40,700 nt of DNA from Phycisphaerales bacterium (GTDB lineage: Bacteria; Planctomycetota; Phycisphaerae; Phycisphaerales; UBA1924): the NCBI GenBank assembly GCA_014379385.1, contig JACMLW010000066.1, positions 1-40,700 of the forward strand. Direction: 5' to 3'. A program made the translations under genes and the position numbers. Positions 1-40,700 of the stretch are shown here, piece by piece; positions within the stretch are counted from its first letter, which is position 1; every line of letters begins with the position of its first letter. A model generated the notes under the pieces. It had not been told where the DNA came from and did no database searches. It was given only the letters and a program-made list of their open reading frames with translations.

Positions 1-1183
1 CCAGGGCCGGAACGCTCACCGACGCCGGGCCGCCCGGCTTGAACATCGCGATCGTCGCCCCGCCGAGAGCCGGCGCGGCGCTCGACGTCACGCGGAAGTT
101 GTAGATCGTGTCCCACCGCAGCGCGTTGGCGTTGATGTTCTGGGCGTGCGTCTGCGTGGCCCACACCACCGAGCTGCCGGTGAACGTCGAGGTCCAGTCC
201 GTGCCGCTGTACGGCTCCCCGGAGTGGTACTCCACATCGTGGAAGCCCAGGGCCGACACGGTGCCCGACGCGTCGATCGTGAACGCCTGGCCGCTTAGGT
301 CCGAGTTGAGGTTCTGCATCGCGTACTCGTACGTCCACGTGCCGTCGTTGTCAGTCACCTTGTACGCCAGGAGAAACCGCCCGTCGCCGGGCACGTCGAT
401 CTCGACGATGTTGACGCCCAAGTCCGGCGTGTTGACCCCGAGGCCGTGGTCGCGCCATGCCAGGATGGCCGGTTTCTCGCGCTGCGTCGAGTCCGCTACC
501 GCTACGTTGAAGTTGCCCCCCGCGACCGTCACCCGCCGGTACGACTGGTTGTTGTTGTCGTTGTTGGCCTGCGCATCCTCGGGCTGCACATAGCTGCTCG
601 ACACGAAGTACAGCGAGCCGGCGTTCGCCAGGTCGGTCTGGGATACCTGGAGCCGCTTGAAGATGTTGTTGCCCGTGGTCCCTTGCCCGGTGAACGGGTA
701 CGGGAATACACCGCTCGACGCGTTGACCTCGAACTTCGGCCCGAGGCCCCCCTGGTCGCCGTTGAGCCCCGAGTCGTACGGGTCCGAGCACCCCACGCCT
801 AGCGCCGGGCACCCCGATGGGTTGGGATTGCACGGCCCGCACACCGTCCCCTGCAGCGCACAGAAGCCGTGCTTCAACCACGACTGGCCGATCTGCTCGA
901 AACGCCCGTTCGCGAGCCGGTACATGTTCTGCGAGATCACCGGGTGCTGGTTGTTGCCCGCGATCCACGTCAGCGGCGTGTCGCCAAGGTTGCAGGAGGT
1001 CGTGCCGATCGAGTACGCGCGCTTCCCCGAGATCGCGCCCCCCGTCGTCCAGTGGCTCACCGCCGGGATCTCTCCCACAATCACGTCCGGGCCATTCACC
1101 CCCGCGAACGCCGCCGTTGCCACAAGAGACGAACTCGCCACACCGGCCCAGCGGGCCGTTCTCCAAGCTTCACTACGCTTCAT
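1..1183 (-). CDS. Secreted planctomycetal protein of unknown function (3' end beyond window)
   Basis: The reading frame is open from the ATG at 1183 to the window edge, about 394 codons with no stop, so the C-terminus is missing. A clear Shine-Dalgarno AAGGAG lies 6 nt before the ATG. The N-terminus has a signal peptide (basic MKRSE, hydrophobic core, Ala-rich end near residue 28). The mature part is Asn/Gly/Ser-rich with several Cys, and has motifs such as SIGTTSCN, WIAGNNQHPVI and QNMYRL. This layout is familiar from large secreted protein families in Phycisphaerae genomes, many of which end in an anchoring tail or a GC-type dockerin; that part cannot be seen here. No catalytic motif is recognised and the function is unknown. 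Confidence 0.8.
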   Translation of the reverse strand, partial: MKRSEAWRTARWAGVASSSLVATAAFAGVNGPDVIVGEIPAVSHWTTGGAISGKRAYSIGTTSCNLGDTPLTWIAGNNQHPVISQNMYRLANGRFEQIGQSWLKHGFCALQGTVCGPCNPNPSGCPALGVGCSDPYDSGLNGDQGGLGPKFEVNASSGVFPYPFTGQGTTGNNIFKRLQVSQTDLANAGSLYFVSSSYVQPEDAQANNDNNNQSYRRVTVAGGNFNVAVADSTQREKPAILAWRDHGLGVNTPDLGVNIVEIDVPGDGRFLLAYKVTDNDGTWTYEYAMQNLNSDLSGQAFTIDASGTVSALGFHDVEYHSGEPYSGTDWTSTFTGSSVVWATQTHAQNINANALRWDTIYNFRVTSSAAPALGGATIAMFKPGGPASVSVPAL

Positions 1184-1428
1184 GTCGTGCTCCTTCTCGA
1201 TCCCGCTTCGGTTCAAGCGGCGGCGAGCGCCGCCGCCACCCACCACGCGTTGACCCCACCGGTGCATCGGCCCCGCGGTCTTCGGCCGCGCGACCCTGGG
1301 AGAGCCCAGTTGCCTTGCCTCGTCCAATGTACCGTCCCCCGACCCCCCCGCAACCCGCACAGGCGTTTTCGCGATGTAAAGATGGGGCTCGCCGAGCGCT
1401 CCGCGTCGACCGAGCCGCTCCCTCGGAC

Positions 1429-1457
1429 GTGACCCGTCGCCAACCCCGGCGTATAGT
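1429..1457 (+). promoter_or_regulatory. Predicted sigma70-type promoter of tRNA-Ile
   Basis: GTGACC (1429-1434), a 17-nt spacer and TATAGT (1452-1457). The -10 has one mismatch to TATAAT and the -35 has four of six matches. Transcription would begin near 1464, about 40 nt before the mature tRNA. Confidence 0.5.
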
Positions 1458-1504
1458 CCGGGCCCTCCGGGCGGCCCCATCGCCGTTCATGGGTTCTTCT
1501 CCCC

Positions 1505-1578
1505 GGGCTTGTAGCTCAGCTGGCTAGAGCGTGCCCCTGATAAGGGCAAGGTCGGAGGTTCGAGTCCTCTCAGGCCCA
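1505..1578 (+). tRNA. tRNA-Ile (anticodon GAT)
   Basis: A full cloverleaf can be folded. The acceptor stem GGGCTTG pairs with CAGGCCC with one G-T wobble. The D arm contains GCTC...GAGC. The anticodon stem TGCCC/GGGCA encloses loop CTGATAA with anticodon GAT. The T arm GGAGG TTCGAGT CCTCT has the usual TTCGA. The discriminator base is A and CCA is not encoded (ACA follows). In many bacteria tRNA-Ile(GAT) sits in the rRNA spacer; here it stands alone with its own promoter and terminator. Confidence 0.95.
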
Positions 1579-1589
1579 CATCGTTGTCG

Positions 1590-1622
1590 CGGCCGTCCCA
1601 CCCCCCTGGGACGGCCGTTTTT
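1590..1622 (+). terminator. Rho-independent terminator after tRNA-Ile
   Basis: An 11-bp perfect stem (CGGCCGTCCCA with TGGGACGGCCG), a 6-nt C loop and five T, 12 nt after the tRNA 3' end. Confidence 0.85.
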
Positions 1623-1863
1623 ATGCGAGGGCTATTGGCTGCTGGGACGGGGCTCACAGCCCGGCGGCGAGCGACAAGCAGTGTCCGGCGCGAGGTTATT
1701 TTGCTTGCTTTGCGCCACACGCTTCCTTCGGTCCGCTCCCCGCGAGTGCGCGCGGCCGGGTGTGGGCGTGCGCACTTCTATAGATTTCTCCGTGCCCGGC
1801 TGCCCAGCGCCTTCTCCACCGCTTCTCGCCTTTCCTCGCCGACTCTGCCGATAACCGGTTGGT

Positions 1864-4821
1864 ATGGCAGAGAGCACGATAACCCGACGAGCCGCGGGCC
1901 GGTCCTACGCTGCGCGCGACATGGCAACCCGCTCCTCCGCTTCTGACCCCCACCTCCTGTGGCGCCGCGCCGCCTGGGTCGGCCTCGCCGCTGCTTGGCT
2001 CTTCCTCATCGTCAGCGCGGTGAGTTTCAGCCCGGCTGACCCGCCCGCCCCGGGCGTATTCCCTCTCAACGACCCTGTCGCCAACTGGTGCGGACGGTTC
2101 GGCGCGGCAATCGCCTACTTCGGCTACGAGCTCATCGGGATGGGCTTTTGGGTGCTGATCCTGCTTGGCGGGGTCTACCTGTTTGCCACCGCCGGGAGCC
2201 GCAAGGTTGGGCATATCGCCGTGCGTTTCATCGGCGCCGTCATCATGGCGATCGCCTTCGCCGCCCTGCAGGCGCTCCTGCTCCCCGAGTCCGGCCCCAT
2301 CCCCGGTCTCGGCGGCGGGCTGGTCGGCACCCTCGCCCTCGCGCGCCTCCGTGACGCGTGCAACTCCATCGGCTCGTTCTTCGTGATCTCCGCCACGTTC
2401 GCCGTCGGCTCCATCGTCGCCCTCGACGTCTGGGCCTTCCTCGCCGCTATCTGGGCCGGCAAGGTCGTCGCCCGCGCCGGGCGGGGCGTCGGGGGCTCCG
2501 CCGGCAAGCTGGCGACCAGCCTTTCGGGCAACGACCCTGCCAGCGGCCGCGCCGGGCGCACGGGGAAACGGCGCAACGTCCGCCTCAACGATGTTGACGA
2601 CGACGAGGCGGTCCCCGGTCGCGACGACCGCGCCCGCAAGCCCCGCAAGCGCCTCAAGCTCGAGGATGAGGAGGGCTCGACCGAGCTCATCGAAACCGAC
2701 GCGAAGGGCGTTGAACCCGACGCGCCAGTAGAGATCACTCCTCCGCGCCGCAGGGGCAAGGCCGCCGCTGCGTTGGCAGACGAAGACGAGGCCGACTCCG
2801 AGGCCCAAGACGAAGCCGACACCGGAGACGGGGTGGACGAGTACCCCCCAGACGCCGAGCCATCGGATGAAAAGGACGAGGACGACGCTCCCGGCGCTCC
2901 CCAGGTCTTCGATCCCGAGGCTCTCCGAGAGAAAATCGCCAGGCTCCCCCTGCGGTTCGCCGCCGCCAACCGCCGCTCCGCGACCGATGACGACCTGCGC
3001 GACATCCAGAACGTCGCCGAGATGGAGGGGTACCGCTTCCCCGGGCTCGACCTGCTCGAGGAGCCCGAGCAAAACTACTCCGCCAAGCTTGAGGCCTTCG
3101 TGCGCGAGCAGGCCGAGGCCCTTGAGCGCTCCCTGAAGGAATACCGAATCGACGGCAGCGTCGTCGGGATCGATTCCGGCCCCGTCATCACCAACTACGA
3201 GGTGCGACTGGCCCCTGGTACCAAGGTGGCCGCGCTGAGCGCCATCGCCAGCGACCTCGCCCGATCGCTCAAGGCCATCAACATCCGCATCGTCCCGAAC
3301 ACGGCCGGGCGTGACACTGTGGGCATCGAGGTGCCCAACTCGATCAAGGAGAAGGTCCGCCTTAAGGAACTGATGACCAAGGCGGATGTCTCCTCCAAAA
3401 TGGCGCTGCCGATGTTCCTCGGTAAGGACGCCAGCGGCGAGCCGCTCATCGCCGACCTGACCACGATGCCCCACCTGCTCATCGCCGGCACCACCGGCTC
3501 GGGCAAGAGCGTCTGCATGAACACGGTCATCATGAGCTTCCTCTACACCAAGAAGCCCAACGAGCTCAAGCTCGTGCTGGTCGACCCCAAAATGGTCGAG
3601 ATGAGCCAGTTCAAGGACATCCCCCACCTGATGTGCCCGGTCGTCACCGAGATGGGCAAGGCCGCGGCGATCCTCGAATGGGCCGTCGGCAAGATGGAGG
3701 AGCGCTACGAGCTGCTCGCCGAGGCCGGCTGCCGCGACATCGCCAGCTACAACACGCTGACGTGGGACGAGCTGAAGGACGCGTTCACGCCGCAGACCCC
3801 AGAGGAAGAAGCGAGGATCCCCCGGAAGCTCCCCTACATGGTTTTTGTGATCGACGAACTCGCCGACCTCATGATGACCAACAAGGAGGTCGAGCACTCG
3901 ATCGTGCGGATCGCTCAGAAAGCCCGCGCCGTCGGCATCCACCTCATCATCGCCACCCAGCGCCCGCAGGCCAACGTCGTCACCGGCCTGATCAAGAGCA
4001 ACATGCCGGCGCGCATCGCCTTCAAGGTCGCCAGCGGCATGGACAGCCGCATCATCATGGACCAGAAGGGAGGCGAGCTCCTGCTCGGCCAGGGCGACAT
4101 GCTCTACCTGTCCCCCCGAAGCCACAAGCTCATGCGGGCCCAGGGCACGCTGGTGGACGATCGCGAGATCCGAAGGGTCGTCAAGTTCATGCGTGAGGTC
4201 GCGGCACCCACCTTTGAGCGCCAGCTCGTGCAGATCCGCTCTGGGGGCGCCAGTTCCGACGGCCTCACCGATGAGCAGCGCCGCGACGGCTTCGCGAACG
4301 CGCAGGAGGATCCGCTCTTTGACAAGGCTGTCGAGATCGTTCTCGAGACCAAGCTCGGCAGCGTCTCCATGCTCCAGCGCCGCCTCGCCATCGGCTACAC
4401 CCGCTCCGCCCGCCTCATCGAGATGATGGGCGAGGCAGGCATCCTCGGCAGCCACAAGGGCACCGTCGCCCGCGATGTGCTCATGAGCCTGGAAGAGTGG
4501 CGCGCTCTTAATGAGCAGGCCGCGGCAGACGAACAGGCCCGCGCCGACGCCGACGACATCGCCCGCCGCTCCGTGCAGGCCGACCTCTTCCCCGAGGCCA
4601 AGCCCTCCGCCGCGTCCCCCGCGGCCACTGAAGAAGCGGACACCGCTGGGGCAACCGAGGTCGATTCGCCCTCGGGCTACGCCACCGATCTTGACGACGA
4701 TGCCCCACCCTTCGAGGCCGATGTTGGAGTGCTCGAAGACGAGGATGAGTTCCCCGACGCCTTCCAGGACGATGGCGAAGAGGATTCACGCCCGGCAAGT
4801 CGGGGGGGCGGGCGCCGCTAG
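1864..4821 (+). CDS. ftsK: DNA translocase FtsK/SpoIIIE
   Basis: This septal, ATP-driven double-stranded DNA pump clears and decatenates the chromosome terminus at division. The protein has 985 residues. Four hydrophobic segments lie at about 36-55, 80-106, 117-138 and 168-195. A long charged, acidic linker runs to about 350. The motor follows, with Walker A GTTGSGKS at 542-549 and Walker B FVIDELAD at 661-668. The C-terminal gamma winged helix (about 815-880, with GYTRSARLIEMM) is the domain that recognises orienting sequences. An unusual acidic tail of about 90 residues follows gamma and ends in SRGGGRR, encoded by a G7 run. The start is uncertain: ATG 1864 and in-frame ATG 1921 both lack a good Shine-Dalgarno. 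Confidence 0.95.
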   Translation: MAESTITRRAAGRSYAARDMATRSSASDPHLLWRRAAWVGLAAAWLFLIVSAVSFSPADPPAPGVFPLNDPVANWCGRFGAAIAYFGYELIGMGFWVLILLGGVYLFATAGSRKVGHIAVRFIGAVIMAIAFAALQALLLPESGPIPGLGGGLVGTLALARLRDACNSIGSFFVISATFAVGSIVALDVWAFLAAIWAGKVVARAGRGVGGSAGKLATSLSGNDPASGRAGRTGKRRNVRLNDVDDDEAVPGRDDRARKPRKRLKLEDEEGSTELIETDAKGVEPDAPVEITPPRRRGKAAAALADEDEADSEAQDEADTGDGVDEYPPDAEPSDEKDEDDAPGAPQVFDPEALREKIARLPLRFAAANRRSATDDDLRDIQNVAEMEGYRFPGLDLLEEPEQNYSAKLEAFVREQAEALERSLKEYRIDGSVVGIDSGPVITNYEVRLAPGTKVAALSAIASDLARSLKAINIRIVPNTAGRDTVGIEVPNSIKEKVRLKELMTKADVSSKMALPMFLGKDASGEPLIADLTTMPHLLIAGTTGSGKSVCMNTVIMSFLYTKKPNELKLVLVDPKMVEMSQFKDIPHLMCPVVTEMGKAAAILEWAVGKMEERYELLAEAGCRDIASYNTLTWDELKDAFTPQTPEEEARIPRKLPYMVFVIDELADLMMTNKEVEHSIVRIAQKARAVGIHLIIATQRPQANVVTGLIKSNMPARIAFKVASGMDSRIIMDQKGGELLLGQGDMLYLSPRSHKLMRAQGTLVDDREIRRVVKFMREVAAPTFERQLVQIRSGGASSDGLTDEQRRDGFANAQEDPLFDKAVEIVLETKLGSVSMLQRRLAIGYTRSARLIEMMGEAGILGSHKGTVARDVLMSLEEWRALNEQAAADEQARADADDIARRSVQADLFPEAKPSAASPAATEEADTAGATEVDSPSGYATDLDDDAPPFEADVGVLEDEDEFPDAFQDDGEEDSRPASRGGGRR

Positions 4822-4876
4822 GCGAAACCGTCTCTGCCTATTCCCAATCACTCGCATTCGTGGTATTCTCGGATCT

Positions 4877-4903
4877 CCCGGGCTATCGAAGGTGCCCGGG
4901 TTT
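4877..4903 (+). terminator. Hairpin between ftsK and the next gene
   Basis: CCCGGGC (4877-4883) pairs with GCCCGGG (4894-4900) and three T follow. It may end ftsK transcription. A weak promoter-like pair (TTCCCA 4841-4846, 17 nt, TATTCT 4864-4869) lies just before it, so it could instead sit in the leader of the downstream gene. Confidence 0.4.
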
Positions 4904-4965
4904 CGCACGCGCCGCCCGGTCCACCTGGGCGGTAGCGGCCTAAGCGGCCGCGAAGGAGAAGGTTG

Positions 4966-6117
4966 ATGAAAGCGTTGTTGCGCATCGGATATTCTTTGGT
5001 TGCATCGGCTGGACTCATGTCGGCGCCCATCGCGCTCCTGGCCCCGGCTTCCCCGCTCGCGGCCCAGCTTGCCGAGCCGATCACCGAGCAGGACGTGATC
5101 GCCGGCACCATGAACATCGAGTTCAAGACCCGCACCAACCTTGACACCTCCGGCGACCTCAAGGACGGCTCCGCCGCCCTCGGCGCTCAGGACAAGTACA
5201 CGTTCGATCTTACCGTCGCCAAGACCACCCAGTTCAGCGGCGACATTACCCGCCAGCCGAACCTCTACTCGCGCACGCTCTCTCGCCGGAAGCAGGACGC
5301 CGCGCTGGCGTTCAGCATCAACATGGCGGTGCTGAACCCCAAGGATCTCAAGCAGAAAAAGAACGTCGGCAAGTGGGTTGGACTCGTACCTATCGATAGC
5401 GCCACCGGCGCGTTCGATCTCGGCGGCGGCGCCGCGCAGGAGCGCCCGCTGCGCATCGCCATTGACGCCGTCGGCACCGCCAAAAGCTTCACCGATCCGT
5501 TCGCCGGCAAGCTCGTCGGCAAGGCGGAGAAGAAGGACACGCTCGCCGCCTACACCTACAAGCGGGTCGTCGGCAACAAGACCGTCCAGATGACCGTCAA
5601 GAAGGTCGACCCCATGCGGTTCGACAACATCGTCCTGGCCAAGGGGCCGGCCGAGACCTACCCCCGCACCGTCGTTTCCGGCCGCCTTGACTACGACTAC
5701 GAGACCGGCAACTGGTTCACCGACGGCATCCGCTTCAAGTACACCCTCGAGGGCAAGGAGTACGAGGACGTCATCACCGGTTCCATCAAGTGGATCGAGG
5801 ACACCGACCGCTCTATCAACGGCAAGGGGTACTACGACTTCAACCTCCGCTTCAACGAGGACAAGAACAAGTCCACCTCGTCGGAGTCCGCCGCGTTCGA
5901 GAAAATGGACTCCGAGGAGGCCTTCTTCTTCGTCGATGACTCGGTCCCGTGCATGACGGGTCGAATCACCTACGTGGACACGATGGCGCACGGCTCGGAG
6001 GCCCCCGCCTCCAGCAAGGTCGAGTACCACCTGAACGCCAACAAGCTCACCAAGCAGCAGGTCATGAACTTCTTCAAGCTTTGGATGCTCGGCGTCGGCC
6101 CCACCAACGACGAGTAA
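4966..6117 (+). CDS. Secreted protein of unknown function
   Basis: 383 residues. ATG 4966 is preceded by AAGGAG with 7 nt spacing; a TTG directly upstream at 4963 is less likely. A signal peptide is evident (basic start, hydrophobic core, probable cleavage after SPLAAQ near residue 34), so the product should be exported. The mature chain is Lys/Asp-rich and looks like mixed beta structure, with several Tyr-containing strands (for example GRLDYDYETGNWF) and only one Cys near the end. No known domain is recognised. It stands alone, with a strong terminator after it and the oxidase gene following. Conservation within planctomycetes is likely but untested. Confidence 0.8.
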   Translation: MKALLRIGYSLVASAGLMSAPIALLAPASPLAAQLAEPITEQDVIAGTMNIEFKTRTNLDTSGDLKDGSAALGAQDKYTFDLTVAKTTQFSGDITRQPNLYSRTLSRRKQDAALAFSINMAVLNPKDLKQKKNVGKWVGLVPIDSATGAFDLGGGAAQERPLRIAIDAVGTAKSFTDPFAGKLVGKAEKKDTLAAYTYKRVVGNKTVQMTVKKVDPMRFDNIVLAKGPAETYPRTVVSGRLDYDYETGNWFTDGIRFKYTLEGKEYEDVITGSIKWIEDTDRSINGKGYYDFNLRFNEDKNKSTSSESAAFEKMDSEEAFFFVDDSVPCMTGRITYVDTMAHGSEAPASSKVEYHLNANKLTKQQVMNFFKLWMLGVGPTNDE

Positions 6118-6139
6118 GCCGCCCACTGAAAAACAGCAA

Positions 6140-6173
6140 CCGCCGCGAGCGCCAGCACGCTCGCGGCGGCTTT
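6140..6173 (+). terminator. Rho-independent terminator
   Basis: A 12-bp perfect stem CCGCCGCGAGCG/CGCTCGCGGCGG (6140-6151 and 6158-6169) with a 6-nt loop and a short T tract, 22 nt after the stop at 6117. Confidence 0.75.
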
Positions 6174-6210
6174 CACTTCGATTCTTCCCCGGCCCGGGAG
6201 GTCAGTACAC

Positions 6211-7701
6211 ATGTCCCGCTCTCTCTTCGCCCGCCTCGCCCGTCGCTACGACCCCAGCCGCTTTGACCCCGCCCGTCGCGAGGCCCTCAAGATCGCCATG
6301 GCCGCCACGGCCGCGGCGATGCTCCCGAGCACCTCGCTCGCCGGCATCGTCCGTCGCCCGGGCCTGCTCGGCGGCGGCAAGCGCGTGGTGGTAATCGGCG
6401 CCGGGTTCTCCGGGCTCGCCTGCGCCCACGAGCTCAAGGCCGCCGGCTACGACGTAACGGTCGTCGAAGCGCGCAACCGCATCGGCGGGCGAGTGCTGAG
6501 CTTCGGCGACATGGTCCCAGGTCGCAATGTCGAGGGCGGCGGCGAGCTCATCGGCTCCAATCACCCGACGTGGGTCGCCTATCAACAGAAGTTCGGCCTT
6601 GAGTTCCTGGATGTGACTGAGGCAGAGGACGCCGAGTTCCCCATTATTCTCGGCGGCAAGCGACTCACCCCCGAGGAATCCGAGGCCCTCTATGAAGAAA
6701 TGGACGCCGCGCTCGCCCTCATGAACGCCGACGCCACAGAGATCGACGCTGATAAGCCCTGGGCCCACGCCCGCGCGGCGGAACTCGATGGCCGCAACGC
6801 CAAGCAGTGGATCGACGCTCTCTCGTGCGGCGACGTTGCCCGGTCCGGTATCCACGTCCAGCTCATGGCCGACAACGGCAACGCCCCCGAGCGCCAGAGC
6901 TACCTCGGCAACCTCGCGCAGGTCAAGGGCGGCGGGCTCGAGGCCTACTGGACCGATAGCGAGGTCTACCGCTGCACGGGCGGCAACCAGCAGCTCGCGC
7001 ACAAACTCGCCGAGGCCATCGGGGCCGATCGAGTGGTCACCAAGCTTCCTGTCACCAACGTCGTCTCGAAGAATGACAAGATGATCGTCACCTGCGCCGA
7101 CGGCCGCACACTCGAAGCCGACGACGTGGTCCTCGCCATCCCGCCCTCCACCTGGCGGAAGATCGATTTCAACCCCGTGATCCCCGACGCCTACTTCACG
7201 CAGATGGGAACGAACGTCAAGTACCTCTCTCCGGTCAAGACGCGTTTCTGGAAGGAGAAGAAGCTCGCGCCCGACAGCCTCACCGACGGGGATGTCTGCA
7301 TGACCTGGGAAGCCACCGACAACCAGGATGGCGACGAGAACGCCGTCCTCGTCAGCTTCTCCGGCGGGGCGGCCGCCGAGCGCTGCCGCGCACGCGAGGG
7401 CGATCAGCTCACCAAGGCCTACCGCGACGAACTGGACACAATCTACCCCGGCTTCGGCGACAACTCCGTCGCCGGCGCCCGCTTCATGGATTGGCCGGGC
7501 GAGCCCTATACCGGCGCCAGTTATTCCTTCCCGGCGCCCGGGCAGGTCACCCGTGCCGGCCCCCTGTTGCACAAGGGCCTCGGCAAGCTGCACTTCTGCG
7601 GCGAGCACACCTGCTACAAGTTTGTCGGGTACATGGAGGGCGGCCTCAACTCCGGTGCTTCTCTGGCTCGCCGGCTCGCCCTGCGCGACGGCCTGAAGTA
7701 G
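6211..7701 (+). CDS. FAD-dependent amine oxidase family protein, probably Tat-exported
   Basis: 496 residues, start ATG 6211 behind GGGAGG. The N-terminal region has an Arg pair (ARREALK) followed by an Ala-rich hydrophobic stretch, resembling a twin-arginine signal; this fits export of a folded flavoprotein but is inferred. The Rossmann FAD motif VVVIGAGFSGLACAHEL begins near residue 59 (G63, G65, G68) and the acidic end VVEARNRIGGRV follows, as in flavin monoamine oxidases. The C-terminal FAD motif is LHFCGEHT...GYMEGGLNSG. Enzymes of this family oxidise amines or amino acids to imines with release of H2O2; the substrate here cannot be told. The PEGA lipoprotein gene begins 39 nt downstream but has its own promoter-like element. 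Confidence 0.88.
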   Translation: MSRSLFARLARRYDPSRFDPARREALKIAMAATAAAMLPSTSLAGIVRRPGLLGGGKRVVVIGAGFSGLACAHELKAAGYDVTVVEARNRIGGRVLSFGDMVPGRNVEGGGELIGSNHPTWVAYQQKFGLEFLDVTEAEDAEFPIILGGKRLTPEESEALYEEMDAALALMNADATEIDADKPWAHARAAELDGRNAKQWIDALSCGDVARSGIHVQLMADNGNAPERQSYLGNLAQVKGGGLEAYWTDSEVYRCTGGNQQLAHKLAEAIGADRVVTKLPVTNVVSKNDKMIVTCADGRTLEADDVVLAIPPSTWRKIDFNPVIPDAYFTQMGTNVKYLSPVKTRFWKEKKLAPDSLTDGDVCMTWEATDNQDGDENAVLVSFSGGAAAERCRAREGDQLTKAYRDELDTIYPGFGDNSVAGARFMDWPGEPYTGASYSFPAPGQVTRAGPLLHKGLGKLHFCGEHTCYKFVGYMEGGLNSGASLARRLALRDGLK

Positions 7702-7727
7702 CCGACGGCGGATGTGCCCTCCGCCGC

Positions 7728-7733
7728 TACACT
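7728..7733 (+). promoter_or_regulatory. Leaderless-type -10 element of the PEGA lipoprotein gene
   Basis: TACACT lies 7 nt before ATG 7741 and no Shine-Dalgarno is present. That spacing would start the transcript at or next to the start codon. Confidence 0.45.
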
Positions 7734-7740
7734 GCACGCC

Positions 7741-8202
7741 ATGAAGCACGCCGCGGCCGCCCTGTTGCTGCTCTGCCCGCTCACGCTGGTGACCGGGTGC
7801 GTCAAGCGCACCATCTCCATCACGTCCCAGCCGCCCGGCGCGCTGGTCTGGCTCAATGACGTGCAGGTCGGCCGCACCCCGTGCTCGACCGACTTCACGT
7901 TCTTCGGCACCTACGACGTGCGCCTCGATCTTGAGGGCTATGAGCCCGTGGCGACCAGCCGCGAGGCCGAGCCGCCGATCTACGAATACCCCGGCTTCGA
8001 CCTGGTGGCCGAGGCCGTGCCGCTGAATATCGCGACCTTCATCGACTGGCACTTCGACCTCGAGCCGGTCGCCGAAGCGACCCTGGACCGTCGCGAGGCC
8101 GAGGCGCGGCTGCTCGAGCGAGCCCGCCAGATGCAGGCCGAAGAGGCCGCGAAGGGCAGTAACGAAACGCCTTCCACCGACGGCAACAAGAAGGGCAAGT
8201 AG
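7741..8202 (+). CDS. PEGA-domain lipoprotein
   Basis: 153 residues. The N-terminus is a lipoprotein signal with lipobox LVTGC (Cys20), so ATG 7741 is the natural start. After the Cys comes a PEGA-type domain: ISITSQPPGALVWLNDVQVG, then GRTPC and a Tyr-Asp-Val strand ending LDLEGYEP. PEGA domains are small beta modules found on bacterial surface and envelope proteins. The C-terminal third is helical, charged (Glu/Arg/Lys) and ends in a lysine-rich tail. The product is probably anchored to a membrane facing the periplasm. Its partner is unknown. Confidence 0.85.
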   Translation: MKHAAAALLLLCPLTLVTGCVKRTISITSQPPGALVWLNDVQVGRTPCSTDFTFFGTYDVRLDLEGYEPVATSREAEPPIYEYPGFDLVAEAVPLNIATFIDWHFDLEPVAEATLDRREAEARLLERARQMQAEEAAKGSNETPSTDGNKKGK

Positions 8203-8217
8203 ACACCGCCGACGGCG

Positions 8218-9192
8218 CTACCTCACCCCGCGCATCCGCTCGTGGAAGCTGCGGTTGTCCTGCTTCTGCTCCGGCTTCTCCTCGGTTGCGCCCTTGGATT
8301 CCGATTCGGGGATCCCCACCAGCCGGCTACGCACCATCGCCTCTTTGTTGCCGCTCCGAACCCGCACACCGGCGCCGTTGTACAGGTTGTACGGATGCCT
8401 CTCGCGCGTCTCGCGCAGCCGCTTGCTCTGGATCCCCGCCGCCGGGTCCGCGTCCGTCTCGTCGAACACCCCCACCGTCACCATGCTCCGCCGCGGCCCG
8501 TGAAAGTAAAAAGCCACCTCCCCCTCCTGCCTCAGCTTTGCCGCCGCCACCTCCGCCAGCGTGCGGCTCTCTTTCAGGTCGGCCTCGCTCGGTTCCGCCA
8601 GTTCCTCGCGCCCGTAGTACCCCACTTGCAGTGTGTACTTGGCGCGCTCCCCATGCTGCGCCCGCGCCGCGACCAGGCTGAACTCCGGTTTGTTGCCGAG
8701 CATCGCCTTCGGATTCGGCGCCGCGAGGAACGCGTCCGCGTACGGGAGCGAGCCCTGTACCGACGTCGCGCGCACGCGCGCCAACTCGCTCTTGGCCTCG
8801 TCGCTGTCGGGCGCTGTGAAGTGACCGAGTGCCACCAGCCACGCCTCGCCGCGCTGCACCACATACGCCTCAGGGAGCTTTCCCTCACGCTGGATGTTGT
8901 TCAGCGCGATGCCCGCGATTTTTGCCGCGTCCGGTCCGCGCGCTGTGCCGAGCACGATGCACCACGACGCGCTCTCCGTCGATTCATCGCGCATCGGGTT
9001 TGTTCGTTCCGCTTCCGGACCAAAGAGCTTCTTCCCTTCTTCCTTCAACTTCTTGTTGGGCCCGCCGGGCGGACGCGAGTCGTCGAGCACCAACGCACCC
9101 ATCGCCAGTGAACCGGCGTACGTCACCATCGCCATCCCCACCCCAAGGGTTATCAGACGTGAAAATCGCGGCTGACGGGAGAAGAAATTCAT
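8218..9192 (-). CDS. Membrane-anchored protein with SPOR-like repeats
   Basis: 324 residues. ATG 9192 has AGAGGA 6 nt upstream. One N-terminal membrane segment (about 12-35) is followed by a charged linker and two stretches resembling SPOR-type modules: WCIVLGTA...WLVALGHF (about 76-125) and YTLQVGYYGRE...MVTVGVFDE (about 190-250). The first strand, long helix and final strand match the SPOR layout (peptidoglycan-binding beta-alpha-beta). This is a structural guess, not a firm family match. The C-terminus is charged and disordered. It is convergent with the PEGA gene (16 nt apart) and divergent from the FlgM-like gene. The function is unknown, possibly cell-envelope related. Confidence 0.7.
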   Translation of the reverse strand: MNFFSRQPRFSRLITLGVGMAMVTYAGSLAMGALVLDDSRPPGGPNKKLKEEGKKLFGPEAERTNPMRDESTESASWCIVLGTARGPDAAKIAGIALNNIQREGKLPEAYVVQRGEAWLVALGHFTAPDSDEAKSELARVRATSVQGSLPYADAFLAAPNPKAMLGNKPEFSLVAARAQHGERAKYTLQVGYYGREELAEPSEADLKESRTLAEVAAAKLRQEGEVAFYFHGPRRSMVTVGVFDETDADPAAGIQSKRLRETRERHPYNLYNGAGVRVRSGNKEAMVRSRLVGIPESESKGATEEKPEQKQDNRSFHERMRGVR

Positions 9193-9210
9193 GACGCGTC
9201 CTCTCTGGGG

Positions 9211-9223
9211 TTATCGGCGATAA
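9211..9223. promoter_or_regulatory. Palindrome containing a FliA-like -10 on the minus strand
   Basis: TTATC-GGC-GATAA. Read on the minus strand it contains GCCGATAA, the sigma28 (FliA) -10 consensus, 18 nt before ATG 9192. No TAAA lies at the proper -35 distance, so it may be an operator-like palindrome or chance. Confidence 0.25.
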
Positions 9224-9464
9224 GTCTAGCCAAAGCAGTGACTTAAGTGCTTCCGTCGATTTGACTCAAACACTCAAGGGCTTTTCCCGTCGCTGACGAT
9301 ACAAAGGGTACATCCCTCGGCCACGAAGGGTCGAGATGATCAAGCCCGTTGGAAGGAACTTGCGGGCCCACGGCGATGGATCGCGTCAGAAAACCGAACT
9401 CCCCGCTCAACCTCGGCGCCCCCTCTTTGAGGAGCGCCGGCCGGGGCAGTGCTATAGGATCCCC

Positions 9465-9785
9465 ATGTCCCATCTCTCTGGTCTCGCCGTTTCCGAGAAC
9501 ACCCCGGCCCAGCTCGCCCTTCAACCGGCGATCCGGCGATCCGAGGGCTCACTCGCACTGAGCACCCCCCCCGCCCTCCCCACCCTTCGTTCGCAGGATC
9601 GCGTTGAACTCTCCGGTCGTAACCCCGCCCACACCCTGAAGCTCGTTGGAAATGAGGAGCCCGCCATGCGTTGGGATCTGATTGATCGGATCCGCGAGCA
9701 GATCGCCGCTGGTTCCTACGACTCACCCGAGAAGCTCGAGGCCGCCCTCGACCGTCTCGCCGGCTCGGTTGACCGCCTCGCCTGA
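9465..9785 (+). CDS. flgM: FlgM-like anti-sigma-28 factor
   Basis: 106 residues. FlgM binds the flagellar sigma factor FliA and blocks it until the hook-basal body is finished. The evidence is a SQDRVELSG motif at about 42-50 (FlgM proteins have DxVxIS here) and the C-terminal helix pair DLIDRIREQIAAGSYDSPEK, which matches the sigma-binding 'R..I..G.Y....' signature. ATG 9465 with AGGA upstream gives the full protein. An internal ATG at 9666 has a stronger Shine-Dalgarno (AGGAG, 6 nt) and would give only the 39-residue sigma-binding part. No flagellar genes lie nearby. A terminator follows. The family call is good; control of flagella is inferred. Confidence 0.7.
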   Translation: MSHLSGLAVSENTPAQLALQPAIRRSEGSLALSTPPALPTLRSQDRVELSGRNPAHTLKLVGNEEPAMRWDLIDRIREQIAAGSYDSPEKLEAALDRLAGSVDRLA

Positions 9786-9867
9786 CCCCCAACCTCCACC
9801 CCCGCGCCACGCCCACGAGCGCCGGCCGGGCACATCCAGCCCCCCGAATCTCCTCGAAGGGAGAAAG

Positions 9868-9899
9868 CCGCGACTCTACGCCAGGGCCGCGGTTTTTTT
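9868..9899 (+). terminator. Rho-independent terminator of the FlgM-like gene
   Basis: CCGCG-A-CTCT pairs with AGGG-C-CGCGG across a 5-nt loop (one A-C mismatch) and seven T follow (9893-9899). Confidence 0.75.
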
Positions 9900-9997
9900 G
9901 TCGACCTCCCTCCTCTCGCCCCTCCTTGCCGCCCGCCCTCCCCGCCTCGCCCTCCCCGCCTTCCTTCTCTGAACCGCCGACCACCCATCTCGATTCA

Positions 9998-11566
9998 TCA
10001 GCCCGGCTCGCTCAGCAGGCCGTCCGCGGTATCCACCGGGACATGAAGCCGCGGCTGTGCCGATTGCTCCAGCAGCTTGACCTCGCGCCACTTCCCGCGA
10101 GAGAACCGCCACGCCAAGGTCGAGCCGAATGCGATTATGTAGGCCGCGGCGCCGAGCCAGGGTCCGATCGCCCCCAGGTCGGGGGCGACCGCGACGATGA
10201 CGTGCCCACCACCGACGATCAATCCCCACGAGAACACCACAGTCATCACCCCCGGCCACACGGTGTCGCCGGCGCCGCGCAGCGCCCCGACCATGGTGAT
10301 GCCCATCGCGTCGAACACCTGGAAGACCGCCGCGATGATCATGATCCCGGAGCCGATCTCGATGATCCGCGTGATCTCAAGCTCGGAGCGCGGCCGTGCC
10401 GGGTCGTGGGTAATGAAGAACTCGATCAGGTCGTGGCGGAAAACGACGAACGCCAGGGCGCACACGCCCATGTACCCCATCGTGACGGCCATGCCCAGCA
10501 GGGCGCGCTTGCGGGCAACGTCCGGCCGCTTCATGCCGATCGCCTTGCCCACCATCGCCGTCACCGCGAACGAGATCCCGACGGCCGGCATGAACGACAT
10601 GTGCATGTAGCGCAGCGCGATCCAGCTCGCGAACGTGTGGTCGGTGCCGAAACTCCCCACCAGCCGCACCGTGAAGTACCACCAACAGATCATCTCGCTG
10701 CCGAACATCAGCGCACCCGGCCACCCGATCTTGATAATGTCGCGGAAGATCCCGAGCGACGGCCGCCACGCGGCTCGTGTCTTGTACAACCGGTTGTATG
10801 TAGGCCCCAGGAACACGGCCAGCGGGATCAGCAGCTCAACGGCCGTGCCGATCACCGTCGCGATCGCCGCCCCCTTCACGCCCAGCGCCGGGATGCCTAG
10901 CGAGGTAGCGATCGAGCCCGCCACCCCGCGCAGCGGCAGCGACTCCGGCGGCGTCGGCCCGTAGATCAGCACCGCGTTGAAGGCCATGTTGGTCAGGTTG
11001 CCCACGATCGCCGCGATCATGACCACCGACGGCCTGTGAATCCCGTAGAAGTACTGGGCCAGCCCGCGCGTGGCGATCGTGAAGAACGCCCCGTACATCA
11101 GCGTCGACGCGTAGTCCACCTCGAGCTGCGCCTGGCGCGCCATCTGCGCCAATTGGTCAACGCTGAGCCCGGTCGCCGCACGGCCGCTCATGCCGAAAAG
11201 CCACGGGAGCAGGCCGACCATCGGGGCGATGAGCGCCGCCGCGATCGCCGCCGTCCAGATCGCCGCCCACCCGTACGCCGACCCCCGCTCCGGCTTCCCC
11301 GCGCCCAGGTTCTGAGAGACATACGTGTTGATGACCGACAGCATCCCCATCAGGATCGAGATGGGCACCCACGCCGTCATGCCGCCATTCCCCTGCGCGG
11401 CCACGTACACAGGGTCCGGCCCGATCATCGACACCATCTTGGCGTCCACGAATTGCATCGCGGTGTACGACGACATCGTCACCACCGATGGCGCAGCGAT
11501 CGCCAGCATCTCCACCAGAGGATGACGCTCACGAGTCGCCATCGCGATGTTCGGTCCGTTCGTCAT
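9998..11566 (-). CDS. MATE family efflux transporter
   Basis: 522 residues with about 12 hydrophobic helices and the two-fold repeat expected of MATE (NorM/DinF) antiporters, which expel cationic drugs or metabolites using Na+ or H+ gradients. Recognisable parts are the first helix with LAIAAPSVVTMSSYTAMQFV, the loop after helix 2-3 with NTYVSQNLGAGKPE (MATE hallmark), and the second-half copy with SFAVTAMVGKAIGMKRP. LRGAGDTVWPG near the end is another family motif. The C-terminus is cytosolic and charged. Start ATG 11566 lacks a good Shine-Dalgarno; ATG at codon 9 (MATRERH) is an alternative. The substrate cannot be predicted. Confidence 0.9.
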   Translation of the reverse strand: MTNGPNIAMATRERHPLVEMLAIAAPSVVTMSSYTAMQFVDAKMVSMIGPDPVYVAAQGNGGMTAWVPISILMGMLSVINTYVSQNLGAGKPERGSAYGWAAIWTAAIAAALIAPMVGLLPWLFGMSGRAATGLSVDQLAQMARQAQLEVDYASTLMYGAFFTIATRGLAQYFYGIHRPSVVMIAAIVGNLTNMAFNAVLIYGPTPPESLPLRGVAGSIATSLGIPALGVKGAAIATVIGTAVELLIPLAVFLGPTYNRLYKTRAAWRPSLGIFRDIIKIGWPGALMFGSEMICWWYFTVRLVGSFGTDHTFASWIALRYMHMSFMPAVGISFAVTAMVGKAIGMKRPDVARKRALLGMAVTMGYMGVCALAFVVFRHDLIEFFITHDPARPRSELEITRIIEIGSGIMIIAAVFQVFDAMGITMVGALRGAGDTVWPGVMTVVFSWGLIVGGGHVIVAVAPDLGAIGPWLGAAAYIIAFGSTLAWRFSRGKWREVKLLEQSAQPRLHVPVDTADGLLSEPG

Positions 11567-11721
11567 TTCTGAATAGAACCTCGAGCAGGGAACAGTTCAA
11601 GACGAGCCGACGGCAGGTCAGGATATGGGTCCGCCCTGTTGCAGTTGCTCCGGAGCAGGAATCAGGCCGAGAAGCAGCCTCGTCGGAGCCGGCCTCAAGT
11701 GTCAGCAAAGGTCAATTTTAG

Positions 11722-12798
11722 TCAAACTGACTTTTGCCGACACATCGACTCCGCCAGTTCGATCGCCGCGACCATGCTCGCCGGATCCGCCACCCCGCGA
11801 CCAGCGATATTGAAGGCCGTTCCGTGCGCCGGGCTCGTCCGCACCACCGGCAGCCCCACCGTCACATTCACTGTATTAAACCCATCTACCAGCTTCACCG
11901 GGATGAGCCCCTGATCGTGGTACATTGCCACGATGAGGTCGTGTTCGCCAGCCGCGGCAGCTTTGAAGATCGTGTCCGCCGGCCACGGCCCGCTCGCGCG
12001 AATGCCGTTCCGAGTCGCCGCCTCGATGGCCGGCCGAATCTCGCGCTCGTCCTCGATCCCCATCAAGCCACCTTCGCCCGCGTGCGGGTTCAGCCCGCAG
12101 ACCGCGATCCGAGGCGACGGCACTCCCAGACTCACGCACGCCTCATGCCCAAGCTCGATCGCCCGCAGCACCCGCTCGATCGTCACCAGGCCCGGCACCT
12201 CGCCCAGCGGCACATGAATCGTCACCAGGATCACCCGCAGCCGCGGGCCGACAAAGAGCATGGCGCTGCGCGGCGACTCGAATCGCTCCGCGAGCAGTTC
12301 GGTGTGCCCCGGAGCCCGCCCCTCCCCTCGCCCGCCCCCCTCCCCACCAGCGTGGCCCGCCAGTTCCCACGACGCCTTCGCAATCGGCGCCGTCACGATG
12401 CCCGCTGCCCGCCATGGGTCCCCCCGGCGACGATTGCACAGTTCGATCGCATCGAGGACGTGCTGAAACGACGCCTCGCCGCCCGCTCTTGTCGGGCGCG
12501 GCTTGCCGCGGGGTGCAAAGTCCGGGTGCCCCGGCTCGAACCGATCATCGTCAACTAAAACAACTTCGCCGGCCTCGGGCGCTGCCCCACCCGTCCCCGC
12601 CAGCAACTGCGACCGCAACAGCGATCGCCAGAAGGGCCGCACATCGGCCTGTGCCGCGGCCCGCCGAAGGGCCCACTCCATGCCGAAGACCACGATGGGC
12701 GAAGCCCACGCGTGCCCGTCGAGCGCGCGAGCCACGACCTCGGGCCCGATTCCCAACGGGTCACCCATCGAGATCGCAAGCGGTACCGGGGAAGGCAT
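11722..12798 (-). CDS. pdxA: 4-hydroxythreonine-4-phosphate dehydrogenase
   Basis: This NAD-dependent enzyme oxidises 4-phospho-hydroxy-threonine; its product condenses with deoxyxylulose 5-phosphate (PdxJ) to make pyridoxine phosphate. The protein has 358 residues. The start MGDPLGIGPEV near residue 11 is the family signature; GHTELLAE, GLNPHAGE, YHDQGLIPVK and RTSPAHGTAF are also diagnostic, and include the metal-binding His and Asp. Start ATG 12798 gives the usual length; the frame stays open further upstream but only as antisense to the FKBP gene. Before GHTE sits an inserted Gly/Arg/Glu stretch (GGEGGGRGEGR) encoded by dense G runs. A leaderless-type -10 (TACGAT) lies 6 nt upstream. Confidence 0.93.
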   Translation of the reverse strand: MPSPVPLAISMGDPLGIGPEVVARALDGHAWASPIVVFGMEWALRRAAAQADVRPFWRSLLRSQLLAGTGGAAPEAGEVVLVDDDRFEPGHPDFAPRGKPRPTRAGGEASFQHVLDAIELCNRRRGDPWRAAGIVTAPIAKASWELAGHAGGEGGGRGEGRAPGHTELLAERFESPRSAMLFVGPRLRVILVTIHVPLGEVPGLVTIERVLRAIELGHEACVSLGVPSPRIAVCGLNPHAGEGGLMGIEDEREIRPAIEAATRNGIRASGPWPADTIFKAAAAGEHDLIVAMYHDQGLIPVKLVDGFNTVNVTVGLPVVRTSPAHGTAFNIAGRGVADPASMVAAIELAESMCRQKSV

Positions 12799-12803
12799 CA
12801 CCG

Positions 12804-12837
12804 GATCGTAGTTTGGATTGCCAATCGTGGTACGATC
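12804..12837. promoter_or_regulatory. Compact divergent promoter between pdxA and the FKBP gene
   Basis: Inverted repeat GATCGTA (12804-12810) and TACGATC (12831-12837), 20 bp apart. Each arm contains TACGAT pointing outward: 6 nt before the pdxA ATG (minus) and 8 nt before the FKBP ATG (plus). The two start codons are only 46 bp apart and no Shine-Dalgarno is seen for either gene. Confidence 0.5.
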
Positions 12838-12844
12838 GCACACC

Positions 12845-13381
12845 ATGCAACTCCGGCTCTGGAACTTCCGTGCATCTCGCTTCGCCCTCGGCGTGGCGCT
12901 GGGAGTTGCCTCGGCCATGCTCGAAGCCTGCGCCGGGCGTGGTGGAGAGGTTGAGCCGGGGGGCGGCGAGCGATGGCCGGCGCGCCCGAACCCCGCCACA
13001 TCGTCCTCGCGCACCGACCTCAAGCTCGACCCGCGGCCCATCAACCGCGTCACGCTCGAGAACGGTCTTGTGCTCGAAGACATCGAGATCGGCACCGGCC
13101 CCGCGTGCATCTCGCCGTTCCAGACCGTCCGAGTCCACTATCGCGGTACCTTCCGCGATGGAAACGAGTTCGAGTCCAGTCACGCTCGCGCCGAGCCGGT
13201 CGAAGCGCCATTGGATGAGTTCATCGAGGGCTGGCGCTACGGCATACCCGGTATGAAAGTTGGCGGTCGCCGCCAACTGACTATCCCATGGGAACTGGCG
13301 TATGGCGAAGAGGGTAACCCGCCGGTCATTCCGGCCCGGACCGACTTGGTGTTTGAGATCGAGCTGCTGGCGGTGAAGTAG
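12845..13381 (+). CDS. FKBP-type peptidyl-prolyl cis-trans isomerase, probably exported lipoprotein
   Basis: 178 residues. FKBPs catalyse prolyl cis-trans isomerisation and assist protein folding. The FKBP domain fills about 75-178: VRVHYRGTFRDGNEFESS, then FIEGWRYGIPGMKVGGRR, IPWELAYGEEG and a final strand LVFEIELLAVK. These match the conserved V-x-Y-x-G, G-M-x-x-G and YG-x-x-G parts. The first 28 residues form a signal sequence ending MLEAC (Cys29). Glu before the lipobox Ala is unusual, so lipid attachment is likely but not certain. A low-complexity linker separates it from the domain. The product probably acts outside the cytoplasm. It is divergent from pdxA with a shared promoter region. 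Confidence 0.88.
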   Translation: MQLRLWNFRASRFALGVALGVASAMLEACAGRGGEVEPGGGERWPARPNPATSSSRTDLKLDPRPINRVTLENGLVLEDIEIGTGPACISPFQTVRVHYRGTFRDGNEFESSHARAEPVEAPLDEFIEGWRYGIPGMKVGGRRQLTIPWELAYGEEGNPPVIPARTDLVFEIELLAVK

Positions 13382-13816
13382 GCGCTGGACTTCGTTCCCG
13401 CCCAACCGCCGAAGTGGCCAAAACTAAAATCCCCGTCCGATGGGCTGTTGCTTCCACCAGACGGGGATGAAGAGAAGGTCCGTTCAGTATCGCGACCATA
13501 GACGTGCTCGGCTTCATTCCTGGAAGCCGCCACCACGGAAACCCTGTGGAGTACTGAAGCAAGCGCCGTGCCGAACGCATGAGCCGGTGAATGGTCCGCG
13601 CTTGGCCAACAGAGGCCACGTAGGCCCTACCCCGTTTATCATCGATCGGCAATTCTGGCCACAGGGAGCCACATACCTGAATGGCCTTGGCGGGCTTCCG
13701 CCACTTTGGCATGACGCGAGGCCGCCAGTGTGGCGGATCGCCAGTCGTTCCTCGCGGAGATTGGCGATGCGTTCAGATCCGGTAACCATCGCGTGCTCGT
13801 ACCGTGTTCAAGCGTG
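13382..13816. other. 435-bp intergenic region with no recognisable gene
   Basis: Open frames exist on both strands but none has motifs, a ribosome site or coherent composition. GC is lower than in neighbouring genes. The clearest structure is a 9-bp perfect inverted repeat, ATCCCCGTC (13429-13437) and GACGGGGAT (13460-13468) with a 22-nt loop; it could act as a terminator-like hairpin after the FKBP gene, although no T tract follows. The region may be decayed coding sequence. Confidence 0.4.
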
Positions 13817-14581
13817 ATGAAACGACTGCACACATCCGCAGCAGCGATCGCGGCTTCGAAGCGCTGGTGGGTCCGCCCGCTCATCGCGGCGGTGCTGCTA
13901 ATTGCCTTGCTTCTGTCCGTATGGCTGACAGGAGATGGACTCGTGAGGGGAATAGGGGGGCGTCGGCTCTTTATCCAGGAGGTCGAGGGTGAGTTTGTTC
14001 TCCTCGACTCGGAAACCAGTCAGGGCGATATCGCCTCGTTGATTTACAATGGCGCGGAGATCTTCGAGGCACGCCTGAATCTTGGCACGCGTGAGATTGG
14101 GTTCTGGGTGCCGGTGGTGGAACGCGTGAGGTACGCACTTGTGCTGTACTACCTCGGAACAACGGAGCTCCCATCAGAAGAGAGGGAACGCGAGGTCGCG
14201 GCAGTAGCGCGGGGTTACTTTCTGACGACGGTCCCCGATCTTTCGTCTATGGCGTTCGAGGAGTGGAGGGTTGGGGGCAAGTGGACGCGCTTTGATGTCG
14301 ACTGGTGGGGCGTCACGCAGGCTGTTCTTCTTGTTCTGTTTTTCCTCGCCTTCCTCCGCACCCTCCCCTGGCTCTTCATCGGCGTGCATCGTGCCCGCGC
14401 CTGGCCCGCCCGCCGTCGCCTCGCCCGCGGCCAATGCCCCTTCTGCGGCTACGACCTCTCCGGCGCACCCAGCGATACCTGCCCCGAGTGCGGCCGCGAC
14501 GCGGGCCACGCTCATGCCGGGGTAGATACCCAGCGGGGCGCGGGCAGCAGCGGCCCACGACCGGCTGGTTCGCGTGTGTGA
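13817..14581 (+). CDS. Membrane protein with C-terminal zinc ribbon (CPFCGYDLSG type)
   Basis: 254 residues. ATG 13817 (or GTG 13814) begins a short basic leader, followed by a membrane segment at about 15-37 (LIAAVLLIALLLSVW), an extracytoplasmic domain of about 140 residues, a second membrane segment (about 178-205) and a basic region. It ends in a four-cysteine ribbon, CPFCGYDLSG...CPECGRD. The same plan, with the ribbon on the C-terminal cytoplasmic side, occurs twice at 24997-26185. The Cys pairs should bind zinc (inference). This copy is longer than the others and has an extra His/Gly-rich tail. The function is unknown; such proteins are frequent in planctomycete genomes. Confidence 0.75.
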   Translation: MKRLHTSAAAIAASKRWWVRPLIAAVLLIALLLSVWLTGDGLVRGIGGRRLFIQEVEGEFVLLDSETSQGDIASLIYNGAEIFEARLNLGTREIGFWVPVVERVRYALVLYYLGTTELPSEEREREVAAVARGYFLTTVPDLSSMAFEEWRVGGKWTRFDVDWWGVTQAVLLVLFFLAFLRTLPWLFIGVHRARAWPARRRLARGQCPFCGYDLSGAPSDTCPECGRDAGHAHAGVDTQRGAGSSGPRPAGSRV

Positions 14582-14732
14582 GCAGGATGACGAGTGGGAA
14601 AGGGGGAACGAGAGGGAACGAAGGTAGATCTGGCGATGAGGGCCGTGTTCGAGGGTCGAACCCCTCCTTTGAACCAAAGATATCAAACAGACCGGGCATG
14701 TTGCCCGCTGCCCCTTTGTCTTCCGCTCGACC

Positions 14733-16736
14733 TTACTTCAGCGCCTCCGCCATCCCCGGCAAGCTCTCCACATACCGCTTGTGTACATCCAGGTAATGCT
14801 TCCGGTATATCGCGTCTACCTCCGCCGGCTTCGGGAACTTCTTGCTGAACCCCGGCCGCGCCGTGTCCAGCGTGATCTCCGCGGCCTTCACCAGGTGCGC
14901 CGCCAGCGTTCGCGGATCCTCGAGCCCAACCGCCACGCGCGTCGTCGTCGGCGTAATCCCCGCATCCGCGAGCGCCTGCGACGAGAGCTCGCTGTGGCTC
15001 GTGAGCGCCGGGCAGAGCACCACCGTGTTCGTCTGCCCCAGCGATACCTGGTGGCCGAACGCTGGATCGAGCATGTCGAAGAACCGCTCGAAGATCTCGC
15101 GCGGGAACAAGCCGCTCGCCCCCCCTCCCACGCCCCCGTCATGCCCACCACCCGCGTGGTCGCTCGATCCCTTCTTCCCCTTGCCGCCCTTCGCCGCCGT
15201 CCCGTTCGCGCTCGTCTTCGCGGGTGAACCCGCCCCCTTCGCCCCCGCCCTCTTCCCCTCAAAGTCGAACGTGAACAGCGGCGCCGGCAACCCTAAGTAC
15301 AAGCACTTCTCACGCAGCGTCGCGTTCTCGTTCCCCGGCGCGGCGTTGCACTTCACGTTGATGTCCGGGTGCCCGCCCAGAAACTCCGCCATCGTCAGCG
15401 TGTTGATGCTTTTCTGCAGCATCCTGAACTCGAGCGTGTGCATCCCCGTCAGCACGTCGAACGCCTTCTCCGAATCCAGGAACGACCCCTTCACGTAGTA
15501 CACGTTCCAGAACAGCGTCTCGTCGTAGCTGTACGTCCGCGCTGTCCCGTCCGGCGCATACCCCGGCATCGTGTCGTGCTTCCCCATGAACATCCGCGGC
15601 GTCGGCCCGATCACCGCACCGCCCATCACCTGTCCCGTCCCCGCCAGATCCTTCGTGTACGAGTGGATCACGAAGTCCGGTCGCTCCATCGGATCCTTGC
15701 GCCGCAGCGGCCGGTGCAGGAACGGCGTGCCGACCGTCGAGTCGCAGATCACGTTCAGCCCGCGCTTGTGCGCCTCCTTGCAGATCGCCGGCACATCAAG
15801 CACGTACCCGTGCGGGTTGCACGGCGACTCGATGTACACGAACACCTGGCGCCCGTCCGCGAGCCGCTGCTTGTTCTCTTTCTGGACCTTCTCGAGCGCC
15901 GCCACGAAATCCTTCACCGTGTACCCATCGAAGAAGTTCACGCTGATGTCGAGGTTGCTCTTCTTCCCCAGCCAGTCGTGCATCAACTGATACGTGCCGC
16001 CGTAGATATTCCGCGACGCCAGGATGATGTCCCGGTGCCCCACCAGGTGGCTTAGCATCGCATCGATCGCGGCCATCCCCGTGTTGAAGTTCCACGCGAA
16101 GTACTCGCTCGCCCGCTCCCCGCACTCGATGTCCACGATGTGGTTCGCCAGCGACACATTTGTCGGGTTCAGCAGCCGCGAGTACACCTCGAGCAGCAGC
16201 TCCTTGCCTTGGAACGCATCGTCGACCCACTCCGCGCACGCGTAGATGTACGTCGCCGTGCGCGCCACCAGCGGCTTGGCGCTGAACAGAGCCGTCACGT
16301 TGTCAAAGATGGGGTACGCGCCCTTCGCGAGCGCCGTGCTCTGCGAGTTCACGATGCTCTGGTACGTCTTGCGGAACGGGTGCTGCAGCGTGTCCAGCAC
16401 CTTCGCGATCTGGAAGCACAGGAACTTCTGCGCCGCGAACCGCGCCGCGCGATCCTCCCGCGGCAGGCTCGCCAGCTCCTCCACCAGCACCGGCCACATC
16501 CGCTTCAGCTCCGCCTGCCCCAGATACAGGTGCCGCGCCAGCCCGCCCAGGTGCTTGCCGAAGTCCGACGCCGGGTCGAGCCCGAAGTGCTCGAGCTGCT
16601 CGCTCACCAGCCCATCGATCGTCTGGGCCTCCGTCGACTTCCTCCGCGGCGAGATCTCCCGCGCCAGCTCGAAGTCGCTCTGAACAGTGACCTTGGACAG
16701 CTTCTTCGACTTCGCCGCGGCGTCGGCCGTAGACAT
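14733..16736 (-). CDS. PLP-dependent trans-sulfuration family enzyme (Cys/Met metabolism type)
   Basis: 667 residues, longer than the usual 380-430. The first 190 or so residues are an extra helical region. The PLP fold follows: AWNFNTGMAAIDAMLSHL, SRNIYGGTYQL, ESPCNPHGYVLD, NVICDSTVGTPF and the Schiff-base lysine in HSYTKDLAGTGQVMGG (Lys362). These match the cystathionine gamma-synthase/methionine gamma-lyase family; the exact reaction cannot be told. Residues about 490-540 are an inserted Gly/Lys/Ala/Ser loop (KGGKGKKGSSDHAGGGHDGG and surroundings) splitting the C-terminal domain. ATG 16736 is chosen, with GGAG upstream; a TTG at 16754 is also in frame. cysE and cysS lie in the same window but in separate units. 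Confidence 0.85.
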   Translation of the reverse strand: MSTADAAAKSKKLSKVTVQSDFELAREISPRRKSTEAQTIDGLVSEQLEHFGLDPASDFGKHLGGLARHLYLGQAELKRMWPVLVEELASLPREDRAARFAAQKFLCFQIAKVLDTLQHPFRKTYQSIVNSQSTALAKGAYPIFDNVTALFSAKPLVARTATYIYACAEWVDDAFQGKELLLEVYSRLLNPTNVSLANHIVDIECGERASEYFAWNFNTGMAAIDAMLSHLVGHRDIILASRNIYGGTYQLMHDWLGKKSNLDISVNFFDGYTVKDFVAALEKVQKENKQRLADGRQVFVYIESPCNPHGYVLDVPAICKEAHKRGLNVICDSTVGTPFLHRPLRRKDPMERPDFVIHSYTKDLAGTGQVMGGAVIGPTPRMFMGKHDTMPGYAPDGTARTYSYDETLFWNVYYVKGSFLDSEKAFDVLTGMHTLEFRMLQKSINTLTMAEFLGGHPDINVKCNAAPGNENATLREKCLYLGLPAPLFTFDFEGKRAGAKGAGSPAKTSANGTAAKGGKGKKGSSDHAGGGHDGGVGGGASGLFPREIFERFFDMLDPAFGHQVSLGQTNTVVLCPALTSHSELSSQALADAGITPTTTRVAVGLEDPRTLAAHLVKAAEITLDTARPGFSKKFPKPAEVDAIYRKHYLDVHKRYVESLPGMAEALK

Positions 16737-16877
16737 GAGCGGAGCTCCAAACAAGGGGAAAAACGAGAAACTCCCGCGATCGTAGGTGATGCCGCGCCGA
16801 TTCGCTTCTGTCTCTCAGTCCCTTCGTCCATCTCCCTCCGTGCCTTCGTGCCTTCCTCCCTGTACCCTTCCGCACCC

Positions 16878-17327
16878 ATGGAGTGGTTCGCCGAGAGCAA
16901 GTCCGACGCCGACCCCGCCCTCAGCTTCGGCTGCACGCTCTGCGGCAACTGCTGCTCCGGCCCCCCGGGCTACGTCCTCATGACCGACGACGAGCTCGCG
17001 GCACTCGCCAAGCGCCTCGGCATCTCCACCAAGTGCTTCATCGCCGAGTACACCGTCATGTCCGAAGAGGGCCGCTCACTCAAAGAAAGGCCCAGCGAGC
17101 GCGGCCTCGACTGCATCTTCCTTGATCGCGAGAAAATCCCCGGCAAGGCCGTCTGCGGCGTCTACGAAGATCGCCCCGCGCAGTGCCGTACCTGGCCGTT
17201 TTGGCCGAGCGTCACGAAGAGCCGCGTCACGTGGGACCGCGCTAAGCGCTCCTGCCCCGGCATGGACAAGGGCAAGCCCTACACCGTGCAGCAGATCCGC
17301 ATCCTGCGCGACGCCGTGAAAATCTGA
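16878..17327 (+). CDS. YkgJ-family cysteine cluster protein
   Basis: 149 residues. The signature CTLCGNCC (Cys19, 22, 25, 26) and later C...DRPAQCRTWPFWP match the YkgJ/UPF0153 family, thought to bind a metal or Fe-S cluster through conserved Cys; the biochemical role is unknown. The start is ATG 16878; the frame is open far upstream but only as antisense to the PLP gene. TACCCT lies 9 nt before the ATG and there is no Shine-Dalgarno. After the stop come two direct copies of CTCGATCCCCTG (17329-17340 and 17345-17356). Confidence 0.85.
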   Translation: MEWFAESKSDADPALSFGCTLCGNCCSGPPGYVLMTDDELAALAKRLGISTKCFIAEYTVMSEEGRSLKERPSERGLDCIFLDREKIPGKAVCGVYEDRPAQCRTWPFWPSVTKSRVTWDRAKRSCPGMDKGKPYTVQQIRILRDAVKI

Positions 17328-17328
17328 T

Positions 17329-17356
17329 CTCGATCCCCTGGTCCCTCGATCCCCTG
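17329..17356. repeat. Tandem 12-bp direct repeat
   Basis: CTCGATCCCCTG occurs at 17329-17340 and again at 17345-17356, between the converging YkgJ and small-protein genes. No function is evident. Confidence 0.5.
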
Positions 17357-17368
17357 ATCCTCTCCCCT

Positions 17369-17617
17369 TCAGCTCACCTGCTCCACCCGCGTGTACTGAT
17401 CCAGGTTCAGCACGATCTGCTCCCCATCGTCCTTCCGTAGCTCCAGCCGGTCCAGCCACAGCCGGTCATCCTTTGCGTGCGCGTACCACGAGCCGGTCTT
17501 CTGCTGCTCGAAGCGGACCACCGTCCCCTCCGTCGTGATCGCCATGTTGCCGCTCTGCCGCGGCACCTGCTGCGTCACGCGCACTCGAACCCCGGCTTGG
17601 TACTTGGGCTGCTGCAT
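17369..17617 (-). CDS. Small protein of unknown function (82 aa)
   Basis: 82 residues from ATG 17617; upstream in-frame codons exist but look non-coding. The sequence is beta-rich with basic VRVRVTQQVPRQ, then TTEGTVVRFEQQ and WYAHAKDDRLWLDRLEL, consistent with a small SH3-like barrel; this is a guess from the pattern of short strands. There is no signal peptide, Cys or membrane segment. TATTCT lies 9 nt before the start. It is convergent with the YkgJ gene and divergent from the LOG gene. Confidence 0.6.
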   Translation of the reverse strand: MQQPKYQAGVRVRVTQQVPRQSGNMAITTEGTVVRFEQQKTGSWYAHAKDDRLWLDRLELRKDDGEQIVLNLDQYTRVEQVS

Positions 17618-17743
17618 AGACCGCCAAGAATAGTCCCTACCCCTTGCCACGGCTTCGGCCGAGCCGTGTGGCCAAAACAACCAGCAAGGTTCGGGCTTCG
17701 GCTCCAAGATGCTCCCGGAACGTGCCGATCCGACCGATCAAAG

Positions 17744-18784
17744 ATGCTCACGCCGCCGTATCTGCTATTCGCCCCCAACCCCTTCCGCCAACGAAAGCAT
17801 CCCGCCTTGGACACGATCGACAGCAAAGCCCCCAAGCCCGCCTCTCCCGCCGCGCTCTCCCACCTCCCGCCCCCCGCGCTCAACGGCACCCCCGTGATCC
17901 CCGCCGGCAAAGAGCCCGCCACCACCACCACCGCCTCCGGCGAGAAGGTCACCGGCAACCCCAAGCGCTGGGGGAAGGCCACCGCCTCCATCACCGAGGG
18001 CAAGTTCCTCCAGGGCCCGCGCGGCCGCAGCTTCGAGCTCTGGACCGCCATCAAGATCTTCTGCGAGTTCCTCAAGGGCCTCCGCGGCCTGCACTTCGTC
18101 GGCCCCTGCGTCACCGTCTTCGGCTCCGCCCGATTCAAGGACGACCACCGCTACTACGCCATGGCGCGCGACATGGGCGGCCGCCTCGCCAACCTCGGCT
18201 TCACCGTTATGACCGGCGGCGGCCCCGGCATTATGGAGGCCGCGAACCGCGGCGCCCGCGAGGCCCGCGGCAAGTCCGTCGGGTGCAACATCGTGCTGCC
18301 CCTGGAGCAACAGCCCAACCCCTATCTCGACAAGTGGGTCGAGTTCAACTACTTCTTCGTGCGCAAGGTCATGCTCGCCAAGTACTCCTACGCCTTCGTC
18401 GTGATGCCCGGCGGCTTCGGCACCATGGATGAAGTCTTCGAGATGGTCACGCTCATCCAGACCGGCAAGGTGCAGAACTTCCCCATCATCCTCATGGGCA
18501 CCGACTACTGGGGCCCGCTCTACAAGTTCCTCTCCGAGGACATGGTCCGCGAGGGCACGATCTCCCCCGCCGACCTCAACGTCGTCACCATGACCGATTC
18601 GTTCGAGGAGGCGATCGACCGTATCGCCGAGGCCGCGGAGAAGAACTTCCGCTTCGTGTGGACGCAGCGTCAGGAGGCCCCCAAGCCTCGGCGCTTCCTC
18701 GGTGAGCACGGGCTCGATCAGAAAACAGTACTGCAAACAGTCCAAAAAGCCGCCGAAAATGGCGCCGCGCCCGCCGCCGGCTGA
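17744..18784 (+). CDS. LOG family protein (TIGR00730-type Rossmann fold)
   Basis: 346 residues. The LOG ('Lonely guy') family includes cytokinin riboside 5'-monophosphate phosphoribohydrolases and related nucleotide hydrolases. Diagnostic motifs are GGGPGIMEAANRGA (Gly158 onward) and PGGFGTMDE (Pro222-Glu230). The first 70-80 residues are Pro/Ala/Thr-rich and probably disordered. A longer LOG subgroup with an N-terminal extension is common in bacteria. The start is uncertain: ATG 17744 lacks a Shine-Dalgarno, and an in-frame TTG at 17807 would drop 21 residues. The C-terminal tail after about 310 is low-complexity. The bacterial substrate is not established from sequence. Confidence 0.88.
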   Translation: MLTPPYLLFAPNPFRQRKHPALDTIDSKAPKPASPAALSHLPPPALNGTPVIPAGKEPATTTTASGEKVTGNPKRWGKATASITEGKFLQGPRGRSFELWTAIKIFCEFLKGLRGLHFVGPCVTVFGSARFKDDHRYYAMARDMGGRLANLGFTVMTGGGPGIMEAANRGAREARGKSVGCNIVLPLEQQPNPYLDKWVEFNYFFVRKVMLAKYSYAFVVMPGGFGTMDEVFEMVTLIQTGKVQNFPIILMGTDYWGPLYKFLSEDMVREGTISPADLNVVTMTDSFEEAIDRIAEAAEKNFRFVWTQRQEAPKPRRFLGEHGLDQKTVLQTVQKAAENGAAPAAG

Positions 18785-18847
18785 TCGGACGTCCCGTTGC
18801 CCGAGGCGACCGTTGCCGACGAACAACGGTGCTTCGCGGCCAGCGCC

Positions 18848-19062
18848 ATGGATGAGGACAGCTACATCGCGTGGCTCAAGCGCGGAACGGAACCAAATGC
18901 GTTCGATTTTGGCTTAGGGGTTCCTGGCTACCGCACGGGCGAGAGTTGGTCCCACTCACTTGACCAGATCTTGAACAGGCAATCACTCCGCTCGCCGAAG
19001 CCCTTCTCATGGTCCGGCCCGAGTACTTCGCCGGCTTCGATCCGAAGATCACTCGGTCATAG
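18848..19062 (+). pseudogene. Frameshifted small gene of unknown function
   Basis: One frame from ATG 18848 reads MDEDSYIAWLKRGTEPNAFD and on to GESWSHSLDQ near 18968. The other frame opens right after a TGA at that point and reads DLEQAITPLAEALLMVRPEY, FAGFDPKITRS and TAG (19060-19062). Both halves look like real protein, and joining them needs a single-base shift around 18955-18972. The base composition is lower in GC than in flanking genes. The end overlaps the converging epimerase gene by 6 nt. It is either a decaying gene or an assembly indel. No family is recognised. Confidence 0.5.
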
Positions 19063-20079
19063 TCTGAAGAAACCGATCGGTCCCTCAACAAGTGTTGCTT
19101 GCTGAAAGTGCGGCGGTGTTCCCTTCACCCACTCCCACTGCTTCCGCACCCCCTCCTCAAACCCCGTCCGAGGCGAGTACCCCAGCTCCTTCCCCGCCCG
19201 CGCCAAGTCCGCGCTCGTCCGCTCCACATCCCCCGGCTGCATCGACTTCCGCTCCACCCGCGGCGTCTTCCTCACCACCTTTCCAATCACCTCGATCATC
19301 CGCGCCAAACTCACCGGCTCGCTCCCCCCGAGATTCCACACCCGGTACCCAAACCCCGGAACCCGGTCGTACGCCGCCAGCACCCCCGCCACGATGTCAT
19401 CGATGTACGTGTAGTCGCGGCTGCTCGTCCCATCGCCGAACACCGGGATCGTCTCCCCCGCCGCCACCTTCCGCAGAAACAACCCGATCGCCAGGTCCGG
19501 CCTCTGCCGCGCCCCATACACCGTGAAGAACCGCAGCATCGCCGTCGGCATCCCCGTCAGATGCCAGTGCGTGTGACCGATCAGCTCGCACGCCTTCTTC
19601 GTCGCCGCATACGGCGAGATCGGCGCCGACACATCCATCTCCTCCGAGAACGGCGCCACGGGGCAGTTGCCATACACCGAGCTCGACGACGCCACCACCG
19701 CCCGCCCGCACCCCGCCCGCCGCGCCGCCTCCAGCACCACCATCGTCCCCCTCACGTTTACATCCACATACCCCACCGGGTCCGCGATGCTCGGCCGCAC
19801 CCCCGCTCGCGCCGCCAGGTGAATCACACCCGCCGGCCGGTGCTCCTCGAACACCCGGCGCACCAACCCCTCATCGCGTATGTCCCCCTCCACCAACTGA
19901 AACAGCTCCGCCCCGCCCGCACGCACCTCCGCCACGTTCCGCTCTTTGAGCGCCCGGTCGTAGAACCCATCGAAGTTGTCCAGGCCGATCACCCGCTGCC
20001 CCCGCGCCAGCAGCGCCCCCGACACGTGCGACCCGATGAACCCCGCCGCGCCCGTCACCAGAACCACTTGGCTTTGCAA
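19057..20079 (-). CDS. NAD-dependent sugar-nucleotide epimerase/dehydratase
   Basis: 340 residues of the extended short-chain dehydrogenase family. The NAD motif TGAAGFIGSH lies at 9-18; SSSSVYG (131-137) supplies the catalytic Ser and YAATK (157-161) the Tyr and Lys. RFFTVYGARQRPDLAI and FGDGTSSRDYTYIDD are typical of UDP-glucuronate 4-epimerase-like proteins that feed polysaccharide synthesis; the exact sugar is not certain. The start is TTG 20079, supported by GAGGA 6 nt upstream and by the position of the NAD motif; no ATG fits. A strong minus-strand terminator lies 60 nt upstream, so it does not depend on read-through from the lipoprotein gene. Confidence 0.88.
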   Translation of the reverse strand: MQSQVVLVTGAAGFIGSHVSGALLARGQRVIGLDNFDGFYDRALKERNVAEVRAGGAELFQLVEGDIRDEGLVRRVFEEHRPAGVIHLAARAGVRPSIADPVGYVDVNVRGTMVVLEAARRAGCGRAVVASSSSVYGNCPVAPFSEEMDVSAPISPYAATKKACELIGHTHWHLTGMPTAMLRFFTVYGARQRPDLAIGLFLRKVAAGETIPVFGDGTSSRDYTYIDDIVAGVLAAYDRVPGFGYRVWNLGGSEPVSLARMIEVIGKVVRKTPRVERKSMQPGDVERTSADLARAGKELGYSPRTGFEEGVRKQWEWVKGTPPHFQQATLVEGPIGFFRL

Positions 20080-20138
20080 GGCGGATCCTCACGCTCCCCG
20101 CCCCCGCCCGCCGCGATGGGCACAGTATGCGGCGAGCG

Positions 20139-20178
20139 CAAAAACAAAGCAGGGCGCCATTTGTGAACGGCGCCCCGC
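20139..20178 (-). terminator. Rho-independent terminator (minus strand)
   Basis: A 10-bp stem with one mismatch (20149-20158 with 20169-20178) is followed on the minus strand by TTTGTTTTT. No annotated gene ends just before it; it would close the candidate small RNA. Confidence 0.7.
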
Positions 20179-20338
20179 TGGAGGAGAGAGAGATCTAGTT
20201 GAGTCTACCCTCTATCGGACGGGCGACTCTTGTGTCCTTGAAGTTTGGGCTAATCTCCGAACCTATACCTACGGCATATCAACCCATCGCACTTCTTTAC
20301 GCCAGCACTAAGCCATCGGTTCGCGCCCCTGCATCGGG
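20140..20338 (-). ncRNA. Candidate small RNA of about 200 nt
   Basis: Between two minus-strand terminators (20371-20400 and 20139-20178) lies a promoter-like TTGACA-N17-CAGGAT followed by about 200 nt with no convincing ORF; the longest peptide is MRCPMQGREPMA. The order terminator, promoter, non-coding segment, strong terminator is what a small RNA gene looks like. The segment does not show tmRNA, RNase P or SRP RNA signatures by eye. The boundaries are estimates. Confidence 0.3.
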
Positions 20339-20344
20339 CATCGC

Positions 20345-20373
20345 ATCCTGACGCCCCCGGCCTGGTCTGTCAA
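20345..20373 (-). promoter_or_regulatory. Predicted promoter of the candidate small RNA
   Basis: On the minus strand a perfect -35 TTGACA (20373-20368), a 17-nt spacer and CAGGAT (20350-20345), which keeps the A2 and T6 of the -10 but matches only three of six. Confidence 0.35.
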
Positions 20374-20400
20374 ACACAAACGCCCGGCGCGTGCCGGGCG
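20371..20400 (-). terminator. Rho-independent terminator of the small lipoprotein gene
   Basis: An 8-bp stem CGCCCGGC/GCCGGGCG (20381-20388 and 20393-20400) with loop GCGT, followed on the minus strand by TTTGTGTTTG; 84 nt after the stop at 20484. Confidence 0.7.
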
Positions 20401-20483
20401 GGTGATCTACCAACATCTTGTCCACAGCAGGCTCACGACAGAAGATCGAGCCGCACGCTCACGCCCGCCCAGTCCGGTCGGAC

Positions 20484-20759
20484 TTACGGCTGAGGGATCG
20501 GCTCGCGCGTCAGACGGCTCGGGCGGTTCGTATAGAACGCGCGCCCAAGATCCTGCGTGAACATCCGCAGATTCTCGTCGAACGTCACCGTCAGGGCGTT
20601 GTCGATCTCTTCCCCGCTCTCGTGCAGCGTCGCCATGTCCGGGCTCGGATTCGCGCGATACTGGGCCGCGCGGTCATCGCTCACCAGATAGCACCCGCCC
20701 AGCATCGCGATCGCGGCCAAACTCAGGACGGCAAAACCAGCTTTCGTGGAACGGGCCAT
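20484..20759 (-). CDS. Small lipoprotein of unknown function
   Basis: 91 residues. ATG 20759 has AAGGAG 9 nt upstream. Signal sequence MARSTKAGFAVLSLAAIAML ends in lipobox LGGC (Cys23). The mature part is 69 residues, charged, with DRAAQYRANPSPDMATLHES and a helical stretch GEEIDNALTVTFDENLRMF, ending TREPIPQP. It is too short for a known enzyme and is probably an envelope accessory protein. It is the mapped gene immediately before the candidate small RNA on the same strand. Confidence 0.75.
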   Translation of the reverse strand: MARSTKAGFAVLSLAAIAMLGGCYLVSDDRAAQYRANPSPDMATLHESGEEIDNALTVTFDENLRMFTQDLGRAFYTNRPSRLTREPIPQP

Positions 20760-20962
20760 CTGCAGGAACTCCTTGTCGAGCCACGCTTTGTACCGCCCCG
20801 CCCAACCCGCGTCAAGCAGCCCGGGCCACCACATTCGGGCCGCGACCATAGGCCCGTCTCGTCAATCCCGCCCCCCCCGCGCCCGTCCCCCTCGTCCGCA
20901 CCCGCTCATTCCCTACGCCCTCCGCTTCGCCTGTCGCCAGACTCGTGTTCCCCGCCGCGCGG

Positions 20963-20968
20963 TATTGT
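20963..20968 (+). promoter_or_regulatory. Leaderless-type -10 element of cysE
   Basis: TATTGT lies 7 nt before ATG 20976; no Shine-Dalgarno is present. Confidence 0.45.
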
Positions 20969-20975
20969 GTTCCCA

Positions 20976-21902
20976 ATGTCCACCCGCGATGCGACCCCAT
21001 CCCCATCCGACGCTCCGCCCGCTCACCCTCCCGGGCAAGTTGTCCCCCGCCCCGACCTCGCGGCCATCGCCCACCTCGTCGAGGCCGCCCGCCGCCTCCT
21101 CTTCCCCGGTTTCTTCGACCCCCCCTCCCCCTCCTCCTCCCCGTCCGTTCCGCCCCCTTCCCCCGCCACCCTCCGCGCCGCGATCGCCTCCATCCTCGGC
21201 GCGCAGCTCCCCGCGGTCATTAAATATGGTATCAGTTCGGGCGCCAGCGACATGGCCGACAGCGCTCCGGGAGGGGGGGCAGCAGTCACCCAAGCCTTCC
21301 TCGCCCGCCTCCCCTCCGTCCACGCCCGTCTCCTCCTCGACGTCCAGGCCTGCTACGACGGCGACCCCGCGGCGTCCCACCCCGACGAAGTCGTCCTCTG
21401 CTACCCCGGCCTCGACGCCGTTTTCGCCCACCGCCTCGCCCACGAGCTCCACACCCTCGGCGTCCCCCTCATCCCCCGCATCATCGCCGAGCAGGCCCAC
21501 TCGCGCACCGGCATCGATATCCACCCCGGCGCCCGCATCGGTGATTCCTTCTTCATCGATCACGGCACCGGCCTCGTCATCGGCGAGACCACCATCATCG
21601 GCGACGCCGTCAAGGTCTACCAGGGCGTCACCCTCGGCGCCAAGAGCATTCGGAAGGACGCTCATGGAAGAGTGGTCCGCGGCACCCAGCGCCACCCCAC
21701 CATCGGCAACCGCGTGACCATCTACGCCGGCGCCGTCATCCTCGGCGGCGACACCGTCATCGGCGATGACTGCGTGATCGCCGGCGGTGTCTTCGTGACA
21801 TCCAGCGTCCCCGCCGGCCACGTCGTGATGCAGGGACGCTCCGAGCTCACGCTGCGGAAGAAGGGTGAGTGGGGGGCCGAGATGTTTGGGGAGGGGATTT
21901 GA
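20976..21902 (+). CDS. cysE: Serine O-acetyltransferase
   Basis: 308 residues. It transfers acetyl from acetyl-CoA to L-serine, the first committed step of cysteine synthesis. The N-terminal helical domain is interrupted by a Pro/Ser run (PPSPSSSPSVPPPSP) and a Gly run (APGGGAA), both encoded by C or G homopolymers. The C-terminal left-handed beta helix is intact: TGIDIHPGARIG, FFIDHGTGLVIGET, GVTLGA and IGNRVTIYAGAVILGG. Asp181, His196 and His240 (RHPTIG) align with the catalytic Asp and His residues of E. coli CysE. The loop before RHPTIG is longer than in E. coli. The usual C-terminal Ile, which binds CysK, is present (last residue). Confidence 0.9.
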   Translation: MSTRDATPSPSDAPPAHPPGQVVPRPDLAAIAHLVEAARRLLFPGFFDPPSPSSSPSVPPPSPATLRAAIASILGAQLPAVIKYGISSGASDMADSAPGGGAAVTQAFLARLPSVHARLLLDVQACYDGDPAASHPDEVVLCYPGLDAVFAHRLAHELHTLGVPLIPRIIAEQAHSRTGIDIHPGARIGDSFFIDHGTGLVIGETTIIGDAVKVYQGVTLGAKSIRKDAHGRVVRGTQRHPTIGNRVTIYAGAVILGGDTVIGDDCVIAGGVFVTSSVPAGHVVMQGRSELTLRKKGEWGAEMFGEGI

Positions 21903-21938
21903 AGCCGCAATTTCAACGAGCCGCACGTGCGACTGCGA

Positions 21939-22049
21939 ATGTGCGTTGACTGCGGCACCATCGTTCTTGCCGACGATAGGCCAGTCGCGCCTCTACGACA
22001 AAAGGTGGTCTGGCGATACCTGACGGATGTCAAGGAAATGGAATGTTGA
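21939..22049 (+). CDS. Possible small ORF or gene remnant (36 aa)
   Basis: ATG 21939 (or GTG 21927) to TGA 22047-22049, in the frame that follows the cysE stop. The peptide starts MCVDCGTIVLADDRPV and ends VWRYLTDVKEMEC. The CVDCG pair and plausible residue usage suggest real or recently real coding sequence. It marks the left edge of the low-GC segment. No Shine-Dalgarno is seen. Confidence 0.3.
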   Translation: MCVDCGTIVLADDRPVAPLRQKVVWRYLTDVKEMEC

Positions 22050-22078
22050 ATAGTAGCATTTAAGCGAAAGTGAAGCGT

Positions 22079-22639
22079 ATGTACCACGCGCTCGGAGTCG
22101 TAAAGGCAATCAGCTTGTCGTCCGTGCCCTTTGAGTCGAGCCATTCGCCCACACAAAGCTCCTGGGGGTTTGATTTCACGAAGCATCGAAACGAAGCGGA
22201 AGATATGAACGCGCTCGGACAGGTGATCGCATGCGTGGCGTCGCTAAAGGATCACTTTAGGGTCTGGTGCGCGGCGAACGGTGTGGTTTTGGAGGGCGAA
22301 TCGCTCATTAACGGGGATCGGAACGTTGCGATCGTTCATGATTTGTGGAACCGCGACAAGCACGGGGAACTGACGCGGTCTCGTTCTGGTCTATGGCCAG
22401 AACTTATTCACGTGGGCAGGGGAGTCATTATGCGAGGTACTACCGGTGCGGCTGGCGTGTCAATTAGCCTGACGACGGGAACCTTGCACTCGACCGGCGA
22501 CGTTTTTGCTGGTATCGATGGAATTGTAGTTGGCAAAGACGGCAAGAAGTACGGGAGCGTCCTTACCACCATCGAACGGGCGGTCGAATCGTGGGAACAT
22601 CTACTAACCGCCGCTGGTGTGTTCGACAAGCCAGCCTAG
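22079..22639 (+). CDS. Protein of unknown function with HEPN-like motif, low-GC island
   Basis: 186 residues from ATG 22079 (GTG 22070 also possible). Codon usage and GC (about 50%) differ clearly from neighbours. A helical N-terminal half contains VIACVASLKDHFRVWCAANG, followed by DRNVAIVHDLWNRDKHGE. RNVAIVH (Arg81-His87) fits the R-x4-6-H pattern of HEPN ribonucleases, with Asn after Arg as is common there; 'HDL-N--KH' also occurs in uncharacterised bacterial families. The second half is Gly/Thr-rich beta-like. No signal peptide or membrane segment is present. A HEPN assignment is a hypothesis only. It lies 194 nt before the TPR gene, same strand. Confidence 0.65.
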   Translation: MYHALGVVKAISLSSVPFESSHSPTQSSWGFDFTKHRNEAEDMNALGQVIACVASLKDHFRVWCAANGVVLEGESLINGDRNVAIVHDLWNRDKHGELTRSRSGLWPELIHVGRGVIMRGTTGAAGVSISLTTGTLHSTGDVFAGIDGIVVGKDGKKYGSVLTTIERAVESWEHLLTAAGVFDKPA

Positions 22640-22675
22640 CCGTGTGTTGTCGGCTAACGCGACCGCTACACCATA

Positions 22676-22701
22676 CCAGCCGGCGCGCCCCGCGGCCGCC
22701 T
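22676..22701. repeat. Direct repeat copy A flanking the TPR gene
   Basis: A 26-bp GC-rich segment beginning CCAGCCGGC and ending CGCGGCCGCCT, nearly identical (one indel, one mismatch) to 24732-24758. It stands out because the surrounding DNA is much less GC-rich. Confidence 0.45.
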
Positions 22702-22833
22702 ACTCCGCAGCAGCCCGCGCCGAGCTCGCCCGTTGACGACCGGGACCGAGCTGTTCGGGGCGGGATCTAGTATGCCGAACTGCCTGCTGGTACCATACTT
22801 GGCGCGCTATCCGTGCCAAGCAGGACCACGTCA

Positions 22834-24702
22834 ATGTCAGAGACCACACCCTCACAGGGCATGTCGCGGGTACGGGTGATGCCGGGCGAGCTTGTCGCAA
22901 AAGCTGTCGACAAGATGCTTGTGGATAGTCTGGTAGAGGGAGTGCAATCGTTCTGCGCCCGCGCTTGCGACAACGGAATTAGGGCAGCGGTTCTTGCGAT
23001 TCCCCCACTAACGGCAGCCCCAGTGCTAGCTTTCGCGGGCCTTTTTGCCGGGGCGATGTGGTTTGATTGGCGGAAGGAGAGCAAGCAAGAGAGCCAATTG
23101 CGGAGCTTATTCGCCGAGTTACGCGATGCTCTGGCCGTAGCAGCAAGTGACTCGGCCAAGACCAAGGAAATGATTGAAGCACTCTATACTCGCGACCAGT
23201 TTGTGCGGGCGAGGATTTCTGGGGCCGATTGGGCAGACCAGCGCCGGGCAATCATTGAGGATGTGAGGCAACTTCTCAGCGAACGAGGGCTGAACGATCA
23301 TGCGTCGACAACGAGCCTTCAACAAATAGATGCTTGGCTGGGGTCGCTGCAAGAAACCCTCAACGACATTAGGCATGACACACAAAGCATTCTAACTGGA
23401 ATGCAATCGATGGGTGCCGCGATCCAGTCGGTCGTCGAACACCTGTTGGTCGACCGCGCCGAGAAGGACGCGGAAATTGATCGATTGCGCGAACGGCTTC
23501 GTTCCGCGATCGAAGCGAGTGTCGACGCAGAGCGTATTGCCGGGCGCCCAATAGAAAGGGTCCTTGAAGAACTACAACGGGGTGATTCTCGTCATCTGCT
23601 CGAGTTCCTTGACCGCTGCGTGGAGAAGGATAATGCCCGCTCTATTGAGAATCATCGCAAACGGGCCGCGGCCGCATATCTTCTCGGCGACCCTGATCGA
23701 GCCGCCAACTCGGTCGATGCGATCTTACGCTTGGTTCCCAACGATCCGGAGGCGCTTGATACCCGGGTCAGACTCTACATGCTTAAAGAGGAACTGGAGC
23801 AGGCGGATGCTGCTTGCTACGAGTTGTTGAAAGCGAGAGAGCCGTTGGCGAGGGCAATGGCATTACATCACCTGGGCACGATCCGCCACAGGCAGGGAAG
23901 ACTCACAGGCCCCAACGGAGCTTGGGAGATGCATGTTAGATCGGGAGAGTTGGTAGATCTGTACGAGTATCCCGCATTCACTGCATCACGATTCCGTGCT
24001 GCGGCGGCAATTATGAAAGATCTCGGGTTGTTTGACGATGCGGAGCGAACTCTCAAGGCAGCTATTGTGGCTGACCGTAGCGCGGTTGCCGTGAACGGCC
24101 TGGCTGACGATTACCTAGCTCTGGGCGATGTTAAGCGATTGCAAGGGCATCTCGATGCGGCGGAGAAGCTATACCGCGACTCTCTAGAGCTTTCCAAGAA
24201 TCTGCGTTGTGAACTCGGCATGGCCAACGCTTGGACAGCTCTTGGATATCGGCTTCTGCAGAAGAACATGATTGGGGGGGCAGAAGGCGCGGGCGTGCTA
24301 ATTCTAAAGGCGGCAAGAATCTACGAGAGATGCAATCGAAAAGCAGGCGTGGCCGATGCTGTCACGTTCTACGCGGAGTTGTGCCGCCGGACTGGGAAGC
24401 TTGAGGAGTCGTTAAACTGGCATGGTCGCGCTCTTGCCCTTTATTGCCAATCAGGAAACGCAGAGGGATTGGCAAAGTCGTGCGCTCTGATGGGGCGAGT
24501 GCTGAAAGGCATGGGAGAATGCCAGTTGAGCGACGGAAGTGTCACTGTTGAATCTCATGTAGCCGCCCGAGCGATAATGATGCAAGCGCGTGCGTGGTTT
24601 GTTGCGATGGGTCGAACAACAGCGGCGAAGGAGGTGGATTGCTGGCTCGACAAGCCGCCGAGGGAGCCAAGCAAGACCGGGGAAGTTGACAGCAGTGGTT
24701 AG
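22834..24702 (+). CDS. Membrane-anchored coiled-coil and TPR protein, low-GC island
   Basis: 622 residues. ATG 22834 has AGGA 8 nt upstream. An Ala/Leu/Phe-rich hydrophobic segment spans about 50-77 (likely one membrane pass or hairpin). Helical, charged coiled-coil-like regions follow at about 80-115 and 205-235 (RAEKDAEIDRLRERL). From about 250 to 560 there are repeated TPR-like helix pairs: AAYLLGDPDRAANSVDAIL, LYMLKEELEQADAACYELL, LGDVKRLQGHLDAAEKLYRD and RRTGKLEESLNWHGRALAL. No nuclease, ATPase or kinase motif is visible. TPR arrays bind other proteins, so it may be a sensor or scaffold. GC is about 53%, well below the flanks, pointing to horizontal transfer. It may work with the upstream HEPN-like protein (inference). 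Confidence 0.75.
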   Translation: MSETTPSQGMSRVRVMPGELVAKAVDKMLVDSLVEGVQSFCARACDNGIRAAVLAIPPLTAAPVLAFAGLFAGAMWFDWRKESKQESQLRSLFAELRDALAVAASDSAKTKEMIEALYTRDQFVRARISGADWADQRRAIIEDVRQLLSERGLNDHASTTSLQQIDAWLGSLQETLNDIRHDTQSILTGMQSMGAAIQSVVEHLLVDRAEKDAEIDRLRERLRSAIEASVDAERIAGRPIERVLEELQRGDSRHLLEFLDRCVEKDNARSIENHRKRAAAAYLLGDPDRAANSVDAILRLVPNDPEALDTRVRLYMLKEELEQADAACYELLKAREPLARAMALHHLGTIRHRQGRLTGPNGAWEMHVRSGELVDLYEYPAFTASRFRAAAAIMKDLGLFDDAERTLKAAIVADRSAVAVNGLADDYLALGDVKRLQGHLDAAEKLYRDSLELSKNLRCELGMANAWTALGYRLLQKNMIGGAEGAGVLILKAARIYERCNRKAGVADAVTFYAELCRRTGKLEESLNWHGRALALYCQSGNAEGLAKSCALMGRVLKGMGECQLSDGSVTVESHVAARAIMMQARAWFVAMGRTTAAKEVDCWLDKPPREPSKTGEVDSSG

Positions 24703-24731
24703 TGTCGCTCCTTTCGCATATGTCATCGCAT

Positions 24732-24758
24732 CCAGCCGGCCGCGCCGCGCGGCCGCCT
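24732..24758. repeat. Direct repeat copy B flanking the TPR gene
   Basis: A 27-bp segment CCAGCCGGCC...GCGGCCGCCT matching 22676-22701, 30 nt after the TPR stop codon. Together the two copies bracket the TPR gene. Confidence 0.45.
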
Positions 24759-24983
24759 TGGAGGCCGATAGGCCGCTCCGCGCAGCGAGTGCGCCCGCCC
24801 CGCGCCCGAGACCCCGCCACCGTGTGTTCCCGTCCCAAGAGCTCCGCGGCCTCCCCTCGCTCCCAATCAATCCGCCGCGCAGCGGCCTTCCTGGGAGCAC
24901 GCCGTGCGACCCGCGCGGCTAGTGTGCCCGCCCCGCGTCCGCGTCGTTCCCTCTAGCTGAGCCGTGCAATCAGGCCCTCGTGA

Positions 24984-24989
24984 TACGCT
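24984..24989 (+). promoter_or_regulatory. Leaderless-type -10 element, zinc-ribbon gene 1
   Basis: TACGCT lies 7 nt before ATG 24997, within a segment (CCCTCGTGATACGCTCTGCT) repeated exactly upstream of the next paralogue. Confidence 0.5.
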
Positions 24990-24996
24990 CTGCTGC

Positions 24997-25572
24997 ATGT
25001 CCCGCCGCGGCCGCATCCGCCGACTTCTCCGACTCACCGCACTTGCCGCGTCGGCTCTGCTGCTCGCCCTCACCGTGGTGCTGTGGTGGAGAACGTCTGA
25101 ACCGTCCTACCGATGCTCAGTTGAGTTGGAATGTCGGTCATCAAGCCCCTCGGAGTCAAGTCGTGCGATAAGCGTGGACGCGTACGCGTACTGCATCTAC
25201 GTCGCGTTCCTTGATGGCTTCCCGTTTCGTGGCCCTGCGGAGCGGTCGTGGCATCTCGAAAGGAGGTCTGGGCTGGTCTTTACGAGTCTCATCACAAAGC
25301 GGACCGTGTGGGGCTGGCCGAGCGTGTACGGCCAATGGCGATCCACGTCAGTGCCCGGGTACTGGAGCCTAAAGCTCCCCCTCTGGATCCCCACAGTGAC
25401 GTTCGCGCTCTCTACCGTCTGGTTCACCTTCGCCACGCTCCGCGCACGACGCCGCGCCTGCCGCGCCGCCGGCCTTTGCATCAAGTGCCGTTACGACCTC
25501 TCTGGCCTCGCCCCCTCATCCGACGGCGCACCGGTGCCCTGCCCCGAGTGCGGCACGCCGCGTTCGCGATAA
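24997..25572 (+). CDS. Membrane protein with C-terminal zinc ribbon, paralogue 1
   Basis: 191 residues. Basic start MSRRGRIRRLLR, membrane segment about 12-32, an extracytoplasmic part of about 90 residues with several Trp and Tyr, a second membrane segment about 128-150 (LPLWIPTVTFALSTVWFTF), then a basic stretch and the ribbon CIKCRYDLSGLAP...CPECGTPR. The four Cys should bind zinc on the cytoplasmic side. It is a close tandem relative of the gene at 25622, sharing the start region, the second membrane segment and the ribbon, while the extracytoplasmic middle differs strongly. This suggests a sensor-like or partner-specific outer domain on a constant core. The function is unknown. Confidence 0.8.
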   Translation: MSRRGRIRRLLRLTALAASALLLALTVVLWWRTSEPSYRCSVELECRSSSPSESSRAISVDAYAYCIYVAFLDGFPFRGPAERSWHLERRSGLVFTSLITKRTVWGWPSVYGQWRSTSVPGYWSLKLPLWIPTVTFALSTVWFTFATLRARRRACRAAGLCIKCRYDLSGLAPSSDGAPVPCPECGTPRSR

Positions 25573-25608
25573 GCCCACATCCCGATCCGTGCAACGACGC
25601 CCTCGTGA

Positions 25609-25614
25609 TACGCT
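25609..25614 (+). promoter_or_regulatory. Leaderless-type -10 element, zinc-ribbon gene 2
   Basis: TACGCT, 7 nt before ATG 25622; same surrounding sequence as at 24984. Confidence 0.5.
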
Positions 25615-25621
25615 CTGCTGC

Positions 25622-26185
25622 ATGTCCCGCCGCGGCCGCCTCCGTCGAGCCCTCCGTCCCATCGCGCTTGTCGTCTCGGCGCTTCTTCTATCGCTGTCGG
25701 TCGCTACCTGGTACACGACGCTACACCGGTTCCGCCCCTTCAAGATCGAACTGGAGGTACCGCCGTTGTCGCCCGCCAGTCCTCCGTTTACGATGCTGCA
25801 GTTGTCGGTTGGATCGTCGAACGTCTTTGCTCAGGTCATGCGTAGTTCAAGCTACCGCACGACGCGCTGGGAGTTTCACGTCAACAGGTACCTTCCGGGC
25901 ATCCTGTTCAACCCTTATCCAGACTTCAACCTGCGCCTCCCGTCCTGCTCGTATCATGCCGTCGCCGGCACACGCTTTTACCGGGCCGAACTTCCCTTGT
26001 GGCTCCCGACTCTCGCCTTCGGTCTTTGCACGGCCTGGCTCGGCTTCGCAACATCTCGGGATGTGCGGCGGCAGTGGCGCGATCGACGCGGCCGCTGTAC
26101 GAAATGTAACTACGACCTCTCGGGCCTCACCCCCTTACCCACCGGCGCACCCGCGCCCTGCCCCGAGTGCGGCACCCCGCGCTGA
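25622..26185 (+). CDS. Membrane protein with C-terminal zinc ribbon, paralogue 2
   Basis: 187 residues, same plan as paralogue 1: MSRRGRLRRALR, membrane segment about 13-33, divergent outer region, second membrane segment LPLWLPTLAFGLCTAWLGF, basic linker and ribbon CTKCNYDLSGLTP...CPECGTPR at the very end. Nucleotide identity to paralogue 1 is high over the 40 nt around the start codon and at the 3' end, showing a tandem duplication followed by fast change of the middle. It starts 49 nt after paralogue 1 but has its own promoter-like element. Confidence 0.8.
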   Translation: MSRRGRLRRALRPIALVVSALLLSLSVATWYTTLHRFRPFKIELEVPPLSPASPPFTMLQLSVGSSNVFAQVMRSSSYRTTRWEFHVNRYLPGILFNPYPDFNLRLPSCSYHAVAGTRFYRAELPLWLPTLAFGLCTAWLGFATSRDVRRQWRDRRGRCTKCNYDLSGLTPLPTGAPAPCPECGTPR

Positions 26186-26205
26186 CCCTGGAGCCCATGT
26201 CTGAC

Positions 26206-26493
26206 GGCCCCATCGGGGCCGCAGCATGTAGCCACGGGTGCAGCGCCGCCGCTTCGGCGCCCGCGCAACCCGTGGAGAGCGTCACCCCACACCCCTGTTC
26301 CCTCTCTTCTCCTTGCCCCGAAGGGGCAAAGGAGTTCTCTGGACAACATGCAGCAGCAGCTGCGAGAACGTCCCGGGCATGCACGCTGCCTGCCTTCGCT
26401 CCTGGCGGAGCGAGCGGAAAATGCCCGCCCCCCCCTCCCCCACGGAGTCCGCTTCGCTCACCCGTGGCTACATCTCATGGCCCCTTCGGGGCC
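26206..26493. repeat. Palindromic, REP-like repeat cluster
   Basis: A unit of about 39 bp at 26206-26244 (GGCCCC-ATC-GGGGCC, then ATGTAGCCACGGGTG and AGCG) recurs in reverse complement at 26455-26493. Inside, CCACGGGT (26232-26239) pairs with ACCCGTGG (26268-26275), and CTCCTTGCCCC-GAA-GGGGCAAAGGAG (26319-26344) is a near-perfect hairpin. Such palindromic units with CCCGTGG cores resemble interspersed repeats of planctomycete genomes. No gene lies in 26186-26657. Confidence 0.6.
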
Positions 26494-26645
26494 TTCAGAT
26501 CGCAGCCGCCTTCCTCGGGAGCCCGAAGGGCGGCCTCGCGGCCGCCCCGGCCGGCTCTCGCTCTCTTCCTCGCTCATCTGCATCTTCGTCAACGCCGACC
26601 GTGAACTCCCCGCGCTCTCCCCGCGGCCCAAACCGGACCCTCTGG

Positions 26646-26651
26646 TACTCT
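26646..26651 (+). promoter_or_regulatory. Leaderless-type -10 element, truncated zinc-ribbon copy
   Basis: TACTCT, 6 nt before ATG 26658, matching the arrangement of the two intact paralogues. Confidence 0.4.
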
Positions 26652-26657
26652 CTACCC

Positions 26658-26921
26658 ATGCGCCGCGGTCGCACTCGCCGAATCCTTTGCCTGATCGGCT
26701 TCGGAGTGTCAACCACACTCTTGGGCGCCACCATCTTCGTCTGGCGGGCCACTCTCGACACGATGTGGGGAATGCAAGTCGAGTTGCCTCCAACCTCGAA
26801 GAGCAACGAACTCAACTTCATTCTGTCGGATTCCGTCCTGCATTCGTTCTTTGCGCTCAACAACAAGCGCGGCCCGGCTCAGGCCATCCCCGCGGCGAGC
26901 GACACCACCAATCGCGCTTAG
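26658..26921 (+). pseudogene. Truncated third paralogue of the zinc-ribbon membrane family
   Basis: 87 codons. MRRGRTRRILCLIGFGVSTT and the following membrane segment (LLGATIFVWRAT) correspond to the N-termini of the genes at 24997 and 25622, including the promoter-like spacing. The outer region is present in part (MQVELPPTSKSNELNF), then the frame ends at TAG 26919-26921 without the second membrane segment or ribbon. It overlaps the end of the converging gene at 26918 by 4 nt. A ribbon-tail relic of the same family lies at 27668-27718. It is probably a broken copy, although a short membrane peptide could still be made. Confidence 0.6.
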
Positions 26922-27562
26922 TCGTTCGCGTGCGACCAGCCGACCTGCGCGGCCTTGACGAAGAGCAGGAACGTCGATGCCGCGGCCGTCATCGCGAGCA
27001 CCGCGATCGGACCCGCCCATGCGGAGAGCCGCGCCGGGCGCACCCTTGGTGTGTGTGGGGACGGCGGCTGCGTGGCGGGGGAAGGGGGAGCGGGCGTGGT
27101 CGGCGAATTTGCCGGCGCATCCGCGGAATCCACCTCGGTCGCGCGCCGATAGCCGGGGCCTCTGAAGTACACCCACGCCGCGTGCAGTGACGCGAGACCG
27201 AAGAGTCCTCCGCCCAGCAGCACCAGGGCCGCCAGCAGGTATCGGTGCATCCCGAAAGGCACGGGCGCGAACCACAGGAGCGTGTTGATGACCAGAACCG
27301 TGAGGGTGAAGCGCGTGGCGGCGCGCAGGGGCTTGAAGGTGCTGACGTGCCCGCAGGCGAGGGCCGCGATGAGCACGCCGCCGGCGACGAGCAGGGCGAG
27401 ATTGAGGTTGTAGAAGTGGGTGTCGAACGACTCGGGATCGTTGGGGATGCGCTCGAGCGCGATGAACATCGCGTAGAGGCTGCCGAGCGCAAGCGTGAGC
27501 AGCGTCAGGGTGATGGCGCCCGCGGCGCGAGACGTGCTCGGAGCTTCGTGGTCGCCGGGCAT
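26918..27562 (-). CDS. Integral membrane protein of unknown function
   Basis: 214 residues from ATG 27562. Four hydrophobic segments in the first 135 residues (about 13-34, 53-71, 84-100, 107-130), then a Pro/Ser/Thr-rich linker (SPTTPAPPSPATQPPSPHTP) and a final membrane segment (about 184-204). No known family is recognised. TAAGCT lies 6 nt before the ATG and there is no Shine-Dalgarno. The gene sits exactly between the truncated zinc-ribbon copy and the detached ribbon tail, so it may have been inserted there. Confidence 0.65.
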   Translation of the reverse strand: MPGDHEAPSTSRAAGAITLTLLTLALGSLYAMFIALERIPNDPESFDTHFYNLNLALLVAGGVLIAALACGHVSTFKPLRAATRFTLTVLVINTLLWFAPVPFGMHRYLLAALVLLGGGLFGLASLHAAWVYFRGPGYRRATEVDSADAPANSPTTPAPPSPATQPPSPHTPRVRPARLSAWAGPIAVLAMTAAASTFLLFVKAAQVGWSHAND

Positions 27563-27568
27563 CCGGGC

Positions 27569-27574
27569 AGCTTA
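27569..27574 (-). promoter_or_regulatory. Leaderless-type -10 element of the membrane protein gene
   Basis: TAAGCT on the minus strand, 6 nt before ATG 27562. Confidence 0.4.
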
Positions 27575-27667
27575 TCAGGAGAGGTGCAGAATCCCGCTCC
27601 GATGCCGTCACCCCGCGCCGGTGCGACGACCCACAATCCGCGTTCGGCCCCAACGGGCCCGCGGCAT

Positions 27668-27718
27668 CTCGCCGGCCTCGCCCCCTCACCCATCGGCGCA
27701 CCAGCGCCCTGCACCGAT
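27668..27718 (+). pseudogene. Relic of a zinc-ribbon C-terminus
   Basis: About 51 bp aligning without gaps to the 3' end of the intact paralogues (for example 26118-26167), with roughly 80% identity by eye. It would read HLAGLAPSPIGAPAPC and then diverge where PECG is expected. The first Cys pair is absent. It is a detached remnant of the family. Confidence 0.55.
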
Positions 27719-27840
27719 ACCTCAGGCTTCTTCATCCGTCAGACACGCCCGAGTCGGCGTGTGCGCTCAATGACTTTGAACGACACGGCGCGGGCCGGAC
27801 TCTCCACGTGCGCGAAGGGCGCGCCGTGGGTTCACGACGG

Positions 27841-27883
27841 AATAAAAAACACGAGGCGGGCGCCCCGTAGCGCCCGCCTCGTG
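27841..27883 (-). terminator. Strong Rho-independent terminator of the dockerin-tailed gene
   Basis: A 14-bp perfect stem (27850-27863 with 27870-27883), loop CCCGTA, followed on the minus strand by TTTTTTATT. It lies 116 nt after the stop at 28000. Confidence 0.85.
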
Positions 27884-27999
27884 CACAACAGGGGGCATGC
27901 CCCAGACTGGATGGCGCGTCACGGCATGGTGGCGCGCGAGGGCGGAGGCCCCGCAACGACCCACGAGAGGGATCGGGCGCGAGGGGCACCCGAAGGGAA

Positions 28000-29325
28000 T
28001 CAGCAGGTGCCGTCGAGCGCCGCGAACCAGGCCGCCAGGAACGCGGTGATGTCGGCAGAGTTGGTGGCGCCGGAGGCGTTGAAGTCGGCGACGGTGGTGC
28101 CGCCGGCGAGGTCGGCGAACCAGGCGTTGAGGAAGGATGTGATGTCGGCGGAGGTAACGGCGTTGTCGCCGTTGAAGTCGGCCGGGCAGGGGGGCGGGGT
28201 GATCACGGTATCGTTCAGGAGGATGAAAGCGGCGTTGGCGTCGCGCGCGGTGACGACGATGTCCGGCGTCGCGTTGGCGTCGAGCGTGCCGATAGCGATG
28301 TGCTCGGCGCGCGTCCCGATCGGGGTGACGATCGCGGCCGCGAAGGCGCCGGCGCCGGTGTTCTCGAGGATCGAGAGGCTCCCGGAGTCCTGGTTGGTCA
28401 CGGCGATATCGGTGTCGCCGTCGAGATCAAGGTCGCGGGCGACGACGGTATCGGGGTTGGAACCGCCGGTCGGAAGGTTGGCGCCGGGGGTGAAGGAGAA
28501 GGCGCCGTTGTTCAGATAGGGGCGGACGAAGTTGAGGCCCTGGTCGTCGTCGTCGACGGTGACGACGAGGTCGTTGTCGGTATCGCCGTCGACGTTGCCG
28601 ATATCGATGCCGTTGGGGCGCACGGTGCCGCCGATGGGGATGGTCGCGGCGATCGCGAGGGCGCCGCCGGTGTTTGAGAAGACCACGATGTTCGGCGGGT
28701 CGTCGTGATTGGTGACAGCGACGTCGTTGTCGCCGTCGCCGTCGAGGTCGCCCGCGGCCGCGGCGCGGGGTTCGATGCCGCCCGAGTTGACGGCGGTGCT
28801 GCTGAGCGTGAGGCCGGTGGCGGAGATGACGGTGATGGTGTTGTCGTCGCGGTTGGCGGTGAGGAACTCGGGGCCGCCGGCGCCGTTGAGATCGGTCTTG
28901 TAGAGGCCGCGGGCGTCGCTGCCGACCGGCGCGGAGGAGCCGGCGGCGAAGGTCATGGCGCCGTTGTTGACAAAGACCCGGGCGGTGTTGATGTTCTGGA
29001 GGACAACGACGAGGTCCTGATCGCCGTCGCCGTCGAGGTCGTGGGCGGCGATGCCCTCGGGGCCGGTGCCGCCGCCGGTGAGGACGGTGGGGCCGGCGGT
29101 AAAGACACCGGAACCATCATTAAGGAAGAACGAGATCTTGTCGGGGGTGTCGGTGGTGACAGCCAGGTCAAGATCGAGGTCGCCGTCGAAATCGGCGATG
29201 GCGGTGGTGCTGGGGCGCTGGGGCGCGGCTACCGAGACCGGCGGATCAAACGGGATGGCGGCGAGTGAGGCGCCGGCGCTGAGCACGATGGCGGCGGGCG
29301 CGGCGAGAGCGCACGGGAACTTCAT
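28000..29325 (-). CDS. Secreted FG-GAP/VCBS repeat protein with dockerin-like C-terminus
   Basis: 441 residues. ATG 29325 has AAGGAG 6 nt upstream. Signal peptide MKFPCALAAPAAIVLSAGAS ends near residue 23. The body is a series of FG-GAP/VCBS-type repeats with Ca-binding loops such as DFDGDLDLDLAV, DLDGDGDQDLVV, DLDGDGDNDVAV, NVDGDTDNDLVV and DLDLDGDTDIAV; these build beta propellers on extracellular proteins. The last 60 residues are CPADFNGDNAVTSADITSF and VADFNASGATNSADITAF, two related Asp/Asn-rich segments matching the GC-type dockerin-like domain of planctomycetes, thought to anchor or dock secreted proteins. The C-terminus ends DGTC. Probably an exported surface protein; the ligand is unknown. 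Confidence 0.88.
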   Translation of the reverse strand: MKFPCALAAPAAIVLSAGASLAAIPFDPPVSVAAPQRPSTTAIADFDGDLDLDLAVTTDTPDKISFFLNDGSGVFTAGPTVLTGGGTGPEGIAAHDLDGDGDQDLVVVLQNINTARVFVNNGAMTFAAGSSAPVGSDARGLYKTDLNGAGGPEFLTANRDDNTITVISATGLTLSSTAVNSGGIEPRAAAAGDLDGDGDNDVAVTNHDDPPNIVVFSNTGGALAIAATIPIGGTVRPNGIDIGNVDGDTDNDLVVTVDDDDQGLNFVRPYLNNGAFSFTPGANLPTGGSNPDTVVARDLDLDGDTDIAVTNQDSGSLSILENTGAGAFAAAIVTPIGTRAEHIAIGTLDANATPDIVVTARDANAAFILLNDTVITPPPCPADFNGDNAVTSADITSFLNAWFADLAGGTTVADFNASGATNSADITAFLAAWFAALDGTC

Positions 29326-29647
29326 GGGCAACTCCTTCAATCGATGAGCGTTCGGTTCATGGCATCGTGCCGCGGCGAGTGCCGCGCTTCTTCGTGCCGG
29401 AGAGGCGATAAACAACTGGCGTGCCACACTGGGGAAGATGGGGAATGGGGCCGCGGGGCGGTGCGTGAGGGCGTTGACGGGAACGGTGGCCACAGTTGGG
29501 CGCTGCGACGGCGCCGAAGAATCACCAGTGGCGAAAGAGGCGGCCAGTGGCGGGTGAGCAAGCAGGCAGACTTGGCGGACGGCGCCAAAAAAGAAACGAG
29601 CCCGGGAAGGCCCGGGCTCGCGTGATCACATCGGAATAGAAGATCGG
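29326..29647. other. 322-bp spacer between the two secreted-protein genes
   Basis: It holds the ribosome site of the 28000-29325 gene (AAGGAG near 29332) and the terminator at 29586-29620. No gene was seen. The promoter of the downstream gene should lie here but no convincing -35/-10 pair was found. Confidence 0.5.
29586..29620 (-). terminator. Rho-independent terminator
   Basis: A 10-bp perfect stem CGAGCCCGGG/CCCGGGCTCG with loop AAGG, then TTTCTTTTTTGGC on the minus strand; 28 nt after the stop at 29648. Confidence 0.85.
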
Positions 29648-31876
29648 CTATTTCTCGCCACTCGTTCCGGGCTCAACCGTGATCTGTGTTTTGCTGTCGC
29701 GCTTGACGCGCGAGAGTGCCGCGAGCACCTTGGTGGGGTCGAAGACGAACTGCTCTTTGCGGCGGTTGGGGTGGTTTGGATCTGAGATCACACCAACCCG
29801 GTTGCGGACGACAGCGCCGCCGTTCGGGCGGTCGGTCATAATGGCGGGGAGCTTGCGCGTGGGGAGGGCGGTTGAGATGCGCATGGTGTTGGTGCGCGGC
29901 ACGGAAACCTTGGGGGCCTTGGCGGTGGTCGCGCCGGCGCCGGTCTGACCGGGAGCGGCGTGGCGTGCCGCGAGCGATTCAGATTCGGCGGCGGCGAGTT
30001 TCTCGACGAGGTGACGAGCGGGCGGGGGGAGTTCGGCGGTGCGCGTGGGGACGAAGCCCGCGATCATCTTCATGACAACGGCTGTGTCGGCGGCAGGGGC
30101 CGAGGCGGCGTTGCCGCCGCCGGGAGCCAGGGCACCTTCGAGTGTGCGGACGGGCTCGCCGTCGGCGCGGTCGGGAAACCACGCGCTGGTGAGCGTGTTG
30201 GTGCCGTCGAGCTGGGGCTGGACCTCACCAGGGTTGAAGTTCTGGTTCATCCCAAGGGCGAGGCGGTACTGCGGGGGGACGCTGAGGGTCCAGTGCTCGG
30301 CGGCGGACATATCGCTCGTCAAGGGGATCGAATCGAAGATGAGCGGGGTGTAGCCGAGGGCGGCGACGCGCCGAACCTCGGCGGCCTTTTCCGCGGGGCT
30401 TGGGCGGTGCCCGAGACGGTTGGCGAGCACGTTGAACATGATGGCCGCCCAGGTCTCGTGGCCGGGGTGGAGGAAGTCGGCGAGCACGTGCGCGGTCTGC
30501 AACTCGTTGGCAAAGACCCAGCTCGCGGCGACGTTGTGGAAGATGTCGCACGGAGAGACCTCGAGCATGAAGCGCGTATCGGGGGCATGCTCGCGCATTA
30601 TGTTGAGCCAGCGCCAGGCGTCGGCCGGGCCCATGGCGGTGTAGGCGTCGAGGCCGATCATCTGAGCGCCGGCGGCGACGGCCTGGTCAAGTTCCGCGAA
30701 GGCGAGGGCGACGTGCTCGGAGTTGTCGGGGTCGAGCACCTCGGAGGTGCTGGTATCCCACGTGCGCATGATGCGCTGCGGGTAGCCCCAGTAGAGTCCG
30801 AGCTCGAGGTCTGGGCGAGACTGGGCGGCCAGTTCGTCCCACGAGTTCGCCGCGGCTGGGAAGGCGTTAAGAGGTGTGAGGAAGTTGAAGGGGTAGTTCA
30901 TGTTCTGGTTATTGCGGTAGAGCCCGCTGGGCGCCCAGAGCATGACGCGGTTGTAGCCGGAGGCGGGGAGCGTGCTGATGTGAGCGGCCCATGGCGCCCA
31001 GCCGTGGATATCAGGCCGGCGGGTCGGTTGGCAGAAGCCGCGAGGGTTGGTCGGAGACAGGTTGCCGATCTCTGCGATGAACATGGCCTGGACGGGGCGC
31101 GGGTCGCGCTCGTATTGGACGCCGCCATAGAGGTTCTGAAAGAAGGATTGGTAGGTGACGAGCGTGCGGAGCCAGTGCTCGCCGGTGCGGGCCATGCGAA
31201 AGGTGAGGGTGTAGGTACGGGTTTCGCCGGCGGGGATCTGCCCGAGCAGGCGGGCCTCGATCTCCCAGTTGCGGCCCTGATCGCCCGGGCGGCGGTAGGG
31301 GCTGCGGAGCGTGAGCTTGATGGTGTGGTCCCACTCCATGACGGGGTAGAGAAGCGAGACCCCGACGGTGTGCTCGGCGTCGCCGCAGACGAGGACCGGG
31401 GAGTAGAGGTCCATGGGGTAGGTGAAGTTGACGCTTGTGTAGTCGTGGCCGCCGTGGTCATCCACGAAGACCTTGGAGTCGTGGCGGAGATCCCAGACGT
31501 TGAGCTGCTGCGGGAAGCGCCAGCCGCCGACGATGATGCGGCCGAGCTCCTGCTGCTGGGAGGTGTTGTTGGTGTACGTGACGGCGAGGTCGAAGCCGCC
31601 GGGCTGCTGGGTGACCTGGAAGGTGGTGTTGGCGGCGCAATCGGCGAGCACGCCGCTGAGGTTGGGGGTGAGGACCGCGCGCCCGGTGACCGTGTCGGTC
31701 ATGGCGATGCGGTTGTTCACCAGGGTGGTGACGTACCCCTCGTTGGGCGGCGGGGGCGGCGGGATGGGTGGGTCCACGCGTGCGGCGGCCCCGGCTGGGT
31801 GCGCGAGCGAAGCGAGCACAAGGGCGGTCAGCACGCGCAACATATGGAGCGGTCGTGGCTTGTCGATGGTGCGCAT
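29648..31876 (-). CDS. Large secreted protein of unknown function
   Basis: 742 residues from ATG 31876; ATG 31843 is an alternative and neither has a Shine-Dalgarno. A signal peptide (LRVLTALVLASLAHPAGAAA) precedes a Pro run (DPPIPPPPPPN). About 45-260 looks like a beta sandwich (many short strands, PRPVQAMFIAEIGN at the end). About 280-570 has alternating helix and strand: MLWAPSGLYRNNQNM, LELGLYWGYPQRIMR, AGAQMIGLDAYTAMG, APDTRFMLEVSPCDI and GYTPLIFDSIPLT, as in a TIM barrel of a glycoside-hydrolase-like protein. Asp and Glu in the GLDAY and LEVSP strands could be catalytic, which is a guess. The last 150 residues are basic and low-complexity. No firm family is recognised. Confidence 0.75.
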   Translation of the reverse strand: MRTIDKPRPLHMLRVLTALVLASLAHPAGAAARVDPPIPPPPPPNEGYVTTLVNNRIAMTDTVTGRAVLTPNLSGVLADCAANTTFQVTQQPGGFDLAVTYTNNTSQQQELGRIIVGGWRFPQQLNVWDLRHDSKVFVDDHGGHDYTSVNFTYPMDLYSPVLVCGDAEHTVGVSLLYPVMEWDHTIKLTLRSPYRRPGDQGRNWEIEARLLGQIPAGETRTYTLTFRMARTGEHWLRTLVTYQSFFQNLYGGVQYERDPRPVQAMFIAEIGNLSPTNPRGFCQPTRRPDIHGWAPWAAHISTLPASGYNRVMLWAPSGLYRNNQNMNYPFNFLTPLNAFPAAANSWDELAAQSRPDLELGLYWGYPQRIMRTWDTSTSEVLDPDNSEHVALAFAELDQAVAAGAQMIGLDAYTAMGPADAWRWLNIMREHAPDTRFMLEVSPCDIFHNVAASWVFANELQTAHVLADFLHPGHETWAAIMFNVLANRLGHRPSPAEKAAEVRRVAALGYTPLIFDSIPLTSDMSAAEHWTLSVPPQYRLALGMNQNFNPGEVQPQLDGTNTLTSAWFPDRADGEPVRTLEGALAPGGGNAASAPAADTAVVMKMIAGFVPTRTAELPPPARHLVEKLAAAESESLAARHAAPGQTGAGATTAKAPKVSVPRTNTMRISTALPTRKLPAIMTDRPNGGAVVRNRVGVISDPNHPNRRKEQFVFDPTKVLAALSRVKRDSKTQITVEPGTSGEK

Positions 31877-32305
31877 ACAAACCCGATCGACGGAAAGGAA
31901 CCTCGGCCTAACCCAGAGCGCCGGAGAGGCGCCGCGGGATGTTGAACTAAGCGTTCCGTACACGCTGTGACGGCGGTGTCGGAACGGCCCCCGCGCGGGG
32001 CGTGGTATTACCGGATCACCAACGCCCGATCACCATGATCACCATGGTCTAGCGTACACCGCGGGCGGCGATGCGGCGGCGCGCGTGGCGGGGATGGGGC
32101 CGGTTTCTAGGACGTTGCAGGGGGGCACCGGTTCGCGAGAACCGTGAGGGCTCGCGACGCGACCACTGCATCGGGCGGATCGGATCGCGACTTGGGGGCG
32201 ACGAGTTTGGCGCGCGGTTGCGCACTGGGTGCGGGGGCGATGGTCCGCCTAGCATGGGCCACAAGTCACCGCTCGGGCCACCCGCCCGGCGTGGAGGTTT
32301 TCCGA
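31877..32305. other. 429-bp divergent intergenic region
   Basis: It lies between two genes reading outward. The main structure is three copies of GATCACCA (32014, 32028 and 32037), the last two as tandem GATCACCAT. Open frames extend through it but none has a start signal. No clear promoter hexamers were found. Confidence 0.4.
32014..32045. repeat. Triple GATCACCA direct repeat
   Basis: GATCACCA at 32014-32021, then GATCACCAT at 32028-32036 and 32037-32045, in the divergent intergenic region. It may be a protein-binding site. Confidence 0.4.
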
Positions 32306-33229
32306 ATGATCCCACGGCCGCCGCCCCGCGAGGGGACTCTGGGTTTTTTATATCTCCCCCCCTTCCGCGTGCAGGGCACGAGCATCGCCGGTGAGGCCAC
32401 GTGCGTCGGCATCCCGGAGCTTGATGTTTGCTTCGACATGGGGTCGTGCCCGCGCGCGATGCTCGCGAGCAAGTTTGTGGCCGTAAGCCACGGGCACATG
32501 GACCACATCGGGGGCCTGGCGTACTACTGCTCGCAGCGGCACTTCCAGGGCATGGGGCCGGGGAGCATCGTCTGCGATGCCCGCATCGCGCCCGCCGTCA
32601 AGCGGATGATGGACGGGTACGTCGACCTGGAGCGCCAGAACACGCCCTACGCCCTGATCCCGCTGGAGCCCGAGCAGGAGGTCCAGATCAAGAACAACAT
32701 CGTCCTGCGCGGCTTCATGGTGGAGCACACCGTGCCCGCGTTCGGGTACGCCGTGGTCGAGCGGCGCTCCAAGCTCAAGCCCGAGTACGTGGGCCTGCCG
32801 CAGGACAAGCTGCGCGAGCTAAAGGACCGAGGGATCGAGATCACCCGCATCCTGGAGATCCCGCTGATCGCCTACCTCGGCGACACCGCGCCCGGGCCGC
32901 AGCTCGTGCGTGAGGACGTGCGCAAGGCGCAGATCGTGATCTGCGAGTGTACCTTCACGGAGCCCGACCACAAGGAACGGGCGAAGGTCGGCATGCACAT
33001 GCACGCGGACGACGTGGGCGAGTGGCTGGGCGTGCTGGAGTGCCAGACACTTGTGCTGACGCACCTCTCGCGCCGGACGAACCTGGCCGATGCCCGCCAG
33101 GCGATCGCGTTGCGCGCCGGGGAGCGCATCGAACGGGTGGAGGTGCTGATGGATCATCGCGCCAACCGCGAGCGGTACGAGCGGCAGGAGGCGGCGGTTG
33201 CGCAGCCGGCCCCGGCCGTGGCGGAATGA
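32306..33229 (+). CDS. MBL-fold metallo-hydrolase (RNase Z-like)
   Basis: 307 residues. ATG 32306 has GGAGG 8 nt upstream. The metal-binding motif SHGHMDHIGG (His62, His64, Asp66, His67) identifies the metallo-beta-lactamase fold; later IAYLGDTA and LVLTHLSRR supply further Asp/His ligands at the positions used by RNase Z-type enzymes. RNase Z trims tRNA 3' ends, but several related hydrolases share these motifs, so the substrate is not certain. The C-terminus is Glu/Ala-rich. A weak hairpin follows, then dnaA, with 246 nt between. Confidence 0.85.
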   Translation: MIPRPPPREGTLGFLYLPPFRVQGTSIAGEATCVGIPELDVCFDMGSCPRAMLASKFVAVSHGHMDHIGGLAYYCSQRHFQGMGPGSIVCDARIAPAVKRMMDGYVDLERQNTPYALIPLEPEQEVQIKNNIVLRGFMVEHTVPAFGYAVVERRSKLKPEYVGLPQDKLRELKDRGIEITRILEIPLIAYLGDTAPGPQLVREDVRKAQIVICECTFTEPDHKERAKVGMHMHADDVGEWLGVLECQTLVLTHLSRRTNLADARQAIALRAGERIERVEVLMDHRANRERYERQEAAVAQPAPAVAE

Positions 33230-33251
33230 AGCGGAGTCGCCGAAAAGAATT

Positions 33252-33267
33252 GCCCGCTGGCGGGCTT
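33252..33267 (+). terminator. Weak hairpin after the MBL-fold gene
   Basis: GCCCGC-TG-GCGGGC followed by TT. A 6-bp stem with a 2-nt loop; possible terminator. Confidence 0.3.
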
Positions 33268-33304
33268 GAAATCGCCATCCAGGGTCGAGGTCGCGCGCAG
33301 ACGG

Positions 33305-33333
33305 TTGACCGAATCGGCGTCATCGCTTACGTT
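33305..33333 (+). promoter_or_regulatory. Predicted sigma70-type promoter of dnaA
   Basis: TTGACC (33305-33310), exactly 17 nt, TACGTT (33328-33333). It predicts a leader of about 135 nt before ATG 33476. Confidence 0.5.
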
Positions 33334-33475
33334 TGACGTTGATCGGTGTGTCGGCCGCGATACGGACGTCGCCGGCGGGAGAGCAGAGGGCGACGACAGA
33401 GCGTGGCGTGCCCGGTCCCTCAAGAGTGACGGCGTTTGGTCGCGTTGGCGGTGCCGGCGCGCAGTCGGGGCGTAC

Positions 33476-34963
33476 ATGGCGATGATCGAACATGACCGGC
33501 AGACCTGGGTGTCGATGCTCGCGCACCTGCGTGACCATCACGCGGCGATCTGCCGGCAGTGGTTCGAGGACATCGAGCCGCTGGGGGTCCTCAACGGCAC
33601 ATTGAAGCTGCGGGCGCACTCGCGGGTTCACCGCGATTACCTGCAGCGCCAGTGCATCGAGCACTTCCGCGAGGCGGCGCAGGCCGTCACGGGGCACCTG
33701 CTGAGCGTGCAGTTCCTGGGGCCGGAGGACGAGGAGGCCGCCGCCCAGCCGGGCGCAAACGGCCCGGCGACACTGGTCGAGACCAAGCCCGAGGCGCGGG
33801 GGAACGACGGCTTGGGCTCGCCGAGCCCAAGCGGGGACAAGGCGGCGGGGGAATACGCGGGTCAGATCCCGGGCGGGATGTACGCGCCGGCTCCGGGGGC
33901 GCGACCGCACCAGAATGGGCCGACGATCTACGGCGATTCGCTCGTCATCAACCCGGACTACGCCTTCGAGCACTTCGTGGTGGGCCCGGGCAACCGGCTG
34001 GCGCACGCGGCGGCACAGGCCGTCGCGGCGGGTCCGGGGCGGGCGTACAACCCGTACTTCGTGCATGGGGACGTGGGGCTCGGAAAGACGCACCTGCTTC
34101 AGGCGATCTGCCTGAAGATCCACGAGACGCAGCCGTCGGCTCGGATCTACTACACCTCATGCGAGGGGTTCATGACGCAGTTCATGGACGCGGTGCAGGC
34201 GGGCGAGATGAACCACTTCCGCCACAAGTTCCGCGATGTGGACGTGCTGGTGATCGACGACATCCACTTCCTGGCCAAGCGAGACCGCACGCAGGAGGAG
34301 TTCTTCCACACCTTCAACAGCCTGTACCAGGCGCACAAGCAGATCGTGCTGTCGTCCGACGCGCCGCCGGAGGACATCCCGGACCTCGAGGACCGGCTGG
34401 TGAGCCGGTTCAAGTGGGGGCTCGTGGCGTCGGTGGAGCGCCCGGGGTACGAGACGCGGGTGGAGATCCTTAAGAACAAGGCGAGGCTGCGGGGGTTCGA
34501 CCTGCCGGACGACGCGGCGTGCTATATCGCCGCGAAGATCGACACGCACATCCGCGAGCTCGAAGGGGTGGTGATCAAGCTTCAGATCATGTCCAACGTG
34601 GACCGGCGGCCGGTGGATCTCAGCCTGGCAAGGGCCGCGCTCGGCGAGGATTCATCGCGCGTGGAGCGGCCGGTGCAGATCCAGACGATCATCGACGTGG
34701 TGACGGATTTCTACGGGGTGAAGCTGACCGACCTGCAGAGCAAGCGGCGGCACCGGTCGGTGACGCTCCCGCGCCAGGTGTGCATGTACCTGGCGCGCAA
34801 ACACACGAGCTTCTCGCTGGAGCAGATCGGGCTGCACTTCGGGGGGCGCGACCACACGACCGCCATGCACGCGATCAAGACGGTTGAGGAGAAGATCACC
34901 GTGGACATCGAGCTGGCGCAGATCGTCAAGTCGCTCGACGAGAAGATCCGGCAGCCGGCGTAG
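33476..34963 (+). CDS. dnaA: Chromosomal replication initiator protein DnaA
   Basis: 495 residues. DnaA-ATP oligomerises on DnaA boxes and opens the origin. All parts are present: N-terminal domain I (about 1-80), a low-complexity domain II (about 85-155), an AAA+ motor with Walker A GDVGLGKTH (198-206) and Walker B VLVIDDIHF (257-265), sensor-type RLVSRFKWG, and DNA-binding domain IV with PRQVCMYLARK and GGRDHTTAMHA (456-466). ATG 33476 is chosen because the frame upstream has no DnaA-like sequence; a second ATG lies two codons on. Unusually, neither dnaN, recF nor gyrB is adjacent: an MBL hydrolase and cysS flank it. No cluster of DnaA boxes is visible nearby. Confidence 0.95.
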   Translation: MAMIEHDRQTWVSMLAHLRDHHAAICRQWFEDIEPLGVLNGTLKLRAHSRVHRDYLQRQCIEHFREAAQAVTGHLLSVQFLGPEDEEAAAQPGANGPATLVETKPEARGNDGLGSPSPSGDKAAGEYAGQIPGGMYAPAPGARPHQNGPTIYGDSLVINPDYAFEHFVVGPGNRLAHAAAQAVAAGPGRAYNPYFVHGDVGLGKTHLLQAICLKIHETQPSARIYYTSCEGFMTQFMDAVQAGEMNHFRHKFRDVDVLVIDDIHFLAKRDRTQEEFFHTFNSLYQAHKQIVLSSDAPPEDIPDLEDRLVSRFKWGLVASVERPGYETRVEILKNKARLRGFDLPDDAACYIAAKIDTHIRELEGVVIKLQIMSNVDRRPVDLSLARAALGEDSSRVERPVQIQTIIDVVTDFYGVKLTDLQSKRRHRSVTLPRQVCMYLARKHTSFSLEQIGLHFGGRDHTTAMHAIKTVEEKITVDIELAQIVKSLDEKIRQPA

Positions 34964-35007
34964 GAGCCAGAGCGGCGACTCCGCCACTCCGCCACCGCCT
35001 CCTCACG

Positions 35008-35013
35008 TACCAT
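35008..35013 (+). promoter_or_regulatory. Leaderless-type -10 element of cysS
   Basis: TACCAT lies 8 nt before ATG 35022; no Shine-Dalgarno is present even though the gene follows dnaA by only 58 nt. Confidence 0.4.
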
Positions 35014-35021
35014 TGGGCCGC

Positions 35022-36713
35022 ATGCCGCTGCGCCTCTACAACACGCTGACGAAGTCCCTCCAGCCGCTCGTGCCCATCGATCCGGCGAACCTCACGTTCT
35101 ACACGTGCGGGCCCACCGTGTACGACGATGCGCACATCGGGAACTTCCGCTCGTTCCTCGCGGCGGACCTGCTCCGGCGATGGCTCGAATCACCGCTGTG
35201 CGAGCTGACAACACGCGAGGGCACGGCGCATCGCGCGCCGGCCGGCCGGCGCGTGACGCACGTGATGAACATCACCGACGTGGGGCACATGACCGACGAC
35301 GCCGCGGGCGGTGAGCACGGCGAAGACCGCATGGCCGTGGCCGGCCAGCGCCTGCTCGAGGCGAAGAAGTCGGGGCGGCTTCCGGCCAACGTCGAGATCG
35401 ACCCGCGCAACCCGCACCAGATCGCGGCGTTCTACGCGGACCGGTTTGTGGAAGATGCGCGTCGGCTCGGGCTGAAGGTCGCCCTGGAGGCCCAGCACGA
35501 CCCGACGCTCATGCCCCGCGCCACCGCGAACATCGGCGACGCCGCGGGCACGAGGGGGATGACGGGGATGATCCGCCGCCTGATCGAGCGCGGGCACGCG
35601 TACGCGGTGGGGCCGGGGGACCCCGGAGGGGGAGGGGGGGGGCAGACGGTGTACTTCGCGGTCACGACGTTCGATGCGTATGGGGCGCTCAGCGGCAACA
35701 CGCTCGATCGCCTGCGCGAGGGCGCTGGCGGACGCATCAGCGAGCAGAACCAGTCGGGCAAGCGCCACCCGGCGGACTTCCTGCTGTGGAAGTCCGACCC
35801 CTCGCACCTCATGAAGTGGCCGAGCCCGTGGGGCGAGGGGTACCCGGGGTGGCACATCGAGTGCTCGGTGATGAGCGCCGCGCGCCTGCGGCCCGACCTG
35901 CTCGGCCCCGGTGGCGAGGGGGGGGGCGTCGGCGAGCTGCCCGACGGCCAGCCCATCATCGACGTGCATTCGGGCGGAGAGGACAACATCTTCCCGCATC
36001 ACGAGTGCGAGATTGCGCAGTCGTGCGCGGCGTTCAACTCGCCGCGAGGCAGCGGCCCATACGCCGCGATGTGGTTTCACCCGAGGTTCCTGCTCGTCGA
36101 GGGGGACAAGATGAGCAAGAGCAAGGGGAACTTCTTCACGGCGCGGGACCTCTTCGAGAAGGGAGTCGAACCGGCGGCGCTGCGGCTGGAACTGATCCGC
36201 ACGCACTACCGGTCGAACGCGAACTTCACGATGCAGGGACTCACGGATTCGCAGCGGCTGGTGGACCGGTGGCGGCGGTTTGCGGAGGCGGCGCCGGGAG
36301 GCGGAGCGGCGACGAACGACTCGGCGCGATCAGAAGCAGCACAGGAAGCGGCACGAGCGTTTGCAGACGCGATGCACGATGACCTGAACATCGCGGGAGC
36401 GATCGCGGCCGTGAATACGTTCGTGGGCTTCACCGCGTCGCCCACGGCGGAGGACATTCAGTTGCTGCGCACGATTGATGCCGTGCTCGGCGTGCTCGAC
36501 CTTGAACGGCCGGCGCAAGCGCAGACCGATATCGGTGTGTTCCTCGGCGGGCTGGCGCCGGACCCGGCGGTGGTCGCGAGGCTCGAGGATCGTGCCGCGG
36601 CGCGCCGGGGCAAGGACTTCAAGCGGTCCGACGCGATCCGCGACGAGCTGCTCGCGATGGGGTACGCGATCAAGGACGCGGCGGGGGGCAAGGTTGAGGT
36701 GAGCCGCGCCTGA
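35022..36713 (+). CDS. cysS: Cysteine--tRNA ligase
   Basis: 563 residues; charges tRNA-Cys with cysteine. Class I signatures are present: HIGN (38-41, HIGH motif) after CGPTVYDDA, and KMSKS (363-367). Zinc ligands are expected at the Cys of CGPTVYD, the Cys of HIECS and the His/Glu of FPHHECE. The length exceeds the typical 460-500 because of inserted loops: PGDPGGGGGGQ (about 198-208) and LLGPGGEGGGVGELPDGQP (about 293-310). Each contains a run of nine G in the DNA (35634-35642 and 35918-35926), which is slippage-prone. Both lie outside the catalytic motifs. The gene starts 58 nt after dnaA. Confidence 0.95.
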   Translation: MPLRLYNTLTKSLQPLVPIDPANLTFYTCGPTVYDDAHIGNFRSFLAADLLRRWLESPLCELTTREGTAHRAPAGRRVTHVMNITDVGHMTDDAAGGEHGEDRMAVAGQRLLEAKKSGRLPANVEIDPRNPHQIAAFYADRFVEDARRLGLKVALEAQHDPTLMPRATANIGDAAGTRGMTGMIRRLIERGHAYAVGPGDPGGGGGGQTVYFAVTTFDAYGALSGNTLDRLREGAGGRISEQNQSGKRHPADFLLWKSDPSHLMKWPSPWGEGYPGWHIECSVMSAARLRPDLLGPGGEGGGVGELPDGQPIIDVHSGGEDNIFPHHECEIAQSCAAFNSPRGSGPYAAMWFHPRFLLVEGDKMSKSKGNFFTARDLFEKGVEPAALRLELIRTHYRSNANFTMQGLTDSQRLVDRWRRFAEAAPGGGAATNDSARSEAAQEAARAFADAMHDDLNIAGAIAAVNTFVGFTASPTAEDIQLLRTIDAVLGVLDLERPAQAQTDIGVFLGGLAPDPAVVARLEDRAAARRGKDFKRSDAIRDELLAMGYAIKDAAGGKVEVSRA

Positions 36714-36726
36714 GCGGCGCGCGGGC

Positions 36727-37908
36727 TCACGAGAGCGCGATCACCAGGTCCGCCACGAAGAGCAGGATGATGATCCACTCGAGCACCTCCATGCGGCGCG
36801 TGCTCTGGCGGTCGTGGATCTTCTCGTAGATCGTCTCGACCGTCTCGAGCTTGCGGAGCACGCTGGCGTCCCAGTCGGGCAGGTGCAGGCGGTCGGCGGT
36901 CTTGCGGTACACGCGCGCGAGGTACTGGTCCCCCAGCAGCTTGAGCGAGTTGTTCACGCCCTCGAACAGCAGCGCGTGATCCACCTGCATCCGCGAGATC
37001 TTCGCCAGGTTGACGCGATCGCCGAACGGCAGGATGGCCCGTACCCACCCGTTGCCGCCCATCGCCTCGTACGAGGCGTCGAGCGCCGCGTCGAGCCGGT
37101 CGTCGAGGTATCGCATCTCGAGCAGCTCGACATTGGCGAACTCCAACACCGCCCGCACATCGTTCGCGGCCTCCTCCGGCCCAAGCAGCAGCGCCGCATT
37201 CCAGTCGATGACGCAGTAGTCGCTCTCGCTGTACGCGATGCGTGAGCTCATGGCGTCGCGCATCTCGCCCCTGGAGCTCGCGTTGCGGTCCGACCGCAGC
37301 ACCTTGGCGATCATCGCGCGGTGCTCCTTGACGAAGCTCTCGGGCCCGGGCGGCGACGCATCCTCGCTCCCGTCGCCCGCGCCGCGCAGCGACGCCACGT
37401 GGTACACGACATAGTCCTCAACAAGGTCGGCCAGCAAGGCCTTGCCCACGGCGGGGCGGATGTCGTTGAGCAGGGCCTCGGCGTGGCGGCGCGAGTCGGC
37501 TAGCAGCTCCGGGTTGTCGTAGAGCGCCTCGGAGAGCGGGAGCATGTCCTCGAACGGGCCGTCCAACGGGATGTCGTAGCAAATGGAGATCGCGCCGAAG
37601 TCGTAGAGCGTGCAGGCGACGGCGGCGCCGGTCGCGAAGCGCCCGAGCGCCACGACGGCCGCGGGCCGCTCAATCCGCACGGGGGCCGGCCGGTACTGGA
37701 AGTACTGGGGCGCCCGGTGGGTGTGCCGGAGCACGTTCTCTCGCGAAGACTCGGCGAGATTGCGCTGGGCCAGGTCAAGGTTGATCGAGAGGCCGATGTC
37801 GTACGCGAACACGACGTGCGCCACGCCGCTGGTGATGATGGCGGGGTGCGGCGTAGGGTCGGGTAGCGCCTGGATCGCGCGCTCCGAAGATGATGGGCTC
37901 GTCGGCAT
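36727..37908 (-). CDS. RMD1/DUF155-like membrane protein
   Basis: 393 residues. The C-terminal end has RMEVLEWIIILLFVADLVIAL, a membrane segment whose 'LEWIII' pattern and position match the RMD1/YagE/DUF155 family, together with the helical YLARVYRKTADRLHLPDWD region before it. The family is poorly understood; fungal members are mitochondrial inner-membrane proteins. The N-terminal 200 residues are mixed alpha/beta and soluble. The gene starts 9 nt after the stop of the 37918-39255 gene, so the two are probably co-transcribed. TAACCT 6 nt before the ATG overlaps that stop codon. It is convergent with cysS, with 13 nt between. Confidence 0.65.
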   Translation of the reverse strand: MPTSPSSSERAIQALPDPTPHPAIITSGVAHVVFAYDIGLSINLDLAQRNLAESSRENVLRHTHRAPQYFQYRPAPVRIERPAAVVALGRFATGAAVACTLYDFGAISICYDIPLDGPFEDMLPLSEALYDNPELLADSRRHAEALLNDIRPAVGKALLADLVEDYVVYHVASLRGAGDGSEDASPPGPESFVKEHRAMIAKVLRSDRNASSRGEMRDAMSSRIAYSESDYCVIDWNAALLLGPEEAANDVRAVLEFANVELLEMRYLDDRLDAALDASYEAMGGNGWVRAILPFGDRVNLAKISRMQVDHALLFEGVNNSLKLLGDQYLARVYRKTADRLHLPDWDASVLRKLETVETIYEKIHDRQSTRRMEVLEWIIILLFVADLVIALS

Positions 37909-37917
37909 CGGTGGAGG

Positions 37918-39255
37918 TTAGGGCCTGCCCAGTGCGGCACCATCCTCCTTTGGTTGAAGCGCGCCGGTAGCGGGTGGGGTGGAGAGGGGAGTGCCCTCGT
38001 ACGCCGCGGGCGCCGGGCCGTCGGCGGCGGTCATCGAGAGCACGGCCATCGCGGTGCCGTAGTTCGCGGTGCGCGGAAAGACTCGGTCGTTCCACGAGCC
38101 GGATTCGGCCGCGCGGGTGCGGAAGAGCAGGTCGCTCACGCGCCGGCGATACTCGGCTCGTTCGCCCTCAGGCAGCAACTCGACCGCCTGGGCCGCGAAG
38201 TAGTGCGCGTAGTAGAAGTAGTACGGGGCGACCGCGTATGGACCGGCGTGCGTGCCGGGCTTGGCACGCCGCTTCTCCAGCCACTCCCAATGCACAATGA
38301 ACGCGTCGAGCGCCCCGCGCACCCCCTCAGCCGAACCGCGTCCCGCGAGGTACAGCGTGTTCTCGGTGCAGAGCATCCGGCCCACGGCGCCGGGGGTGCG
38401 ATCGTTGGGGCTGGCCTTGCCGGAGATCGAATAGGTGACGGCGCCCCCACCGCCGGCGATCCGGCCTCGCTCGAGCATCTTTAGGGCGCGCTCAATAGTT
38501 TCGGGCTTCACATCCAGGCCGCGCCGCTTCGCCTCGAAGAGCGCCTGCAGTGTTGATGCCGTCATGAACGGTGACGGCGGGCACGATGTGTCCTTCCCCG
38601 GCGAGCGGGCGTAGTTCCACCCGCCGCACTCCGGGATCTGTGTCCCCTCGATCGCGCCGACGTAGTGCGAGATCGCTCTCGTCGCGGCGTCGCGCAGCTC
38701 GGGGCTCAGCGAACCTTCCTCGGGCAAGGCCGGCTCCGTCGCCGCGAGCAGGAACCACAGGCCGTAGGTGTACCCCCACCCGCGCGCGTCGTACCCCGCG
38801 GCGTATCCATCGACCGACATCAGCGGGTGCGCCGTGCTGTCGCACACGAACCGAACCGCCCGCGCGACCGCCTCCTGGCGCGTCCGGTCGGCCGCGTATC
38901 CCGGTGCTCGCAGCAACGCGACCGCGCAGATGCCCGTGCCGCCGACGCGATACCCGATGGGGATCTCGCCGCGCACCCGGTAGACCCCCTCGTATGGCCA
39001 CTCCGCGTTGGTATCCCCCTCCTGGGTCTTGAGGATGAACGAGACCGCCGCGCTGATCGCGTCATTGATGGTGACAGGCGCGGCCGGGGCCTCCGTCGTC
39101 GTTGGCGCTGGCGCGCTGTCCACGGGGATGATGACACTGGGTGCCGGCGTTGTCGGCGGCGCAACGGTCGGCTTCACCGCGGGCTGCGGCCGCGACATCG
39201 CTTCCGGGATAGCGGCACAGAACAGCGACAACGCAAGGGCAACAACGCATCGCAT
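37918..39255 (-). CDS. Secreted protein with toroid-like (prenyltransferase/squalene-oxidase type) repeats
   Basis: 445 residues. ATG 39255 has GGAG about 9 nt upstream. A signal peptide (MRCVVALALSLFCAAIPEAM) is followed by a Pro/Thr/Ala linker to about 62. The rest has repeated helices with Gly/Trp/Tyr turns: GGTGICAVALLRAPGYAAD, DARGWGYTYGLWFLLAATE, CGGWNYARSPGKDTSCPPS, FMTASTLQALFEAKRRG and YAVAPYYFYYAHYFAAQAV. These resemble the QW-like repeats of alpha/alpha-toroid proteins; many secreted planctomycete members have no known enzyme activity, and the DxDD motif of squalene-hopene cyclase is not seen. It is the first gene of a likely two-gene operon. Confidence 0.65.
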   Translation of the reverse strand: MRCVVALALSLFCAAIPEAMSRPQPAVKPTVAPPTTPAPSVIIPVDSAPAPTTTEAPAAPVTINDAISAAVSFILKTQEGDTNAEWPYEGVYRVRGEIPIGYRVGGTGICAVALLRAPGYAADRTRQEAVARAVRFVCDSTAHPLMSVDGYAAGYDARGWGYTYGLWFLLAATEPALPEEGSLSPELRDAATRAISHYVGAIEGTQIPECGGWNYARSPGKDTSCPPSPFMTASTLQALFEAKRRGLDVKPETIERALKMLERGRIAGGGGAVTYSISGKASPNDRTPGAVGRMLCTENTLYLAGRGSAEGVRGALDAFIVHWEWLEKRRAKPGTHAGPYAVAPYYFYYAHYFAAQAVELLPEGERAEYRRRVSDLLFRTRAAESGSWNDRVFPRTANYGTAMAVLSMTAADGPAPAAYEGTPLSTPPATGALQPKEDGAALGRP

Positions 39256-39377
39256 GGCTTGGGTCTCCGGGCACTCGCTTCACGCCCGCGAGTGTACCGG
39301 CGAGGCCACATTTCGCCGCGGCGTGGTCGGCCGCCGCACTTCCGATATGCTCTAGCGGGGGGAACCAGGAGCTTGCA

Positions 39378-39695
39378 ATGCACCGGTCCATCCGCGCCGC
39401 AGCGCCAGTCGCGGCGATCATCGTTCTCGCGACGGTCGTCGGCTGCGAGAGCAAGGTCACCCAGGCCAACTACGACCAAGTGACGATCGGGATGCCGCTC
39501 TCGCAGGTCGAGAAGCTCCTTGGGTCCGGCGAGGAAGACTCGTCCGGCGCCGGCCTGAGCGTGTCGAGCGCCGGCATCGGCAGCTCCGGCGGCACAACCG
39601 AGCGGGTCTTCATCTGGGAAGACGGCGCCTCGAAGATCGTCGTCACCTTCGCAGAAGACAAGGTCGTCCAGAAGCGGTCCGAGAATCTGGAGTAG
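39378..39695 (+). CDS. BamE/SmpA-like small lipoprotein
   Basis: 105 residues. ATG 39378 has AGGAG 6 nt upstream. Signal sequence with lipobox VVGC (Cys23). YDQVTIGMPLSQVEKLLGSG followed by FIWEDGASKIVVTF is the repeated helix-strand pattern of BamE/SmpA-like and DUF3862-type proteins (a G-M-x-x-x-V-x-x-x-L-G motif). BamE belongs to the outer-membrane assembly machine in proteobacteria; here only the fold is supported. A Ser/Gly-rich stretch separates the two halves. Confidence 0.75.
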   Translation: MHRSIRAAAPVAAIIVLATVVGCESKVTQANYDQVTIGMPLSQVEKLLGSGEEDSSGAGLSVSSAGIGSSGGTTERVFIWEDGASKIVVTFAEDKVVQKRSENLE

Positions 39696-39747
39696 CGCCG
39701 GCTTTTTCGCGCACAAGCGGCCCCTCTTCCGCCCTCTCCAACGAAAC

Positions 39748-39783
39748 AGGCCCGGCGCCGCGCGTGATGCGGGGCCGGGCCTT
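39748..39783. terminator. Hairpin between converging genes
   Basis: AGGCCCGGC (39748-39756) pairs with GCCGGGCCT (39774-39782), with CCGC/GCGG pairing inside. T tracts are short on both sides. It probably acts as a bidirectional terminator. Confidence 0.55.
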
Positions 39784-39851
39784 CATGTCTCCGCTCTCCA
39801 GCGGGGCTTGACTGTTTCGCGTACGCGATGCCTGCCGCAATCCGCGCCGGG

Positions 39852-40700
39852 TTACTCGCTGTCGGTCGGGACCGTCGAGAACTGCGTGCTGGAACCGAAG
39901 TTCGAGGGCGAGGGGTTCGCGCTCGCGCTGCCCGGGACCGGCTGCGTGCCCGCACCCGCGAGGCGAGTGTCCCAGTTCACCTGGGCCGCGTGCTGGAAAG
40001 AGCCGGATCGCTTGTCGAGGTTCGCGAACGCGCTCGCCGTCATCTGCTCGAAGCCCTTCACGGCGCTGGTTGACCGCTCGATGCGGGCCAGGGTCTGGCT
40101 GGTGCTCACGAAGTCGCGTGCGAACTGGCTCCCGAACGTGGCGCTGCTGATCCGGGCATCGGCGAACGCCGCCGCGTCGTGCCGATTCCGCAGCCATTCC
40201 GAGTTGATCTGCTGCGTGCGGCCCTGGGCCAGGATCCGCTCGCCCGCGGCCTGAGCCGAGAGACGAGTCGAGTTGCTCACCACCCGCATGTGCTCGACCT
40301 CCGCCTGCGCGAACTTGCGGTCGGCCTCGGCAGCCGCGGCTAGCTCGCCGGCATCGGCGGCGGCGTTGCGGCCGAAGGCATCCGCGATGGCGATGGCCTC
40401 GTCGAGGCTCGCCTTGGACGACGCGAGATAGCTATCCGCGGCGCTCGCCAGGCGGTGCAGCTCGCTGTTCATGACGGTGCGGGCCGTGTTGACCTCTTGA
40501 TTCATCTGCGCGACCACCGCGTCCTGGCTCATCTGGAGCGAATCGGCCTCGGCCAGCAGGTTCTGAACCTGGGCGGCCCCCCGCTTGCAGAGAGCGTCGC
40601 GGATGGCCTCGAGCCGGCGCGCCTCGGACTCGCCGAACCGCTCCGTCGCCTCCGCCTGCGCCAGCAGCTGCGAGTAGCCCGCGCCCGCACGCACGCTCAC
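39852..40700 (-). CDS. Ala-rich helical/coiled-coil protein, 5' end beyond window
   Basis: At least 282 residues; the frame is open to the window edge, so the true start is outside. Almost all of it is Ala/Glu/Gln/Arg-rich helix suited to a coiled coil (ATERFGESEARRLEAIRDAL, EAIAIADAFGRNAAADAGEL). The last 40 residues are Ser/Pro/Gly-rich and probably disordered. No signal peptide can be judged and no family is recognised. Confidence 0.65.
   Translation of the reverse strand: MSVRAGAGYSQLLAQAEATERFGESEARRLEAIRDALCKRGAAQVQNLLAEADSLQMSQDAVVAQMNQEVNTARTVMNSELHRLASAADSYLASSKASLDEAIAIADAFGRNAAADAGELAAAAEADRKFAQAEVEHMRVVSNSTRLSAQAAGERILAQGRTQQINSEWLRNRHDAAAFADARISSATFGSQFARDFVSTSQTLARIERSTSAVKGFEQMTASAFANLDKRSGSFQHAAQVNWDTRLAGAGTQPVPGSASANPSPSNFGSSTQFSTVPTDSE

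Follow-up and report, generated by a model that had tools for sequence, protein, structure and literature searches.

Two tandem genes with a common start block and ribbon

The stretch of DNA analyzed here (the window) comprises 40,700 nucleotides of contig JACMLW010000066.1 of a Phycisphaerales bacterium and carries two tandem genes on its forward strand. Gene A (24997..25572) encodes, as read from its open reading frame and translation, a 191-amino acid protein predicted to consist of a first membrane segment (TM1), an extracytoplasmic middle of beta type, a second membrane segment (TM2), a basic stretch, and a C-terminal zinc ribbon. Its tandem paralogue, gene B (25622..26185; likewise from open reading frame and translation), encodes 187 amino acids and is 42% identical to A. 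An initial reading of the letters alone (the sequence-only reading) had noted that about 40 nt around the start codon are shared by the two genes, and we indeed find an exact run of 41 nt (the start block), spanning the putative promoter, the ATG, and the first six codons, at 24974..25014 and again at 25599..25639 (both forward strand). From -33 to +18 relative to the ATG, 48 of 51 bases are the same in A and B, and from -80 to -40 the count is 17 of 40. Searched as DNA against the whole genome, the start block has these two strong copies only (the second at E 3e-22, the next match at E 0.003).

When the identity between A and B was followed in 24-nt steps, it was 88-100% in the start region and 71% in the next two steps, lay at 17-50% between 64 and 375 and at 29-67% over TM2, and reached 75-92% in the three steps from 496, which cover most of the ribbon. 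Similarity drops through TM1 and is near background in the middle, as expected from the earlier description of middles that barely align. The variable middle has approximate bounds of 25093..25383 in A (17-50% nucleotide identity to B in most steps) and 25718..25996 in B (from the alignment and the step identity), both on the forward strand. The ribbons, also on the forward strand, are CIKCRYDLSG...CPECG in A (25477..25554) and CTKCNYDLSG...CPECG in B (26096..26173); the pattern C-x2-C-x-Y-D-L-S-G ... C-P-E-C-G is common to both genes, as had been reported, and each ribbon holds four cysteines as two CxxC pairs.

An AlphaFold2 model of A, based on an 18-row alignment (mean pLDDT 72), has helices at residues 3-32 and 130-158 with strands between them; residues 77-118 are below pLDDT 50. 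By hydropathy, only TM1 is above the threshold in A, and TM2 of the window pair is below it. The basic residues before TM1 and after TM2, together with the helices of the model, point to a topology in which the ribbon would be cytoplasmic. Comparison of the A model with solved structures gave a best E of 0.48 in Foldseek and no chain at Z >= 5 (best 4.1) in a second structure comparison, which is not proof of a new fold, and phmmer with gene B returned nothing better than E 0.63. For the long-type relatives of the family, the AlphaFold2 model was poor (pLDDT 51, 4 rows), and a sequence profile gave chance-level matches only against solved structures (best E 0.099, designed barrels).

Further copies in the window and in the genome

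A third tandem copy, D (26658..26921, forward strand), encodes 87 amino acids with a family-like start and TM1, without TM2 or ribbon. It matches the family profile described below at E 7.1e-7 over profile positions 1-64 and has its own -10, TGGTACTCT, at 26643-26651 (forward strand). At 27668..27717 (forward strand) lies a remnant of ribbon-coding DNA, taken to be that of copy D and recognized by its alignment scores of 60 to the A ribbon and 65 to the B ribbon, against a control maximum of 28 (416 and 403 segments). Copy D thus appears as two pieces, the start half and the ribbon remnant, about 750 bp apart and with an opposite-strand open reading frame between them. The latter (26918..27562, reverse strand) encodes an unrelated membrane-type protein of 214 amino acids, has a leaderless-type -10 of its own, and matched no Pfam family at E 0.001.

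The gene at 13817..14581 (forward strand), which the sequence-only reading had counted as a third member, does have the same plan, with two hydrophobic segments and the ribbon CPFCGYDLSG...CPECG, but it is only a distant relative: its global alignment scores to the tandem genes are 1 and 24, compared with 278 for A versus B, and the start block is absent. A further full paralogue is present on contig C148 (L003:1111-1692) of the same genome. Further, a DNA pattern for C-x2-C-x-Y-[DN]-L was found 24 times in this genome and once for the reversed control. We note that the CxxCxY[DN]L ribbon also occurs in differently built proteins, which have an N-terminal ribbon and several membrane segments or more than one ribbon per protein, and so appears to be a widely reused module in this genome. 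As a separate observation, GC-rich intergenic stretches (800-2300 of L003; 24750-24920 and 26480-26560 of the window) have motifs like CTTCCTCGGAGCCC in common. A dispersed intergenic repeat near the genes was considered and rejected, as a strict genome-wide pattern gave only 2 matches and establishes no repeat family.

Putative leaderless-type promoters precede family genes

An extended -10, TGATACGCT, lies at 24981..24989, 7 nt before the ATG of gene A, as in a leaderless-type promoter, and at 25606..25614 before gene B (both forward strand). Over both strands of the window, an ATG follows 7 of 14 TGNTANNNT sites at a distance of 5-8 nt and one more at 23 nt, which suggests that leaderless genes may be common in this genome. 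The genome as a whole contains 17 instances of TGRTANNNT-N6-ATG and 4 of the reversed control; in the set of 41 genomes described below, the count is above control in 40, narrowly in some (10 versus 9 in G016), and below it in G038. From these counts and the window sites, read at the level of sequence only, the start block probably includes a general leaderless-type promoter. The TACGCT that had been pointed out as -10-like would then be the -10 of this promoter, but it is not specific to the family: the leaderless-type -10 sites in the window and the genome counts, which indicate a widespread motif, rule out that role.

The same motif was counted in 77 family genes of one genus, of which 8 were left out because their assigned start is not ATG. 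Among the 69 ATG-starting genes, TANNNT precedes the ATG by 5-8 nt in 39 and by exactly 6 nt in 35, compared with a background of 0.8% at 6 nt for all 8460 ATGs of the same loci; a -10 about 6 nt before the ATG is the position predicted for a leaderless promoter. In 17 genes, the first half of such a -10 (typically TAGGAT) is at the same time the stop codon of the family gene before it. Such overlaps of a TAG or TAA stop codon with the -10 (typically TAGGAT-N6-ATG) are found at L182, L189, L195, L196, L197, and other loci, and the window's own bacterial family offers examples too, such as an array junction in genome G075 where TAGGCT precedes the ATG.

A multi-copy family without a fitting domain model

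A profile made from the window pair and the C148 paralogue was searched in 41 related genomes, including that of the window, and matched 31 of them (again including it), with up to 26 matches in one. Outside the window's genome, the matches listed cover mainly TM2 and the ribbon; the two-pass build of the relatives was read from their open reading frames. A profile built from one genus of the same order gave, in five genomes of that genus, 20, 40, 43, 5, and 40 matches, respectively (in three of them at least that many), at E 1e-6. Tandem arrays are frequent, as exemplified by nine family genes within 7 kb of genome G041, and the relatives at 23 named loci are labeled Phycisphaerales, Phycisphaerae, Phycisphaeraceae, Planctomycetaceae, or Planctomycetota. 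Across 149 genomes sampled from the whole phylum, a strict ribbon pattern, which misses variants with N for D, was clearly enriched in the window's own bacterial family, with 17-21 matches in each of its four genomes and 0 in their controls; elsewhere it stayed near control level, with matches (at most 7, against controls of the same order) in 40 of 145 genomes.

The four ribbon cysteines were all retained in each of the 24 full-span profile matches with a locus (in one genus, and with a profile that itself includes the ribbon), which agrees with the expectation that they are conserved across the family; one counter-example is a damaged ribbon in one of three members of an array in G075. None of nine proteins scanned with cut-offs reached a Pfam cut-off, and none of three window proteins reached one in NCBIfam. 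The nearest small-ribbon models stayed below theirs (PF09723, 17.5 and 15.9 bits versus 34.4; TIGR02605, 15.8 and 17.0 versus 31.3), and eleven long-type relatives matched small zinc-ribbon models and rubredoxin-like ones only weakly (best E 0.0004). The planctomycete and Phycisphaerales literature searched on zinc ribbons, family expansion, and gene conversion yielded no description of the family, nor did the passages searched in PMC3482391, PMC10783764, and PMC11266412. We regard this as an uncharacterized, multi-copy family without a fitting Pfam model, placed in Phycisphaerales through its named relatives.

The middle is under purifying selection

The sequence-only reading had taken the contrast between constant ends and a diverged middle as a sign of selection on what the outer domain recognizes. 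Eleven pairs whose middles can be aligned were picked by hand. One of them has dS 0, and the middles of the other ten gave dN/dS values of 0.19-0.45, compared with 0.07-0.23 for the 14 best-conserved controls at these loci; the controls were drawn from 45 of 46 pairs, and four with a ratio >1 and dS <0.15, which look like wrong-frame open reading frames, were not used. The middle is therefore under purifying selection, less constrained than the best-conserved controls. Positive selection in the outer domain was looked for and not found, with no excess of replacements. Ratios above 1 were seen in the ends, namely in the N-end of one pair (1.28) and in the ribbon plus tail of three (1.11, 1.30, and 1.17), over 26-35 codons each, as could arise when non-orthologous ends are swapped in. 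Neutral divergence along the whole protein is excluded. Overall, the plan of constant ends and a diverged middle is real and recurrent, and this part of the first interpretation stands together with the ribbon cysteines; its claim of selection on the outer domain is not supported as stated, since the contrast alone does not demonstrate it, given the dN/dS of the middle and the synonymous homogenization of the ends described below.

In relatives, the ends are homogenized at synonymous sites

Selection at the protein level acts on amino acids and should leave synonymous divergence about equal along a gene. We determined, for paralogues of one genome, how often identical residues use the same codon and compared the observed share with that expected from codon usage, using 28 hand-picked genes from six genomes. 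In G010 (8 genes), the share was 376/444 (0.85; expected 0.42) in the N-end, 210/596 (0.35; 0.40) in the middle, 476/696 (0.68; 0.39) in TM2, and 414/494 (0.84; 0.54) in the ribbon. The corresponding values for N-end, middle, TM2, and ribbon were 0.57 (expected 0.37), 0.35 (0.37), 0.64 (0.36), and 0.91 (0.45) in G027 (5 genes); 0.91 (0.39), 0.31 (0.44), 0.36 (0.39), and 0.93 (0.51) in G035 (3 genes); 0.72 (0.44), 0.44 (0.45), 0.70 (0.44), and 0.64 (0.54) in G023 (3 genes); and 0.62 (0.34), 0.41 (0.35), 0.55 (0.36), and 0.66 (0.45) in JADFOF (6 genes). Only a weak effect is seen in the genome of the window (3 genes), with 21/51 (0.41; expected 0.31), 15/48 (0.31; 0.39), 25/56 (0.45; 0.36), and 44/65 (0.68; 0.49), respectively. 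For the window pair itself, the same codon is used at 5/5 positions in the start block, 15/22 in the ribbon, and 4/13 and 5/16 in the two membrane segments, so that the homogenized stretch of this pair is short and consists of the start block and, partly, the ribbon only. Homogenized ends of this kind are not explained by selection on the protein, and, with the middle at background, part of the contrast between ends and middle would come from recombination or gene conversion of the ends.

The locality of the effect was assessed in the 77 family genes of one genus, which were chosen by ribbon pattern and so provide no measure of ribbon conservation, by shuffling array labels within genome and size class 2000 times. 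Codon agreement within a locus was 0.816 versus 0.717 shuffled for the ribbon (reached in 0/2000 shuffles) and 0.541 versus 0.458 for the N-end (2/2000); for the middle it was 0.347 versus 0.348 (720/2000). The ribbon also exceeds expectation between loci and between genomes (0.61-0.63). Not every array behaves alike: L061, a six-gene array on an assembled chromosome, is without homogenization (ribbon, 0.44 versus 0.41 expected; TM2, 0.32 versus 0.29), and L062, a second named array, is homogenized (ribbon, 0.71 versus 0.49 expected). Three genes passed the filter in G135, a genome in one contig. Their sole same-locus pair exceeds expectation in the N-end (6/7) and falls short of it in TM2 (6/15) and ribbon (6/13); the between-locus pairs are above expectation in the N-end (26/30), in TM2 (31/40), and, less so, in the ribbon (24/32), and their middles are also above it (59/97 = 0.61 versus 0.50). 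The same filter left one of three genes in G075 and none in L239.

Breakpoints and exchanged middles in relatives

Profiles of individual pairs show where similarity changes. Two G010 genes are 83-97% the same from -60 to 90, 27-47% from 90 to 420, and 87-100% beyond; of the four pairs profiled, one (with L119b) was clearly weaker. For two neighbors in G035, the agreement is 90-100% between -10 and 80, falls to 33-70%, and returns to 93-97% in the ribbon; of the eight profiles in this group, one was set aside, as its two neighbors in L197 were represented by overlapping DNA. The converse is seen for two G027 copies, which are 83-100% the same from -130 up to the ribbon and then drop to 63%; their middles are 98% identical and their ribbons 71%. 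Each ribbon of the G027 genes in the set is closest to one from its own array; the pairs compared here for middles and ribbons numbered twelve and were hand-picked. Among all 2926 pairs, 75 combine a ribbon identity of 90% or more with a middle identity of 45% or less, and 24 of these 75 are among the 124 same-locus pairs.

One middle shared by G027 and G031 has dS 0 over 131 codons, compared with 0.50-1.26 for six of the seven listed control pairs of these two genomes (the seventh is saturated), and another, shared by G027 and G041, has dS 0.25, compared with 0.58-1.42 for six control pairs. The arrays of G041 (nine genes) and G031 (six genes) adjoin the same flanking gene, whose protein is 91% identical between the two, and have two closely related middles in common, in different order; the end of the G031 contig is close to its array, which may therefore be incomplete.

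Discussion

The relatives of the window pair are best described, and probably explained, as two-pass membrane cassettes whose ends recombine and whose middles turn over, so that different outer modules are carried on one frame. The protein would be an inner-membrane protein with a short, basic, cytoplasmic N-terminus, an extracytoplasmic domain between TM1 and TM2, and, after TM2, a basic stretch leading to a C-terminal zinc ribbon on the cytoplasmic side. The start block, with its putative leaderless-type promoter and the code for TM1, and the ribbon block would be exchanged or homogenized by recombination, often between array neighbors, and the middles would be lost, duplicated, replaced, and transferred between species, giving rise to the arrays of different outer domains. 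In the relatives, the plan, the predicted promoter motifs, the homogenized ends, and the swapped middles can be seen in the sequences themselves; that recombination between ribbon blocks and start blocks is their cause is what we infer. Cassette-like evolution is best seen in these relatives and less in the window pair.

The genes could instead be ordinary paralogues with strong protein constraint on the membrane segments and the ribbon and a relaxed, linker-like outer domain, without recombination. The TM1 and TM2 segments of the window pair, in which synonymous sites have diverged, and the unhomogenized array L061 are what this would give, and dN/dS values such as those of the middle are unremarkable in such genes. 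However, the same-codon excess in the ends above a middle at background in G010, G027, G035, G023, and JADFOF is left unexplained, as are the breakpoints at the ribbon and the middle that has dS 0 in two species despite values of 0.5-1.3 in their other genes. This explanation is contradicted for the relatives listed, and we regard it as unlikely overall.

About equally unlikely, in our view, is that the genes are immunity or defense cassettes, each outer domain serving to neutralize one specific incoming toxin or phage component, in the manner of orphan-immunity arrays. Such a role would fit the tandem arrangement, the turnover seen between close species, and the horizontal transfer of single cassettes. 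On the other hand, PADLOC gave no match for six members, four of six proteins had weak PHROGs matches only (best E 0.005), to families without a known function, and no Pfam immunity family was found among the members scanned; one long-type protein had no plasmid match, and gene A had no phage match. In viral contigs searched with A1, 147 stretches fit a pattern, and none was confirmed as a relative. Ten proteins flanking the arrays were scanned and proved to be polyketide-cyclase-like, EPSP-synthase-like, PqiA, TspO, alcohol-dehydrogenase-like, FG-GAP, one double-zinc-ribbon protein, and three without a family; they indicate no single system, and no recombinase, toxin, secretion, or immunity family is among them. 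Near the nine-gene array, L182:12408-13352 (reverse strand) encodes a protein above the Pfam double-zinc-ribbon cut-off.

Somewhat less likely still, the ends may be kept alike as DNA or RNA, by a promoter, translation start, regulator site, or RNA signal in the ribbon code, and not by recombination. The start block does hold a putative leaderless-type promoter, the ribbon code in arrays lies directly upstream of the next promoter, and codons in the ribbon agree more often than expected even when different loci or genomes are compared. Yet a constraint of this kind should affect all copies alike, whereas ribbon agreement is higher within a locus (0.816) than after shuffling (0.717), and the two near-identical G027 copies have different ribbons. 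An assembly artifact, in which short-read misjoins at repeated ends create false mosaics, is very improbable: several array genomes are in many contigs and the alike ends form repeats of roughly 100-200 nt, but the mosaics of G010 lie on contigs of 61-539 kb, and, with few genes, mosaics are seen partly in the one-contig G135 and also in the two-contig G075.

Returning to recombining cassettes, we can only be tentative about what they do. The outer domains may bind different extracytoplasmic partners or threats, with TM2 and the ribbon coupling them to a common cytoplasmic partner or anchoring them; we rate this as possible, short of probable. With similar reserve, we suggest that the family could be a cassette system for outer-domain diversity, in which ribbon and start blocks serve as recombination joints, domains are captured, swapped, passed between species, and expressed at once, and the stop codon of the previous gene supplies half of the new promoter. 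As many cassettes appear from their sequence to have their own promoter, a new middle would be expected to be expressed at once. If this is true, little-cultured bacteria hold, in some genomes, dozens of copies of a family unnamed in the curated libraries searched, which would renew its outward-facing parts in a modular way, and ribbon-to-ribbon exchange between self-promoted units would provide handles on the recognition of partners, competitors, or phages. We also note, as a caution, that constant ends with a diverged middle need not imply diversifying selection.

Several known systems resemble parts of this picture. Poly-immunity loci and rAID orphan-immunity arrays, as presented in passages of PMC3482391 and PMC12247911, are arrays of diverse genes, as here; compared with what those passages describe, the proteins here are different, and the flanks scanned contain no recombinase or toxin family. 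According to a passage of PMC3482391, nearly all known immunity proteins are cytoplasmic, unlike the proteins of the present family, which are predicted to span the membrane. FmdB-type and double zinc ribbons (PF09723 Zn_ribbon_8, TIGR02605, and PF12773 DZR) have two CxxC knuckles in a short ribbon, as here, but in this family the ribbon is a C-terminal tail after TM2 and the scores of the proteins scanned are below the cut-offs. The family may also be likened to staphylococcal TcaA, which we take to be a membrane protein with a cytoplasmic zinc ribbon and an extracellular part; in TcaA the ribbon is presumably at the opposite end, and the phylum is another. A parallel in evolutionary pattern is seen with the gene-conversion cassettes of Borrelia vls and Neisseria pil, which have constant ends, a variable middle, and exchange between copies. 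Homogenized ends with differing middles are likewise found in the relatives, in the window pair for the start block and partly for the ribbon, and not in L061. Whereas vls and pil have one expression site and silent donors, many copies of the present family look separately promoted, with 39 of the 69 ATG-starting copies carrying a putative TANNNT of their own.
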